The position numbers and the translations under genes are program-made. Shown here piece by piece: positions 1-64,000 of a stretch of 64,000 nucleotides of DNA. Every line of letters starts with the position of its first letter. Within the stretch, counting starts at the first letter, position 1. The DNA comes from Acidiferrobacterales bacterium (lineage in GTDB: Bacteria; Pseudomonadota; Gammaproteobacteria; Arenicellales; Poriferihabitantaceae), in NCBI GenBank assembly GCA_019633985.1, contig JAHQWE010000050.1, forward strand, positions 1-64,000. The letters are read 5' to 3'. The notes under the pieces are model-generated. The model saw nothing but the letters and a program-made list of their open reading frames with translations, was not told the DNA's origin and did not search any database.

Positions 1-2
1 CA

Positions 3-1058
3 GTAATGGTGTTTTCTGCAACCATTGCGGCGGATAGTCAGACTTTAGCATTCGACACCAGTCGTATTACTAAGCATCTCATTCACATTGGTCTAGGTGC
101 CGGTCTGTTACTGGTTGCGATGCGAATTCCACTCGACTGGCTTCAGATTTCCAGCAAGATTATTTTGATTGGTGGCTTATTGATGCTGGCATTACTTTTT
201 GTGCCTGGCGCGGGTGTAGAGGTCAATGGAAGCCTACGCTGGTACAGCATTGGCGGCTTTCGGATGCAGCCCTCTGAGCTGATGAAAATTGCGGCACTGA
301 TCTATTTTGCTGATTATTTGGCGCGTAAGAAAGAAGACCTGCACTTGTTCAAGGTAGGCATTATCAATGTTGGTCTGGTAGTTGGTTTAATTGGGTTGCT
401 ATTGTTGTTGCAACCAGATTTTGGAACCACTGCCGTGTTAGTCACGACCGTTGCTGGCATGATGTTTTTGGCAGGCGTTCGTTTTTGGCATTTTCTGGTT
501 AGCATTTCTGTTGCGGCGGCGTTGATGACGGTTCTCATGTGGATGGAACCCTATCGAGTTGCCCGGCTGATGAGTTATCGTGATCCGTGGGCAGATCCCT
601 TCGGGTCTGGGTTTCAACTCGTACAGGCGCTGATCGCCATCGGTCGTGGGGAATGGTTTGGCATCGGCCTTGGCAGCAGTATTCAAAAACTGTTTTATCT
701 GCCACATGCTGGAAACGATTTTCTGATCGCGGTGATTGGCGAAGAGCTGGGCGCCGTGGGAATTTTCGGTGTATTGATATTGTTCGGGGTTATTCTCTGG
801 CGATCGTTTGTTATTGCCAGCCGGGCTTTGGACTTAGGGCATCGTTTCGGTGGTTTTCTTGCACAGGGCATTGGCTTGTTGTTATGCCTGCAAGCGACTG
901 TTCATATTGCAGTGAACACCGGGTTGCTCCCCACGAAGGGTCTTACTCTGCCCCTGATGAGCTACGGAGGTAGCAGCATGTTGTCGAGCATGATCGCGAT
1001 TGGTTTATTGCTTGCGGTGGATCGACAATGTCGGCCAATACGAAGAGGTGAGCGATGA
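3..1058 (+). CDS. ftsW: Cell division peptidoglycan polymerase FtsW, 5' partial
   Basis: SEDS-family polytopic membrane protein that polymerises septal glycan strands from lipid II together with FtsI. The reading frame is open from the window edge; the track's ATG at 6 is probably internal, because V-M-V-F-S-A-T fits the end of the family's first membrane segment. Visible family features are the NGSLRWYSIGG-F-MQPSELMK stretch (about residues 73-93), FGSGFQLVQALIAIGRGEWFGIGLG, the GNDFLIAVIGEELG loop and the C-terminal LPLMSYGGSSM motif. Roughly ten hydrophobic helices remain. The stop overlaps the murG start by 4 nt (ATGA), so the two are translationally coupled in the dcw cluster. The N-terminus, and murD if it lies next, are outside the window. 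RodA is the main alternative, but the neighbours point to FtsW. Confidence 0.95.
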   Translation, partial: VMVFSATIAADSQTLAFDTSRITKHLIHIGLGAGLLLVAMRIPLDWLQISSKIILIGGLLMLALLFVPGAGVEVNGSLRWYSIGGFRMQPSELMKIAALIYFADYLARKKEDLHLFKVGIINVGLVVGLIGLLLLLQPDFGTTAVLVTTVAGMMFLAGVRFWHFLVSISVAAALMTVLMWMEPYRVARLMSYRDPWADPFGSGFQLVQALIAIGRGEWFGIGLGSSIQKLFYLPHAGNDFLIAVIGEELGAVGIFGVLILFGVILWRSFVIASRALDLGHRFGGFLAQGIGLLLCLQATVHIAVNTGLLPTKGLTLPLMSYGGSSMLSSMIAIGLLLAVDRQCRPIRRGER

Positions 1059-2125
1059 GTCGCTTAATGGTAATGGCTGGCGGAACGGGTGGGCATGTGA
1101 TGCCGGCGCTGGCGGTTGCCCGTTTGCTCAAGGAAAACGGGGTCGATATTCGTTGGATTGGAAATCCAGAGGGCCTGGAGGCCAAACTAGTTCCCGAAGC
1201 AGGTTTTGAGCTGGAAACTATCCGTATTAAAGGCTTAAGACGAAGCGGTTTCATTCGAAAATTAACCATGCCTTTCATGTTGGCGGGCGCTTGTATTCAG
1301 GTGTTGAGAATCGTATTACGATTTCGGCCCGATGCACTCTTGGGGATGGGCGGATTCGTCTCAGGCCCGGGTGGGGTGGTCGGGGGATTAATGGGCAAGC
1401 CTCTTGTACTGCACGAACAAAACGCGGTGGCAGGTTTAACCAATCGGTTACTTGCACCTTTTGCGAAGAAAGTATTGAGTGGATTCCCCGTGGCGGAAGG
1501 TGTGAAGAAAGCGCAATGGGTGGGAAATCCGGTGCGCAATGAAATTGCATCTATTGCGACACCTACAGATCGACTCAAGGAGCGCAGCGGGCCTGTGAAG
1601 ATTTTGGTGGTTGGTGGAAGTCAGGGCGCACAGGTTTTTAATAAGCAGCTACCCGAGCTGTTCGCTGATTCTGCGCTTCCCCCCGTAGATATTTGGCACC
1701 AGTGCGGCAAAGGTCGGGCTGAGGGTGTCGTGGCTGCTTATGCGAAAAACGATGTTTCTGCGAATGCAGTGGAATTTATTGATGACATGGCCGCTGCCTA
1801 TACTTGGTGTGATCTGATCATTTGTCGCTCCGGTGCAATGACAGTGGCTGAAGTATGTGCAGCGGGCGTTTCGGCGATATTCGTCCCATATCCTTACGCG
1901 GTAAGCGACCACCAATCGCGGAATGCTGATCATCTGGCCAAGACAGGAGCTGCCTTGTCTATCCCCCAGGCGGATTTTGTTTCGGGTCGTTGGCTATCTG
2001 TGTTAACGGATTTGGCTGAAGATCGGCCGAAGATCTTGGAGATGGCGGTAAAGGCAAGGTCTTTGGCTAAGCCTGATGCAACCAGGGATGTGGCTGATAT
2101 TTGTGTGGAGGCGATGGATGCGTGA
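1055..2125 (+). CDS. murG: UDP-GlcNAc:lipid I GlcNAc transferase MurG
   Basis: GT28 enzyme at the inner face of the cytoplasmic membrane that adds GlcNAc to undecaprenyl-PP-MurNAc-pentapeptide (lipid I) to make lipid II. The N-terminal GGTGGHVMPALAVA loop binds the lipid acceptor and diphosphate. The acceptor-side LGMGGFVSGPGG and LHEQNAVAGLTNR stretches are present, and the C-terminal donor domain has VVGGSQGAQVFN, CRSGAMTVAEVCAAGV and PYPYAVSDHQSRNA. Its 356 residues match the family norm. It begins inside the ftsW stop and its own last 8 nt overlap murC, as expected for a coupled dcw operon. Confidence 0.98.
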   Translation: MSRLMVMAGGTGGHVMPALAVARLLKENGVDIRWIGNPEGLEAKLVPEAGFELETIRIKGLRRSGFIRKLTMPFMLAGACIQVLRIVLRFRPDALLGMGGFVSGPGGVVGGLMGKPLVLHEQNAVAGLTNRLLAPFAKKVLSGFPVAEGVKKAQWVGNPVRNEIASIATPTDRLKERSGPVKILVVGGSQGAQVFNKQLPELFADSALPPVDIWHQCGKGRAEGVVAAYAKNDVSANAVEFIDDMAAAYTWCDLIICRSGAMTVAEVCAAGVSAIFVPYPYAVSDHQSRNADHLAKTGAALSIPQADFVSGRWLSVLTDLAEDRPKILEMAVKARSLAKPDATRDVADICVEAMDA

Positions 2126-3518
2126 ATTTGTAAAACGAATTCATTTCGTTGGCATTGGCGGAATTGGAATGAGCGGTATTGCTGAGGTGCTGCTAAAAGA
2201 GGGCTTTGAGGTTTCTGGTTCAGATCTTGTACGCAGTCCGATTGTTGATCGGCTCGAACAGGAAGGCGCGAGTATTTTCATAGGCCATGCGGGCCCACAT
2301 GTTGATAATGCGGAAGCGGTCGTGACATCGAGTGCAGTAGATCCGGACAACCCGGAAGTTATCGAAGCACAAAAACGAAAAATCCCGCTGGTTCAGAGAG
2401 CAGAAATGCTGGGTGAGCTCATGCGATTTCGGCGGGGTATTGCCATTGCCGGTACCCACGGCAAGACCACTACCACAAGTCTGGTTGCGGCGGTTTTGAC
2501 CGAAGCGGCAATGGATCCTACTTTTGTAATCGGTGGGGTGGTCAACAGTTCACGCACGAATGCGCGATTAGGCAGCGGAGAATATTTGGTAGCCGAAGCG
2601 GACGAGAGCGATGCATCGTTTCTTCATTTGCAGCCTCAAATGGCTGTGGTCACCAATATCGACGCTGATCATATGGATACCTACGGCGGCGATTTCGAAA
2701 AACTGAAGCAGACTTATCTGGCTTTTCTTCACAATCTGCCTTTTTATGGTTTGGCTGTGGTTTGTTTTGATGATCCAGAATTACGCGCAGTTTGTCAGGA
2801 TTTGGCGCGTCCTATTTTGAGTTATGGCGTCGAGGAGAGCGCTGATTTAAGAGCGGCAAATCTCATCTTCCAGGACCGCAGCAGCCATTTCGATGTGATG
2901 CATCTGGGTGAGGACTTGGGCCGATTCGAGCTTTCTATGCCAGGTGTTCACAACGTGCAAAATGCACTGGCGGCGATTGCCATCGCGTCGAAGCTGGGAA
3001 TATCGATGGACACCGTGAAATTGGCGCTCAGTCAATTTGAGGGAATTGGTCGCCGTTTTCAACATATCGGTATGTTGTCAGTGGAAGGTGGTGACGTAGA
3101 AATGATTGATGATTATGCCCACCACCCTGTGGAATTGAGAGCGACCTTGAACGCGGCGCGCGGCTGTTGGCCAGAAAGGCGAATTGTTGCCGTGTTCCAG
3201 CCTCATCGATACAGCCGAACCAGAGATTTGTTTGATGACTTTGCGCAGCTGCTTTCTACGGTAGATCACCTGATCGTTACCGAGGTATATCCTGCAGGAG
3301 AAGCGCCAATTGCTGGCGCCGATGGTCGCTCCTTATGTAAGGCAATCAGAAAGCGTGGTAACGACCCGGTGTTTGTCGAATCTCTGGAGGAATTAACCCA
3401 TGTGCTTTCGGGCTACCTGCTTCCGAACGACGTGTTATTAAGTTTGGGTGCGGGTGATATAGGTCGATATGCCAATCAACTTCAGTCGGATGGTCTCGCA
3501 GCTGGGGAAGCCGCATGA
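2118..3518 (+). CDS. murC: UDP-N-acetylmuramate--L-alanine ligase MurC
   Basis: Cytoplasmic ATP-dependent ligase that adds L-Ala to UDP-MurNAc, the first step of the peptide stem. The track starts at 2076, but MREFVKRIHFVGIGG at 2118 is the natural N-terminus: it puts the HFVGIGGIGMSGIAEVL nucleotide motif close to the start, and GGAG at 2107-2110 sits 7 nt upstream. Mur ligase features follow in order: ATP loop AGTHGKTTTTSLV (about residue 116), EADESDASFLHL, VVTNIDADHMDTYG, GVHNVQNALAAIA, DDYAHHPVE and FQPHRYSRTRD. Length is 466 aa, typical for the family. It overlaps murG by 8 nt and murB by 4 nt. Confidence 0.97.
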   Translation: MREFVKRIHFVGIGGIGMSGIAEVLLKEGFEVSGSDLVRSPIVDRLEQEGASIFIGHAGPHVDNAEAVVTSSAVDPDNPEVIEAQKRKIPLVQRAEMLGELMRFRRGIAIAGTHGKTTTTSLVAAVLTEAAMDPTFVIGGVVNSSRTNARLGSGEYLVAEADESDASFLHLQPQMAVVTNIDADHMDTYGGDFEKLKQTYLAFLHNLPFYGLAVVCFDDPELRAVCQDLARPILSYGVEESADLRAANLIFQDRSSHFDVMHLGEDLGRFELSMPGVHNVQNALAAIAIASKLGISMDTVKLALSQFEGIGRRFQHIGMLSVEGGDVEMIDDYAHHPVELRATLNAARGCWPERRIVAVFQPHRYSRTRDLFDDFAQLLSTVDHLIVTEVYPAGEAPIAGADGRSLCKAIRKRGNDPVFVESLEELTHVLSGYLLPNDVLLSLGAGDIGRYANQLQSDGLAAGEAA

Positions 3519-4441
3519 TGGCAGTCAAGCAGTCTCCAACTTTACCCTTTGATCTCGCAAACCTGCGCGGTGAACTGCGTTTGGATGAGCCTATGAGTCG
3601 ACACACTAGCTGGAGAGTAGGCGGCAATGCAGATTATTTCTACGTGCCGGCGGATCGAGAAGACGTCATTGAGTTCATGCGGAGGATACCGACAGAACTA
3701 CCGGTACATTGGGTTGGTCTCGGAAGCAATCTTCTGGTGCGAGATGGCGGCGTAAAGGGTGTCGTTGTGAAAACCACCAAGGCGCTGTCAGTGATTCGAT
3801 TGGAAGTTAATAACAGAATCTACGCGGAAGCCGGTGTGACGTGCTCGAAAGTAGCGCGAACCAGCGTAAGACACAGTTTGGCAGGGGGCGAATTCCTTGC
3901 TGGGGTACCCGGGTCATTTGGTGGTGCTCTGGCAATGAATGCAGGCGCGTTTGGCGGAGAAACCTGGCCATTGGTTGAATCGATTGACTGTGTTGATAGG
4001 GCAGGAAATTGCACAACCCTCACCGCCGGAGAAGTGCGGTTTTCTTATCGTAATGTGGAAATGCCAGAGGGAATGTTTCTGCTATCCGGGGTATTGCAAT
4101 TGCGATCTGGTCAATCTGATGTTGACGGCAAGGCTCAAATCAAGGCGCTTCTTGATAAGCGGAGTGCCAGTCAACCAATTCAAAGCGCAAATGCTGGGTC
4201 GGTATTTAAAAACCCTGAAGGTGACTATTCGGCGCGGATTATTGAAAGTTTGGGGTTAAAAGGTCAGGTAATTGGTGACGCCTGTTTTTCTGATGTGCAT
4301 GCCAATTTCATTATTAACCAAGGAAACTGCTCTGCGAATGACATCGAAGCCTTGATTGAACTCGCTCAATCCCGCGCATGGCAGGAACTTGGGGTGCATC
4401 TTGAACCCGAAGTACGCGTCATTGGGAGTGCAAACCAATGA
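3515..4441 (+). CDS. murB: UDP-N-acetylenolpyruvoylglucosamine reductase MurB (short form)
   Basis: FAD- and NADPH-dependent reductase that converts UDP-GlcNAc-enolpyruvate to UDP-MurNAc. The FAD domain shows HTSWRVGGNADYF (about residue 30) and VGLGSNLLVRDGG. The substrate domain has AGVPGSFGGALAMNAGAFGGE, FSYRNVEM, the catalytic-Ser stretch NAGSVFKNPEGD and a C-terminal Glu in LEPEVRVIG. At 308 aa it is shorter than the E. coli protein (about 340 aa) and looks like the compact type. The start is ATGATG overlapping the murC stop by 4 nt; the end overlaps ftsQ by 4 nt. It occupies the position where ddl often stands in gammaproteobacteria. Confidence 0.96.
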   Translation: MMAVKQSPTLPFDLANLRGELRLDEPMSRHTSWRVGGNADYFYVPADREDVIEFMRRIPTELPVHWVGLGSNLLVRDGGVKGVVVKTTKALSVIRLEVNNRIYAEAGVTCSKVARTSVRHSLAGGEFLAGVPGSFGGALAMNAGAFGGETWPLVESIDCVDRAGNCTTLTAGEVRFSYRNVEMPEGMFLLSGVLQLRSGQSDVDGKAQIKALLDKRSASQPIQSANAGSVFKNPEGDYSARIIESLGLKGQVIGDACFSDVHANFIINQGNCSANDIEALIELAQSRAWQELGVHLEPEVRVIGSANQ

Positions 4442-5325
4442 GTCAAACCGTACCCGCACAAAAATTGGATGGGTCTGGCAATGATCACGAAGGGCGTCGG
4501 TGGGTGACCAGCTTTGTTTGGTTACTACTACTTTCTATGGTGGGGATTTTTGTTGTCGATCGTTTATATCACCCGGGTAAGTTTCGTATCGAGCAGATCG
4601 AAGTCCGAGGACAGTTTCGCCAGGTGAATGCGGAACAGGTAAAAGAGTCAGTGGAAACCGCACTTCAAGGTAACTATTTTTCTGCAAGCTTAGGGCATAT
4701 AGAGTCTGCGATTAAAGAACTCCCATGGGTTTTCGATGCAGCGATACGACGACAATGGCCATCGACCCTAGTGGTAGAGGTAGAAGAAGTGCAACCAATT
4801 GCGGAGTGGGGCGCTGATCAATGGCTTAACGCCAGCGGCGATCTGGTAGCACGGGAACCCTGGGATCATCAACTGCCCGCCCTTTCCGGACCGATTTCAA
4901 TGCAGGAAACAGTCTGGAAAATGTTCCAGGAGTGGCACGGCAAATTCGCTGCGCACGGGCTGTCACTAGACCGACTACGGTTTGACGAGAGAGAGTTGTG
5001 GTATCTCACGCTTAGTCTGACCGCGCTGGCAATTGACAGAAATGCGCTTTCTCAATCTGCTGAAGAATCCTCTCCTTTATCAGTCACGATATCTGCGGAG
5101 GGAGGAGAAACTGTTCCCGCCCACGACTATCTTGCCGAAGTCACCATGATTGTTGACAACGCTGACGCTACTCCAAGAATTAACCGCCTGATCAGTGCCT
5201 TGAACAGTCAGCTGATAGCGGAGTTTCCGAGTATGAAATCCATCGATCTTCGATATCCCAATGGCTTTGCTATCAATTGGATAACGAGATCACCTGTAAA
5301 CCAAAAATTGACCGAGTCGAAGTAA
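4438..5325 (+). CDS. ftsQ: Cell division protein FtsQ
   Basis: Bitopic inner-membrane divisome scaffold that links early and late division proteins with FtsL and FtsB. After a polar N-terminus (about 22 aa) comes one membrane helix (WVTSFVWLLLLSMVGIFVVD), then the POTRA domain with the typical RIEQIEVRGQFRQVNAEQV, LPWVFDAAIRRQWPSTLVVEV and EVQPIAEWG. The distal domain contains RLRFDERELWYLTL followed by a stretch rich in Ser, Ala and Glu (about residues 200-240). Family members normally have a short turn there before the RINRLISAL segment, so this protein seems to carry an insert. It starts in the murB stop (4-nt overlap) and ends 5 nt before ftsA. Confidence 0.93.
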   Translation: MSQTVPAQKLDGSGNDHEGRRWVTSFVWLLLLSMVGIFVVDRLYHPGKFRIEQIEVRGQFRQVNAEQVKESVETALQGNYFSASLGHIESAIKELPWVFDAAIRRQWPSTLVVEVEEVQPIAEWGADQWLNASGDLVAREPWDHQLPALSGPISMQETVWKMFQEWHGKFAAHGLSLDRLRFDERELWYLTLSLTALAIDRNALSQSAEESSPLSVTISAEGGETVPAHDYLAEVTMIVDNADATPRINRLISALNSQLIAEFPSMKSIDLRYPNGFAINWITRSPVNQKLTESK

Positions 5326-5330
5326 AACTA

Positions 5331-6566
5331 ATGGCCAAAAAAGCAAACAGTAATTTGATAGTAGGAATCGATATTGGTACCTCCAAAGTACTGGCCATTG
5401 TGGGCGAGGTTGGGGTGGACGGTGAGTTGGAAGTGATCGGTGTAGGCCATCATCCGGCAAAGGGCTTAAGAAAAGGTGTCGTCGCCAATATTGAATCTAC
5501 AGTGCAGTCGATACAACGCGCCGTAGAAGAAGCAGAGCTCATGGCGGGGTGTCAGATTTACTCGGTTTTCGCAGGAATTGCTGGTGCACATATCAATAGC
5601 TTCAACTCCCATGGCGTGGTGGCTGTTAAGGATAATGAGGTGACATCCAGCGATATCGAGCGGGTGATTGATGCGGCTAAAGCCATGGCCATACCGAATG
5701 ACCAGCGCATACTTCATGTGATGCCACAGGATTTTGTGATTGACGGACAGGATGGCATTCGTGAGCCGGTTGGCATGAGTGGCGTGCGTATGGAGGCCAA
5801 GGTGCACATGATAACTGGGGCCGTAAGCGCAGCGCAAAATATTGTCAAATGTATTCGGCGTTGTGGTCTCGAAGTAGACGACATCATTCTGGAACAAATA
5901 GCTTCCAGCGAATCGGTGTTAACGGAAGACGAACGGGAACTCGGTGTTTGCATGATCGACATTGGTGGGGGTACTACCGATATCGCAATCTTTTGCGATG
6001 GCGCCATTCGCCATACCGCGGTAATTCCCATTGCAGGTGACCAGGTAACTAACGATATTGCAGTGGCGTTTCATACTCCTACTCAGGCGGCCGAAGAGTT
6101 GAAGAAAAAACACGGCTGCACACTGGTGCAACTGGTGGACGAGTCGCAAATGATCGAGACCCCGAGTATGGGCGGCAGGCCGCCACGGACCCTGTCACGG
6201 CAGAATCTTGCTGAAATAATTGAGCCGCGTATTGAGGAGTTGTTGATGCTGGTACAGGCGGAGCTCAGACGCAGCGGATTCGAAGAAATAATTGGCTCCG
6301 GAATTGTGATGACTGGAGGCAGTTCCCGAGTTGAAGGAATGATTGAGCTCGCGGAAGAAATTTTTCATTTGCCGGTTCGTCTTGGCGTGCCTAACTACAG
6401 CGGGTCTTTAAGCGAAGTAGTCAAAAATCCGATTTATTCAACCGGAATTGGCCTGATTCAATTTGGCCATGCGAACAAATCACAGGTCAGCGCAATCAGC
6501 GAACAAACCAGCCCTTTTAAAGCTGTGTTTGAAAGAATGAAAAGTTGGTTCAAAGGAAGTTTTTAA
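5331..6566 (+). CDS. ftsA: Cell division protein FtsA
   Basis: Actin-like ATPase that tethers FtsZ to the membrane and recruits later divisome proteins. The track's start (5277) lies inside ftsQ; MAKKANSNLIVGIDIGTSK at 5331, 5 nt after the ftsQ stop, is the expected N-terminus. Features in order are phosphate-1 loop VGIDIGTSKVLAIVGEV, the 1C-domain region FAGIAGAHINSFNSHGVV, the second phosphate loop CMIDIGGGTTDIAIF, adenosine motif GIVMTGGSSRVEG, and a C-terminal amphipathic helix (FERMKSWFKGSF) for membrane targeting. Length is 411 aa, as usual. A 114-nt gap separates it from ftsZ. Confidence 0.97.
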   Translation: MAKKANSNLIVGIDIGTSKVLAIVGEVGVDGELEVIGVGHHPAKGLRKGVVANIESTVQSIQRAVEEAELMAGCQIYSVFAGIAGAHINSFNSHGVVAVKDNEVTSSDIERVIDAAKAMAIPNDQRILHVMPQDFVIDGQDGIREPVGMSGVRMEAKVHMITGAVSAAQNIVKCIRRCGLEVDDIILEQIASSESVLTEDERELGVCMIDIGGGTTDIAIFCDGAIRHTAVIPIAGDQVTNDIAVAFHTPTQAAEELKKKHGCTLVQLVDESQMIETPSMGGRPPRTLSRQNLAEIIEPRIEELLMLVQAELRRSGFEEIIGSGIVMTGGSSRVEGMIELAEEIFHLPVRLGVPNYSGSLSEVVKNPIYSTGIGLIQFGHANKSQVSAISEQTSPFKAVFERMKSWFKGSF

Positions 6567-6574
6567 TGATGATT

Positions 6575-6603
6575 TTGACCGAGTTTTTTTACAGATCGAG
6601 TAG
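6575..6603 (+). promoter_or_regulatory. Possible weak promoter upstream of ftsZ
   Basis: The 114-nt ftsA-ftsZ gap contains TTGACC (6575-6580), a good -35-like hexamer, but the sequence 17 nt downstream (GAGTAG) is a poor -10. Extra ftsZ promoters near the end of ftsA are known in other gammaproteobacteria. This is a position-based suggestion only. Confidence 0.2.
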
Positions 6604-6680
6604 AAAAAATTTACTGATGAATTCCTCAAACAGATTCATTGGTCTTTTATGTTCACCTTGCACACGTGGAGGAAATTAAT

Positions 6681-7847
6681 ATGTTTGAATTAGTAGAAGC
6701 AGTCAGCCAGCAGGCGGTGATTAAAGTCATCGGTGTTGGTGGTGGCGGCGGTAATGCCGTCGAGCACATGCTGAAAGCAGAACTGGAGGGTGTTGAATTT
6801 ATCAATGCCAATACCGATGCCCAGATGCTCTCTCGCTCTAACGCACCGACGATCTTGCAACTTGGCGAAAGTCTTACCAAGGGGCTGGGAGCCGGCGCGA
6901 ACCCAGAAGTTGGCCGGCAGGCGGCAATGGAGGATCGCGATCGAATTTCAGACGCGATCGATGGTGCTGATATGGTGTTCATTACCGCGGGAATGGGTGG
7001 CGGCACCGGCACTGGAGCGGCACCGGTGATTGCAGAAATCGCGCGAGAAAAGGGTATTCTCACCGTGGCTGTGGTCACCCGACCATTTCCATTCGAGGGA
7101 AAAAAGCGGATTGATTTGGCTTTTCACGGTATCGAAGATCTTCAGCAGTATGTGGATTCACTGATCAGTATTCCCAACGAGAAGGTGCTGGCTGTCATGG
7201 GACAGGACGCGACATTAGTTGACGCTTTTGCCAAGGCCAACGAAGTGCTGTTTAACGCGGTTCAGGGAATCTCTGAGTTGATTACCCGCCCCGGTTTAAT
7301 TAACGTGGACTTTGCAGATGTCCGAACTGTGATGTCTGAAATGGGTAAGGCGATGATGGGTTCGGCGACGGTCAGTGGCGAAAACCGTGCGGTGGAAGCA
7401 GCGCAACAGGCCATCTCCAGTCCGCTTCTTGAGGACGTCAATCTGCACGGTGCAAAAGGTCTGTTGGTGAACATCACGGCAGGCCCTGATATGGCGATTG
7501 GTGAATTTGAAGCGGTTGGTAATGCAATTCATGAATATGCAGCGCCTGATGCGAATGTGGTGATTGGTACTGCATTTGATCCAGAAATGCAGGGTGATTT
7601 ACGCGTAACAATGGTCGCAACTGGTTTGAATGATGGTAAAGCACAGGCTGTTCCGGAAAAACCAGTTAAGGCTGTTGCGCCTCCAGCCCCTAAGGAGCCT
7701 GAACCGGAAAATGCACTTCCTCCAGGAGCAATGAGTCCCGGAAAGAGATTTGGACGTACCGGTGCGGTAACCAATGGCAATGCTGCGGTGCAGCTTGACC
7801 TGGATCATCTAGATATTCCAGCGTTTCTCAGGCGTCAGGCGGACTAG
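6681..7847 (+). CDS. ftsZ: Cell division protein FtsZ
   Basis: Tubulin-like GTPase that forms the cytokinetic Z ring. The start at 6681 ([16 protein letters not shown]) is fixed by a strong Shine-Dalgarno GGAGGAAA (6668-6675); the track's 6639 start is too long. Seen in order: [14 protein letters not shown], the tubulin signature [18 protein letters not shown], the T7-type region [13 protein letters not shown], a proline-rich linker (about residues 320-350) and the C-terminal peptide [12 protein letters not shown] used by FtsA and ZipA. Length is 388 aa. It ends 145 nt before lpxC. Confidence 0.98.
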
Positions 7848-7992
7848 AAATGTAGTCAAAAAACAATAGTGTGCAAGCTATTCGGGCGGGTACTGATAAG
7901 ATCGAAGCATTCTAATTTGCCTCGTTTTGGTGTAGTATCCGCCCGTTTTCCCGCTTACATAACAATTAGTTAACTGAAGGAACCCAACTGTC

Positions 7993-8901
7993 ATGATCAG
8001 ACAGCGCACTCTGAAAAATATTATTCGTGCCACCGGAGTGGGACTCCATACGGGCAAAAAGGTGTACCTCACCCTGCGACCGGCGCCAGTTGACACAGGA
8101 ATTGTGTTCATTCGAACAGATCTGGATACCGAGGTAGAGGTTCCCGCAAGGCCTGAAAATGTGAGCGATACGCGACTCTCAACGACGCTTGAGAGAGATG
8201 GCGTAAAGATTTCTACAGTTGAGCATTTAATGTCAGCGTTTGCTGGGATCGGCATCGACAATGCCTATGTTGAATTAAGTGCCCCAGAAGTACCCATTAT
8301 GGACGGTAGCGCGGGTCCATTTGTTTTTTTACTGCAGTCGGCCGGTATTTCTGAACAGAAAAAACTCAAACAATTTATTCGAATCAAGAAACCATGTGTG
8401 GTTCAGGATGACGATAAGTGGGTGAAGTTTGAGCCTTTCAATGGCTTCAAAGTCTCATTTGCCATTGATTTTGATCACCCCATTCTAAAAAACTCAACGC
8501 AAAATGCGTCCGTGGACTTTTCCACTACTTCTTTTGTAAAAGAGGTGAGCCGAGCGCGCACGTTTGGCTTTATGGATGATCTCGAAGCACTGCGGAATGC
8601 CGGTCTAGCTCAGGGTGGCAGTTTTGACAATGCGATTGTCATGGATTCGTTTCATATTCTGAACGACGATGGTTTGCGATATGAAGATGAATTTGTGAAG
8701 CATAAGGTTTTGGATGCGATAGGCGATCTTTATTTGTTAGGCCACCCACTGATTGGTGAATTTAGTGCCCATAAATCTGGACATGCCCTAAATAATCGTC
8801 TGTTACGCCAACTGATCGCAGATGAATCTGCGTGGGAGTTGGTGACATTTGAGGACGAAACTGAGGTGCCCATTTCCTTCGTTCGAAGTATCACCGCCTG
8901 A
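7993..8901 (+). CDS. lpxC: UDP-3-O-acyl-N-acetylglucosamine deacetylase LpxC
   Basis: Zinc deacetylase that commits UDP-3-O-acyl-GlcNAc to lipid A synthesis, so the cell makes LPS. Zinc ligands are visible as the His of VEHLMSAF (about residue 79) and the His and Asp of [10 protein letters not shown]; the general acid/base His is in HKSGHALNN. The [11 protein letters not shown] start and [13 protein letters not shown] are family features. Length is 302 aa. AAGGA (7977-7981) lies 11 nt before the ATG. Its place after ftsZ is the usual gammaproteobacterial one. TAGTAT at 7933-7938 could be a -10 for a private promoter, but the -35 is weak. Confidence 0.97.
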
Positions 8902-9019
8902 TAGTAGACCAAACTACCATCAACTGCGCCACATCTGCCTTTGCGTTACAAAACGCGAGCTACCTTCAGATCAGAGTTCATTTTTCCTGATATCCCGGGT
9001 AATACCTTGAAATAGGTCC

Positions 9020-9490
9020 TTATCGTTGTGGAGAACGATTTTTCTGGGATAGTCTTTGCAGAGCATTTCGCAACCCTTTGTGATTCAAACGACTGGCGGT
9101 GGATTGGAGATGATGACGGCTTTTCTCTGAGAGGGTTGCCTGGCGATAGTTCGGTCGGGCAGGGGGTAAAATTCCAGGTCTCGCCTTAACCTCGATCTCC
9201 TTGATATTAAAGGATTCCAGCTCTTTTCGGATGGCGCTTTGTTGGTGCCGTAATTCCGTCGCCCAGATCGCAGATTCGGTGAATATGACAAGACGACCGG
9301 ATCGAAACAGCAGTGGGATACTGGCGTCAGCAGCGCGCCCAGCGCAACGTCCCCATAGACGCCGGATTTCCGCTTGAACTTCTTCCCTTTCAGGCGCGTT
9401 TTCGGAATCATGTAGTTGATCTCCGAGCAGATCGCGAATTAATCCACCGACACTCGAGAACTCTTTGGGTCTCTGATCTTTCAAATTCAA
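9020..9490 (-). CDS. dciA: DciA-like (DUF721) replicative helicase loader candidate
   Basis: 156-aa protein with the DUF721 pattern: an N-terminal helix-rich part (VGGLIRDLLGDQL) and a central KH-like stretch RLVIFTESAIWATELRHQQSAIRKEL, followed by a basic, probably disordered tail. DciA loads DnaB in bacteria that lack DnaC/DnaI; that role is inferred from family. Its setting between lpxC and secA in opposite orientation matches what I recall for Pseudomonas. The frame's start is TTG (9488-9490), and no ATG gives a better N-terminus. It is divergent from secA, with 124 nt between the starts for both promoters. Confidence 0.8.
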   Translation of the reverse strand: MNLKDQRPKEFSSVGGLIRDLLGDQLHDSENAPEREEVQAEIRRLWGRCAGRAADASIPLLFRSGRLVIFTESAIWATELRHQQSAIRKELESFNIKEIEVKARPGILPPARPNYRQATLSEKSRHHLQSTASRLNHKGLRNALQRLSQKNRSPQR

Positions 9491-9614
9491 AGTTTGGTCT
9501 TATAGTTTACGATCTACTCGATTTTATCCATCATTTGCTCGCAGTAATGCTGCGATACGGCATATGGACTCTGGCATAATCCACCCTAACGTACAAACAA
9601 TTTAACCCGTCTTC

Positions 9615-12347
9615 ATGCTGCAATCCGCACTCAAAAAAGTATTTGGTGATCGCAATCAGCGATTGCTCAAAAAAATGCACAAGACTGTTGCACAAATCAC
9701 TGCAATGGAGGCTGAGTTGCAGTCGTTAGATGACTCGGCTCTACAGGCATATACAACCACACTGCGTCAACGTAGTGCAGATGGTGCGACCCAAGAAGAG
9801 CTACTCCCAACTGCATTTGCCGTAGCACGGGAGGCTTCCAAAAGAGCGCTCGGATTACGACACTATGATGTCCAGCTTATTGGTGGGATGGTGTTAAATA
9901 GCGGCAAGATCGCGGAGATGAAAACAGGTGAGGGTAAAACGCTGATGGCGACGCTTCCCGCTTATTTGAATGCGGTGTGCGGACAACCTGTTCACATTGT
10001 TACGGTGAATGATTATCTCGCTAGCCGGGATGCCGAGTGGATGGGAAAGCTATATCAGTTCTTAGGTCTTAGCGTTGGTGTTATCGCTTCCGGCCAGAGC
10101 CCTGATGTCAAGAAATCAGCGTATCAGTGTGACATCGTCTACGGCACCAACAACGAATTTGGTTTCGATTATCTGCGAGACAATATGGCGTTTTCCGCAG
10201 AAGATCGCGCTCAGCAAGGATTAGGTTTTGCGATTGTCGACGAAGTGGACTCGATTCTCATTGATGAGGCTAGAACACCACTCATTATCTCCGGTCCTGC
10301 TGAAGAAAGTACTTCGCTTTACCAAAAAATTAATATGGTTGTACCTAAGCTGGAGCGACAGGAAGAAGAGGAAGGCCCCGGGGACTTTAGCGTTGACGAA
10401 AAATCAAAGCAGGTTTCACTCACAGAGGACGGACATGAAAATGCTGAACAACTGCTCGTTTCAGAAGGTCTGCTAGAAAGCGATGGAAGCTTATATGAGC
10501 TTGGCAATATTAGTCTTCTACACCATTTGTATGCGGCTTTAAGGGCCCATAATTTGTTTAAAAAAGACGTTGACTATATCGTCCAGGGTGACCAGATCGT
10601 CATCATCGATGAGTTCACTGGTCGAATGATGGCTGGTCGAAGATGGTCTGAGGGATTACATCAAGCTGTGGAAGCCAAAGAGGGTGTCACGATTCAGCAA
10701 GAGAATCAGACTCTGGCTTCGATTACTTTTCAAAATTATTTCAGACTTTACGATAAGTTGTCTGGCATGACCGGTACGGCGGATACCGAGGCGCCGGAAT
10801 TCTTGCAGATTTACAGTTTGGAGGTGGTGATACTGCCTACCAATAAGCCCATGATCCGAAAAGATCAGCCCGATCAGGTATATAGAACGACCGCTGAGAA
10901 ATACAGCGCGATTGTTGAGGCGATCAAGGAGTGCCAGTCTAAGAATCAACCGGTTTTGGTGGGTACAGCGTCAATAGATTCGTCTGAATTTTTGTCGGCA
11001 CATTTGAACAAGGAGTCTATTGCTCATGAGGTGTTAAACGCCAAACAGCACGAGAGAGAGGCGGAAATCATAGCTGAAGCAGGGCGTCCGGGGCGGGTAA
11101 CCATTGCGACCAATATGGCCGGTCGTGGAACAGACATTGTACTCGGAGGTAGTTTGGATTCCGAGCTGGCGAAACTGGAGGAGAGCGAACACGCCGCTGC
11201 AACGGAATCCTGGAAGGTTCGCCACCAGCAGGTGCTGGATGCGGGCGGGCTTCACGTCCTCGGGACAGAACGCAACGAATCACGACGGGTGGACAATCAG
11301 TTGCGCGGTCGTTGCGGACGACAAGGAGATCCGGGTTCGAGCGGTTTCTACTTGTCTCTGGAAGATAGTTTGATGCGCATCTTTGGCTCAGATCGAATCG
11401 CTAGCTTGATGCAAAAGTTGGGTATGGAAGAGGGCGAAGCCATTGAGCATCCTTGGGTTACCAAAGCAATTGAAAATGCCCAAAAGAAGGTTGAAGGGCA
11501 CAACTTCGATATTCGAAAGCAGTTACTCGAATATGATGACGTTGCTAACGAACAGAGGAAGGTGATCTACGAGCAGCGAAATATGCTGATGGAGAAAGAG
11601 GATATCTCCGAATATATCCAGAGTACTCGTAGTGAAACCATCGATCTGGTGATTAACCGAAGCGTCTCTCCACAATCACTTGAAGAGCAATGGGATGTAC
11701 CAGCTCTGGAGCAAGACCTGCGCAGTGAGTTTGCGATAGAGCTTCCTGTTCAAGAGTGGCTGGACGCTGATGATGAATTGCACGAAGAATCTTTGCGCAG
11801 AAAAATCGCAGATTCAATTGAAGAAATGGTGAAGGAAAAGGAAGATCGGGTGGGCACTGAGGGAATGCGGCATATCGAGAAAACGCTGATGCTTCGAATT
11901 CTTGATGAGCAATGGAAAGAACATTTGGCGAGTATGGACTATTTGCGGCAAGGTATCGGTTTGCGGGGCTATGCGCAAAAGAACCCAAAACAAGAATACA
12001 AACGTGAAGCCTATGAAATGTTTACGGAACTTCTCAATGAAGTGAAATTCACCGTCTCCACTGCGATCGCACGTTTACATATTCCGACTGAAGAAGAAAT
12101 GCGTGAGCTTGAGGCGCAACAGCGGGCGTTGGCTCAACAGCAGCAGGAAAACATGAATTTTATTCATGAAGATGCTGCCGGTAATGAAGATGAAGCAGAG
12201 CGCCAACAGGCCGAAGCGGCTGCGAGACGGAGTCGGCAGGCCCAACAGCAGACGGTGGTACGCCAGGGCAAAAAGGTTGGCAGAAATGATCCTTGCCCCT
12301 GCGGATCCGGTAAGAAATATAAACAGTGCCACGGAAAACTCTCGTAA
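9615..12347 (+). CDS. secA: Preprotein translocase ATPase SecA
   Basis: Motor ATPase that pushes unfolded preproteins through SecYEG. NBD1 has Walker A in [19 protein letters not shown] (about residue 104) and the DEAD-type [20 protein letters not shown]. The preprotein cross-linking domain follows, then [24 protein letters not shown]2 ([28 protein letters not shown]) and the helical wing/scaffold region ([22 protein letters not shown]). A Gln/Ala-rich linker leads to a C-terminal zinc-binding motif [14 protein letters not shown] for SecB and lipids. Length is 910 aa. No secM-like regulator lies upstream; CATAAT at 9575-9580 is a possible -10. Confidence 0.98.
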
Positions 12348-12386
12348 CGGTTCGCGAATTAAATATACCGCATCAAGAATATTCTC

Positions 12387-13619
12387 ATGAGTGGCACGAT
12401 CTCTCCGCTAGCGCCTCCGGGACTACCTGATTTTTCAAAGTTATCCGGTGTCAGACTCGCGACAGCGGCGACTGGTGTTAAATACCAAGGGCGGGAAGAT
12501 TTGCTTTTGGTGGATCTTGAAAAAGGTTCCGTCGGCGCTGGAATTTTTACCCGTTCGACCGCTGCTGGAGCTCCTGTGGTTTGGTGCAGAGAAGTGCTAA
12601 ATCTGTCTACCACTCGCGGCTTGGTGGTGAATGCAGGAAACGCCAACGTATTTACCGGTGAAAGAGGTCGCGATGATGTGATTTCAATGGCGTCCGCGGC
12701 CGCCGATGTCTTGGGCTGCAGTCACAAAGAGGTGTTTGTCGCTTCGACCGGCGTGATTGGAGAACCATTGCCGGTTGATCTCATACTGCCCAAAATAAAG
12801 ACGATGGGATCTGAGCTTGGGGAAGAAGCATGGCCTGCATCATGTCGTTCTATTCTTACTACTGATACCTTTGCGAAGGGAGCGATAACGACCTGTTCGA
12901 TTGACGGTCAGCTGGTTACTATTTATGGAATGGCCAAAGGCTCGGGAATGATCGAGCCCGATATGGCCACTATGCTTGCTTTCATTTTCACTGACGCGAA
13001 TATCGAGAAATCGGTGTTGCAAGGCTTGTTGGAGGAGGCAAACGATAGCTCGTTTAATGCGATCACGGTTGATAGTGATACTTCTACCAGTGATACCTGC
13101 TTATTGTTTGCAACTGGCAAAGCCTGCAATCAATTGCAAACCGATCGCGGATCGCAGGCGCTCAATGATTTTCGACTCTCCCTTTCCGAGATAATGCTCA
13201 ATTTAGCGGTTCAGGTTGTCCGTGATGGCGAAGGCGCAACCAAGCTCATTCGAGTAAGCGTCAAGGGCGCTAGGTCGGACGAAGAGGCAAAACATGTCGC
13301 TAAGACGATCGCCAATTCTCCACTGGTCAAAACCGCTATCGCCGGTGAAGATGCGAACTGGGGTCGGGTGGTGATGGCGGTGGGAAAGTCTGGTGTAACC
13401 TATGCACCAGAGCAGCTGGCTATCGGATTCGGTGGCATTACAATCACCGAGAATGGCATGCGATCGGCGCAATATGATGAATCTCGTATTTCCAAACACT
13501 TGCAGGGTGATGAAGTTTCAATTGATGTTGGGATAGGGGGCGGCCTGGGTTCCGCGACCGTGTGGACTTGCGATTTGACCCACGGTTATATTTCGATCAA
13601 TGCTGACTACCGGTCCTAA
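12387..13619 (+). CDS. argJ: Bifunctional ornithine acetyltransferase / N-acetylglutamate synthase ArgJ
   Basis: Enzyme of the arginine acetyl cycle: moves acetyl from N-acetylornithine to glutamate, and in bifunctional forms also uses acetyl-CoA. It is made as a proprotein that cleaves itself at a conserved Ala-Thr bond; the expected site is visible in [15 protein letters not shown] (about residue 190), where the Thr becomes the nucleophile of the beta chain. [15 protein letters not shown] and the [18 protein letters not shown] stretch are also typical. Length is 410 aa. It lies 39 nt after secA and 15 nt before mutT in the same direction. Whether both activities are kept cannot be told from sequence alone. 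Confidence 0.95.
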
Positions 13620-13634
13620 TACTCTAAATAACAT

Positions 13635-14069
13635 ATGACAGCCTCTGCCCCCGATGGTCGGCTCTATGTGGTTGTGGGAATCCTGAAAGATAAAAAGGGC
13701 AGATTGTTTGTGCAACAACGAAGATCCGGTACCCCCAAAGCGGGTAAGTGGGAGTTTCCAGGGGGGAAACTGGAATCAAATGAGACGCCGTGGGAGGCTT
13801 TATCCAGAGAGTTACATGAAGAACTGGGAATCTTGGTAGTTTCGTGCGAGAAATTAACCGTAGTGACCCATGACTATGATCACGCTAAGGTTTGGCTGGA
13901 CACCTATTTAGTCACGGAATTTGAAGGTAACCCGGTGGGTCGGGAAGGGCAAGCCTTCAGCTGGGTGGATATAAAAAGTGAAAAAGACTTATCCCGCTTT
14001 GACTTTTTACCCGCGGTATTCCCTATTATTGAGGCTTTGCGGGTCGCTGATACCGCTTCTGCGGGTTAA
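13635..14069 (+). CDS. mutT: Nudix hydrolase, MutT-type 8-oxo-dGTP diphosphatase
   Basis: Small Nudix protein that most likely cleans 8-oxo-dGTP from the nucleotide pool. The Nudix box fits GX5EX7REUXEEXGU exactly as GKLESNETPWEALS-REL-H-EEL-G-I (about residues 44-66), preceded by GKWEFPGGK as in MutT. Length is 144 aa, slightly longer than E. coli MutT (about 130). The ATG is 15 nt after argJ. secA-mutT linkage is common in gammaproteobacteria. It has no thiamine-phosphate-synthase-like extension. It converges with coaE across a 147-nt gap in which I see no convincing terminator. Confidence 0.88.
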   Translation: MTASAPDGRLYVVVGILKDKKGRLFVQQRRSGTPKAGKWEFPGGKLESNETPWEALSRELHEELGILVVSCEKLTVVTHDYDHAKVWLDTYLVTEFEGNPVGREGQAFSWVDIKSEKDLSRFDFLPAVFPIIEALRVADTASAG

Positions 14070-14216
14070 CCTCGATATTGCCAGATTGGATCTGAAATCA
14101 GAAGAATAAACTGTCTGAGGTAGTGCTGTATCTCGGTGCTTGGTTGGATGGTTTATATCGATAGCTCTTCGAAGCGATTATTAGAATACTAACAATCTAT
14201 TAGGAAACAGTTCTCT

Positions 14217-14813
14217 TTAATTGAAGCGCTCGACGAGTTGCTGATGAATATTTTGAACCTGACTGGGCAACGCGGTCAGTGAAGTTTCATTATTCACAAT
14301 GTAATCGGCGATTTGCAGTCTCTCGTTATCGCTTGCCTGATTTTTGAAAACTTGCATCACAGTTTCTTTTTCCATGCCTCGGTGTTCAACTAATCTTTTT
14401 AGGCGAATACTCTGATCACAATGAACGACAATAACAGCGTCCAAATCTAAATGCCGCTGGGTTTCAAACAGCAAAGGAATCTCAAGAATGCAGTACGGGC
14501 CCTCTGCAAAATTCGCTTGTTCATCAGACTCCTTTCGGATTAACGGGTGCAGCAGTTGCTCCAACCATTTTTTCTCCTCGGGGTGATGAAATATCTGCTT
14601 GCCCAATGCTTTTCTATTAAGGCTACCGTCTGGATGGAGGTACTGATCTCCAAAGTGATTTGCAATATGTTCGAGAGCTGGCATGCCAGGAGCAGTGACC
14701 TTTCTAGCAACCGTATCAGCATCTATGACTACTACCCCCAGATCCTTGAATAGTTTTCCTACGGTGGATTTGCCGGAACCAATGCCACCGGTGAGACCAA
14801 CTTTCGCAACCAT
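14217..14813 (-). CDS. coaE: Dephospho-CoA kinase CoaE
   Basis: Last enzyme of coenzyme A synthesis: phosphorylates the 3'-OH of dephospho-CoA with ATP. The track runs back to 15008, but the real start is MVAKVGLTGGIGSGKSTVGKLF at 14813, with the P-loop at residues 7-15. DADTVARKVTAPG and HPLIRKES are also typical. Length is 198 aa. Its ATG overlaps the pilD stop by one base (TAATG), so it is translationally coupled to the pilus genes, an arrangement known in Pseudomonas. Confidence 0.95.
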   Translation of the reverse strand: MVAKVGLTGGIGSGKSTVGKLFKDLGVVVIDADTVARKVTAPGMPALEHIANHFGDQYLHPDGSLNRKALGKQIFHHPEEKKWLEQLLHPLIRKESDEQANFAEGPYCILEIPLLFETQRHLDLDAVIVVHCDQSIRLKRLVEHRGMEKETVMQVFKNQASDNERLQIADYIVNNETSLTALPSQVQNIHQQLVERFN

Positions 14814-15709
14814 TAAAACTGCAAGAGCTGCATATATGTTTGGGTAATGGTTTCTCCCCAAAGCAATGCGAGCCAGCCGCTGATCGCTAAAAATGGACCA
14901 AACGAAATCGGATTCTCCTTTTTCAGGCTTTTCACGATCATCATCGCAATCGCAACGAGTGTGCCCGCCAGAGAGGCAAACAGGATGATCATTGGTATCA
15001 GCTCCCACCCAAGCCAGGCACCAAGGGCGGCCAGCAACTTAAAATCTCCGTATCCCAGCCCTTCTTTGCCAGTGATTCGAAAGTGAATCTGAAAAATAAG
15101 CCAAAATCCCATGTAGCCGGCGATTGCGCCAATCACCGCAGATTCGATCGTTGTAAACAGGCCAAACAGATTGCAAAACAAACCCACCCAGACAAGAGGC
15201 AGCGTAATGTTATCCGGAAGGAGCTGATGGTCAAGGTCGATCACCGTAAGGCAGATAAGACTCCAAACCAGCAGAAGAGAGGCTGCCAATTGCCAGCCGA
15301 CGCCATAGTGCATCCAAAGGTGCACGCTCAGCAGCATGGTAATCAGTTCTATCGCAGGATATCTCCATGGAATTGTTTTTTTGCAGAACGCACATTTTCC
15401 CAATAAAAAGAGATAACTGATCACAGGAATATTGTGCCACCACTTCAACGGGTGTTCACACTGAGGACAATGAGATGCGGGGAAGTTGAGATTGAAGTCG
15501 GCTTGTTCGATTTGCCGATCATCTTCTATTTCTGTTTTGCTTTGATTTTCCCCTGAAAGGGCAAGTAATTCCCGACACTGCTGGCTCCATTCCCTGTGCA
15601 TCATCTCTGGGAGTCGAAGTATCACGACATTCAGAAAACTACCGACACAAATTCCCAAAAGGCTGATAGCGATTAACCCGCCCAACGGATGTTGAAAGAG
15701 ATCAAGCAA
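14813..15709 (-). CDS. pilD: Prepilin leader peptidase / N-methyltransferase PilD
   Basis: Inner-membrane aspartyl protease that cuts type IV prepilins and type II secretion pseudopilins and methylates the new N-terminus. It shows GSFLNVVILRLP, the cytoplasmic zinc-type Cys pairs CPQCEHPL and CAFC (about residues 82-108), and the two catalytic Asp regions DLDHQLLPD and GYGDFK. About seven to eight hydrophobic segments are visible. The start is TTG at 15709; the resulting N-terminus (MLDLFQHPLGG) aligns well with the length of P. aeruginosa PilD, and no ATG fits. It lies 23 nt after pilC. Confidence 0.94.
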   Translation of the reverse strand: MLDLFQHPLGGLIAISLLGICVGSFLNVVILRLPEMMHREWSQQCRELLALSGENQSKTEIEDDRQIEQADFNLNFPASHCPQCEHPLKWWHNIPVISYLFLLGKCAFCKKTIPWRYPAIELITMLLSVHLWMHYGVGWQLAASLLLVWSLICLTVIDLDHQLLPDNITLPLVWVGLFCNLFGLFTTIESAVIGAIAGYMGFWLIFQIHFRITGKEGLGYGDFKLLAALGAWLGWELIPMIILFASLAGTLVAIAMMIVKSLKKENPISFGPFLAISGWLALLWGETITQTYMQLLQF

Positions 15710-15732
15710 CGGTGATACCGACAGGAGCCGTT

Positions 15733-16959
15733 TTAGAAAACTGCGCCGAGTTTGAAAATCGGTAGATACATCGCGATGACGATGGTGCCGACGATTACTC
15801 CAAGAACAATAATAAGAAGCGGCTCAATCAAGCTACTAATTACCGCAACAGCGTTGTCTACCTCGTTTTCAAAGAAATCGGCGACTTTATCCAGCATTCT
15901 TTCGAGCTCACCGGCTTCCTCACCTGTGGTCACCATTTGAAGCATCATGCCCGGGAAAAGTTTCGTGTCAGCCATCGAACTCTCCAACGTGCGTCCAGTC
16001 GACACCTCTCTCCTGACTTCAAGAATACCGTCTCGATAAACCCGATTCCCGGCCGCACTTGCCACGGTTTCCAGCGCGTCGACTAACGGTATTCCGGCTC
16101 CAAACATTATTGCCAGGGTTCTAGAGATTCTCGCGATAATCGCTTTCCGGATGATAGGGCCAAAGATGGGCATTTTCAGAATCATCCTATCCAGCAAGTG
16201 TTGCATTTTCGTCGATCTCTTATAGGCATTGACCAGGAAAACCCCCCCAATCATGGCCCCAAGTAAGTACCAGTGCCAATTTGCTTGTACGGCATGGGAT
16301 AAATCAACCACCCATTTTGTAAGGGAGGGTAGGTCAGCACCAAAATCTGAAAACAAAGTTTCGAATTCTGGAATAACTACTATAAGCAGAACCGCGACGA
16401 TTACAATCGCCACAAGAATAACTAGGGCAGGATAAAACAAAGCCGATCGAACTTTACTTTTGATGTTTTCAATTTTTTCTAAATACCCAGCAATACTATT
16501 CATCAGGTTATCCAGAGTTCCCGACTCTTCTCCGACGGAAACCAGACTGGTGTAAAGACGATTGAAGTGCTCGGGATGTTTTTTAAGAGATACACTGAGA
16601 TTTGTACCAGCCTCAACATCTGCCCGAACTTTATTGAGCAAGGTTTTTACCGCAGGATTATCATGACCAACGGATATCCCTCGCAAGGATTGTGCAATCG
16701 GGATGCCCGCCTCTATCATGGTTGCGAGCTGCCTTGTGGTAAAGACGATATCCTTAACTTTAACTGAGCTTCCGAGGCTTAACAAAGGTTTTGCAGTTTT
16801 GCGAAGCTTCTTTACTCGAATACCTTGTCTTCGTAACAACAACCTTGCTGCCTGGATATTGGTCGCTTCTATTTCTCCAGAAGCTTTCCGGTTCCCCTTA
16901 TCAACTCCGCTCCACGTAAATGAAACAGGTTCGCTTTTTTTTGATTTCGCTTTTGCCAT
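15733..16959 (-). CDS. pilC: Type IV pilus inner-membrane platform protein PilC
   Basis: GspF-family polytopic protein that couples the PilB/PilT motors to pilin assembly. Two homologous cytoplasmic domains are seen, with FTTRQLATMIEAGIPIAQSL and ISRTLAIMFGAGIPLVDAL at their starts. Three long hydrophobic helices follow (VILVAIVIVAVLLIVVIP, YLLGAMIGGVFLVNAY, and the C-terminal LLIIVLGVIVGTIVIAMYLPIF). Length is 408 aa, as usual. The gap to pilB is 5 nt, so they are cotranscribed. Confidence 0.95.
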   Translation of the reverse strand: MAKAKSKKSEPVSFTWSGVDKGNRKASGEIEATNIQAARLLLRRQGIRVKKLRKTAKPLLSLGSSVKVKDIVFTTRQLATMIEAGIPIAQSLRGISVGHDNPAVKTLLNKVRADVEAGTNLSVSLKKHPEHFNRLYTSLVSVGEESGTLDNLMNSIAGYLEKIENIKSKVRSALFYPALVILVAIVIVAVLLIVVIPEFETLFSDFGADLPSLTKWVVDLSHAVQANWHWYLLGAMIGGVFLVNAYKRSTKMQHLLDRMILKMPIFGPIIRKAIIARISRTLAIMFGAGIPLVDALETVASAAGNRVYRDGILEVRREVSTGRTLESSMADTKLFPGMMLQMVTTGEEAGELERMLDKVADFFENEVDNAVAVISSLIEPLLIIVLGVIVGTIVIAMYLPIFKLGAVF

Positions 16960-16964
16960 AACGT

Positions 16965-18710
16965 CTAGTTAGCGGTTACGCGTTCAACCTCTTCAATTGA
17001 TGTAATACCAGCAGCCACTTTTCGCAAGCCAGATTGTCGCATGGTTGCCACTTTGTCTATCCTAGCTTGCTTGTCGATATCCATAGTTGAGCAATTTGTC
17101 ATGACCAACTCGGAAATCGCCGGTGTCATCGGCATTACCTCGTATATTCCTGTTCTACCACGATAGCCGCCAGTGCAACCACTGCAGCCGGCTGCGCCAT
17201 AAATTTCCAGCCCTGAGAGCTCGCTTTCTTCAAAACCGAGATCTAAGAGAACTTCTTCTTTTAGGTCAAGCGGCTCGCGGCAAGAATCGCAAAGTCTTCG
17301 CACGAGACGTTGAGCAATAACCAGATTAACAGAGGACGCGATATTAAATGGCTGGATCCCCATGTTAACTAGTCTAGTAATTGAACTCGGTGCATCATTG
17401 GTGTGCAATGTCGATAGTACCAGGTGACCGGTTTGTGAGGCTTTTACCGCTATCTCCGCGGTCTCTAGATCTCGAATCTCACCAATCATTACCACATCTG
17501 GATCCTGTCGCAGAAATGCGCGGAGGACGTTTCCAAAAGTGAGCCCGATTCGTTCATTCACGTTTACCTGATTAATGCCGTTAACGTAAATTTCTACAGG
17601 GTCTTCTACGCTGGAAATATTCCGCTCAACGGTGTTGAGAACGTTGAGTGCAGAGTAGAGAGAAACTGTTTTACCACTACCCGTAGGACCAGTAACCAAA
17701 ATCATTCCATGGGGCTGCTCGGCGGCTTCACGGTAGAGCTGAAGTTGCTCGGGTTCCATGCCGATCGTTTCCAAACCTAAATTGGCGGCCGAGGTGTCCA
17801 AGACACGAATTACCATTTTCTCGCCAAACAACGTTGGCATCGTACTTATTCTAAAATCGATTGTCCGGCTTCGAGAAAATTGCAGTTTCATTCGCCCATC
17901 TTGTGGCAAACGCCTTTCCGCAATATCGAGCTGGGATAGAATTTTTAATCGGGCGATAATCTTGTGTATTAATCCCTTTGGAGGATTAATGGCGTCGTGT
18001 AGAACACCATCGATTCGGAAGCGTATCCTTGTGACTGTTTCGTAGGGCTCGATGTGAATATCTGAAGCCCCCCGACGAATTGCGTCTTGCACAATCTTGT
18101 TGACGAAGCGGACAATCGGCGTGTCGATTTTGAGATCGAGAGCGCCCTCCAGTGCCTCATCAACTTCTTCCGCAAGATCGATTTCGTCCAGACCTTCTTC
18201 GTTGACAATATCGGAGAGAGAAACACCAGAATCTTTATCCAGTATGTTCTCTAGTGCCAGCGCAAGTTTTCTAGGATCCAGTAAGACTAGGCTCACCGAT
18301 AATCCGGTATTGAACTTAACTTCGTCTAGTGCAACGGTGTTACCAGGATCACTGACACCCAGAAACAGGCGGGTGTCTCGTAAATAAAGTGGAAGTATGT
18401 AGTGTTTTTCAATCAGCGACGCAGGAACTAAATCTAATGGAGACAGCTCCGTATTCATCGAGTCGATATCCATCATTGGGATACCAAACTCTTCTGAAAC
18501 GACTTCGCAGGCTTTAGTAACAGGAACTGCATTCTGTTCTATACACTGAAGGTAGAAGGAGCGATTCTCCTGCAATGCTGTTTTGTTTATTTCTTCCGCT
18601 GCAGCTTGGGTGAGTAACCCTTTTTTCACCATTTTTGCAGCAACTCCTGTCAGAGAAATTGCTGCCGTGGATGGTGCGCTGCTCTCAGTTAAATCAGGTT
18701 CACTCGCCAT
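16965..18710 (-). CDS. pilB: Type IV pilus assembly (extension) ATPase PilB
   Basis: Hexameric motor ATPase that powers pilus extension. The N-terminal GspE_N-like domain (about residues 20-150) is followed by the ATPase core: IDTPIVRFVNKIVQDAIRRGASDIHIEP, Walker A GPTGSGKTVSLYSAL (about residue 341), the Asp box, Walker B DPDVVMIGEIRD and the His box TGHLVLSTLHTNDA. A C-terminal four-Cys zinc motif (CDSC, then CSGC about 30 residues later) marks PilB or GspE rather than PilT. Length is 581 aa. The next genes, pilC and pilD, support PilB. No pilA lies upstream in the window. Confidence 0.95.
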   Translation of the reverse strand: MASEPDLTESSAPSTAAISLTGVAAKMVKKGLLTQAAAEEINKTALQENRSFYLQCIEQNAVPVTKACEVVSEEFGIPMMDIDSMNTELSPLDLVPASLIEKHYILPLYLRDTRLFLGVSDPGNTVALDEVKFNTGLSVSLVLLDPRKLALALENILDKDSGVSLSDIVNEEGLDEIDLAEEVDEALEGALDLKIDTPIVRFVNKIVQDAIRRGASDIHIEPYETVTRIRFRIDGVLHDAINPPKGLIHKIIARLKILSQLDIAERRLPQDGRMKLQFSRSRTIDFRISTMPTLFGEKMVIRVLDTSAANLGLETIGMEPEQLQLYREAAEQPHGMILVTGPTGSGKTVSLYSALNVLNTVERNISSVEDPVEIYVNGINQVNVNERIGLTFGNVLRAFLRQDPDVVMIGEIRDLETAEIAVKASQTGHLVLSTLHTNDAPSSITRLVNMGIQPFNIASSVNLVIAQRLVRRLCDSCREPLDLKEEVLLDLGFEESELSGLEIYGAAGCSGCTGGYRGRTGIYEVMPMTPAISELVMTNCSTMDIDKQARIDKVATMRQSGLRKVAAGITSIEEVERVTAN

Positions 18711-19362
18711 TTATCTATTCCTACTCGAAGTAAGGCCAGGTGCCTTAGTCTGCCGCCGTGGTTCAATGACAATCATAACTGACATATCGATACCGAAAAT
18801 CTTCAAATTTTGCACTCTGTTCTAGCTCCAATTCTTCATCTGCACGCCGTCCTGATTGCTTGATTGATAAATACCAAGTAAAATACTCGGGAATTATTAG
18901 CGCACTAACGATCCGATTTTTACGTTTCACTGATTCTGTGAGCAGAATCCCCCGGATATCGGTTTTTTTGTGATTGTCATACCATTTTGACTGATTCGCG
19001 AACAAATTGCGCAAAATATATGTCGGTCACAGCAACTTTTAGGTAGCAAATTATGCAAGCTTTTTTATTATTGTTTCGTCATTTCCTAATGTGAAAAGCG
19101 ATTTCGAAGGACAAAAAAAGCAGAAAGCACACGCCGGTTGTAAAAAACTTAATTATTTCAATTGCTTAGCTTATGCCCCCGAAATTTGGGCACAATATCA
19201 GCGTCGCTAAGCACTTCAGACGTTTTTCACTGACGATCGAGTAAAACTCGCTCCGATAGTTTAAATGTCTGAGTAATTGTTGCAACCCAAAAAGCCAATA
19301 AACACGTTAAAACTATTCACCGAATTTAAAAGCCACACCAAACGATCAAATTTGAGCATCCG
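18711..19362. other. 652-nt non-coding stretch between pilB and iscR
   Basis: No convincing gene was found. In Pseudomonas relatives a divergent pilA is often found here; no prepilin-like GFTLIE sequence occurs on either strand. The one sizeable frame (18763-19014, minus) starts with TTG and has no recognisable features. The stretch is AT-rich and must hold both the pilB and iscR promoters. Two small inverted repeats are visible: TGCCC..GGGCA (19174-19192) and CGAGTAAAACTCG (19238-19250). Confidence 0.5.
19216..19272 (+). promoter_or_regulatory. Nested inverted repeats in the iscR-suf leader
   Basis: An outer pair TCAGAC (19216-19221) / GTCTGA (19267-19272) encloses a tight inner hairpin CGAGT-AAA-ACTCG (19238-19250). 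It ends about 90 nt before the iscR ATG and could be an operator or a structured leader for the iron-sulfur operon. It does not fit the IscR type 1 or type 2 consensus as I know them. Confidence 0.35.
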
Positions 19363-19860
19363 ATGAAACTCACAACCAAGGGCCGTTATGCTGTCACCGC
19401 AATGATTGATCTTGCAATGAATCAGTCAGTTGGGCCCGTTTCTTTAAAAAGTATATCAGATAGTCAAGGTATATCGCTGTCTTATTTGGAGCAATTGTTC
19501 TCTAAAATGAAAAGAAATGACCTGGTAGTTGGGTCTCGAGGGCCTGGTGGTGGCTATGTTTTGGCCAGGGATACCCATCGAATTAGTATCGCCGATATCA
19601 TTTTAGCGGTAGACGAACCTCTCGACATTACCGAATGTGAGGGAGAGCAAAACTGTAATGATGGGCGCCGCTGTCTTTCTCACGACCTTTGGTCGGATCT
19701 CAGTGATCAACTACATGCTTTTCTTGCCGGTATTCATCTTGGTGAACTGATGGAAAGAAGTGGAATTGGCGAAAACCGTCAATTCGATGCTACGCATTCT
19801 GAAACAAGTAAGTTGACTCGCCAGGATGGTCAACGAGTTGCTGTTCCTGAAAAATTTTAA
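19363..19860 (+). CDS. iscR: Rrf2-family iron-sulfur regulator IscR
   Basis: Winged-helix transcription factor that senses Fe-S supply through its own [2Fe-2S] cluster and controls Fe-S assembly genes. The N-terminus [18 protein letters not shown] and helix [19 protein letters not shown] match the family. Cluster ligands are all present: three Cys spaced C-x5-C-x5-C in [14 protein letters not shown], then the His of LSHDLW. Length is 165 aa. It directly precedes sufB, so it very likely autoregulates the suf operon. The C-terminal 40 residues are polar and variable. Confidence 0.94.
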
Positions 19861-19874
19861 TTTTGGATAAGTCC

Positions 19875-21326
19875 ATGACCACTACTGAAAGTGATTTAGT
19901 ACCCCTGCTCAAAAGAGATTATAAAGAGGGGTTTATTACCGATATCGACTCCGAGACGTTGCCACCTGGTCTAGATGAAGATGTCATTCGCACAATTTCT
20001 GCCAAGAAAAATGAGCCGGAGTGGATGTTGGAATGGCGGCTTGAGGGCTATAAAAGATGGCTGGAAATGGCGCCGCCGGAATGGGCGCATCTACATCATC
20101 CTCCTGTCGATTTTCAGGATATCAGCTATTTCTCTGCGCCCAAGCAAAAACCTTTGTTGGATAGTCTCGACGAGGTAGATCCCAAATTGTTGGAGACCTA
20201 TGAAAAGCTCGGAATTCCCATTGATGAGCAAAAAATGCTCGCAGGGGTAAAAGTAGCGGTTGATGCAGTTTTTGATAGCGTATCCGTTGCAACCACCTTT
20301 AAGGAAACTCTGCTGGAAGCTGGTGTGATCTTTTGTCCTATTTCTGAGGCACTACAAGAGTATCCAGAGCTGATCAAACAGTATTTAGGTACTGTGGTAC
20401 CGCCAAGCGACAACTATTACGCGGCTCTGAATTCGGCAGTATTTAGTGACGGCTCTTTTGTTTTTATCCCCAAAGGTGTCCGTTGTCCGATGGAGTTGTC
20501 GACCTACTTCAGAATCAACGAAATGAATACGGGCCAGTTCGAGAGAACCTTGATTGTGGCCGAAGATGACAGCTATGTGAGCTATCTAGAAGGTTGCACT
20601 GCGCCTATGCGTGACGAAAATCAGCTGCACGCGGCTGTGGTTGAGCTGGTAGCAATGAAAGGTGCCGAAATTAAATACAGCACCGTCCAGAACTGGTATC
20701 CAGGAGATGAGGATGGAAAAGGGGGTATCTACAACTTTGTTACCAAGCGAGGAGCGTGTCGGGGGCAGGGCGCAAAAATTTCCTGGACACAAGTAGAAAC
20801 CGGTTCAGCAATCACCTGGAAGTATCCAAGTGTCTTGCTAGAGGGAGACGATACTGTGGGAGAGTTCTATTCCGTTGCGCTAACCAACAATTATCAGCAA
20901 GCCGACACCGGAACTAAAATGGTACATATTGGCAAGAATTCCAAAAGTACCATTATTTCTAAAGGTATCTCGGCAGGAAAAGGGCAAAACGCCTACCGTG
21001 GCCTGGTCAAGATCTTGAAAGGTGCGGAGAATGCCAGAAATTATTCCCAATGTGATTCTTTGCTCATGGGGGACAAATGTGGGGCGCACACGTTTCCCTA
21101 CATGGAAGTGAAGAATCCGAGTGCGATTGTTGAGCATGAGGCGACCACTTCACGCATCGGAGAAGATCAGCTGTTCTACTGCCGCCAACGTGGAATGTCA
21201 GAAGAGGATGCGGTGTCGATGATTGTGAATGGATTTTGTAAAGAAGTATTTAAAGAACTGCCGATGGAGTTCGCAGTGGAAGCACAAAAGCTCCTTGGTA
21301 TCAGTTTGGAAGGCTCCGTTGGTTAG
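19875..21326 (+). CDS. sufB: Fe-S cluster scaffold subunit SufB
   Basis: Core of the SufBCD scaffold on which Fe-S clusters are built from persulfide sulfur. The track uses a TTG at 19863; I prefer ATG 19875 ([20 protein letters not shown]), 14 nt after the iscR stop. It shows [64 protein letters not shown] and the C-terminal [21 protein letters not shown] region with the functional Cys. Length is 483 aa. It forms an operon with iscR, sufC and sufD. Confidence 0.95.
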
Positions 21327-21370
21327 CAACGATTCGCATTCAATATCTCATTTAATTTTCTCAAATAAAT

Positions 21371-22123
21371 ATGCTCTCTATTAAAAACTTGCATGCCAGT
21401 ATTGATGGCAAGCGCATTCTGAACGGAATCAATCTCGAAGTGGGTACTGGTGAGGTTCATGCCATCATGGGGCCCAACGGTTCTGGAAAAAGCACCCTGG
21501 CCAGCGTGCTTGCAGGTCGCGATAATTACGAAGTCACTGAAGGAAATGTGATCTATAAAGATCAGGATCTACTTGAAATGGAGCCGGAAATTCGTGCTCG
21601 CGAAGGAGTTTTTCTCGCCTTTCAGTATCCAGTAGAAATACCTGGTGTCACGAATATGTATTTACTCAAGGCTGCTATCAATGCAGTGAAGAAGCACCAG
21701 GGGCAAGACGAGCTCGACGCACGAGAGTTTCTAAAGTTGATCAAGGAGAAGGCGGCGATGGTGGAAATGAAACAAGAGTTTCTATATCGCTCGGTCAACG
21801 AAGGTTTTTCCGGTGGAGAAAAGAAACGCAATGAGATTTTGCAAATGGCGTTGCTTGAACCTTATTTGAGCATTCTCGATGAAACCGATTCAGGCCTGGA
21901 TATTGATGCACTTAAGATCGTTGCCAAGGGGGTAAATCTGATCCGCAGCGAGCAACGATCCATGGTACTGGTGACACACTATCAACGACTACTTGATTAC
22001 ATTGTGCCGGACTATGTACATGTTTTGGCTGGTGGAAAAATCATTCGATCAGGTGGTAAGGAATTGGCACTGGAGCTCGAAGAAAAAGGCTATGGATGGA
22101 TCGATGAGCTGGCAGCAGCGTGA
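21371..22123 (+). CDS. sufC: Suf ABC-type ATPase SufC
   Basis: Cytosolic ABC ATPase that drives conformational change in SufBCD; it is not a transporter. Walker A is GPNGSGKSTLASVLAG (about residue 36), the signature loop is NEGFSGGEKKRNEIL, and Walker B is YLSILDETDSGLDIDAL, where the family has its unusual D-E-T-D-S-G-L-D. LAFQYPVEIPGV is the Q-loop region typical of SufC. Length is 250 aa. It lies 44 nt after sufB and 51 nt before sufD. Confidence 0.96.
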   Translation: MLSIKNLHASIDGKRILNGINLEVGTGEVHAIMGPNGSGKSTLASVLAGRDNYEVTEGNVIYKDQDLLEMEPEIRAREGVFLAFQYPVEIPGVTNMYLLKAAINAVKKHQGQDELDAREFLKLIKEKAAMVEMKQEFLYRSVNEGFSGGEKKRNEILQMALLEPYLSILDETDSGLDIDALKIVAKGVNLIRSEQRSMVLVTHYQRLLDYIVPDYVHVLAGGKIIRSGGKELALELEEKGYGWIDELAAA

Positions 22124-22174
22124 TCTGGGTATGCCGCAGTTAGGCTTGATTTACCGTAAATATATAGAAACATC

Positions 22175-23494
22175 ATGACCGATATTATCGACCACTACGT
22201 GGATCAGTATATTGCTGATAGTGCGCGAACCAGCGCGTCTCTCCCAGATTGGCTCTGCGCGCAAAAGGAATCAGCGATTAGCCAGTTTAAAGAATCTGGT
22301 TTTCCGACTCTGAAAGATGAGGATTGGCGATATACATCGCTAAAGTCCGTGGTTTCAAAATTCTTTGAAGTGAAGGTGGATGAAACATCTGGCTCTGCAG
22401 ACTTATCAGAATTTCTGATTAGCGAGCTAGATAGCTATCGAATGGTCTTTATCGATGGCCGATTCTCGCAACAGCATTCCAATTTGCCTGACGCGGTGAC
22501 TGGCGGTGACATTACCGCTTTGGGTTCAATGACGACGGCAGAATTCGAACATGCGCCACAGGCTCTCACACAGGATCAGACTACGAAACATGGCTTTTCC
22601 GCGTTGAACGTGGCGTTTTCCAGCGACGGCTATGTCATTCAGGTGGCTGACAACACCAAGCTGGATAAACCTGTCGAAATTTTATTTGTGTCTTTGAGTG
22701 AAAATACCGCCGCTCTTCCGCGCAATGTAATTCAAATGGGCAATTATTCTCAGGCAGAATTAATTGAACGACACGTGTCGAAAAATGGATTGAGCGCATT
22801 AAATAATAGTACCTGCCAAGTTGACATAGCTGAAGGAGGGAAGCTGGACTACTATTTAGTAGAAACCATGAGTAATAGCGCAACCCAAGTAACCTCACTG
22901 AACGCAGAACTCGCCAAGGACAGCACGTTTAGTTGCCGTACACTGACACTGGGAGGGGGTTTAGTCAGGAATAATCTCACCGTTAGTCTGAATCAACCAG
23001 GTGCGCATTGCGATATGCTGGGCTTGTATAGCATCGCGGGGAAGCAGCATGTGGATAATCATACCAACGTTATTCATGCCGCTCCGCATTGCACTAGTAA
23101 CGAGCTCTACAAAGGTGTGCTGGATCAGCGATCCCGTGCGGTGTTCCATGGACGTATCAAGGTGGAGCAAGATGCGCAGAAAACCGATGCTGTGCAATCC
23201 AACAACAACCTGTTGCTTTCCGCAAACGCGGAGATCGATACCAAACCGCAGCTCGAAATTTACGCCGATGATGTGAAATGTGCGCACGGTGCGACGGTTG
23301 GACAAATTGATGAAACCTCTCTTTTCTATTTGCGCTCAAGAGGCATCGATGAAACAGATGCGCGTTCCTTGCTGACCTTTGCCTTTGTGAACGATGTGAT
23401 GGAACAGGTTGAGGTTGAGGCCCTTCGAGAATCACTGAGTACCGAGCTTGCCGCTAGGTTAATTGATGAAAACGTTAGTTTATCTGTCAGTTAA
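22175..23494 (+). CDS. sufD: Fe-S assembly complex subunit SufD
   Basis: SufB paralogue that completes the SufBC2D scaffold and helps iron entry. Features are the N-terminal helical part with FPTLKDEDWRYTSL, the beta-helix core, and the C-terminal DDVKCAHGATVGQIDETSLFYLRSRGI motif holding the conserved His needed at the SufB-SufD interface. Length is 439 aa. The following gene, 20 nt on, is sufT; cysteine desulfurase sufS, which often comes next, is not there. Confidence 0.93.
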   Translation: MTDIIDHYVDQYIADSARTSASLPDWLCAQKESAISQFKESGFPTLKDEDWRYTSLKSVVSKFFEVKVDETSGSADLSEFLISELDSYRMVFIDGRFSQQHSNLPDAVTGGDITALGSMTTAEFEHAPQALTQDQTTKHGFSALNVAFSSDGYVIQVADNTKLDKPVEILFVSLSENTAALPRNVIQMGNYSQAELIERHVSKNGLSALNNSTCQVDIAEGGKLDYYLVETMSNSATQVTSLNAELAKDSTFSCRTLTLGGGLVRNNLTVSLNQPGAHCDMLGLYSIAGKQHVDNHTNVIHAAPHCTSNELYKGVLDQRSRAVFHGRIKVEQDAQKTDAVQSNNNLLLSANAEIDTKPQLEIYADDVKCAHGATVGQIDETSLFYLRSRGIDETDARSLLTFAFVNDVMEQVEVEALRESLSTELAARLIDENVSLSVS

Positions 23495-23514
23495 GCGAAA
23501 AGGCCGAATTCAAA

Positions 23515-23979
23515 ATGAATGATCCAGATAAAAGTACCCGAGTCGACTTTAGTCCGAGTATGTTGAGTCCGCAAGAACAGCTGGAAAAACACCAGGCGGA
23601 ACTGATTCGGCAAATGTCACTGGACAATGCGCCTTCCGAGGCTTCCTCAACCGAGGGTGCCGGTAATCAACCCGACAAAGCGACGATCGAAGAACGCGTG
23701 ATCGCAGCATTAAAGACCATTTATGATCCAGAGATTCCTGTCAATATCTATGACTTGGGTTTGATCTACCGCGTTGAGGCTAAGGAACATTGCGTGGAGG
23801 TTGATATGACGTTAACCGCGCCAGGATGCCCTGTTGCGCAAACCTTCCCTGGGGTGGTTGAAGGTACAGTAAAGCTGGTTCCTGGAGTTGAGGATGCATA
23901 TGTGGAGCTCGTGTGGGATCCACCCTGGCGTCAGGAAATGATCAGTGAGGAGGCGAGACTGGAACTCGGCTTGCTTTAA
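23515..23979 (+). CDS. sufT: SufT / MIP18-type (DUF59) Fe-S maturation protein
   Basis: DUF59 proteins assist late Fe-S cluster maturation in Suf-based bacteria. The domain occupies about residues 60-154: ALKTIYDPEIPVNIYDLGLIYRV, LTAPGCPVAQTFPG with its conserved Cys, VELVWDPPWRQEMIS and EARLELGL at the end, as in SufT. The first about 55 residues are polar (Gln, Glu, Ser, Pro) and look disordered; many relatives are shorter, so this N-terminus is an extension or the start could be downstream. It is 20 nt after sufD, same operon. Confidence 0.88.
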   Translation: MNDPDKSTRVDFSPSMLSPQEQLEKHQAELIRQMSLDNAPSEASSTEGAGNQPDKATIEERVIAALKTIYDPEIPVNIYDLGLIYRVEAKEHCVEVDMTLTAPGCPVAQTFPGVVEGTVKLVPGVEDAYVELVWDPPWRQEMISEEARLELGLL

Positions 23980-24036
23980 AATCGAGGTAATACCAATTGG
24001 TAGGCCTGTTTTCTTCTTTCAAACAACCCTTTTTCT

Positions 24037-24357
24037 ATGAGTGATTGGATCAATGCCGTTGCGGAGACAGATCTTTTGCCTGGACAACACATCGTTGTCG
24101 AAGTGGAAGATGCTGCTATTTTGTTGGTGAACCTGGACGGCGAATATTATGCGTTGGAAGATATCTGTACCCATGACGGCAGTGAGATTTCGTCGGGCTG
24201 TATGGTTGACGGCAGCTTCGAATGTCCAAGACATGGCGCCCGATTTGACATAAAAACAGGTGAAGTGACCGCACCACCCGCTTATGAACCGGTAGATACC
24301 TTTCCTGTCCAGGTTACCGACGGAATTGTGCAAGTACGAGACGATCGTTGGGATTAA
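24037..24357 (+). CDS. Rieske-type [2Fe-2S] ferredoxin
   Basis: 106-aa soluble Rieske ferredoxin of the kind that feeds electrons to oxygenases. The cluster motifs are ICTHDG (Cys-x-His) and FECPRHGARFD (Cys-x2-His), with 17 residues between. It lacks a membrane anchor, so it is not the cytochrome bc1 Rieske protein. It is 57 nt after sufT and probably the last gene of the suf operon, which suggests a housekeeping Fe-S link rather than a dedicated oxygenase partner. No oxygenase is adjacent. Its physiological partner cannot be named. Confidence 0.85.
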   Translation: MSDWINAVAETDLLPGQHIVVEVEDAAILLVNLDGEYYALEDICTHDGSEISSGCMVDGSFECPRHGARFDIKTGEVTAPPAYEPVDTFPVQVTDGIVQVRDDRWD

Positions 24358-24362
24358 ATTTC

Positions 24363-24402
24363 CGCATTTTTCTGTCGATCGACGGATTTTTTCGAAAATG
24401 CG
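24363..24402. terminator. Terminator-like inverted repeat between convergent genes
   Basis: An outer inverted repeat CGCATTTT (24363-24370) / AAAATGCG (24395-24402) encloses a hairpin TCTGTC-GATC-GACGGA (24371-24386, one GU pair) followed on the plus strand by six T. It fills the 45-nt space between the end of the suf operon and the end of the convergent gene. It fits a plus-strand terminator best; use on the minus strand is weaker. Confidence 0.6.
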
Positions 24403-24846
24403 TTACTCTGAAATCGTATAGCCGGGGCCGGATTGGGTATCCAAGTTGATCAAAACTTCTTTCCCGCCGAAGCCGTCAACAAGGTCGTGGGCGCGTACGG
24501 TGACTGTTTTCACCGAATCTGGAATGTTCAAGCCACTTTGGCTCCGAGTAAAAGGTTGCTCAGTTTCGTGAGGGTGGAAGAGCACCCGGGTAAACTGATC
24601 GTCTTCCCGTGCTTTTAAAACTTCTCCGGTATCTGTCACCACATCCCAGCCATTGCTGTAATCATCCCATCCAGTGTCTGGATGACGCACGGTGACATGA
24701 AAGGTCCAGCTGCCATTGGCACTTTTTACGACACGAACCTGCTCAACGTCTGCATCAGCGGTTCCCGCCATGGTCATGCTGGTGGCCAAAGTCGTAAACA
24801 GAGCACTGATGCAGAGCATTACCATCTTAAAGCCGAAATTCGTCAT
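24403..24846 (-). CDS. Conserved small secreted protein of unknown function
   Basis: 147 aa from the ATG at 24846 (the track's 24921 start adds an unlikely tail). A Sec signal peptide is clear: MTNFGFK, a hydrophobic run, then a likely cut after AGTADA. The mature part, about 115 aa, has no cysteine and is rich in beta-type sequence: SWTFHVTVRHPDTGWDDYSN, GWDVVTDTGEVL, LFHPHETEQPFTRSQSG and KTVTVRAHDLVDGFGG. From memory, similar proteins with the HPHxxEQPFTRS pattern occur as conserved hypotheticals in marine proteobacteria; I know of no assigned function. The paired His/Asp-rich motifs could bind a metal, but this is speculation. Divergent from murA. Confidence 0.75.
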   Translation of the reverse strand: MTNFGFKMVMLCISALFTTLATSMTMAGTADADVEQVRVVKSANGSWTFHVTVRHPDTGWDDYSNGWDVVTDTGEVLKAREDDQFTRVLFHPHETEQPFTRSQSGLNIPDSVKTVTVRAHDLVDGFGGKEVLINLDTQSGPGYTISE

Positions 24847-24914
24847 AGGGGTTTCCGTTAGAGATAAGTGCAATAGGTTAAAATCGACGTATGTACGAAC
24901 ATGATACCGCAAAC

Positions 24915-24939
24915 TTCGCATCGAGTGATGCTATGCGAA
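24915..24939. promoter_or_regulatory. Inverted repeat TTCGCAT-N11-ATGCGAA
   Basis: Perfect 7-bp arms with an 11-nt centre, giving a 25-nt dyad about one helical turn wide per half-site. It lies in the 154-nt divergent region between the secreted-protein gene and murA, about 60 nt before the murA ATG. It has the geometry of a dimeric regulator's operator; a nested GCATC..GATGC is also present. The binding protein is unknown. Confidence 0.35.
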
Positions 24940-24991
24940 TCGTGCTCGGTGTCTTCCAAACATTGCGGGCTACACAGTCTGCACTCGATAG

Positions 24992-26290
<1,299 letters not shown>

Positions 26291-26309
26291 CAGCAGGTGG
26301 TTGAAAGAA

Positions 26310-27608
26310 ATGCGCGTACTGCATAGTCAGGCGTCCGGTTTTTCGGAGCAACTTGCCGAATTACTCGACAGAGAAAGTGAAACAGCTCAGGGAGTGGAGG
26401 ATGTTGTCAGTGGCATCATCCATAGAATTCGTGCAGAAGGTGATAAAGCGTTGCTCGAACTTACCAGGCAGTTCGATAGACTGGATATCCACTCGGCCAA
26501 TGCGCTTGAGCTTACCCAAGATAGGGTGGAAGAAATCGTAAAAACCGTTGATCCGGAAGTCAGTGCCGCACTGGCGGCGGCGAGTCAACGGATCAGGGAA
26601 TACCACGAACGGGAGGTGAACACATCCTGGCGGCATACCGCCGAGGACGGCACGGTACTTGGACAAAAGATCACTCCGCTTGATCGAGTTGGGGTATATG
26701 TACCAGGCGGTAAAGCCGCCTATCCTTCTTCAGTGATGATGACAGCCATTCCGGCCAGTGTCGCGGGCGTGGATGAGGTGATGATGGTGGTTCCAACGCC
26801 GGATGGAGAGATCAACTCAGCAGTCGTTCTGGCTGCCACGCTTTCTGGAGTAGATCGCATCTTTACGATTGGAGGTGCGCAAGCTGTCGCAGCCCTGGCC
26901 TACGGAACGGAAACGATACCAGCAGTGGATAAAATCGTTGGTCCGGGAAATATTTACGTCGCTACCGCAAAAAAGCAGGTGTTTGGCAAAGTTGGTATCG
27001 ACATGATCGCCGGGCCGTCGGAAGTAACTTTAATTTGTGATGACAATGCTAATCCTGATTGGGTCGCAATGGATCTTTTTGCACAGGCCGAGCATGATGA
27101 ACTCGCGCAATCTATCGTCATTACTGATTCCGCAGAATTGGTGGATAAGATTCAGGCTTCTGTTGAACGGCTTCTGCCGACAATGGAACGACAAGAAATC
27201 ATAGAAGCGGCGTTAGAGGCGCAAGGTGCGATTATCCTGGTGCCGACTTTGGAAGATGCTGCCATGATATCCAATTCAATTGCACCAGAGCACCTTGAGC
27301 TGATGGTGGCAGATCCAGAGTTACTAAATCAGAGAATAAAACATGCCGGGGCCATTTTTATGGGTCGATACAGTGCTGAGTCTCTTGGCGATTATTGCGC
27401 TGGCCCGAACCATGTCCTGCCCACAGCTGGAACTGCAAGATTCAGCTCTCCACTCGGGGTCTATGACTACCAGAAACGAAGCAGCATAATTTTTGCCAGC
27501 CAAAGTGGGGCCGATGAAATGGCAAAGATTGCTTCCGTATTAGCGCGTTGCGAGGGCTTAACCGCACATGCGAGATCTGCGGAGTACCGATTGAAAAGCG
27601 ATCTGTAA
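26310..27608 (+). CDS. hisD: Histidinol dehydrogenase HisD
   Basis: NAD- and zinc-dependent enzyme that oxidises L-histidinol to L-histidine in the last two steps. The track starts at a TTG (26301) that would sit directly on the AGGTGG Shine-Dalgarno (26294-26299); ATG 26310 ([11 protein letters not shown]) has proper spacing. Family motifs are [54 protein letters not shown], and APEHLELM with the catalytic Glu-His. Length is 432 aa, as usual. Confidence 0.97.
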
Positions 27609-27622
27609 CAGTGAAATCCGCG

Positions 27623-28693
27623 ATGACTGCCGTAGCTAAATGGGTTCCGAAGGAGATTCGAGAGCTGAAGGCGTATCATGTTCCCCCTGCGACGGGACTA
27701 ATTAAGCTCGATGCGATGGAGAATCCGTATACCTTATCGGCCGACCTGCGGAAAAAATGGCTTGATCGATTGGAGAAGGTAGATTTCAATCGCTACCCAG
27801 ATCCTGCGGCTGATGCGGTGAAACAGGGTATCCGGCGAGTTTTTAATGTACCACTTTCGAGCGATATGGTGCTCGGCAATGGATCGGATGAGTTAATCCA
27901 GATGGTTGCGGCAATGGTAGGGGGAACAGATCGGGTTTTCCTGTCTCCCGAACCTTCTTTTTCGATGTATCGTTTGATCTCTAAAGCAAGCGGCACGCGA
28001 TATTTTGAGTACCGCCTCAAGTCAGATTTTTCAGTTGATTCGACTGAGTTGCTGACTTTGATAGAACAACATCAGCCTGCCTGCATATTTCTCGCCTATC
28101 CCAATAACCCAACAGGGAATAGTTTTGACACTGCAGTGATCGACCAGGTTCTCGAAGCAGCTCCTGGGCTAGTGGTGGTTGACGAAGCCTATTTCTCGTT
28201 TAGTGGCCAAACCTACCTTCAAAAGTTACCGCAGTATGAGAATTTGTTGGTGATGCGGACACTTTCAAAAAGCGGTCTAGCGGGGTTGAGATTGGGGATG
28301 TTAATGGGACATCCTGACTGGGTTGCAGAACTTGAGAAGATACGACTCCCCTACAATATCAACATATTGACGCAGGAGTCCGCGAAATTTTGCCTTGATC
28401 ACTATGCGTCCTTTGAGGAGCAGGCTAAGCAGATAATTGAAAGCCGAAACTGGCTGATGCCGCAACTCAAGGAGAGAGCGATTGAGGTTTACCCGAGTGA
28501 TACCAATTTTATATTGGTACGCCTTCCGCAAGCGGCCGATCGTGTTTTTGAGGAACTAAAAGAAAACGGAATACTGGTTAAAAACTTAAACGGTTCAGAT
28601 CCTGCGTTAGAAAACTGTTTACGTATTACCGTAGGTACTCGAGATCAGTGTGAAGCATTTTTGTCTGCCTTTGACAGAGTCTGTGATCGTTAA
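27623..28693 (+). CDS. hisC: Histidinol-phosphate aminotransferase HisC
   Basis: PLP-dependent class I/II aminotransferase that makes histidinol phosphate from imidazole acetol phosphate. The start at 27623 (MTAVAKWVPKEIRELKAYHVP) lies 14 nt after hisD; the track's 27548 start lies in hisD. LDAMENPYTL, NRYPDPAADAVKQGI, LGNGSDELIQM, YPNNPTGN and the PLP-Lys region MRTLSKSGLAGLRLGML are typical. Length is 356 aa. It converges on tmcA over 186 nt without an obvious terminator. Confidence 0.95.
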   Translation: MTAVAKWVPKEIRELKAYHVPPATGLIKLDAMENPYTLSADLRKKWLDRLEKVDFNRYPDPAADAVKQGIRRVFNVPLSSDMVLGNGSDELIQMVAAMVGGTDRVFLSPEPSFSMYRLISKASGTRYFEYRLKSDFSVDSTELLTLIEQHQPACIFLAYPNNPTGNSFDTAVIDQVLEAAPGLVVVDEAYFSFSGQTYLQKLPQYENLLVMRTLSKSGLAGLRLGMLMGHPDWVAELEKIRLPYNINILTQESAKFCLDHYASFEEQAKQIIESRNWLMPQLKERAIEVYPSDTNFILVRLPQAADRVFEELKENGILVKNLNGSDPALENCLRITVGTRDQCEAFLSAFDRVCDR

Positions 28694-28879
28694 AGTCTGG
28701 CAGAAAATCGGAATCGGGGTGGTTAGACATATCAAGTTAACTATACTCCCGAACTGGAGGAGTGAACTGATATTGCTATGTCTACGGTGTTTCGTTAGTA
28801 GAGGCACTCCGATTTCTTAATGATAATCGCGAGCTACCCTTTGCGAAACCACCGAGAACTGCTGACCCGAGAATGACTC

Positions 28880-31190
<2,311 letters not shown>

Positions 31191-31271
31191 CTACAAATAT
31201 TCCAGCATATTCGCTGGATAACTATTACCAATGCATCCAAGGCAGATGATATGTTGGTGGAAATTGGTGCC

Positions 31272-31757
31272 TTAAGAGGCTTTGTATTTGTCCTTGAGAG
31301 CCTGATGTACCACAGGATCTACAAATTCGCTAACGTCTCCACCATATCGGGCAATTTCTTTCACCAAAGAAGCCGAAACAAAAGTATATCTTTCTGACGG
31401 AGTTAAAAAGACCGTTTCGATATCGCTATCGAGTCGACGATTCATTGATGCAAGCTGGAACTCAAACTCGAAATCTGAGACCGCCCGCAAACCTCTAAGA
31501 ACAATTCTGGCGTCCACAGAGCGAACAAAATCGATAAGCAAACCGGAAAACCCCATCACTTCGACGTTATTTGTGTCTACAAGCACGGTTCTTGCGAGCT
31601 CTATTCGCTCCTCCAGGTTAAACAGGGGTTTTTTGTCTGGGTTATCTGCCACCGCTAAAATCACTTTATCAAACATCTTGGCAGTTCTCATTACGAGATC
31701 AATGTGACCGCTGGTAACAGGATCAAAAGTACCTGCATAAACCGCTGTATTCGTCAT
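31272..31757 (-). CDS. coaD: Phosphopantetheine adenylyltransferase CoaD
   Basis: Hexameric nucleotidyltransferase that turns 4'-phosphopantetheine and ATP into dephospho-CoA. MTNTAVYAGTFDPVTSGHIDLVMR contains the T-x-G-H nucleotide motif; the track's extra 22 residues upstream lie in rsmD. ADNPDKKPLFNLEERIEL, VLRGLRAVSDFEFEFQLASMNR and LTPSERYTFVSASLVKEIA follow as in the family. Length is 161 aa. The ATG overlaps the rsmD stop by 4 nt. coaE, the next enzyme of the pathway, is also in this window. Confidence 0.96.
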   Translation of the reverse strand: MTNTAVYAGTFDPVTSGHIDLVMRTAKMFDKVILAVADNPDKKPLFNLEERIELARTVLVDTNNVEVMGFSGLLIDFVRSVDARIVLRGLRAVSDFEFEFQLASMNRRLDSDIETVFLTPSERYTFVSASLVKEIARYGGDVSEFVDPVVHQALKDKYKAS

Positions 31758-32326
31758 TTTGCTATGGTCTGAATCAATGTGGACTGAACCCTGCCACGGG
31801 CCTTCTGTCGGATGATATGCCAACTGGACGGAATTGGTAAGGGCTCTGGTGATCTTGCCGATTCTAAGTAGAGTAACGTTTTATCGTGTATTGCCTTGCA
31901 GGATGCGATTGCCGAACAGGTTTCCGCGAGTAAATCTGGGTCGAAAGGTGGGTCCGCGAATACGATGTCGTATTGTTCCTGATCCTGTTCCAGGAGTGAA
32001 ATTGCGGTACGCTGTTCAACCTGGATTTGGCTACTGGCGTTAAGCAGGGCGATGTTCTTCCGCAGTTGTTGAACGACCAAAGTGTTTTTCTCTACCAGTT
32101 TGACCCGCGCTGCGCCTCTGGAGGCGGCTTCAAAACCCAATGCACCACTTCCAGCGAACAGGTCAAGGCACTTGCTTCCGGGAATGTCGGACTGCAACCA
32201 GTTGAATAGTGTTTCTCTGACAGAATCGGGTGTTGGTCGTAAGCTCGCGGTCGTTGGGAATAGCAATTTTCGACTACGCCATTGACCACCGATGATCCTG
32301 ATTTGACCAGTGGATGTTTTCTTCAA
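31754..32326 (-). CDS. rsmD: 16S rRNA (guanine-966-N2)-methyltransferase RsmD
   Basis: SAM-dependent methyltransferase acting on G966 of 16S rRNA in the small subunit. Motifs are RIIGGQWRSRKL, LRPTPDSVRETLFNWL, the SAM loop LDLFAGSGALGFEAASRGA and the catalytic DIVFADPPFD (N/D-PPF). The track's frame reaches 32824, far into ftsY; the sensible start is TTG at 32326 (MKKTSTGQIRI), with GAGAG just upstream, giving 190 aa. It is divergent from ftsY, a classic arrangement, with 103 nt between starts. Confidence 0.92.
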   Translation of the reverse strand: MKKTSTGQIRIIGGQWRSRKLLFPTTASLRPTPDSVRETLFNWLQSDIPGSKCLDLFAGSGALGFEAASRGAARVKLVEKNTLVVQQLRKNIALLNASSQIQVEQRTAISLLEQDQEQYDIVFADPPFDPDLLAETCSAIASCKAIHDKTLLYLESARSPEPLPIPSSWHIIRQKARGRVQSTLIQTIAK

Positions 32327-32429
32327 ATCTCGGGTCTCTCTGTCAAGGTAAGTGGTGGAATGATACGATACGCATCGCTGCAATTCGAACCATTTCGACT
32401 CCCTCCCACCTGATTCAACAAATTTTGCA

Positions 32430-33401
32430 ATGAAACTTTTCTCTTCAAAAAAGAAAGAAGAAGACACTCCCAAAACTAAAAGTCGAGGCTTGTTCTCGAG
32501 ACTAACTCGGACTCGAGAGGGGCTGTTTGGTGGAATTTTGAGCTTATTCAAAAGCGGTAAGCTTGATGAAGAGGTGCTTGAACAAATTGAAGACCAGCTG
32601 CTGGTAGCAGATCTGGGTGTTTCGGTTAGCCAGAAGATAGTCGAACGTTTGAAAGAGGCAGCAGCTTCAGGTGGGACGAGCACACCAGACGAGGCTCGGT
32701 CCATTTTACGAGACTTAATGATCGATCTCTTAGCGCCCTGCGAAAAACCAGAGATCACTTTCTTTCCTGATAGGCCTGCGGTGGTGCTGATGGTCGGCGT
32801 CAATGGAGTAGGTAAGACAACCACCCTGGCGAAGCTGGCAGCTCGTTACAAGGATAGCGGTAAGTCAGTGATGCTGGCGGCCTGCGACACCTTCAGAGCG
32901 GCTGCGATTGATCAATTGCAAACCTGGGGTGATCGTCTTGATATTCCGGTGATAGCGCAATCTCATGGTGCCGATGCAGCAGCTGTTGCCTACGACGCAT
33001 ACAGTGCTGCGGCTGCACGCAATTGCGATATTCTTCTTGTTGATACCGCTGGCCGGCAGCACACTCATGGAGACCTGGTAGAACAGTTAAAAAAGGTAAA
33101 ACGTGTGATATCAAAGGCCAATCCAAGTGTGCCCGATGAGGTTTGGCTGACTGTGGATGCTGGCAACGGGCAAAATGTATTGTCGCAGGTGGCTCATTTT
33201 GATGAAGCTGTGAAGCTTACCGGGCTATGTGTAACAAAGTTAGATGGCACGGCGAAAGGTGGGATTGTGTTTGCACTGGCGGATCGTTTTGGCCTGCCGG
33301 TGCGCTTTATTGGAGTTGGTGAAGGCCAATCAGACCTGCGACCGTTCAATGCGGAAGAATTTGTGGATGCATTGTTGCCGGAGCTAGGGCAATCTGATTA
33401 A
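32430..33401 (+). CDS. ftsY: Signal recognition particle receptor FtsY
   Basis: SRP receptor GTPase that docks ribosome-SRP complexes at the membrane. The four-helix N domain starts around LFSRLTRTREGLFGGIL. The G domain has GVNGVGKTTTLAKLAARY (about residue 120), DTFRAAAIDQLQTWG, DTAGRQHTHGDLVEQL, TKLDGTAKGG and the C-terminal GVGEGQSDLRPFNAEEFVDALL. Only about 20 charged residues precede the N domain, so the long acidic A domain of the E. coli protein (197 residues) is missing, as in many bacteria. Length is 323 aa. Confidence 0.96.
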   Translation: MKLFSSKKKEEDTPKTKSRGLFSRLTRTREGLFGGILSLFKSGKLDEEVLEQIEDQLLVADLGVSVSQKIVERLKEAAASGGTSTPDEARSILRDLMIDLLAPCEKPEITFFPDRPAVVLMVGVNGVGKTTTLAKLAARYKDSGKSVMLAACDTFRAAAIDQLQTWGDRLDIPVIAQSHGADAAAVAYDAYSAAAARNCDILLVDTAGRQHTHGDLVEQLKKVKRVISKANPSVPDEVWLTVDAGNGQNVLSQVAHFDEAVKLTGLCVTKLDGTAKGGIVFALADRFGLPVRFIGVGEGQSDLRPFNAEEFVDALLPELGQSD

Positions 33402-33469
33402 TCTAGAAATTGCGCCGTTGGGACTCAGCTTGTTAGCGAACCAAAACCGGAATTTGCTTCCCATTCACC

Positions 33470-34141
33470 ATGATTCGATTTAGTCAGGTTTCCAAACGGT
33501 ATCCCAACGGTCATGATGCTCTGAACGACATCTCGTTTTTTCTGCCGAAGGGGTCTTTTACCTTTTTGACCGGCCACTCTGGAGCGGGAAAAAGTACTCT
33601 GCTTAAACTGATCACTTTGACCGAGCTTGCCTCAAGAGGTCAGGTATTGGTCTCTGATAAAAACCTCTCTAAATTAGGCGGAAATAAAATCGCTGCTCAC
33701 AGAAGAACTATCGGTAGCGTGTTTCAGGATCACAAGTTACTAGAAGACCGAACGGTAGAAGACAATGTGTCACTACCCCTTGTAGTAGCCGGAGTCGATC
33801 ACAGTGAAATTCGGCGACGGGTGAGAGCTGCTCTGGATAAGGTTGGTTTGTTAAATAAAGCGAAGCGTTATCCGATCACGCTGTCGGGTGGTGAGCAACA
33901 GCGAGTTGGCATAGCGAGAGCAGTCGTTGGCCGGCCGAAAATCTTGCTGGCCGATGAGCCGACGGGAAACCTTGATCCGGCCCTTGCTGATGAGATCATG
34001 CAGCTTTTTTTGAATTTCAATCAGGTGGATATCACGGTACTGATTGCGACCCATGATTATCGACAAATTGACCGGTTTGACTGTGGAATCCTCAGTCTGA
34101 CAAATGGTCGATTGCAAAATCATGAGGGCGATAATGCTTAG
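33470..34141 (+). CDS. ftsE: Cell division ABC ATPase FtsE
   Basis: ATPase that, with FtsX, controls periplasmic murein hydrolase activation at the septum. Walker A is LTGHSGAGKSTLLKLI (about residue 36), the signature loop is ITLSGGEQQRVGIARAVVG, and Walker B is ILLADEPTGNLDP. FQDHKLLEDRTVEDNV is the typical Q-loop region. Length is 223 aa. It is 68 nt after ftsY and 24 nt before ftsX. Confidence 0.96.
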   Translation: MIRFSQVSKRYPNGHDALNDISFFLPKGSFTFLTGHSGAGKSTLLKLITLTELASRGQVLVSDKNLSKLGGNKIAAHRRTIGSVFQDHKLLEDRTVEDNVSLPLVVAGVDHSEIRRRVRAALDKVGLLNKAKRYPITLSGGEQQRVGIARAVVGRPKILLADEPTGNLDPALADEIMQLFLNFNQVDITVLIATHDYRQIDRFDCGILSLTNGRLQNHEGDNA

Positions 34142-34165
34142 GTTTATGGGGAGGAATTACCTGAC

Positions 34166-35086
34166 ATGGTGAAGGTCTGGTTTGCAAGACACCTCCAGGT
34201 ATTCTTCGAAACACTGGGCAGACTATGGCAAACCCCTGTGGCCAGCATGATGACGACACTGGTCATTGCGATTGCAATCGCTTTGCCCTTGGTTTTATAC
34301 CAAATCGTCACCAGCGTGGATCGCCTCTCCGCCGATTGGCAAGGTGCGCCGCAGATTTCTGTATTCCTAAAAACACAAACTGAGAACGGGCCGATTGATC
34401 CAATCGAATCCGGACAGCGCTTATTACAGAATCCGATGGTGGAAGATGTGCAATATGTCTCACCAGAACAGGGCCTGGAAGAGTTCTCGGAGATGTCGGG
34501 TTTCCAGGCAGCCATCGAAGCGTTACCAGAAAATCCGCTGCCTCCGCTGTTAATTGTTTTTCCCGCTACCGGAGAAGACAATATGGCGAGCAGTCAGTTG
34601 GCAGATCAATTGGCCAGCTTACCGTTTGTTGACACCGCTGTTTATGACCAGCAGTGGTTATATCGATTGACGGCAATGGTCAATGTGGTCAAGCGCGCAG
34701 TTGTGGTATTGGCTTTCTTGATGGGCGCGGGAATATTGCTGGTGATCAGTAATACTGTCCGATTGGGTATCACCAATCGAGCCAGCGAAATTGAAATTAT
34801 TGACCAAGTCGGCGGTACCAGAACCTTCATTCGCCGGCCGTTTTTGTATATTGGTGCAATCCAATGCTTGCTGGGTACCCTTCTGGCCTGGCTAGTAACC
34901 GGTTTAACCCTGTATTTGCTTGAAAATCCGGTTGCAGAGCTGGCAACGTTGTATCAAAGCCAATTTTCAATCGGTTACGTCAGTGTGCCGGTTGTGTTAG
35001 CCGTTACAGTCTGTGTCACGCTGTTAGGGGTGTTGGCCGCGAGGATTACTGTAGATCGATATCTGGTAAAACTACGCCCTAGTTGA
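34166..35086 (+). CDS. ftsX: Cell division permease-like protein FtsX
   Basis: Four-helix membrane protein that passes FtsE's ATPase cycle to amidase activators (EnvC type). TM1 is near residues 25-45 (MTTLVIAIAIALPLVLYQIV), followed by a periplasmic loop of about 120 residues, then three helices in the FtsX/MacB permease domain (VVVLAFLMGAGILLVISNTVRL, GAIQCLLGTLLAWLVTGL, and VVLAVTVCVTLLGVLAARI). GGGGAGGAA just upstream is a strong Shine-Dalgarno. Length is 306 aa. rpoH, which often follows, is absent. Confidence 0.94.
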   Translation: MVKVWFARHLQVFFETLGRLWQTPVASMMTTLVIAIAIALPLVLYQIVTSVDRLSADWQGAPQISVFLKTQTENGPIDPIESGQRLLQNPMVEDVQYVSPEQGLEEFSEMSGFQAAIEALPENPLPPLLIVFPATGEDNMASSQLADQLASLPFVDTAVYDQQWLYRLTAMVNVVKRAVVVLAFLMGAGILLVISNTVRLGITNRASEIEIIDQVGGTRTFIRRPFLYIGAIQCLLGTLLAWLVTGLTLYLLENPVAELATLYQSQFSIGYVSVPVVLAVTVCVTLLGVLAARITVDRYLVKLRPS

Positions 35087-35191
35087 TACCGTTTCAGCGC
35101 CTATATCTGGAGGGGGCTAATTTAATCTTTTTGGTGCTTTGTTCTACGCAGATGTGCTCCGCAGAATACCAAAGCAGGAGGAGGACAACGT

Positions 35192-35410
35192 CTATCTCTC
35201 TCGAAACGTGATACGTCCTTTACTTAAATCATAAGGGGTCAGCTGAACGGTCACAGTATCACCGCGGAGGATACGAATATAGTGTTTTCGCATCTTGCCG
35301 GATATATGCGCAATGATTTCATGCCCGTTCTCGAGCTTTACTCTAAATTGAGTATTTGGAAGGGTTTCGGTAACCGTTCCTTCCATTTCTATGCCTTCTT
35401 CTTTTGCCAC
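35192..35410 (-). CDS. infA: Translation initiation factor IF-1
   Basis: 72-aa OB-fold protein that blocks the 30S A site during initiation. The sequence [44 protein letters not shown] and [15 protein letters not shown] is nearly diagnostic. The track extends it to 35491, but bacterial IF-1 begins (M)[13 protein letters not shown] here gives a GTG start at 35410 and exactly 72 residues. A clear Shine-Dalgarno is not visible. It stands alone on the minus strand between ftsX and the TPR-sulfotransferase, convergent with ftsX. Confidence 0.95.
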
Positions 35411-35630
35411 AGTAGTAGTCGAAATTAACAGATGGCGGAGTGTAAAGAAGAATGCCAGTGGTTTCAAACAAGTTCCTACGGATTCATCCAAAATATGGAA
35501 ATTTCTGGGGAGTTGGATTGGTTGGCTCTGCTAGAATCCTGACTCAGGCTATTCTGCCCGGTTCAGGATGCTCGCAGTTCGTTATCCACTGGCCTGCTCG
35601 TGATTTTCAGTTCAATTTCCGCTTCTAAAT

Positions 35631-37652
35631 ATGAAAAATAACCAATCGGTTCAAAAAATCGAAAAGCTTTTTATTGAATCGGCGACCAAGCTACAGAATG
35701 GAGACCCCGCCGGCGCCCGTCGAGGTTTGGAAAAGGTGGCGAAGCTTGCTCCTAAAAGCGCAGCTGTTTGGTACAACCTGGCTTTGGCTGGACAACACCT
35801 GGGTCTCCATCACAAGGCGGTCAAGGAGTACCAGAAATCACTCAAGATTAATCCTTCGCAAATTGATGCAATGGTGAATCTTGGTTTGTCCCACAAGGCG
35901 CTGGAGCAAGTCGATGAGGCCAGGAGGTTGGCGGAAAAAGCGCTGAATATGCAGAAAGGGCATCCAAGGGCGCTGAACCTGCTAGGTTCCTTACTCGCTG
36001 AATCTCGGCAATACACCGAAGCTATTCCACTGCTGGAAGAGGCTTTGGCAAACGATCAGGAGAACACGGACGCAAGGCAAAATCTGGCGAATTCCTTTCT
36101 TGAGTCAGGAGATTCACAAAAGGCAGAGGAAGTGATTTTGCCGTTGGTGGATGAAGAAGCGAGTGCAAAGGTTCCAACCGAGCTCTACGTGCAAACACTG
36201 CTTGATCAAAAACGTTACATTGAGGTGCCACCAATACTCAAGAAACTAAAAAGTCGGTATCAAGGAGACGAAGATGTTCTGATTTTGGAAATGTCGTTTT
36301 GTGAACTGATCAATGACAATTTTTCCGTTGTAGATATTGCGGAGAAGATTCTGAATAAATCTCCTCGTCATGCACGAGTCTGGAACTCGCTGGGTAGTGC
36401 TTACTTTCAACTGGATAGTATTGCCAATGCCAAGAATAGCTATCAGAAAGCGATGGACTTCGATGCTGAACATCCTGAATACAGCAATAACCTGGGTTTG
36501 GCTTTTGCTTCTCTAGGTGAAAAAGACAAAGCGGAACACTATTATAGAAATGCGCTGAGTCTGAGTTCGGATTATGTGGAAGCGTATCGCAATTTGGTAG
36601 CGATGAAAAAGTTTACATCTCTGGAAGACCCCGACGCAGTAAAGATAAACCACCTTTGGGAAAATGATGAGCTTCCGGATCAAACCAAGTGCAAAGTGGC
36701 ATTTGCACTTGGGAAAATCTATGATGATTGTGGTTTATACGATCAGGCATTTGCGAGTTACGACGAAGGAAACAGATTGAAATCTCTAGAGATTGACATG
36801 GATTTTGATCAATACTTTGGTCATATAGATCGCATTATCGATGTATTCGACCGCAAACCTGCGCAATCAGTTGCCGTCAATCAAAACCTCGGACAACCAA
36901 TTTTCATACTAGGTATGTCTCGCAGTGGTACTACCCTGGTAGAGCAAATTATTTCCCGTCATCCAGGTGTTACAGGTTGTGGCGAGTTATCTTGTATCGA
37001 ACGCGCGATCGGAAACCTGGAAAAAAATCCAGATGGTATGAAAATTTACCCGGACGACTTTATCGGGTTAAGTGAAGAGGTTTTAGCAAAAGAAACCAAG
37101 GGATATGGAGACTGGGTGTCCCGCTTGCACGATATTCAGACCCCATTTTTTACCGATAAAATGCCGTTTAACTTTGTTCATATCTGGTTGATCAAAGCGT
37201 TGTTTCCAAAATCATCCATTGTTCATTGTCACCGACATCCCCTGGATGTGATTGTCTCGAATTACTTTCAGTTGTTTGGTTCTGATATTAACTTTGTCTA
37301 CAACCTGGAAGTGCTGACAGGATATTATCTCCGCTATCACAAACTGATGCGCCATTGGCACCAACTGTTTGCTGGGGAAATTTATAAGGTGCAGTACGAG
37401 GCGCTGGTTGCTGACTCTGAAAATCAAACCCGATTACTGGTAGAAGGGGCGGGGTTACAATGGGATGAGGCTTGCCTGGATCCTAATCGATCTGACACTG
37501 CGGTTAGAACTGCAAGTATCTGGCAGGTACGAGAAGGTATCTATACGAGTTCAAAAGAACGGTGGCGACGCTATGAAAAGCATCTTGGAGCAGTCATCGA
37601 GACTTTGCAGTCTCACCATGTTCTAGACGAGGAATGCAGATACCTGGATTGA
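35631..37652 (+). CDS. TPR-repeat protein fused to a sulfotransferase domain
   Basis: 673 aa with no signal peptide or membrane helix. Residues about 1-330 hold roughly nine TPR units (for example AAVWYNLALAGQHLGLHHKA, NLLGSLLAESRQYTEA, NNLGLAFASLGEKDKAEHYY). Residues about 415-670 form a sulfotransferase: the 5'-phosphosulfate loop is FILGMSRSGTTLVEQI (about 423) and the 3'-phosphate region is HCHRHPLDVIVSNYFQ (about 531). It should use PAPS to sulfate a hydroxyl or tyrosine of an acceptor held by the TPRs. This fusion is widespread in marine gammaproteobacteria, but its substrate is not established. Monocistronic, ending at a strong terminator. Confidence 0.88.
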   Translation: MKNNQSVQKIEKLFIESATKLQNGDPAGARRGLEKVAKLAPKSAAVWYNLALAGQHLGLHHKAVKEYQKSLKINPSQIDAMVNLGLSHKALEQVDEARRLAEKALNMQKGHPRALNLLGSLLAESRQYTEAIPLLEEALANDQENTDARQNLANSFLESGDSQKAEEVILPLVDEEASAKVPTELYVQTLLDQKRYIEVPPILKKLKSRYQGDEDVLILEMSFCELINDNFSVVDIAEKILNKSPRHARVWNSLGSAYFQLDSIANAKNSYQKAMDFDAEHPEYSNNLGLAFASLGEKDKAEHYYRNALSLSSDYVEAYRNLVAMKKFTSLEDPDAVKINHLWENDELPDQTKCKVAFALGKIYDDCGLYDQAFASYDEGNRLKSLEIDMDFDQYFGHIDRIIDVFDRKPAQSVAVNQNLGQPIFILGMSRSGTTLVEQIISRHPGVTGCGELSCIERAIGNLEKNPDGMKIYPDDFIGLSEEVLAKETKGYGDWVSRLHDIQTPFFTDKMPFNFVHIWLIKALFPKSSIVHCHRHPLDVIVSNYFQLFGSDINFVYNLEVLTGYYLRYHKLMRHWHQLFAGEIYKVQYEALVADSENQTRLLVEGAGLQWDEACLDPNRSDTAVRTASIWQVREGIYTSSKERWRRYEKHLGAVIETLQSHHVLDEECRYLD

Positions 37653-37717
37653 GGTTGTTTCGTTCGCTTTGTGTCATTTCCTGGCAATGCGATTGAATTC
37701 TAAATAATTGTGGCCAA

Positions 37718-37745
37718 AAAAAACCGGGGCATGCCCCGGTTTTTT
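37718..37745. terminator. Strong bidirectional Rho-independent terminator
   Basis: The perfect 16-nt palindrome CCGGGGCATGCCCCGG (37724-37739) is flanked by an A run on the left and a T run on the right, so it works in both directions. It lies between the end of the TPR-sulfotransferase gene (+) and the end of the porin gene (-). Confidence 0.95.
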
Positions 37746-37764
37746 ATGCTCTAACGAATCAGAC

Positions 37765-38775
37765 TTAGAAGTCGATACGCATACCCAGAAGGGTTTGAGT
37801 AATGTCGCTAAGCTCAACACCAGCATCTTCAGTAGTAACCGAAGTGGTCTCGAGATAGAGTTTCAGACCGCCACCTAGGTTGTGGTAAGCGCCCAGGAAT
37901 ACTGAGTCCGCTTCTCCAGTGCCGTTGTCTTCTGCAACACCAGCACCAACCAGAACGCTGGTCTTGTCGCCGATGCCAACACTGACATAAACCTGAGTGT
38001 GATCAACTTCGAAGTTACCTTGCTCTGTAGTTTGGTGACCAATGTGCAGAGCAGCAGGGCCGAAGCCGAACTTACCAGCGATACCAAAACGATCTGTATC
38101 TTCAGCAGCTGCAGTGCCGAGGATATCCCCGGTCTCTTCATCTACGATATCAGTGTCGTTATTTTCTTCAGAGTCAGCAGAGATTGCGATGCTGATGCTG
38201 TCGGTAGCGTTAAAAGTAACACCGATACCGAAGCCGTCACCGTTCAACTTCTCAGCTACGTCGTTGTCTTCACCAGACTCGTTCAAACGAAGATCAGCGT
38301 CCAGGCTAACTGGGCCAAAGCTGTTTGAGTACTTAATCGTATTAGAAGTACGGAAAGGACCACCAGCGTAAGAAGAGTACAGGTAGTAACCCAGAGAGTA
38401 GGTAGGAGATACGATAGTACCGAAGTGGTTGAAGTAAGCAGACCACTGGTTACCGATGGTGACAGAACCGAATCCACCAGAAAGACCAACATAGCCTAAA
38501 CGAAGGTCAGCAACGTTGTTTTGCTCTTTATCGGTAGTGGTAGCAAATTCGTAGCGGCCGATAGCGGTCAGACCGTTACCGATGTCGCCAGCGCCTTTGA
38601 AACCAAAACGAGAGGAAACGTTAGATACGTCAACAGTGTTGTTTTCGCCAGCATCGCGAATGTCGATCGCGTTGTTGATACGACCGTAAGGGGTGATACC
38701 CAGATGGCCGTCGGCATAGACAACTGGAGCTGCCAAGGTGCTGGCTACTGCTGCTGCGATTAGTTTTTTGTTCAT
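37765..38775 (-). CDS. Outer-membrane trimeric porin (Gram-negative porin family)
   Basis: 336-aa 16-strand-type general porin. The start at 38775 gives a good signal peptide, MNKKLIAAAVASTLAAPVVYA, cut before DGHLGITPYGRINNAID; GAGGT lies just upstream. Alternating beta-strand sequence runs throughout (FGFKGAGDIGNGLTAIGRYEF, LRLGYVGLSGGFGSVTIGNQWSAY), and the protein ends in Phe (LLGMRIDF), the BAM recognition signature. Acidic loops (ENNDTDIVDEETGD) suggest cation preference. Codons are strongly biased, as in highly expressed genes. Substrate specificity cannot be read. Confidence 0.92.
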   Translation of the reverse strand: MNKKLIAAAVASTLAAPVVYADGHLGITPYGRINNAIDIRDAGENNTVDVSNVSSRFGFKGAGDIGNGLTAIGRYEFATTTDKEQNNVADLRLGYVGLSGGFGSVTIGNQWSAYFNHFGTIVSPTYSLGYYLYSSYAGGPFRTSNTIKYSNSFGPVSLDADLRLNESGEDNDVAEKLNGDGFGIGVTFNATDSISIAISADSEENNDTDIVDEETGDILGTAAAEDTDRFGIAGKFGFGPAALHIGHQTTEQGNFEVDHTQVYVSVGIGDKTSVLVGAGVAEDNGTGEADSVFLGAYHNLGGGLKLYLETTSVTTEDAGVELSDITQTLLGMRIDF

Positions 38776-39197
38776 GAGAGATACCTCTAAAAGTACTGTA
38801 ATCAAAAAAAATTTTTTTTACTTTCGCCTTCGAAAAAGTCGGCGAATTTGCTAACTGCGCAAAGGAATGTACCAACTTAGAAAACGAAAGCAAAGCGATT
38901 TTGCCATAAAATTTGCATAAATATTAACTTTTTTTAATAAAATGCGTAAATTCAGTAATTTACAGCACAAAGAAAAATTAAAATTATTTAAAATTAATTA
39001 GTTAAAAGGGATACTTAATATTAAAAATAGTTAAAAAGTGCGTTTTCGTTGATCAAATTGCCAATTTTGTCAGGTTTGTTGTTCAGCAGGCATTAATGAG
39101 ACGAATGCTGCGACCCCAGCTTCCTAAAACACCAGTAAAAAGGCCGTTTATGTTACATTGCGCCCATTGAAAACACTGTTTGAATCTTGCGAAATCC
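38776..39197. other. AT-rich divergent regulatory region, porin / bamC
   Basis: 422 nt without a gene. The stretch 38900-39040 is very AT-rich with A- and T-tracts. Reading toward the porin, TTGCTT and TACATT with a 16-nt spacer are a possible promoter. The presumed 5' leader then has an inverted repeat TTCGCC/GGCGAA (38823-38846) and an A8T8 run. Near the bamC start the DNA becomes GC-balanced, and no clear promoter was recognised there. Confidence 0.5.
38804..38819. repeat. A8T8 homopolymer tract in the porin leader
   Basis: Eight A followed by eight T, 29 nt upstream of the porin ATG on its coding strand. Such tracts bend DNA and are prone to slippage; in a leader they could alter expression, but no evidence of variation is available from one sequence. 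Confidence 0.6.
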
Positions 39198-39920
39198 ATG
39201 TCAAAACTATTGATCATTCTGGCTGTACCGCTATTCCTTGTTGGTTGTCAGTCCTCCCCTTCTCAATCTGAGAGCAGCACCGGTCGAAAAATCGAATCTC
39301 CAGGAGAGAGCGGCCTGTTTTCATCGATATTTAAAGGTTCTTCGCCCAAAACAATTGCGCTGCCGCCTGATCTAGTTTCTACCGCAAATTCAAAAGTTCA
39401 GGAAAACCACAAGAAGGCAGAAAGGGAGGCTAGCCAAAAGGTGCTGCCAGACGTCATTGGTGCCGAAGTGGTTAATCAAAATGGACAGCGGTGGTTGAGA
39501 GTCGAATCCGATGCACAGGAAGTTTGGGATACGCTTGCCAATTTTTGGGCAGCCGAACAAATTGATTTGGTTGAATTTAAGCCCGCTGCTGGTCTGATGG
39601 AGACAGATTGGATTGCCGCCAATGCGGATGCAAACGAGAAGAAAAGCATCGTTGCAAGGCTTTTCAATCGAGTTGTTGGAAATGATACATCGTTCGATAA
39701 ATATAAGATTCGTTTGGAAAAAGATGAAGACGCCATTACCAATATTTTTGTTACCCACCGTTTTACTGAAAAGAAAGAGTCCAAATTCAATTCACCGGCA
39801 AAAGTGACTGAATGGGAATGGGTAGAGGGTGAAGGAGACCAGGAGAAAGTCGCGCAGTTACTGCAGGTAATGGTCCTCTTGTTTGAGACACCGGAGGTTC
39901 GGTTAAACACTTCGGCTTGA
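39198..39920 (+). CDS. bamC: BamC-like outer-membrane assembly lipoprotein (short)
   Basis: Lipoprotein of the BAM outer-membrane assembly complex. ATG 39198 gives a lipoprotein signal MSKLLIILAVPLFLVGC with Cys17; the track's TTG start at 39180 is less likely. A polar, disordered stretch contains the family's PPDL motif. One helix-grip domain follows (WLRVESDAQEVWDTLANFWAAE, GLMETDWIA, RLFNRV, YKIRLEKDEDAITNIFVTHR). At 240 aa it seems to hold only one of the two grip domains of E. coli BamC (344 aa). It is not next to dapA or purC, the usual neighbours. The assignment rests on pattern. Confidence 0.78.
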   Translation: MSKLLIILAVPLFLVGCQSSPSQSESSTGRKIESPGESGLFSSIFKGSSPKTIALPPDLVSTANSKVQENHKKAEREASQKVLPDVIGAEVVNQNGQRWLRVESDAQEVWDTLANFWAAEQIDLVEFKPAAGLMETDWIAANADANEKKSIVARLFNRVVGNDTSFDKYKIRLEKDEDAITNIFVTHRFTEKKESKFNSPAKVTEWEWVEGEGDQEKVAQLLQVMVLLFETPEVRLNTSA

Positions 39921-39987
39921 TTTTCCGCATGTGGTTATCGGAGCCATGCTCTGTAGCACCATCTAGCCCAAGACAGGACCCAAAACT

Positions 39988-41178
39988 TTGACGCCGCTTA
40001 CTCGCCTCGACGACGCCCGTATTCTAATTTACAGTCACGATAGTTTTGGATTGGGGCACCTGCGTCGATGTCGGGCTATCGCACACGAACTGGTAGGGCG
40101 ATACAAAGGAATATCAGTGTTGATTTTATCGGGTTCCCCGGTAATCGGAAGTTTTGAATTCAGGGCCAGGGTGGACTTTGTGCGCATACCCGGTGTGATT
40201 AAGCTAAAAGATGGCAGTTATACCTCCTTGGGATTGCATATCGATTTAGATCAAACACTTGAAATACGCGAGGCGATAATTCGCAAAACAGCGGAAGCGT
40301 TCAAACCCGATTTGTTTATTGTCGATAAAGAGCCCCTGGGATTGGAAGGGGAGGTTAAGGAGACCTTGAGAATGCTACACAGTCGGGGTGTCTATAACAT
40401 TCTTGGCCAGAGAGAAATTATCGATGATCCCAAAGCGCTGGCAATAGAGTGGGGAAGAAAGGCGGCGCTTCCAGCGATTAAGGATTTATATGATGAAATT
40501 TGGGTCTACGGGCCCGAGCAGTTCTATCACCCACTGGCGGGGTTAGACCTAGAGCCGGAGGTGGAAGATAAAGTGTTTTACACCGGCTACCTGAAACGTG
40601 GTGGCGTACAATTTGATGAAGCAGAGAAAAGGGAGAACCCTTATTTCCTGGTTACTCCCGGTGGCGGCAAGGATGGGGAAGAAATGGTGGAGCTTGTGTT
40701 TGCGTCTTGTGTAAGCTGCACCCAACTCGAAATGGAAGTGGTATTTGTGCTTGGGCCATTTATGGAGGAATCAAAGCGACAAGAAATACATAGTCGCGCT
40801 GAAAAATACGCCAACTTTTCCGTTATCGACTACCACCCTCGCATTGAGTCCTTGATCGAACACTGTAGCGGTATGATTACCATGGGTGGGTATAACACTT
40901 TCTGTGAAATTCTAAGTTTCGACAAGCCTGCCATCGTTTTACCTCGATTCGAGCCTCGCACCGAACAGTTGATTCGTGCTCGAAGGGCAAAGGAGCTCGG
41001 TCTGGTACAAATGTTGGAACCAGAGCAATTCGATGTTGAGAGCTTGCAACCACTGATAGAAAGTCTCTCGGCTCAGCCCAAGCCATCTGCTGCTTTGATA
41101 CCCGGCATGTTAGATGGTATGGATTCTGTTTGTGATCGGGTTGTTAAGCTTTTAAATGCACGCCCGATCGCTGCCTAA
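39988..41178 (+). CDS. MurG-like predicted glycosyltransferase (COG4671 type), first of pair
   Basis: 396-aa soluble GT-B-fold protein. It opens with a Rossmann-type stretch ARILIYSHDSFGLGHLRRCRAIAHEL, where G-x-GHL-R-R resembles the MurG acceptor loop. The C-terminal half has PYFLVTPGGGKDGEE and ITMGGYNTFCEILSFDKPAIVLPR, the nucleotide-sugar site of MurG/GT28-like enzymes. The start is TTG at 39988 with AGGA 9 nt upstream; no ATG fits. The gene is 14 nt before a diverged paralogue and forms a three-gene operon with it and a deacetylase-like gene. Donor and acceptor are unknown. No membrane helix is seen. Confidence 0.75.
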   Translation: MTPLTRLDDARILIYSHDSFGLGHLRRCRAIAHELVGRYKGISVLILSGSPVIGSFEFRARVDFVRIPGVIKLKDGSYTSLGLHIDLDQTLEIREAIIRKTAEAFKPDLFIVDKEPLGLEGEVKETLRMLHSRGVYNILGQREIIDDPKALAIEWGRKAALPAIKDLYDEIWVYGPEQFYHPLAGLDLEPEVEDKVFYTGYLKRGGVQFDEAEKRENPYFLVTPGGGKDGEEMVELVFASCVSCTQLEMEVVFVLGPFMEESKRQEIHSRAEKYANFSVIDYHPRIESLIEHCSGMITMGGYNTFCEILSFDKPAIVLPRFEPRTEQLIRARRAKELGLVQMLEPEQFDVESLQPLIESLSAQPKPSAALIPGMLDGMDSVCDRVVKLLNARPIAA

Positions 41179-41192
41179 GAATTAGCCGATCG

Positions 41193-42338
41193 ATGCGGGT
41201 TGCGATTTATGTCCAGCATTTATTGGGCACAGGTCATTTGGTGCGCATGCAAGCCCTCGCAGAGGCTTTACATAACGCGGGGCACGAAACCTTGCTGGCT
41301 TCAGGGGGAAGGTTGTCCGAGATGGGGCCCTATCGATCTCTTCAGTTGCCAGTTGTCAAAACCTTACCGGGAGACTTCCTCACATTACTCGACGAAAACC
41401 TGAATGAAGTAAACGATAGCTGGAAAGCAGACCGCACGGATCTGCTAGTGAGCGCCATTCAGAAATTTACGCCCAATATTATGGTGATCGAGACCTGGCC
41501 ATTTGGCAGGAGGCAGATGCGATTCGAAATTTTGCCATTGATGCAACGATTGATCGCACTCGACACGCCGCCCATGATAGTAAGTTCTATTCGTGACGTG
41601 TTGCAAAGAAGGAAGCAGAAGCGCCGAATACAAACGCTATCTGAAGTAGAGCGTTACATCGATTTGGTGTTGGTGCACGGGGAAGAGACTTTGACACCGC
41701 TGTCGCAAAGCTTTGAAGAAGCTGAAGAATTGCAAGCGAATGTTGCCTATAGTGGATACATCGCAACACATCGCCAGGAGAGCGCTAAAGAAGAAGCCCC
41801 TTCGACTCCTTCTGGCGAAATAGTGGTATCCGCTGGGGGCGGTGCGACAGGTTCCTTGTTGCTAAAGACAGCGGCAAGAGCGGCATTCATGGACACACGA
41901 TCATGGCGATTGTTGGTCGGGCCGAATGTGGAAGCCACTGTTTTTGATGTACTGCAGAAACAACAATCAAGCCGCTTGATTGTGGAGCGAAACCGTAAGG
42001 ATTTTCGTCATCTACTTGCACATTGCGCCGCTTCAGTCTCTCAATTTGGATATAACACAGCACTGGACCTTCTCATCGCAGGATGCCCCGCAGTGGTCGT
42101 ACCCTATGCGGATGACGGAGAAACTGAACAGACTCAACGTGCAGAGGGGTTTGAAAAAAGAGGTTACGTAGTTTCTATTGAACAGGATTTGATTACCCCC
42201 GAGTCGCTATTGTCCGCTATCCAAAAAGCACAATTCCACCGAACCCGTGAGAACCCAAGTCAGGATTTCAATGGGGCGGTACACTCGGTGGAACTTCTTG
42301 AATCACATTATCAAAAATTTCTGAGGAAAAACGCTTGA
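41193..42338 (+). CDS. MurG-like predicted glycosyltransferase (COG4671 type), second of pair
   Basis: 381 aa, same fold and order of motifs as the gene before: MRVAIYVQHLLGTGHLVRMQALAEAL at the N-terminus, then VVSAGGGATGSLLLKTAARAA and SQFGYNTALDLLIAGCPAVVVPYADDGETEQ in the donor domain. Overall identity to its neighbour looks low, so this is an old pair rather than a recent duplication; the two may add successive sugars. The stop overlaps the next gene's TTG start by 4 nt, so those two are coupled. Sugar specificity cannot be inferred. Confidence 0.75.
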   Translation: MRVAIYVQHLLGTGHLVRMQALAEALHNAGHETLLASGGRLSEMGPYRSLQLPVVKTLPGDFLTLLDENLNEVNDSWKADRTDLLVSAIQKFTPNIMVIETWPFGRRQMRFEILPLMQRLIALDTPPMIVSSIRDVLQRRKQKRRIQTLSEVERYIDLVLVHGEETLTPLSQSFEEAEELQANVAYSGYIATHRQESAKEEAPSTPSGEIVVSAGGGATGSLLLKTAARAAFMDTRSWRLLVGPNVEATVFDVLQKQQSSRLIVERNRKDFRHLLAHCAASVSQFGYNTALDLLIAGCPAVVVPYADDGETEQTQRAEGFEKRGYVVSIEQDLITPESLLSAIQKAQFHRTRENPSQDFNGAVHSVELLESHYQKFLRKNA

Positions 42339-43108
42339 GCGCATTTAAGCCATTATACGAAGAACTGGATGAGTGGAATTTCGACGGTGACGAGGTGATG
42401 CTTTGGTGGCGAGACGATGATGCTGTCGCTGATACCGCTTCCTTGCAGCAGCTTTTCTCATTGTCAACCAAGTACGATTTACCGTTAGCTTTGGCGATTA
42501 TCCCGGGTGAACTGGAGGATTCACTAGTGAGAGTGGTAAAAAATTATCCTCTCGTACAGGTTTTGCAGCATGGAGTCCGTCATGAAAATAATGCCCCGGA
42601 TGGCGAAAAAAAACAGGAGCTATCTGCCAATGCGGAGCTGGATGTTTTACAGGCGGACATCGCTAAAGGGCTCGCACTTTTGTCAAAGAAATTTGATCAG
42701 CAGTTTTTGCCTGTGATGGTGCCGCCCTGGAATCGAATAGACGACAAGGTGATTGCGTTGCTCACCCAGCTCGAATTTCTGGGGTTGTCGTGTTTTACTG
42801 CAAGAAAACAACCAGAAGTTGCTGAAAATATCTGGCTGGTGAACACGCACGTCGATATTATTAACTGGAAGTCAGGCAAAGTGTTTGCTGGTGTAGAGGA
42901 ATGCGTTTCTCAACTGGTTAGTCATTTAAAGGCTAAGAGAACCGGTGTAGCGGATCGCGCCGAGCCTACCGGTTTAATGACACACCATTTGGTTCACGAC
43001 CAGGAAAGCTGGGAATTTCTTCGACAGCTGTTTGCCATTTTGGACGAACACCCAGCAGTGACTTGGCTCTCAGCCGAACGCGCGTTCCAAACAAAATGGA
43101 GAACTTAG
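42335..43108 (+). CDS. Divergent polysaccharide deacetylase-like protein
   Basis: 257-aa protein resembling the NodB/CE4 barrel. Motif 1 appears as MLWWRDDDAVADT in place of TFDDG, motif 2 as LQHGVRHEN in place of H-S/T-x2-H, and motif 3 as MVPPWNRID, like the usual R-PP-W/Y. The metal-binding Asp and two His could therefore be kept. There is no signal peptide, so it would act in the cytosol, probably on a sugar nucleotide or lipid-linked glycan made by the two preceding enzymes. It starts with TTG overlapping the previous stop. A non-catalytic role is possible given the altered motifs. Confidence 0.68.
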   Translation: MSAFKPLYEELDEWNFDGDEVMLWWRDDDAVADTASLQQLFSLSTKYDLPLALAIIPGELEDSLVRVVKNYPLVQVLQHGVRHENNAPDGEKKQELSANAELDVLQADIAKGLALLSKKFDQQFLPVMVPPWNRIDDKVIALLTQLEFLGLSCFTARKQPEVAENIWLVNTHVDIINWKSGKVFAGVEECVSQLVSHLKAKRTGVADRAEPTGLMTHHLVHDQESWEFLRQLFAILDEHPAVTWLSAERAFQTKWRT

Positions 43109-43333
43109 CGTTTAAATTCCATATGGGTTGACCAGTAAAAGCTTGCCAGATTTATTGAGGGTGGACGAATTGGCGAAAAGATAAAGATGGAACATAGATT
43201 CAATAGTGCCGTGCAAGACGTGAATCTAGATAGGCTCAAACACCTGAACCATAAAACGCTTCACTGATGCCCCATTTCGAATTTTAACGAGTGCGCTAAA
43301 TTTCCCACAGCGATATCGTTATAGATTGGACGG

Positions 43334-44509
43334 CTATCTGCGGGTTTCGCGGTGCGTTCGAACCGCTTGATTAATATGTTTTGCAAGCTGCTGTGCGGCC
43401 ACTCCTAATTGATGATGGGTTTGATATTTCTTCACCGACGCGTTGCGCATATTCGCGAGCCTGGATGGATCACCCAAAAGAGATTCAATCGCAGTCGCCA
43501 ATCGTTGCGGGGAGTTAGCTTGTTCTGGATCTTCAACTAGTAGACCAGTTGTTCCATGCTCCACGATTTGTCCGACACCACCGGAGCGCCCACAAACCAC
43601 GGGCAATCCATTGGAAAGCGCTTCGAGCATCACCATACCCAACGCTTCGTTGATCGCGGGCCAGACAAACAAATCTGACGCTTGCATGAGTTGATCAATG
43701 CGCTCTTCGTCTTTACGGCCAATGAAATGTACTCTACGATCGAAATCGTTTCGAAATAACTCTCGCACCAGAGTTTCGGCAACGCCATCCCCAACCACAA
43801 TGAGTTGCCAGTCTTTTCGCTGAATATTTTCGACTGACTCAGCTAGAACCCGATAAGACTCTAGTTTGCTGTCTTCTCGCATCATCGCAACAGTCAGAAG
43901 CCAGTATTGGTCAGGGTTCAGTTTGTATTGCGCCGCGAGTTCGATTTTTAACTGCCGCAGATTGCTTGCAGACATAGAGTCCGTATTACGTGCAAGAAAA
44001 GGTGAAACAGATATCAGCTTTTCTGGGGATTCCAAAGCACTTTCAAGGGCAAAGATATCCCGAGGGTTGATGCAAAACACTTTTGCCGCAAGCCGGATCG
44101 CCGCTACACTGGACTCAAATCCTGTTTGCCAGCTACCGTCGCGATGTTTTGGTGAGATAGAGGCTTCAGCGACAAAGTAGGGAATACCCAGTGCGTTGGC
44201 TACTAAGGGGCCAATCCAGTCCGGAGCTTTATGGTAAAGATGGTAGGTAAACCAGGCGTTTGGCTGACTGCCGAAATGCTGATCGAGAAATTTTTCAACA
44301 AGAATCTCAGCGGTTTTTTGTCCCTCGGTTTGAAGCAATCGTTGCGATGCTTGATCACCATCTCCCTCCCAGCTACGAAAGTCGGATGCGAGCTCCACTC
44401 GATATCCAGCCGCCTCTAGTGCGGCCATAAACAATCGGGCGATTTTCCGGTCGCCAGAAGGACGCGGTGAGAAAGGAGATTTCATCGGTGCGTAGAAGGC
44501 GATATGCAT
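43334..44509 (-). CDS. Glycosyltransferase family 4 protein, last gene of the Opp operon
   Basis: 391 aa from ATG 44509 (MHIAFYAPMKSPFSPRPSGDRKIARLFM); the track's start is a GTG three codons earlier. GT-B fold with a retaining-type E-x7-E motif in INEALGMVMLEALSNGLPVV, preceded by LLTVAMMREDSKLESYRVLAE and LIVVGDG. GGVGQIVEHGTTGLLVEDPEQ is also typical of GT4. No membrane segment. It lies 21 nt (from this ATG) after the other GT4 gene and ends facing the deacetylase operon. Donor and acceptor are unknown. Confidence 0.82.
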   Translation of the reverse strand: MHIAFYAPMKSPFSPRPSGDRKIARLFMAALEAAGYRVELASDFRSWEGDGDQASQRLLQTEGQKTAEILVEKFLDQHFGSQPNAWFTYHLYHKAPDWIGPLVANALGIPYFVAEASISPKHRDGSWQTGFESSVAAIRLAAKVFCINPRDIFALESALESPEKLISVSPFLARNTDSMSASNLRQLKIELAAQYKLNPDQYWLLTVAMMREDSKLESYRVLAESVENIQRKDWQLIVVGDGVAETLVRELFRNDFDRRVHFIGRKDEERIDQLMQASDLFVWPAINEALGMVMLEALSNGLPVVCGRSGGVGQIVEHGTTGLLVEDPEQANSPQRLATAIESLLGDPSRLANMRNASVKKYQTHHQLGVAAQQLAKHINQAVRTHRETRR

Positions 44510-44530
44510 CGGAAGCACTATTAAATTCAG

Positions 44531-45775
44531 CTATGGTGATGTTTCGACCAGCTCTTCCAGCTTTGATCGCAGGTCACTAAATGTTTTACGCATTTCGAAC
44601 TGATCGATCACTTTTGTACGGCCGGCGATACCAAGAGATTTTCTGAAAGCGGGGTCGCAAATCATACGTTCAAGAGCTTTGGCCAATTCTGGGATGTTGC
44701 CAGATGGCACTAATAGACCATTTACTTCGGTTTCAACCAGTTCTGGGATGCCAGAAATAGTCGTGCCGATCACAGGTAAGCCCTGACTTTGAGCTTCCAC
44801 CATGACATTGGGTAGACCATCGCGGTCACCATGACGATCAATACAACTGTTCAATACAAAAAGATCGGATTGCCGGTATTGCTCAAGTACAAACTGTTGC
44901 GACTGGGCGCCATGCCAATGTAATGCGGTATCGATTCCCAATGTGATTGACTGAGCTTTCAGGGTATCGAGTAATGGCCCGCCACCAATATGATGAAACT
45001 CCCAGTGAAGTTGTTCGGGTAGATTGGAGAGTGCTGTCAGTAGATCACCATATCCTTTCTTCTCGACGGCTCGTCCAACGCTCAGTATTTTTACAGGGTC
45101 AGATTCATTCTGTCCGTTATTCTGATTGAACTGCGGAGAAGTGTTCTGAAAGCGATCCAAATCAAGGCCATGGTAGTTAAGAGATATTTTCTCAGGAATC
45201 GAAGTGAGCGTTCGCAGATGAGAAACATTTTTTCTGGTGCAAGTTGTAAGCCATTCGAGATCCGCTAGTTTTTCCTGAATCTCCCAGTCTGGTGAGGTAT
45301 AAATATCCTTAGCATGGGCGGAACAGGCCCAAGGAAGCTTCCGAATCATGGCTGCATAGCGCGCAACTGATGCAGGTGTGTGCAAAAAATGGGCATATAT
45401 CGCGGGAGTATCGGCAGGAAGCTCAGCTGCTAATACCATGGCCTGACCTAAACGTCTGATTCGATTTACTGTACGGTCGCGGAGAAAATCCCGACGGAAA
45501 GTAGACCATACTTGCCTCATTCCTTTTTGCTTTCTCACTTTCAGCCAGCTTTGAATGACTCGCCGTGGTTCCAGGTAGAGGTATTCCGGCAAGTAAACTA
45601 TGCTGGCGGTAATTTCGTCGTTAACCGGGTGGGTTTTTTTATCGGTTGGATGTCTTAAGGAAAACAAGGTGAGATTGAACCCAGATCTTTCTAGGTTTAA
45701 TAGCTCTTGTGCGATAAATGTTTCCGACAAACGCGGGTAACCTTTCAGTACGACAACCAGTTCTGGATTAGGCAT
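44531..45775 (-). CDS. Glycosyltransferase family 4 protein, exopolysaccharide type
   Basis: 414 aa. The N-terminus VVVLKGYPRLSETFIAQELLNLERSG is the acceptor-side pattern of GT4 enzymes of the colanic-acid WcaL/AmsK kind. The C-terminal domain has ILSVGRAVEKKGYGDLLTAL, LHWHGAQSQQFVLEQYRQSDLFVLNS and DGLPNVMVEAQSQGLPVIGTTISGIPELVE, where Asp replaces the first Glu of E-x7-E. It lies 8 nt downstream of oppC. Its company with an importer rather than a flippase is unusual. Confidence 0.83.
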   Translation of the reverse strand: MPNPELVVVLKGYPRLSETFIAQELLNLERSGFNLTLFSLRHPTDKKTHPVNDEITASIVYLPEYLYLEPRRVIQSWLKVRKQKGMRQVWSTFRRDFLRDRTVNRIRRLGQAMVLAAELPADTPAIYAHFLHTPASVARYAAMIRKLPWACSAHAKDIYTSPDWEIQEKLADLEWLTTCTRKNVSHLRTLTSIPEKISLNYHGLDLDRFQNTSPQFNQNNGQNESDPVKILSVGRAVEKKGYGDLLTALSNLPEQLHWEFHHIGGGPLLDTLKAQSITLGIDTALHWHGAQSQQFVLEQYRQSDLFVLNSCIDRHGDRDGLPNVMVEAQSQGLPVIGTTISGIPELVETEVNGLLVPSGNIPELAKALERMICDPAFRKSLGIAGRTKVIDQFEMRKTFSDLRSKLEELVETSP

Positions 45776-45783
45776 TCCGTAAA

Positions 45784-46932
45784 TTACTTATATGGATCAG
45801 CCGCATCTCGCAAGCCGTCACCAAAGAAGTTGAAAGCGAGAATAATCACCACCACAGGTAACACCGGTAAAATCAGCCAGGGGTAAAGCGCAACAACGTT
45901 AATGTTTTGTGCTTCATTCAATAAAACACCCCAGCTGGTGATTGGTGGTCGTAAACCAAGGCCGAGGAAAGACAAAGCGGTTTCGCCCAGTATCATGCCC
46001 GGAATCGACAAGGTTGCTGAGGCGATAATATGGCTTGAAAAACCGGGTAGCAGGTGTTTTTTAATGATCCTGCCCGGAGGGGCACCCATCAGTCTCGCCG
46101 CGGTACAGTAATCCTCTTCTCGTAATGCGAGTAACTTGGAACGTACAGATCGTGCGAGCCCGGTCCAGTCTAGCAGTGCAAGGATGACAGTGATGCCGAA
46201 AAATACCAGCAGCGGACTCCATGTCACAGGCAAAATGGCCGACAGCGCCATCCAAAGGGGAAGTTCGGGGAAAGATCGAATAATTTCAGTCATTCGTTGT
46301 ATCACTGAATCTACCCAGCCACCGTAGTAACCGGCAAGGCCGCCGAAGAGTAGACCAAGGAAAAGGCTGACTACAATTCCGCCGAGACCGATTAGTAGTG
46401 AGATTCGCGCTCCGTAAACGATCCTGGAAAACATGTCTCTACCAAGACGATCGGTACCAAACAGAAACAGTGTCTTGCCTTCTGCGGGGCAGAAAAAATG
46501 GAAATCAGCTTTAACCAGACCCCAGAACTCATAGCTGTCACCGCTGCAAAAGAAACGAATTTTTTCGACTTTTTCCGGATTGGGCGTGTACTCGCGCTTC
46601 AAGTTGTCCATATTAAGGTGGTAATCATTGCCGTACACGAACGGCCCGATGAATTCACCTTCATGAAAAAAATGCAGACGCTGAGGAGGAGAGTAAATAT
46701 GGTCAGTATGTCGAGACTGATAGTTATAGGGTGAAATAAACTCGGAGATTAACGTGCTTCCATACATAAGAAGCAAAATTATCCCAGACCAGACCGCGAG
46801 TTTGTGGCGTTTCAGTTTCCACCAGATCAGCTTTTTCCGAGACGCGAGGAAAAATTTCTCCTGTCCTTCGCTCAGCTTTTCAATAGATTGCGGATCGAAT
46901 GGCGCTTCAGAAACGTAATGATCATCCCTCAT
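45784..46932 (-). CDS. Opp/Dpp-family ABC permease, OppC/YejE-like
   Basis: 382-aa inner-membrane permease. TM1 (KLAVWSGIILLLMYGSTLISEFI) is followed by a long periplasmic segment of about 110 residues with two cysteines (FFCSGDSY and FFCPAEG), then GTDRLGRDMFSRIVYGARISLLIG and five more helices. The cytoplasmic EAA loop is EEDYCTAARLMGAPPGRIIKKHLLPG. The extended periplasmic loop is like YejE-type permeases. The start overlaps the oppB stop by 4 nt. Confidence 0.9.
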   Translation of the reverse strand: MRDDHYVSEAPFDPQSIEKLSEGQEKFFLASRKKLIWWKLKRHKLAVWSGIILLLMYGSTLISEFISPYNYQSRHTDHIYSPPQRLHFFHEGEFIGPFVYGNDYHLNMDNLKREYTPNPEKVEKIRFFCSGDSYEFWGLVKADFHFFCPAEGKTLFLFGTDRLGRDMFSRIVYGARISLLIGLGGIVVSLFLGLLFGGLAGYYGGWVDSVIQRMTEIIRSFPELPLWMALSAILPVTWSPLLVFFGITVILALLDWTGLARSVRSKLLALREEDYCTAARLMGAPPGRIIKKHLLPGFSSHIIASATLSIPGMILGETALSFLGLGLRPPITSWGVLLNEAQNINVVALYPWLILPVLPVVVIILAFNFFGDGLRDAADPYK

Positions 46933-47927
46933 TTTGCCATCTCCCCCTGGAGTCGAATTCTGGGATCAAGCCAGGCTAAAAGCAGGTCAGATATCAGCAT
47001 GCCGACTACTGTCAGCATGGCGAGGAACATTAAAAACGACCCAGCCAGGTACATATCCTGGCTTTGCAGGGCGCTTAACAACATGGGGCCAGTAGTGGGC
47101 AGTGACAGAACGATGGCCACGACTTCAGCGCCTGAAATCACGCTGGGTAACAGACTGCCAATGTCGGCGATAAAAAAGTTGAGAGACATACGTAAAGGAT
47201 ATTTACGTAGGAGCTTTCCAGGCGGCAGACCCTTTGCCTTGCCGGTGAGTACATACTGTTTCTCAAGCTCGTCCAGTAAATTGGCACGTAATCTTCGAAT
47301 CATACCGGCAGTTCCCGAAGTGCCGATCACGACTACCGGAATCCAGAGATGCTCCAGAACCGATTGAAACTTACCCCAGCTCCAGGGTTGATCGAGGTAT
47401 TCGGGTTCCATCAATCCGCCAATGGACGTGCCGAACCAGATATTGGCCAGATACAGCATCACCAGCGCGAGTAAAAAGTTAGGTGTGGCCAGGCCAATAA
47501 AACCGAGTAGCGACAATCCATAATCTCCCCAGCTGTATTGGTGCGTTGCAGAATAGATGCCAATGGGGAAGGCAATTAACCAGGTGAAAACAATCGTGAT
47601 GACAGACACCATTATGGTTAGCCAAATACGATCACCAATTACTTCCCGAACAGGTAAATCAAATTCAAAGGAGTAACCAAAGTTACCGACGACAAATCCT
47701 TTGACCCAATTGAAATACTGCACGATGAATGGCTGATCAAGACCGTACTCGGCACGAAGAAAGGCAATCTTGTCTGGGTCGACAGATTCACCCTGGCTTT
47801 CCAGTTCAGCGATATAAGTCTCGAGATAATCACCCGGTGGAAGTTGAATGATGACGAAAACAATGAAGCTGATCACCAACAATGTTGGGATCATCATCAA
47901 CAAACGTTTCAGTACATAACCGATCAT
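46929..47927 (-). CDS. Opp/Dpp-family ABC permease, OppB-like
   Basis: 332-aa partner permease. TM1 is MIGYVLKRLLMMIPTLLVISFIVFVIIQLPPGD, the OppB/YejB hallmark, and six helices are visible. The EAA-type loop is EKQYVLTGKAKGLPPGKLLRKYPLRMSL. It overlaps oppA and oppC by 4 nt each, giving an equimolar pair with OppC. Substrate class is not readable from permeases. Confidence 0.9.
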   Translation of the reverse strand: MIGYVLKRLLMMIPTLLVISFIVFVIIQLPPGDYLETYIAELESQGESVDPDKIAFLRAEYGLDQPFIVQYFNWVKGFVVGNFGYSFEFDLPVREVIGDRIWLTIMVSVITIVFTWLIAFPIGIYSATHQYSWGDYGLSLLGFIGLATPNFLLALVMLYLANIWFGTSIGGLMEPEYLDQPWSWGKFQSVLEHLWIPVVVIGTSGTAGMIRRLRANLLDELEKQYVLTGKAKGLPPGKLLRKYPLRMSLNFFIADIGSLLPSVISGAEVVAIVLSLPTTGPMLLSALQSQDMYLAGSFLMFLAMLTVVGMLISDLLLAWLDPRIRLQGEMAK

Positions 47928-49819
47928 TCGAACCAGAAAGTATCAGGCCGATAGACACCAAAGAAAGCGGTGGGGGTCCAACTGTACAAGCCCTCCTTCG
48001 GTACGTTGCGCAGATGATTATTGACTACCACCGGTTGGGGGACGCCACAGATTAATCCGATGCTAAAAACCTCCTCGCTGTAAATTTTTAGCATTTTGTG
48101 CCAGATTGCTTCGCGCTCTTCCAAGCCCTCTGACTTACTCCACTGGTAGTAAAGAGCCAGGAGCTCTTGCGCTTCCTTTATATCAGGCGCCTCTCCGACT
48201 TTTTTCCTGGTCTGAAAATATTGTCCCCACTTTGGCCACTGTAACTGCGTCTGATCAATAGGTGCGAACTCCCCCGGGCTCATATTCCCTGTCGGCATAC
48301 CGTTGTCGATGCCGTTAAACATGGCCATCATGGCGTCACCAGAAAAAACCCGTTCTCTAAACACTTCTCTTTGCGATGCTTTTACATAAAGCATGATGCC
48401 GAGCTTGCGCCAGCTCTCACCGATCAACTCAAGAATATCGGTTTCTTCAGTCCCCTCGCCAGCAGTGTGCAAGATGATTTCAAGCGGTTCGCCATTCTTC
48501 ATCAAGCGAATGCCTCGATTGTCCCGTTGATTGAGACCCAGCGCGTCCAACATCTCGTTGGCAGTATCCAGATCAAAATAGCTCCAACTACTTTGATACG
48601 CATTGGTATGCAGATTGCACCCGGGTAACACGGTGTTACCAGTTGCTTCTGCGAGCCCAAAATAGATCACCTGATTAATCTCGTGTCGATTGATACCAAT
48701 CGACAACGCATGCCGAAATTCGCGTTGGCGAACCAGCTCGCGCCAGATCGGGTTGTTGCTGTTCAGGTTGGGGTATAAGGCATACTGAGATCCCGCACCG
48801 TTTTGCCAAAGGCGCAAGGTATAGTCGCCGCGTTCCTCACCGCCTTTTAAAAAAGTGTAGTTATCCAGCCGAATGTACCTGCCTTGCAGATCAGCCTCTC
48901 CCGCGCCAGCTTTCGCGGCAACCAAACTCGAGCTTGTAATTTGCATTGATACAGTGTCGATATAGGGGAGCTGCAGACCATTGGTATCAACACGATGAAA
49001 ATAAGGGTTGCGTTTGAACACATAGCGTTCAGCGGGCGGTTTAGTGCTGTTTACCCAGGGCTGCAAGATAGGTAACGCAGGATTGTCATTCTTATAAGGG
49101 TGATTTCGGCGGTGGTGCAAACCTGCCCAGTTTCGGGTGCCAGCCTCTTCAACTTTGGCAGCGATCACCTCTGGATCGTTATAGCGAGCGTGAAATTGTT
49201 GCAGATAGTGACCGGGGGCGTATAAATACAATGGTCGAGGTGCAGCTAGCGCGGGCAACAAAAACGGGTTGGGCACATCCCATTCGTATCGAATAGTTTG
49301 ATCGTCAATTACTGTAAAAACTGGAGGCTGTCCATCCACGACCAGTTCGCGGGGTAAACCGAACGGATGCAGTTCTTCATTGTTGAGAACATCTTCCCAA
49401 TAATAGCGAAATGCCTCGCTGGTGAACGGTTCGCCGTCTGACCAGCGGTGACCCTTGCGTAATGTAAAGGTGAATACCCTGCCATCTTTAACATCGAAAT
49501 CCAGCAAGATATCTGGCTTCATCTCGAGATCTTGATCGAAGGCAACAAGCCTCGCATAGGAGTAGACCGTCATTAGCCGAATATCTTTCTTTTTGCCCAT
49601 CAGCAGTCGCAAGGTGCCGCCGTATCTACCGGGGGTGCGTTCCCCTTCCAAGGTCACAACACTCGGCTCCGAAGGCAGTCTTTCCGACACGGGAGGGAGC
49701 TGTTTCTCCGCGACCAACTCCTTCAAGCTATCCGGTTCGCTATACGCCCATGACGAAGGCGCGATTCCAAGTATCGCAATTGAGATTAAAAGAATATTGA
49801 GGCGGATCAATTTATTCAT
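47924..49819 (-). CDS. Periplasmic substrate-binding protein, OppA family
   Basis: 631-aa SBP family 5 protein. A Sec signal peptide (MNKLIRLNILLISIAILGIAPSSWA) lacks a lipobox Cys, so the protein is soluble periplasmic. The mature part begins with a Glu/Pro-rich segment, then RYGGTLRLLMGKKKDIRLM, VFTFTLRKGHRWSDGEPFTSEAFRYYWEDV (the family signature region) and FRHALSIGINRHEINQVIYFG. It is longer than E. coli OppA (543 aa). Family members bind peptides, nickel, opines or oligosaccharides. The gene overlaps both the ATPase gene and oppB by 4 nt. Confidence 0.88.
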   Translation of the reverse strand: MNKLIRLNILLISIAILGIAPSSWAYSEPDSLKELVAEKQLPPVSERLPSEPSVVTLEGERTPGRYGGTLRLLMGKKKDIRLMTVYSYARLVAFDQDLEMKPDILLDFDVKDGRVFTFTLRKGHRWSDGEPFTSEAFRYYWEDVLNNEELHPFGLPRELVVDGQPPVFTVIDDQTIRYEWDVPNPFLLPALAAPRPLYLYAPGHYLQQFHARYNDPEVIAAKVEEAGTRNWAGLHHRRNHPYKNDNPALPILQPWVNSTKPPAERYVFKRNPYFHRVDTNGLQLPYIDTVSMQITSSSLVAAKAGAGEADLQGRYIRLDNYTFLKGGEERGDYTLRLWQNGAGSQYALYPNLNSNNPIWRELVRQREFRHALSIGINRHEINQVIYFGLAEATGNTVLPGCNLHTNAYQSSWSYFDLDTANEMLDALGLNQRDNRGIRLMKNGEPLEIILHTAGEGTEETDILELIGESWRKLGIMLYVKASQREVFRERVFSGDAMMAMFNGIDNGMPTGNMSPGEFAPIDQTQLQWPKWGQYFQTRKKVGEAPDIKEAQELLALYYQWSKSEGLEEREAIWHKMLKIYSEEVFSIGLICGVPQPVVVNNHLRNVPKEGLYSWTPTAFFGVYRPDTFWFE

Positions 49820-51714
49820 CGAGCACTCGTATCGATTTGCTGTCGCACAAAATGCTCAGGAGCAGTTTCCAGCATTGCACTGCTGACATGGGCTGCAACA
49901 GAAAATTGTTCAGGCCAGTTTTGCTCATCCTGAGTGTCTGCGAGTTCGTCAAACGCCAAAGGCCTTGCGAGGTCAGCCACCGGTACTGCCTTGAGTAAAC
50001 TTTGTGTATACGGGTGGACTGCCTGATCAAAAAGATTTTCGCTTGGCGCAACTTCTACCAGTTTGCCGCGGTACATGACTGCAACGCGATCAGAAATATA
50101 GTCGACCACAGCAAGATTATGCGAGATAAACAGATAGCTTAATCCTAGCTCCTGCTGCAGATCCCGCATCAGGTTTAACACCTGAGCCTGAATGGACACA
50201 TCCAGTGCAGAAACAGGCTCATCACAGATCAATAGATCAGGTTGCAAAGCAAGCGCTCGAGCAATACCTATGCGTTGTCGTTGTCCGCCGCTAAAGCTAT
50301 GGGGATAGCGTCTCAGATATCTTGGATCAAGACCCACCAGGCGCATCAGTTCTTTGCACATCTCAACCTGGTAATCCTGCCCTCCCAAATTGTGGATGAC
50401 CATTGGTTCACGCAAAATATCGAATACCGTCATACTTGGATTCAGTGAACCCACGGGGTCTTGAAACATGTACTGCACTCTGCATCGGTATTCAAATAGT
50501 GCCTCTTCCTCAAGCTCCTCAACTTTCAGTGACTGGCTTCGATCGTGGAACAGGATCGAGCCGCTGTCGGGGCTCATTGCCCGAGCGACCAGTTTGCCGA
50601 GAGTCGATTTGCCACTGCCACTCTCTCCCACAAGACCCAGGCATTCACCGCGTTTGATGGTTAGGCTGACATCATCAACAGCAACCACAGGTGGAGCGGT
50701 TTGGTTTAGCGACCAAGCGCTGGCTCGCGCGCCAAAAGTTTTACGTAGCTGATGAATTTCCAGTATGTTTTTGGATGTACCCTGGGATGAGGTTGCTTGA
50801 TTTTTTTGCCTGCGCTGCAGAAATTCCCCAACTTCTGCATGTACTTCGCGCACTGGCGTTAGTCGAGGCTGTTTTCCGACATCTATTCGAGGCACTGCCC
50901 TGAGTAATGCTCTGGTGTATTCGTGGCCGGGCGCATTAAATATCTGTTCCGCCGAGCCACTCTCCATCACGTCCCCCCGATAAACCACAACCACCCTATC
51001 GGCAACATTTGCGACAACGCCGAGATCATGGGTAATCATGAGTACCGCCATGTCCATTTTTTTCTGAAGCTCGCGAATCAGCTTCAAGATCTGCGCCTGA
51101 ATGGTTACGTCAAGCGCGGTTGTGGGCTCATCGGCAATCAGCAGGGCGGGGTGGCAGATGAGCGCCATCGCAATCATGGCGCGTTGACGCATGCCGCCAG
51201 ACAGTTCAAAAGGGTAGGCTTTAAAGGTGCGTTGGGGGTCATGAAAGCCCACTAGCTCCAGCATCTCCAAACAAGTTTTTTTGCCCTCTTTAGCAGACAT
51301 CTGGCGGTGGAGATGAAGCGCTTCTGAAACTTGGTCGCCCACGGTATGCAGCGGCGACAGAGACACCATGGGTTCCTGAAAGATCATGGAGATATTGCCA
51401 CCTCGATGCCCCCGCATTTCGGCGCCATCCGGATGTAAAGCTAGCAGGTCGATTTGTTCTCCCGGCCTTTCCGAGAAAAGGATTCTGCCGTTAAAGGGGT
51501 CTGCGATATCGGGCAAAATACCCATAATCGTTCTGGCAATCACCGATTTGCCAGAACCTGACTCTCCTACCAAAGCAACTGTCTCTCCTCGATCAATATC
51601 GAACGATACTCCGCGAATGATATCTACCAGGCTGTCGTGAATCCGAAACTGTACGCGAAGGTTTTGAACAGATAGGAGGGGCGTGTCAACTTTTGATGGT
51701 GTTGCGCTGTTCAT
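49816..51714 (-). CDS. Fused dipeptide-type ABC ATPase (OppD-OppF in one chain)
   Basis: 632 aa with two full ATPase halves. The first has Walker A LVGESGSGKSVIARTIMG (about residue 50), LSGGMRQRAMIAMAL and ALLIADEPTTALD. The second has LVGESGSGKSTLGKLVAR (about residue 375), FSGGQRQRIGIARAL and LLICDEPVSALD. Each half ends with an oligopeptide-type C-terminal extension (PGHEYTRALLRAVPRID; AVHPYTQSLLKAVPVAD). Both sites look competent. Fused forms like YejF are known. It is 12 nt after the oxygenase gene and overlaps oppA by 4 nt. Confidence 0.93.
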   Translation of the reverse strand: MNSATPSKVDTPLLSVQNLRVQFRIHDSLVDIIRGVSFDIDRGETVALVGESGSGKSVIARTIMGILPDIADPFNGRILFSERPGEQIDLLALHPDGAEMRGHRGGNISMIFQEPMVSLSPLHTVGDQVSEALHLHRQMSAKEGKKTCLEMLELVGFHDPQRTFKAYPFELSGGMRQRAMIAMALICHPALLIADEPTTALDVTIQAQILKLIRELQKKMDMAVLMITHDLGVVANVADRVVVVYRGDVMESGSAEQIFNAPGHEYTRALLRAVPRIDVGKQPRLTPVREVHAEVGEFLQRRQKNQATSSQGTSKNILEIHQLRKTFGARASAWSLNQTAPPVVAVDDVSLTIKRGECLGLVGESGSGKSTLGKLVARAMSPDSGSILFHDRSQSLKVEELEEEALFEYRCRVQYMFQDPVGSLNPSMTVFDILREPMVIHNLGGQDYQVEMCKELMRLVGLDPRYLRRYPHSFSGGQRQRIGIARALALQPDLLICDEPVSALDVSIQAQVLNLMRDLQQELGLSYLFISHNLAVVDYISDRVAVMYRGKLVEVAPSENLFDQAVHPYTQSLLKAVPVADLARPLAFDELADTQDEQNWPEQFSVAAHVSSAMLETAPEHFVRQQIDTSAR

Positions 51715-51726
51715 CCTTTTCTACCC

Positions 51727-52419
51727 CTAAGTATTGGAGTAGTTGTACCTCAGCTCTTCATCGCCGTTCACCTGGGCATGAAAAGACACAATGATGCGAT
51801 CTTTCTCACCATTGTATGGAAATACCATGTGTTTGAGATGGGAGGGAAACACAACTAGCTTTCCATCTTCAGGATATGAATCGAAAGTATGGCTCTGCAA
51901 ATAAAAATTGCCTAAATCTCCGTGTCCACCGGCTTGATATTCCATATGTGGGCCGTAGAAGCGAGTAATGCCATTGGGTTGACCATTGTTTCCGAGATCA
52001 TTTGGACCGGTACTACTGTTGCCAGATTGTACATAGTACACCCCCGACCAGGAGCAGTTACCATGGACGTGGGTCTCATGAAATGCATAGTGATTGCTGA
52101 CCTGAAACCAGAGTCCGGTAATGTGAATATTGATCGACTGCCCCTTACTCCAGAAGGTACCATTTGTTTCCGCGGCCACTTCGTAGACGTTATCCATAAT
52201 GAATTGATTCAACGCCTGCATTGCCGGGTTGCTGGTGTTCACCGAAAAATTATCCGGGCTGGCATACACCTTCGATTCAATACCACCATGTTGCTTTCGA
52301 TAGGTGTCAAAGTAGCGAATCAATTCTGGATTCACTTGCTGATATTTACCGAATTTGCGACTGAGGATAGTGACTGGCCAGAGTTGCAGGAGGTGATTTT
52401 TATTGGATTTAGTTTTCAC
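51727..52419 (-). CDS. 2OG-Fe(II) oxygenase-like protein (TIGR02466 type)
   Basis: 230-aa cytosolic protein of the double-stranded beta-helix class. The iron-binding region is HETHVHGNCSWSGVYYV (about residue 115), with the distal His in FPSHLKHMVFPYNGEKDRIIVSF, whose Arg would hold 2-oxoglutarate. NIHITGLWFQVSNHYAF upstream of it is a family pattern. It should hydroxylate an unknown substrate using O2 and 2-oxoglutarate. The frame starts at GTG 52419 with no good Shine-Dalgarno. It is the first gene, 12 nt ahead of oppDF, of the importer/glycosyltransferase string. Phage and marine bacterial genomes carry many such proteins without known roles. Confidence 0.8.
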   Translation of the reverse strand: MKTKSNKNHLLQLWPVTILSRKFGKYQQVNPELIRYFDTYRKQHGGIESKVYASPDNFSVNTSNPAMQALNQFIMDNVYEVAAETNGTFWSKGQSINIHITGLWFQVSNHYAFHETHVHGNCSWSGVYYVQSGNSSTGPNDLGNNGQPNGITRFYGPHMEYQAGGHGDLGNFYLQSHTFDSYPEDGKLVVFPSHLKHMVFPYNGEKDRIIVSFHAQVNGDEELRYNYSNT

Positions 52420-52506
52420 CGGAAATACGCGAGATAACGATTAGCGAACTCACGTGATTGTAAAGCAAATCGCAGGTTCAATTTCGACAAGTTCTCAGTT
52501 TAGAAA

Positions 52507-53889
52507 TTACTGACGATTAATGAACTTCTGCAATTCGCCGAGGTCGTTGGCTAGATCGAAAGCACGTTCTTCACCGTCCATTATGTGCTTCACTCTGTCG
52601 GGCATTTCTACTGAAACACCGCAGCTCTGTGAGACCGCTTGTGCAAATTTGGCCGCGTGTGCGGTTCCCAGCACAACCGTTGGGGTTCCCGTTTCAGCAT
52701 GTCGCCTTGCCGCTGCAACCCCAATCACCGAGTGGGGATCCATCACTTCACCACAGGATTGGTATACGCGTTGAATCTCCTTCTCGGTTTCCCGATCATC
52801 CAATCGGTGGGCTGCGAACAATTGCAGCGCATTTTGCAGTTCGCTAGAGGCGATACTGAATTCGCCTTTTTCAGCAAACGTTTCCATCATCGCTCGAATT
52901 CTATCCGCATCCCGGCCCATCAACTCAAACAGGTAGCGTTCAAAGTTGCTGGAAATCTGGATATCCATGCTGGGAGATAGTGTGGACTTAACACCAAGCT
53001 GTTGCATTTTTCCGCTATCGAAAAAACGTGTCAGAATATCGTTGCTGTTGGACCCGATAATGAGCTTTTCAATTGGCAGCCCCATTTTTTTAGCAACATA
53101 TCCGGCTAGTACGTTACCAAAGTTGCCGGTAGGTACCGAAAAATTTACCGCCCGGTCCGGCGCACCAAGCTCCAGTGCAGCGCGGAAATAGTAGACAACC
53201 TGAGCGGCGATTCGTGACCAGTTAATGGAGTTGACTGCCGATAAATTATGTTTCTCGCGAAAGGGTGCATCATTGAACATGGCTTTGACCAAATTCTGAC
53301 AGTCATCGAATGTGCCTTGAATAGCCAAGTTATGGATATTGTCTTCCAGCACCGTTGTCATCTGACGCCTTTGCACTTCGGAGACTTTCCCTTTCGGGTG
53401 CAGCATGTAAAGTTCTACCGCATCCAATCCTCGTATTGCCTCAATCGCAGCGGAGCCGGTATCTCCGGATGTCGCGCCCACAATAGTGCAGGTTTCGCCT
53501 CGCTCGGTCAGCAATTGATTAAACAATTGCCCAAGATACTGAAGAGCAAAATCCTTAAATGCGAGGGTCGGACCATGAAACAGTTCCATAACGTAGAGCG
53601 CGCTATCAAGTTGTTTCAGCGGTGCAATCGCCGCGTGGCCAAAATTTTGATAAGCCCTGGAAGTTAATTTCGCTAATGTGGATTTGGACACATCCTCACC
53701 ACTGAAGAGCGAAAGGATTTCAGTTGCCAAATCAGCATAATCGAGCGAGCGCCAGTTGCGCATTTGCTCATTTGAGACACTTGGCCAGTGGGATGGGAGA
53801 TAGAGTCCGCCGTCGTTTGCGAGGCCGGCGAGTGTGACGTCTGCGTAGCCAAGTGTCGGGGCTCTGCCCCGTGTGCTGATGTATTGCAA
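52507..53889 (-). CDS. thrC: Threonine synthase ThrC
   Basis: PLP enzyme that makes L-threonine from O-phosphohomoserine. The N-terminus MQYISTRGRAPTLGYADVTLAGLANDGGLYLP and the PLP-Lys region HGPTLAFKDFALQYLGQ are typical. So are GATSGDTGSAAIEAIRG, VPTGNFGNVLAGYVAKKMG and the 460-aa length. The start is TTG (53887-53889): no ATG exists nearby and the protein aligns to Pseudomonas-type ThrC from this codon. A terminator-like hairpin separates it from the gene upstream, so it has its own promoter. hom, often next to it, is not here. Confidence 0.95.
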   Translation of the reverse strand: MQYISTRGRAPTLGYADVTLAGLANDGGLYLPSHWPSVSNEQMRNWRSLDYADLATEILSLFSGEDVSKSTLAKLTSRAYQNFGHAAIAPLKQLDSALYVMELFHGPTLAFKDFALQYLGQLFNQLLTERGETCTIVGATSGDTGSAAIEAIRGLDAVELYMLHPKGKVSEVQRRQMTTVLEDNIHNLAIQGTFDDCQNLVKAMFNDAPFREKHNLSAVNSINWSRIAAQVVYYFRAALELGAPDRAVNFSVPTGNFGNVLAGYVAKKMGLPIEKLIIGSNSNDILTRFFDSGKMQQLGVKSTLSPSMDIQISSNFERYLFELMGRDADRIRAMMETFAEKGEFSIASSELQNALQLFAAHRLDDRETEKEIQRVYQSCGEVMDPHSVIGVAAARRHAETGTPTVVLGTAHAAKFAQAVSQSCGVSVEMPDRVKHIMDGEERAFDLANDLGELQKFINRQ

Positions 53890-53904
53890 GGTTTTCGGTC
53901 AGGG

Positions 53905-53938
53905 ATAAAAACAGCCGGAGTTTATCATCGCCGGTTGT
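53905..53938 (-). terminator. Rho-independent terminator after the CoA-ligase-like gene
   Basis: On the minus strand ACAACCGG and CCGGCTGT pair (one mismatch) around a 12-nt loop and are followed directly by TTTTTA. It lies 73 nt past the end of the adenylating-enzyme gene and just ahead of thrC. Confidence 0.6.
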
Positions 53939-54010
53939 GATCAGAATATCTGACCGGCCATTCTAGGCATAAAAGCATCAAAGCAACGCGCTTCCTAATC
54001 TGATTTTAGA

Positions 54011-55558
54011 TTAACGAATTTCATTGGATTCGAAAATTCCGGGCAGCTGTTGCAAGGCCATTTTCCCTAGCGGAGTTCTCGGCAGTTCATCTACAAGCGC
54101 AAACCGCGTAATCTGGTTATGTTTTGAAACCAGTTGGTTGAATGATTTGATTACGCGTTTCGCTTCTGCCACCGGATCATCCCCCTCAACCGACATAACG
54201 CATGCAGGCTTCATATCTACCTCAGTCACCCCGGCCTCTTTCACCATCGGATCTCTCTCCAACAGGGTTTCGAGCTCTTCCGGGTAAACGTTCTTGCCTG
54301 CTTCGGTGACGATCAGTCGCTTCGACCGGCCTGTGAGCGTGACGCGCCCTTTATGATCAATTTTCGCGATATCTCCGGACTTAAACCAACCATCCTCTAA
54401 TGCGTTTTGGTTTTGCTCTTCATCTTCATAACCCAGCATGACATTCGGGCCCTTGATCCAAAGCTCGCCATTGCCATTTTCGTCGGGGTCCACCACCTTC
54501 ACTTCTACCCCATCAATAGGCCTGCCAACGCTATCGACAGCATCGTCGAATGCCTCCTGGACGCAGCTAAGTGGAGAGGTCTCAGTGAGTCCATAACCCT
54601 GACGCAAAGGTAGGCCAAGGTCGTGATAATACTGACTAATTTTGCCGTCGAGATGCGAGCCCCCAGAAACCCAGATTTTGATTTCACCGCCAAACTTTTT
54701 GCGAATCGGGCCATTTAGAAGATGGCGTGTACGCTTGGGCAGCGCTTTGATGATTTTACGGTAGACCGATAGCGCCTTACCCCCCTCGGAAAACTTCTTT
54801 TCCAGGCCGAGCATAATGTTACGAAACAGTCGCGGTACCGCGATGACCACGGTAATTTTTTCTTCTTCCAGCGCGCTCAAAATTTCGTTTGCTGCCAACA
54901 CTTTGGGAGAGACCAGTCGCGCCCCTAAATAATAGGGCAGAGTTACATTGCCGGTGATTCCCATGCAATGGGAAAACGGCAGAAGAGAGAGAAAACGATC
55001 GTTCCGATCGAATGATTCAAGCTTCACTGCGGCGAAAATGTTTGAAGCCAGATTGTTATGAGAAAGCCGTGCGACCTTTGGGTTGCCTGTGCTGCCAGAA
55101 GTGTAGATTCTGACTGCCACTGCCTCCCCATCCTCTGCCGCCGGCGTGGCGAGTTCCGCTTCGATCTTTGCTGGGTCATTTTGCAGAGAAATCGGGATGC
55201 GATGCGCATGTTCCAGTTCAGAGTCATAGGTCAGCATAACGTCCGGATTGATCGCATCAATTTGTGCGGCAATCTCGTGGTCACTATTGCCAATATGTAT
55301 CGGAGCCACCATTGCGCCGACACGAAACGCCGCGAAGGCCGCGATTGTCCATTCTGGCCCGTTGGGTGCTGTGATTCCTACAGTTTTTCCCGGAGCAATC
55401 CCCGCTTCTCTCAAATCTTGTGCAGTGCACAGCACAGCGTCAATGATTTGCTGATAGGTGATTTCCCTCTTGCCGCTACGTTGACGACATACCCACGCCA
55501 GTCTGCTGGCGTTCTCGCGCATGGATGGTTCGACCAGCGCCCACAGATTATGAGACAC
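54011..55558 (-). CDS. AMP-forming acyl/aryl-CoA synthetase family protein
   Basis: 515-aa adenylate-forming enzyme. Motifs are VRIYTSGSTGNPKVARLSHNN (phosphate loop), LPFSHCMGI, the GYGLTETSP core, WFKSGDIAKIDHKGRVTLTGRSKRLIV and a C-terminal LPRTPLGKMAL with the catalytic Lys. It should activate a carboxylic acid to its CoA thioester; long-chain acyl-CoA synthetases are usually longer (about 550-660 aa), so a medium-chain or aryl acid is possible. The start is GTG 55558 with a good AGAGGA 6 nt upstream. Monocistronic. Confidence 0.82.
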   Translation of the reverse strand: MSHNLWALVEPSMRENASRLAWVCRQRSGKREITYQQIIDAVLCTAQDLREAGIAPGKTVGITAPNGPEWTIAAFAAFRVGAMVAPIHIGNSDHEIAAQIDAINPDVMLTYDSELEHAHRIPISLQNDPAKIEAELATPAAEDGEAVAVRIYTSGSTGNPKVARLSHNNLASNIFAAVKLESFDRNDRFLSLLPFSHCMGITGNVTLPYYLGARLVSPKVLAANEILSALEEEKITVVIAVPRLFRNIMLGLEKKFSEGGKALSVYRKIIKALPKRTRHLLNGPIRKKFGGEIKIWVSGGSHLDGKISQYYHDLGLPLRQGYGLTETSPLSCVQEAFDDAVDSVGRPIDGVEVKVVDPDENGNGELWIKGPNVMLGYEDEEQNQNALEDGWFKSGDIAKIDHKGRVTLTGRSKRLIVTEAGKNVYPEELETLLERDPMVKEAGVTEVDMKPACVMSVEGDDPVAEAKRVIKSFNQLVSKHNQITRFALVDELPRTPLGKMALQQLPGIFESNEIR

Positions 55559-55783
55559 GTCTATTCCTCTAGTGTTGTGTTTAGCTCGCTTTACGAAACT
55601 GATTCACAAAGCTGCCAAATCATCTAATTGGTAAAAAAGCGATGTGAAATTCAATCAATCACACTTTTTTCTTCATGGCTGTGTCCATCTGAAAGGTCCC
55701 CCTTGGGAGAATTGCCGTTCGCTCTCCCCGACAGATCACAGATATTTTTAGCAATTAAGCCATAATCAGCGTGCGTGAGCAAT

Positions 55784-56332
55784 TCACCGGGCGAGAAACC
55801 AGGCGCAAACGACTCCTCCAACTGCGCCAAAAAGGTGGCCGTCCCAGGAAATGCCGCTTTGCCCGGGAAGAATGCCGAAAAAAAGGGTTCCACCATAACT
55901 AAATCCAACGAACAGACCCACTAATATCGCCAACGGTCGTTTTTCGAAAAATCCGCTGGCAATCAAGAAGCCGATAAGCGCAAATACTAGGCCGCTAGCG
56001 CCAATAACAGGGACAGAACGACCGAAAGCCCAGAGTAGTGCGCCGGAGGCCAGAATTAGGAAGGTCACGGTTCTGGCACTGTTTGCCCGAGACCCCGCTA
56101 GCAGGGCTAGTAAAGTGATCAGAGGAACCGAATTCGCCATGATATGGCTGAGGTCTTTGTGCAGGAAGGGTGAAAACAGGATTCCAGGTAGACCACTAAG
56201 CTGACGTGGAAAGAGTGCAAACCGTTCCAGAGGCAGAAAACGGTCGAGGATAAATACAACCCAGATCACCGCAACGAAAACCGCGATGCCAATGAATTCG
56301 CGTTTCAGCGAGGTGAAAAAGGATTCTTTCAT
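55784..56332 (-). CDS. Rhomboid-family intramembrane serine protease
   Basis: 182-aa membrane protein with about six hydrophobic helices. The catalytic Ser is in VIGASGLVFALIGFL (GxSG) and the His in SWDGHLFGAVGGVV of the last helix. SPFLHKDLSHIMANSVPLI supplies the conserved His/Asn pair of helix 2. It should cut transmembrane substrates within the cytoplasmic membrane; the natural target is unknown. Its ATG overlaps the rluD stop by 4 nt, so it is expressed with a ribosome-modifying enzyme. The 225 nt downstream before the next gene are non-coding, with only a weak T-rich hairpin. Confidence 0.88.
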   Translation of the reverse strand: MKESFFTSLKREFIGIAVFVAVIWVVFILDRFLPLERFALFPRQLSGLPGILFSPFLHKDLSHIMANSVPLITLLALLAGSRANSARTVTFLILASGALLWAFGRSVPVIGASGLVFALIGFLIASGFFEKRPLAILVGLFVGFSYGGTLFFGILPGQSGISWDGHLFGAVGGVVCAWFLAR

Positions 56333-57303
56333 CTGCTAGTTCCGCTATGCGATTGATGATCCGCTGCCAGATTAGTTAGAAGCTGGCGCATATCCATTGG
56401 TAGATCTGTCTCCCAAGAAACGATTTGTTCCGATTTAGGATGGATGAATTCGAGCCGTTTTGCATGCAGCGCTTGCCGTGAAAACTCTTGAAGCGACCGG
56501 ACAAGTCCTTCAGAAGCAGCGGGCGGCAGCTTTACCCGGCTGCCGTAAACAGCGTCGCCCACTAATGGATAACCTCTCCAGCTCAGGTGTACGCGGATCT
56601 GATGCGTCCTCCCCGTTTCCAGAGCGGCTTCTATCAGCGCATGCGTGCGAAACTTCTGTTCGATTCTGGTATGAGTAATTGCTTCTTTACCGCGGTGAGT
56701 TACGGCCATTTTCAGTCTATCCTGGGGATGCCGGCCGATAGGTTGATCAATGGTTTCACCTGTCACGGGCACGCCATTGACGACTGCCAGATATCGTCGG
56801 CTTACGGTGCGTTCTTTCAGTTGTTCAACCAGGTGCTGGCGCGCCTGTTCGGTGCGCGCGACAACCATCAGGCCCGAAGTCAGCTTGTCGAGCCGATGTA
56901 CAATCCCGGCCCTCGGCAGCGTCCGCAGATTGTCATCAATAAAGAGCAGCCCATTTAGTAATGTGTGATCTGGATTGCCGGCGCCAGGATGCACCACCAG
57001 CCCGGCGGGTTTGTCGATCACGAGAATATCGTGATCCTGATACATCACGTCGAACTTTGCCTCCTGTGCGACCCAGTCCGCCTCCTCAACAGGGGGGATT
57101 TCCAGCGAAAGACTGGTCGAACCCCGTATTTTTTCACTGGCTTTCACATTCTTACCCTGACTGGTCACGCGACCGGATTTCAGCCATTTTTGGATATGCG
57201 CTCTGGAATATTCAGGAAGGAGTTCCGCCAGAGTTTTGTCTATCCGCATTCCTTCGTAGTCGATTGGGACATCGAGAGTGAGGAGTCCTGGGGCGTACGG
57301 CAT
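56329..57303 (-). CDS. rluD: 23S rRNA pseudouridine(1911/1915/1917) synthase RluD
   Basis: Makes three pseudouridines in helix 69 of 23S rRNA. The N-terminal S4 RNA-binding domain (IDKTLAELLPEYSRAHIQKWLKSGRV) precedes the catalytic domain with HRLDKLTSGLMVVARTE, which holds the active Asp, and GRTHQIRVHLSWRGYPLVGD. Length is 324 aa. It is divergent from bamD across 177 nt, the standard gammaproteobacterial arrangement (bamD/rluD). RluC is excluded by that context. Confidence 0.95.
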   Translation of the reverse strand: MPYAPGLLTLDVPIDYEGMRIDKTLAELLPEYSRAHIQKWLKSGRVTSQGKNVKASEKIRGSTSLSLEIPPVEEADWVAQEAKFDVMYQDHDILVIDKPAGLVVHPGAGNPDHTLLNGLLFIDDNLRTLPRAGIVHRLDKLTSGLMVVARTEQARQHLVEQLKERTVSRRYLAVVNGVPVTGETIDQPIGRHPQDRLKMAVTHRGKEAITHTRIEQKFRTHALIEAALETGRTHQIRVHLSWRGYPLVGDAVYGSRVKLPPAASEGLVRSLQEFSRQALHAKRLEFIHPKSEQIVSWETDLPMDMRQLLTNLAADHQSHSGTSR

Positions 57304-57331
57304 CGTAGGGGCTATTTTCTCTGGGTTTGGG

Positions 57332-57359
57332 TTGAACTGGGTTCAGACTATGGCACAAT
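57332..57359 (+). promoter_or_regulatory. Possible bamD promoter
   Basis: TTGAAC (57332-57337) and CACAAT (57354-57359) are spaced by 16 nt, in the rluD/bamD divergent region. TGAAC-TGG-GTTCA at the -35 is a small dyad that could be an operator. The match is moderate. Confidence 0.3.
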
Positions 57360-57480
57360 AAACTGTCTTTGGGATTCGGTCGCGGCGGACGGAGTTTACC
57401 GATAAACGCCACCTTTTTCCGTGATTCCCCATTGATTTGCGATCTGATTCCACACTTTCACGACTCCCATCCAATCCAGC

Positions 57481-58389
57481 ATGATCCAGACTCTGTCTCG
57501 ATATCCCTCGCACGCTAAACATCGCGGAATTTACTATGTAATCATAGTTTTTTTTCTTTCCTTCTCGCTCACTGGCTGCGGTATGTTCAAGAAAGATGCG
57601 GTCGATGAAAACGCCACTGTCGAGGAACTCTACGCCATCGCGAAGGAAAGCATGTCCAAGCGAAACTGGACTACAGCGGTAAGCCAACTACGTGCACTGG
57701 AAGCAAAGTACCCCTACGGTGTTTACGCCGAGCAGGCGCAGCTTGATACCGTTTATGCCTACTACAGAAACAACGAGCCAGGGCTGGCAATTGCCGCTGC
57801 CGATCGTTTTATTAAATTGTATCCAACCCACCAGTCGGTGGACTATGCCTATTATTTGAAGGGGCTGGCGTCGTTTGAAGAAGACAAAAGCACTACGGGA
57901 TTGTTACTCGGCAAAGATGACCTGAGCGATCGAGACCCGGTACTTACCCGGAATGCGCTGAACGCCTTTAAGGATGTTTACACGCTTTTTCCTGACAGCA
58001 AGTACGCACCCAGTGCGCGGGAGAGAGTCACGTATCTCACTAATACCCTTGCACGGCATGAGATCTCTATTGCGGCCTACTACTATGCGCGAGGAGCGCA
58101 TGTTGCCGTAGTGAATCGGGCTAAGGGAGTGGTGGAGAATTATCCTGGCACTGCCACAGTTGAACAGGCGTTGGCCTTGCTAGTAAACAGTTACCAGGCG
58201 ATGGGACTGGGGGATCTTGCTGAAGATTCTCGACGTGTGCTGGAGTTGAACTTTCCAAATAGTGCTTATCTCGCAGGAGGAGGTGTTGTGGCGGGTAAAC
58301 CATTGGATGAAACGGCCAGTGTGAACACGAAGAAAGGCGGTTTCTTCTCCTCGATAAAGAATTTGTTTCGTCGCGGATCGACTGGATAG
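57481..58389 (+). CDS. bamD: Outer-membrane assembly lipoprotein BamD
   Basis: Essential TPR lipoprotein of the BAM complex. After a 14-residue charged lead, the signal peptide ends in FFLSFSLTGC with the lipidated Cys at 33. The TPR-like units (WTTAVSQLRALEAKYPYGVYAEQAQLDTVYAYY, FIKLYPTHQSVDYAYYLKGLA, KDVYTLFPDSKYAPSARERVTYL) are the five-repeat BamD/ComL pattern. Length is 302 aa; E. coli BamD is 245 aa. The last 40 residues are an extra basic tail (KKGGFFSSIKNLFRRG). Confidence 0.94.
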   Translation: MIQTLSRYPSHAKHRGIYYVIIVFFLSFSLTGCGMFKKDAVDENATVEELYAIAKESMSKRNWTTAVSQLRALEAKYPYGVYAEQAQLDTVYAYYRNNEPGLAIAAADRFIKLYPTHQSVDYAYYLKGLASFEEDKSTTGLLLGKDDLSDRDPVLTRNALNAFKDVYTLFPDSKYAPSARERVTYLTNTLARHEISIAAYYYARGAHVAVVNRAKGVVENYPGTATVEQALALLVNSYQAMGLGDLAEDSRRVLELNFPNSAYLAGGGVVAGKPLDETASVNTKKGGFFSSIKNLFRRGSTG

Positions 58390-58479
58390 GTTGGATAGTG
58401 CCAACAATTCGGTGATCCTCACCGTGATATAGACGAGCGTCACTTCAATCAGACTCAAGGCCCGGCTACCCCAGCCCTT

Positions 58480-58503
58480 GGAGTGTTCTTGGGAGTGTTC
58501 TTG
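58480..58503. repeat. Perfect tandem 12-bp duplication
   Basis: GGAGTGTTCTTG is repeated twice head to tail, 17 nt before the end of purC in the bamD-purC convergent gap. It looks like a recent local duplication; a CAAG..GGCT..AGCC..CTTG hairpin abuts it on the left. Confidence 0.85.
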
Positions 58504-58519
58504 TTAAAAAACCAGTTAC

Positions 58520-59407
58520 TCAACTCTTGGTGAGCCTAGTTTCGGCTTCAGCGTATTTTGCCGCGGTTTTTTCGACGATTTCTTCCGGTAGTTCTGGTGG
58601 TGGTGGCGTTTTATCCCAGTCTAAAGTTTCCAGATAGTCCCGAAGAAATTGCTTGTCGAAACTGGGTGGGCTGATGCCTGGTTGATAGGTGTCTGCTGGC
58701 CAAAATCTCGACGAATCTGGTGTGAGCACTTCGTCAATAAGATGAAGCTCGCCGTTTTTATCCAAACCAAATTCGAACTTGGTATCGGCAATGATGATTC
58801 CCCGTTGTCGGGCATAGGTCGCGGCTTCTTGATAAATTTGCAAGCTGATAGATTTGACCTTTTCCGCCATCTCTTTGCCCACCGTATTGCTCATTTGTTC
58901 AAAGCCGATGTTTTCATCGTGATCACCCATTTCTGCCTTGGTCGCGGGGGTGAAAATCGGTGCCTCCAGCTCAGCTGCCTGAGGCAATCCTTTGGGAAGA
59001 TCAATCCCACAAATTTGTCCGGTTGCCTGATAATCCTTCCAGCCGGAACCAATGACATAACCTCTGACCACCGCCTCGATGGGGAGTGGGCTAAATCGTT
59101 TGACCACGGTAGCGCGCTCACCAAGGGTGTTGCGTTGGTCTTGGTCGGGGACAATATCTTCCAATGGCACGTCGGACAGCTGATTAGGAACCAGATGACT
59201 GGTACGTCCGAACCAAAAGTTGGCAACCCGCGTCAATACCTCTCCCTTACCAGGTATCGGCTTCGCCATAATGACATCGAAGGCCGATAATCGGTCACTG
59301 GCAACGATCAGCATGTGTTCGTCATCAATGGCATACACGTCTCGCACTTTCCCGCGATAAATAAGATCCAAATGCGGGAGGTCAGACTGAAAGAGGGCGC
59401 TTGTCAT
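58520..59407 (-). CDS. purC: SAICAR synthetase PurC (long form)
   Basis: Purine-pathway ligase joining aspartate to CAIR with [70 protein letters not shown] and [11 protein letters not shown] are visible. At 295 aa it is the longer version seen in yeast Ade1 and many beta/alphaproteobacteria, not the about 237-aa enzyme of E. coli or Pseudomonas. It is 12 nt downstream of parC on the same strand, so probably cotranscribed. The usual dapA-bamC-purC grouping is broken here. Confidence 0.93.
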
Positions 59408-59419
59408 AAATATTTTCTT

Positions 59420-61699
59420 CTACTTTTCGATCGCTTCGATGGCGTTGACCTGACGGAAACCGCGGGGCAGGAACTTTCCTCTCTGGGCTCTCTGACCGAC
59501 ATAATTATCAAAATCCGCTGGTTTCAAGTTCAGATGGCGTTTGCCGCTGGAGATTCTTAGGTGGTCGCCCTCGCGAAATACCGCAAGATCAACCACATAC
59601 TCTTCGCCGGCTTTGAATTTTGCGCTCGGTATATTGATGAGTTTGACGCCTTTACCTTTTGAAAGCTGGCTTAATTCTCCTACAGTGAAAATCAGCAGTC
59701 GTCCCTCACTGGTAATCACGGCAACCCAATCATCGTCGAAATCATGTACTCGACGGGGAATCATTACATCAACGCCGTTACCGGCTTTCAGACTGGCTTT
59801 CCCCGCCTTGTTACGAGTAAAAAGGTCGCCAAGCTTAGCGACAAATCCATATCCTGCATTGGTGCATAGCAAGTATTCACTGTGTTCACGACCCATCATC
59901 ACACCACAGAAGCGAGTGCCTGCCTGGGGATTAACGATACTACTGACCGGCTCCCCAAAACTCCGCGCAGAGGGCAATGAATGCGAGGGTAGCGAATATG
60001 TTCTGCCGTTCGAGTCGATGGAGAGCAGAAGTTCATTGGTTTTCCCTCTGGCGGAATGCATAAACTGATCTCCGGATTTAAAGTTCAGTTGAGCCGGATC
60101 TACATCATGCCCTTTTGCCGCTCGAATCCAGCCTTTTTCCGAAAGAATAACAGTGATGGGTTCAGCGGGAACTAAGTCGTTGTGATCCATTGCGCGAGCA
60201 GCATCCCGAACAACAATGGGAGATCGTCGGGCGTCGCCAAATTCTTCGGCATCAGCGATCAGTTCATCTCGGACCAAATTCTTCAATCGCGTTTTGGACT
60301 TCAGGATCTTTTCAAGTAACTGTCGTTCTTTTTCAAGCTCCTCATGCTCGTGGCGAATTTTCATTTCCTCGAGTTTCGCCAATCGACGCAACTTTAACTC
60401 GAGGATCGCTTCCGCTTGAATATCACTGAGTTGGAAACGCTTCATCAGCACCGGCTTAGGCTTATCTTCGGTACGAATGATGTGGATCACTTCATCAATA
60501 TTCAGGAAGGCAATGAGATAACCTTCGAGAATATGCAGCTGTTGCAGGATCTTGTCATAGCGATACTGCAACCTTTTACGTACGGTCTCGGTGCGATAGG
60601 ACAACCACTCAAGCAGCAGCGATTTCAGGTCGAATACTCTCGGCCTGCCATCCAAGCCGATCATATTCATATTGACACGATAGCTTCTTTCGAGATCAGT
60701 GGTGGCGAACAAGTGGTTCATCAATGCATCCAGATCGATGCGGTTTGAACGTGGTTCAATCACCAGTCGAACCGGGCTTTCGTGATCGGATTCGTCGCGT
60801 AAGTCGCTTACCATTGGGAGCTTCTTTGCGACCATTTGGGCCGCGATCTGTTCCTGCACCTTGGCGCCAGAAACTTGGTAAGGCAGAGCGTTGATCACGA
60901 TCTCGCCCCCCTCTTTTTGCCAAGCTGCGCGCAACTTTAATGAACCATTGCCGGTTTCATAAATTTGCCTGATTTCTTCTGGTGCAGAAATCAATTCTGC
61001 TTCGGTTGGGTAGTCGGGCCCTTTAATATGCTCACAGAGCTGGTCTATCGTTGTTTTTTTGTCCTCGAGTAAGCGAACGCAAGCGCTAACAACTTCTCGG
61101 ATATTGTGGGGCGGAATATCTGTTGCCATGCCAACCGCGATTCCGGATCCACCATTCAGCAATACGTTGGGCAATCTCGCTGGCAGCAGACGCGGTTCCT
61201 TCAATGTGCCGTCAAAATTGGGTGTCCAGTCCGTTGTGCCCTGCTCGAGTTCGGCCAGAAGCAACTGCGCATATCGCGTCATTCTGGACTCGGTGTATCG
61301 CATCGCAGCAAAGGATTTCGGGTCATCCTGACTGCCCCAGTTGCCCTGGCCATCAATGAGCGGATAACGATAGCTGAATGGCTGCGCCATCAACACCATC
61401 GCTTCATAGCATGCGCTGTCACCATGCGGATGAAATTTACCCAGTACGTCGCCGACGGTGCGCGCCGATTTCTTGAATTTGGCACCAGCGTGCAGGCCCA
61501 GATCCGACATGGCATAAACAATTCGGCGTTGAACCGGCTTTAATCCATCCCCGATGTTAGGAAGGGCGCGATCGAGAATGACGTACATGGAGTAATTCAG
61601 GTACGCATTTTCAGTAAATTGTGCGATGGAGAGCTTCTCGAGCTCGATGACACTAGGAGGATTAGTGTCGGCAGAAGAGGATTTGCGTTTTCTCGGCAT
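59420..61699 (-). CDS. parC: DNA topoisomerase IV subunit A ParC
   Basis: Type IIA topoisomerase subunit that decatenates replicated chromosomes with ParE. The N-terminal breakage domain has [21 protein letters not shown], the quinolone region [15 protein letters not shown] with the sensitive-type Ser and Glu, and the active Tyr in [12 protein letters not shown] coiled-coil gate ([21 protein letters not shown]) and a C-terminal beta-pinwheel without the GyrA box QRRGGKG follow; that absence favours ParC over GyrA. From ATG 61699 (MPRKRKSSS) it is 759 aa; the track's start is a TTG six codons earlier. parE is not in the window. Confidence 0.94.
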
Positions 61700-61722
61700 G
61701 AATGTCGCTTGAGACAAAGAGG

Positions 61723-61750
61723 TTGATTATAAACGAGAGCCAAGTATCCT
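61723..61750 (+). promoter_or_regulatory. Possible promoter for the prolyl-tRNA editing gene
   Basis: TTGATT (61723-61728) and TATCCT (61745-61750) with a 16-nt spacer lie in the short parC/YbaK-like divergent gap. The fit is fair and would give a transcript starting about 40 nt before the ATG chosen. Confidence 0.3.
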
Positions 61751-61794
61751 CTCAGCGGAAATTGATCCTCGACCACAAAAATCTTATTGACCGT

Positions 61795-62358
61795 ATGGCA
61801 AACAACGAAAGTCAGACCATGATAGAAAACGCAATCGAGCTCAAGTTGATTGATGGTTCTCCTCCGATGTCGTCCGACCATCTTCTTGGGCTACTCGAAA
61901 AATCCGGTATTCCACATTCCACGGTCGATCATGCTGCAATGTGGACGGTAAATGATGCCAAAGCTTTACGGGCGCCTTGCGAATATGGTCATACAAAAAA
62001 TCTGTTTGTCAGGAACAAGAAGGGGCAGATGTGGTTATTGACGCTACACGAGGATCGGCAGGTTGATCTCAAGGCGACTGCCGCGATGGTGGGCACAAAT
62101 CGCTTTTCCTTTGCCAGCCCCCAGCGATTGATGCACTATCTTGGGGTCATACCCGGCGCGGTAAGTCCGTTGTCTGTTCTTAATGATGTGACAGGGAAGG
62201 TGCAGTTTTATATCGATCAGAAACTAATGGAAGCACCCGAACTACATATCCATCCCTTGATCAACACACGCACAACCACCATCGGCCGTGACGCCTTGCT
62301 GTCTTTTCTTGAGTTAAACGGTCATCGAGCCAATGTGCTTTCGTTCACAAAACCATGA
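61795..62358 (+). CDS. Prolyl-tRNA editing protein (ProX/PrdX, YbaK-like)
   Basis: Free-standing editing domain that removes alanine wrongly loaded on tRNA-Pro. After ELKLIDGSPPMSSDHLLGLLEKSGI it has HAAMWTVNDAKALRAPCEYGHTKNLFVRNKKGQMWLL, where the Lys of HTKNLF is the conserved editing residue, then RFSFASPQRLMHYLGVIPGAVSPLSVLND and HPLINTRTTTI. ATG 61795 gives 187 aa; the track's 61702 ATG adds 31 residues unlike the family and overlaps the divergent gene's promoter space, while ATG 61819 is also possible. Confidence 0.88.
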   Translation: MANNESQTMIENAIELKLIDGSPPMSSDHLLGLLEKSGIPHSTVDHAAMWTVNDAKALRAPCEYGHTKNLFVRNKKGQMWLLTLHEDRQVDLKATAAMVGTNRFSFASPQRLMHYLGVIPGAVSPLSVLNDVTGKVQFYIDQKLMEAPELHIHPLINTRTTTIGRDALLSFLELNGHRANVLSFTKP

Positions 62359-62462
62359 GGGTCTCGCATTTGAGATTGTTGCCTAGCACTGAATTAAATC
62401 TCCTTGGCGAGCTAAAAATCATTTTTGTGCTGCGGAGTGAAACATTTTTAAGGCGAACCTCT

Positions 62463-62480
62463 CGGGACTTGTTAGTCCCG
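62463..62480. other. Perfect small hairpin CGGGACT-TGTT-AGTCCCG
   Basis: A 7-bp perfect stem with a 4-nt loop in the 165-nt gap before the last gene. No T run follows, so it is not a typical terminator; it could stabilise or regulate the leader of the downstream gene. Confidence 0.5.
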
Positions 62481-62523
62481 TCTCGGGCGGTGTAACTTGC
62501 GACGCAGTGAAACAGAAGGGTTT

Positions 62524-64000
62524 GTGACTCCAAGAGCATTTTGGTGGTGCTGCGGAATAGCCATTGCGATAAAGTTATGGCTTGTTGGTGGCCATGATCT
62601 GATTGGTAAGTATCGGATTTATGACGACTTCCTGTTTTTGGAGCTCAGCCAGCATATATTGAATGGCGACTGGCTTGGGCCCCTTCATTATCGAACCCTG
62701 ATCAAAGGCCCGGGGTATCCGTTGTTTATTGCTGGAAGTTACTGGCTCGGTTTACCGTTGCTGCTTGCACAGCAGCTTCTCTATGTCATCGCCTGCACAA
62801 CTGTGGTTCTCGCTCTTTCTGCGGTCGTGAAAAGTCGTGCTATTTTGTATTGTGCCTTTCTCTTACTGCTGTTTAACCCATTTAGCTATTTCTACCCAAT
62901 GGTAGGCGCGCTAATGCGCGAAAGTGTTTACAACAGCTTCGCCCTGATGTTCTTTGGTGCCCTATTGGGTATTTGGTACCGCCATCATTTCAGCGTTATG
63001 CGAGGTGTGTTTTGGGCGCTGGTAGCGGGAATGGCGTATTCCATGATTTGGCTCACCCGTGAAGAAGCGATTTGGAGTGTTCCGGGTCTTGTACTCTTCG
63101 CGCTTGTGTTTGTGCCGAAATGGCCCTGGCAACGCAATTCTAGCTGGCTGTTTCGTCTAGTTCTGGTGGCGTTTCCGGTATGTATGAGTATCGGGGCGGT
63201 ATTCGGAGTAATGAAACTCAATGAGCGTCACTATGGCACGGCGGTGTTTATAGAGACCAAGTCAGATCAGTTTGTGACTGCACTGGGTAGTCTGATGAAC
63301 ATCCGGGAAGATGGTTTTGTGAAAGGTAAGATCGTTGGACCAAAATCTGAACGCGCTGCATTTAGAGTTAGCCCGACGTTTGCTTCAATCGAACCGCATA
63401 TCAAGAAGCGCAGCCGGAAACGCCCGAACGTGTTTTACAACTGGACGCTTCGATCGGCGGCGAATGACGCGGGGTATTACAGTGATCATGAAAATGTACA
63501 GCCAGCGCTGGATTTTTACTCGCAGATGGGGCGGGAAATCATCGCCGCTTGCGAAGCCGGCGAAATTCAATGCTTTGATCGTTCGCCCACGCTGCAACCA
63601 CCTCTTCATTTGGAGCATAAAAAACGATTTCCAGCAGAGTTTCTCGGGCTCTTGAAAAGGGCGGTCTGGTTCGACGAGTACAACGCGTTTTCGCCAGAGT
63701 ATCAAAGCTTTGCTGACATGGGGATGTTGCTCACTTTCGACTATGTCACTGGGCACAGCGCCGTGCGTAAAAGCAAGCACTTCGAGGCAATGCAGCCTGA
63801 CTTTGATTTCCGAATGCAGGAGACGAAAGAAGGCTTGATGCAAGCAATCGGAACCGCTTATCAATGGTTTATGCCAGCACTCGTTTTTATAGCGCTGTTA
63901 GCGCATCTGATATCAATGCGAAGCGTGCTGCGGTTTGAATCCTCAGCGTCATTGCCGCTGTTTGGATTGATTGTCGGAGGCAGTATTACCGCAGTCCTGG
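62524..64000 (+). CDS. Polytopic membrane protein, possible GT-C glycosyltransferase, 3' partial
   Basis: Not in the ORF track because it runs open past the window end; I translated it by hand (492 codons). GTG 62524 has AGAAGGG closely upstream; TTG 62497 is the alternative. After TM1 comes YDDFLFLELSQHILNGDWLG and KGPGYPLFIAGSYW: an acidic pair in the first outer loop, then a K-G-P-x-Y-P segment, as in lipid-linked-sugar GT-C enzymes of the PMT/ArnT kind. Six further helices follow up to about residue 240. A soluble, Arg/Lys-rich domain of about 200 residues (RKRPNVFYNW, FYSQMGREIIAACEAGEIQCFD) then leads back to membrane helices. The GT-C idea is inference; an O-antigen ligase-like or unknown enzyme is possible. 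Confidence 0.7.
   Translation, partial: MTPRAFWWCCGIAIAIKLWLVGGHDLIGKYRIYDDFLFLELSQHILNGDWLGPLHYRTLIKGPGYPLFIAGSYWLGLPLLLAQQLLYVIACTTVVLALSAVVKSRAILYCAFLLLLFNPFSYFYPMVGALMRESVYNSFALMFFGALLGIWYRHHFSVMRGVFWALVAGMAYSMIWLTREEAIWSVPGLVLFALVFVPKWPWQRNSSWLFRLVLVAFPVCMSIGAVFGVMKLNERHYGTAVFIETKSDQFVTALGSLMNIREDGFVKGKIVGPKSERAAFRVSPTFASIEPHIKKRSRKRPNVFYNWTLRSAANDAGYYSDHENVQPALDFYSQMGREIIAACEAGEIQCFDRSPTLQPPLHLEHKKRFPAEFLGLLKRAVWFDEYNAFSPEYQSFADMGMLLTFDYVTGHSAVRKSKHFEAMQPDFDFRMQETKEGLMQAIGTAYQWFMPALVFIALLAHLISMRSVLRFESSASLPLFGLIVGGSITAVL

Follow-up and report, generated by a model that had tools for sequence, protein, structure and literature searches.

Organization of the locus

The 64,000-nucleotide window (the whole stretch of DNA analyzed) contains three adjoining forward-strand genes that encode two GT28/MurG-like glycosyltransferases, termed GT_A and GT_B, and a divergent protein of the NodB/CE4 deacetylase fold, termed PDA. 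Convergent to this triad lie the genes of two GT4 glycosyltransferases (GT4a and GT4b) and a peptide-type ABC importer (Table 1). The list of open reading frames and the alignments confirmed the initial annotation, which had placed the three forward genes here as one unit, and the start codons of the triad are consistent with the homologue alignments. A scan for promoters and terminators yielded no more matches than shuffled sequence. Upstream of the triad, a sulfotransferase, a porin and a BamC-like gene are kept in the genus; they were left out of the system because they are not kept beyond the family. None of the window open reading frames inspected encodes an initiating transferase, a flippase or a polymerase (Wzx/Wzy), and a Wzx/Wzy pathway was rejected, as its parts are missing from the window.

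Table 1. Genes and sequence features of the locus (window positions)
Feature	Position	Strand	Description
GT_A	39988..41178	+	GT28/MurG-like glycosyltransferase, 396 aa, TTG start
GT_B	41193..42338	+	Second GT28/MurG-like glycosyltransferase, 381 aa, ATG start
PDA	42335..43108	+	Divergent NodB/CE4-fold deacetylase, 257 aa, TTG start
GT_B/PDA start/stop overlap TTGA	42335..42338	+	4 bases; translational coupling
PDA motif 1, RDDD (residues 26-29)	42410..42421	+	R26, D28, D29 invariant; end of strand 1 (21-30)
PDA motif 2, HGVRH (79-83)	42569..42583	+	Two candidate metal histidines; H79, G80, H83 invariant; after strand 74-79
PDA motif 3, PPWNR (130-134)	42722..42736	+	P130, P131, W132, N133 invariant; after strand 124-129
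PDA late motif, HH (217-218)	42983..42988	+	Candidate catalytic-acid histidine; invariant; after strand 212-216
GT4a	43334..44518	-	GT4 glycosyltransferase, 394 aa; PF00534; convergent with the triad; conserved beside PDA in relatives
GT4b	44531..45775	-	Second GT4 glycosyltransferase, 414 aa; PF00534; 52% identity to S. meliloti
ABC importer permease, Opp/Yej type	45784..46932	-	OppC-like; NCBIfam Opp4C 265.6 bits, under cut-off; 66% identity to S. meliloti
ABC importer permease	46929..47927	-	OppB-like; NCBIfam Opp4B 241 bits, under cut-off; 68% identity to S. meliloti
ABC importer substrate-binding protein	47924..49819	-	Peptide/nickel family; 49% identity to S. meliloti
ABC importer twin ATPase	49816..51714	-	YejF/GsiA-like; 55% identity to S. 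meliloti

Both GT_A and GT_B pass the Pfam cut-off of 22 bits for Glyco_tran_28_C (PF04101), with scores of 37.1 and 36.3 bits, respectively. No other gene of the genome carries this domain, apart from the true murG, a separate gene near the window start at position 1601. The motifs GLGH and GGYNT..E..PR.EQ of GT_A are kept in 16 homologues. The solved relatives of GT_B, for which 33 members were aligned (alignment A4), are MurG and YjiC.

Fold and motifs of PDA

Taken alone, PDA has no match in Pfam or NCBIfam; it falls short of the curated cut-off of PF01522, with no match to that family at all, and is thus a divergent relative rather than a member. A profile of PDA searched against the sequences of solved structures returned nothing reliable. 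Among the 42 homologues in its alignment (A5), 26 weakly matched DUF2334 (PF10096) and 17 weakly matched PF01522, at E-values of up to 1. Residues R26, D28, D29, H79, G80, H83, E95, P130-N133, S152, D174, G213, H217 and H218 are invariant throughout these 42 sequences. The motifs RDDD, HGxxH and PPWN, which had been described as altered, are a hallmark that all members of this divergent family of deacetylases share.

The AlphaFold2 model of PDA, with a mean pLDDT of 96.5, adopts a NodB-type barrel. Structural similarity search using Foldseek against solved structures revealed 89 PDB matches at E ≤ 0.001. The matches listed are mostly CE4 deacetylases (E ~1e-7, TM 0.5-0.7), with the turret protein of Haloferax tailed virus 1 ranked at the top. 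In the model, the invariant residues D28, D29, H79, H83, H217 and H218 sit at strand ends. PDA is hence a real deacetylase-fold protein that forms a separate branch with its own motifs. Because the confident model matches solved CE4 deacetylases, the metal site looks intact, with the Asp-His-His metal triad, the catalytic Asp and the late His all apparently present. The metal-binding geometry, whose loss from all three motifs the initial annotation had named as counter-evidence, appears to be retained in the model.

Coupling of PDA to GT_B and conservation of the locus

GT_B lies directly upstream of PDA on the same strand in 33 of the 51 PDA loci, a few of which are closely related to one another, and 17 of these 33 pairs have the identical four-base overlap; the coupling of the two genes is therefore not due to chance. 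Natural single-frame fusions point the same way, one joining GT_B to PDA (L075) and the other a GlcNAc-transferase, a methyltransferase and PDA (L073), in agreement with transferases and deacetylase acting jointly. The earlier proposal that two GT28-type transferases work together with a probably cytosolic NodB-fold deacetylase is supported by these data, fusions included. Our literature search found no report on COG4671 or DUF3095 together with a deacetylase.

The triad had also been regarded as self-contained, a view that did not survive the neighborhood survey, which revealed a larger sugar-assembly locus common to many Alpha- and Gammaproteobacteria. Throughout the host family and order, GT_A, GT_B and PDA are followed by the convergent GT4a, GT4b and importer genes in a kept order. 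Other Proteobacteria have a single run of GT_A, GT4b, GT4a, a histidine phosphatase, GT_B, PDA and the importer (four loci: L061, L062, L070 and L076), often accompanied by genes for a cyclic-nucleotide-binding protein and for a divergent ABC transporter that is MsbA-like and ~900 aa long, with an adenylate cyclase, a sugar dehydrogenase or an MscS channel near the genes. A UDP-sugar dehydrogenase is often added in relatives, and a polysaccharide lyase (PF14099, heparinase II/III) sometimes. GT_A, GT4a and GT4b occur in 36, 33 and 35 of the 51 PDA loci, respectively, many of these regions ending at contig edges.

Among 100 relatives, 54 have GT_B, 50 have a member of the ABC transporter family and 27 have PDA. 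Of the 54 genomes with GT_B, 50 also carry the ABC family, versus none of the 46 without GT_B (Fisher p 6e-24, uncorrected for shared ancestry). PDA is found in 27 of the 54 versus none of the 46, never without GT_B (Fisher p likewise very small and uncorrected). The remaining genes hold their positions in PDA-less genomes (L093-L099), and PDA becomes rarer farther out: of the genomes sampled, 9 of 323 from the class and 34 of 349 from the phylum have it. The core of the locus thus consists of the ABC transporter and the four transferases GT_A, GT_B, GT4a and GT4b. PDA, often added to this core, is an accessory step, since half of the GT_B-bearing relatives are without it.

The linked MsbA-like ABC transporter

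The MsbA-like ABC transporter and the cyclic-nucleotide-binding protein are both absent from the window. The host genome, in an assembly 88% complete, has only two divergent ABC paralogues (contigs C68 and C50), both with degraded nucleotide-binding (Walker) motifs and neither beside a cyclic-nucleotide-binding gene. The transporter may have been dispersed in the host genome, as in three other genomes (G002, G003 and G010). The initial annotation had pointed out the lack of a flippase, a polymerase and an initiator; the missing flippase is a trait of the present stretch, but is not typical of the context in which the gene family occurs.

In a transporter model built from 17 sequences (pLDDT 82), a membrane domain is accompanied by a nucleotide-binding domain that a long helical insertion splits. 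An oddity of this locus-associated transporter is that it is usually without the ATPase residues: an intact Walker A motif (GxxxxGKS) is present in only five of the 33 family members (L096, L097, L098, L099 and L103). One reading, unlikely as we see it, is that loci of this family produce a glycan that is partly de-N-acetylated and assembled entirely in the cytosol, and that its exporter is a new kind of ABC protein, whose ATPase site was lost many times and which would be under the control of a local adenylate cyclase together with the cyclic-nucleotide-binding partner.

Counterpart of the locus in S. meliloti

Alignment showed that all nine genes of the window locus have homologues in related order at 822.5-841 kb of pSymB in Sinorhizobium meliloti 1021, with identities of 47% for GT_A, 37% for GT_B, 35% for PDA, 37% for GT4a, 52% for GT4b and 49-68% for the importer. 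Locus tags were assigned via the gene order of an annotated sister strain, counted from four anchors. This order runs PIG-L deacetylase, aminotransferase, sulfotransferase, GT4, MscS, GT4a, PDA, MBL, DUF3095, sugar dehydrogenase, adenylate cyclase, lyase, importer, GT4b, methyltransferase, ABC transporter and Crp-like protein. GT_A and GT_B are missing from the sister-strain gene listing and were located by alignment. Their homologues in strain 1021 lie at pSymB 837153-838319 and 839621-840724 (37% over 375 residues), respectively, the latter of which we map to SMb21265. In the literature, SMb21247 and SMb21248 are described as encoding a deacetylase and an aminotransferase, respectively (PMC5498481), and SMb21250 and SMb21257 a glycosyltransferase and a truncated adenylate cyclase (PMC12542648). 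From the gene order and the anchors, we infer that SMb21252 corresponds to GT4a, SMb21253 to PDA and SMb21265 to GT_B. Within the host genome, the protein that we map as SMb21252 also has its best match in GT4a (E 6.6e-55; next 7e-12). The KPS genes SMb20804 and SMb20805 were excluded as the counterpart by the anchors, which lead to SMb21247-SMb21271.

Travin et al. (2023) reported that nine genes in the interval from smb21252 to smb21271 are required for an uncharacterized surface polysaccharide, the phazolicin-protecting polysaccharide (PPP), and that phazolicin resistance is strongly reduced in the smb21252 and smb21265 mutants (PMC10128002). Screens cited in the same paper connect pyocyanin sensitivity in Agrobacterium with orthologues, and symbiosis with some of the genes (PMC10128002). 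Seven of the nine genes are up-regulated under Myxococcus predation (PMC10315480). Homologues of both individually tested genes, SMb21252 and SMb21265 as mapped by gene order, are present in the window, where they are co-localized with GT_A, GT4b, PDA and the peptide-type ABC importer as in a PPP-type locus. The initial annotation had named a characterized pathway with the same triad as evidence against it; since the existing system with the same genes is only partly characterized, this counter-evidence is incomplete. We refer to the window locus as PPP-like because the transporter and its cyclic-nucleotide-binding partner are absent from it.

Proposed function

Taken together, the triad belongs to a locus that adds a new member, from the Gammaproteobacteria, to a poorly characterized but already named kind of surface-polysaccharide locus. 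We propose that it is a PPP-type locus that probably produces an amino-sugar surface glycan, de-N-acetylated by PDA in the cytosol. GT_A, GT_B, GT4a and GT4b would assemble a short or repeating glycan from nucleotide sugars at the cytosolic face. PDA, co-translated with GT_B and bearing the fold and motifs described above, may strip the N-acetyl group from the just-added hexosamine to leave free amines. The MsbA-like transporter, which in many relatives adjoins the genes together with its cyclic-nucleotide-binding partner, would then move the product outward, while the peptide-type importer probably retrieves turnover products or another envelope fragment. A glycan of hexosamine and hexuronate is tentatively the most likely chemistry, because a UDP-sugar dehydrogenase is often present in relatives and a polysaccharide lyase in some of them.

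The initial annotation suggested a small, undescribed amino-sugar compound without an export route, either free or lipid-linked. Bacillithiol and mycothiol precursors, which are made by a glycosyltransferase and a deacetylase, would be comparable. Such a product, in place of a surface polymer, would accord with the missing polymerase and initiating transferase, with lipids being frequent acceptors of GT28-type enzymes, with the histidine phosphatase beside the transferases in many relatives, and with a defined oligosaccharide that four transferases could make. We nevertheless consider it rather unlikely, as the conserved locus comprises four transferases, an importer and, in most relatives, linked transporter-type genes, and the S. 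meliloti counterpart was reported as a surface-polysaccharide locus with a barrier phenotype (PMC10128002). In addition, GT4a and GT4b score far under the BshA and MshA cut-offs. A bacillithiol/mycothiol-type pathway as such was rejected, GT4a reaching 71.6 bits versus the BshA cut-off of 273.7 and the deacetylase being of the NodB fold, not the PIG-L type.

It is quite doubtful that PDA, instead of being an N-deacetylase, targets an O-acetyl group or serves as a non-catalytic partner of GT_B. The CE4 fold includes esterases and pseudoenzymes, both found among the structural matches of PDA, and half of the GT_B-bearing relatives do without it; however, all 42 divergent members retain the two Asp of motif 1, the two His of motif 2 and the late His pair, which would be unexpected for a dead enzyme. 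Very unlikely is a role in modifying or recycling cell-wall sugars, with the Opp/Yej-type importer taking up muropeptide fragments: the transferases are MurG-like, PgdA-fold deacetylases are among the PDA matches and, a related YejBEF-YepA importer is reported to recycle peptidoglycan in Agrobacterium (PMC9790009), but S. meliloti yejABEF and yepA (smc00951) lie outside the locus (PMC10128002), and such a role needs neither GT4 genes nor a sugar dehydrogenase.

Assignment to a PPP-type locus unites the piecemeal-annotated genes of many Alpha- and Gammaproteobacteria into one locus with a published phenotype, namely antimicrobial-peptide resistance and up-regulation under Myxococcus predation. 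Cytosolic N-deacetylation, in turn, offers a testable chemistry for PPP, a polysaccharide without a known structure.

Comparison with known systems

GT_A and GT_B share with MurG and the GT28 macrolide-type transferases a GT28 C-terminal domain and a glycine-rich GH motif on the N-terminal side. They differ from MurG in not being equivalogs: GT_B scores 37.5 bits against TIGR01133 (murG), compared to a cut-off of 250, and this model was not listed for GT_A in the NCBIfam search. PDA resembles the NodB/CE4 family (PF01522, and the related DUF2334) in its barrel fold and in having motifs at the positions expected of the family. However, the window protein matches neither Pfam family, has RDDD, HGxxH, PPWN and HH instead of the usual motif forms, and is tied to glycosyltransferases, with no apparent signal peptide or anchor.

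The linked ABC family has the half-transporter membrane domain and the nucleotide-binding domain of the MsbA, cyclic glucan and HepA exporters, but it is ~880 aa long, with an insertion of ~280 residues in the nucleotide-binding domain, and its Walker motifs are mostly degraded. The closest likeness in gene content discussed here is to the PPP locus on pSymB, where every one of the nine window genes has a homologue and where, in the region of the GT_B homologue, genes for a methyltransferase and for the MsbA-like transporter come after it. Compared to that locus, the window lacks neighboring genes for a sugar dehydrogenase, cyclase, lyase, methyltransferase or ABC exporter; its genes form two convergent groups, and its PDA follows GT_B, whereas that of S. 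meliloti comes after GT4a.

Genes surrounding the probable surface-glycan locus

In relatives, the GT28/MurG-like glycosyltransferase GT_A has recurrent neighbours that encode a cyclic-nucleotide-binding protein, an unclassified protein of ~213 residues and a membrane adenylate/guanylate cyclase, and this recurrence suggests local cyclic-nucleotide control. The locus-linked MsbA-like ABC transporter carries a ~280-residue insertion inside its nucleotide-binding domain (the L049 protein and 32 further members). Its Walker A/B and signature motifs are mostly degraded across the family (n=33), with an intact Walker A in five members. In the window, the TPR-sulfotransferase fusion and porin, which are not counted as part of the glycan locus, are retained in the examined same-genus genomes; one further genus within the family keeps them too.

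Positions of the features described (L, locus in a relative)
Feature	Position	Remark
Cyclic-nucleotide genes, example	L049:4647-7211	beside GT_A
MsbA-like ABC transporter, example	L049:14496-17138	
TPR-sulfotransferase fusion (673 aa) and porin	window 35631-37652	upstream of locus
2OG-Fe(II) oxygenase (PF13759)	window 51727-52419	immediately upstream of ABC importer genes
Second cluster type, examples	L081:8106-19899; L082:1-13300; L060:1-13494	
Fused PDA protein	L073:9593-12013	806 residues

Homologues of GT_B and the NodB/CE4-fold deacetylase PDA

Homologues of GT_B, the other MurG-like transferase, and PDA also occur in a second cluster type with GT4 enzymes, APH-type phosphotransferases and a standard ABC exporter; its carriers include a Candidatus Manganitrophus (Nitrospirota) plasmid. 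The L081 cluster contains a heparinase II/III (Pfam), and a UGD-like dehydrogenase lies close to the L081 and L082 clusters. In L073, a single protein combines GlcNAc transferase (PF11397) and methyltransferase parts with PDA; PDA lies within similarly long open frames in two further genomes of that family, G488 and G508. The predicted structure of the window PDA (model m7b56e4fa4db4) has as its top-ranked fold match the turret protein of Haloferax tailed virus 1 (PDB 8qpg), with an E-value of 7.6e-8 and a TM-score of 0.59.
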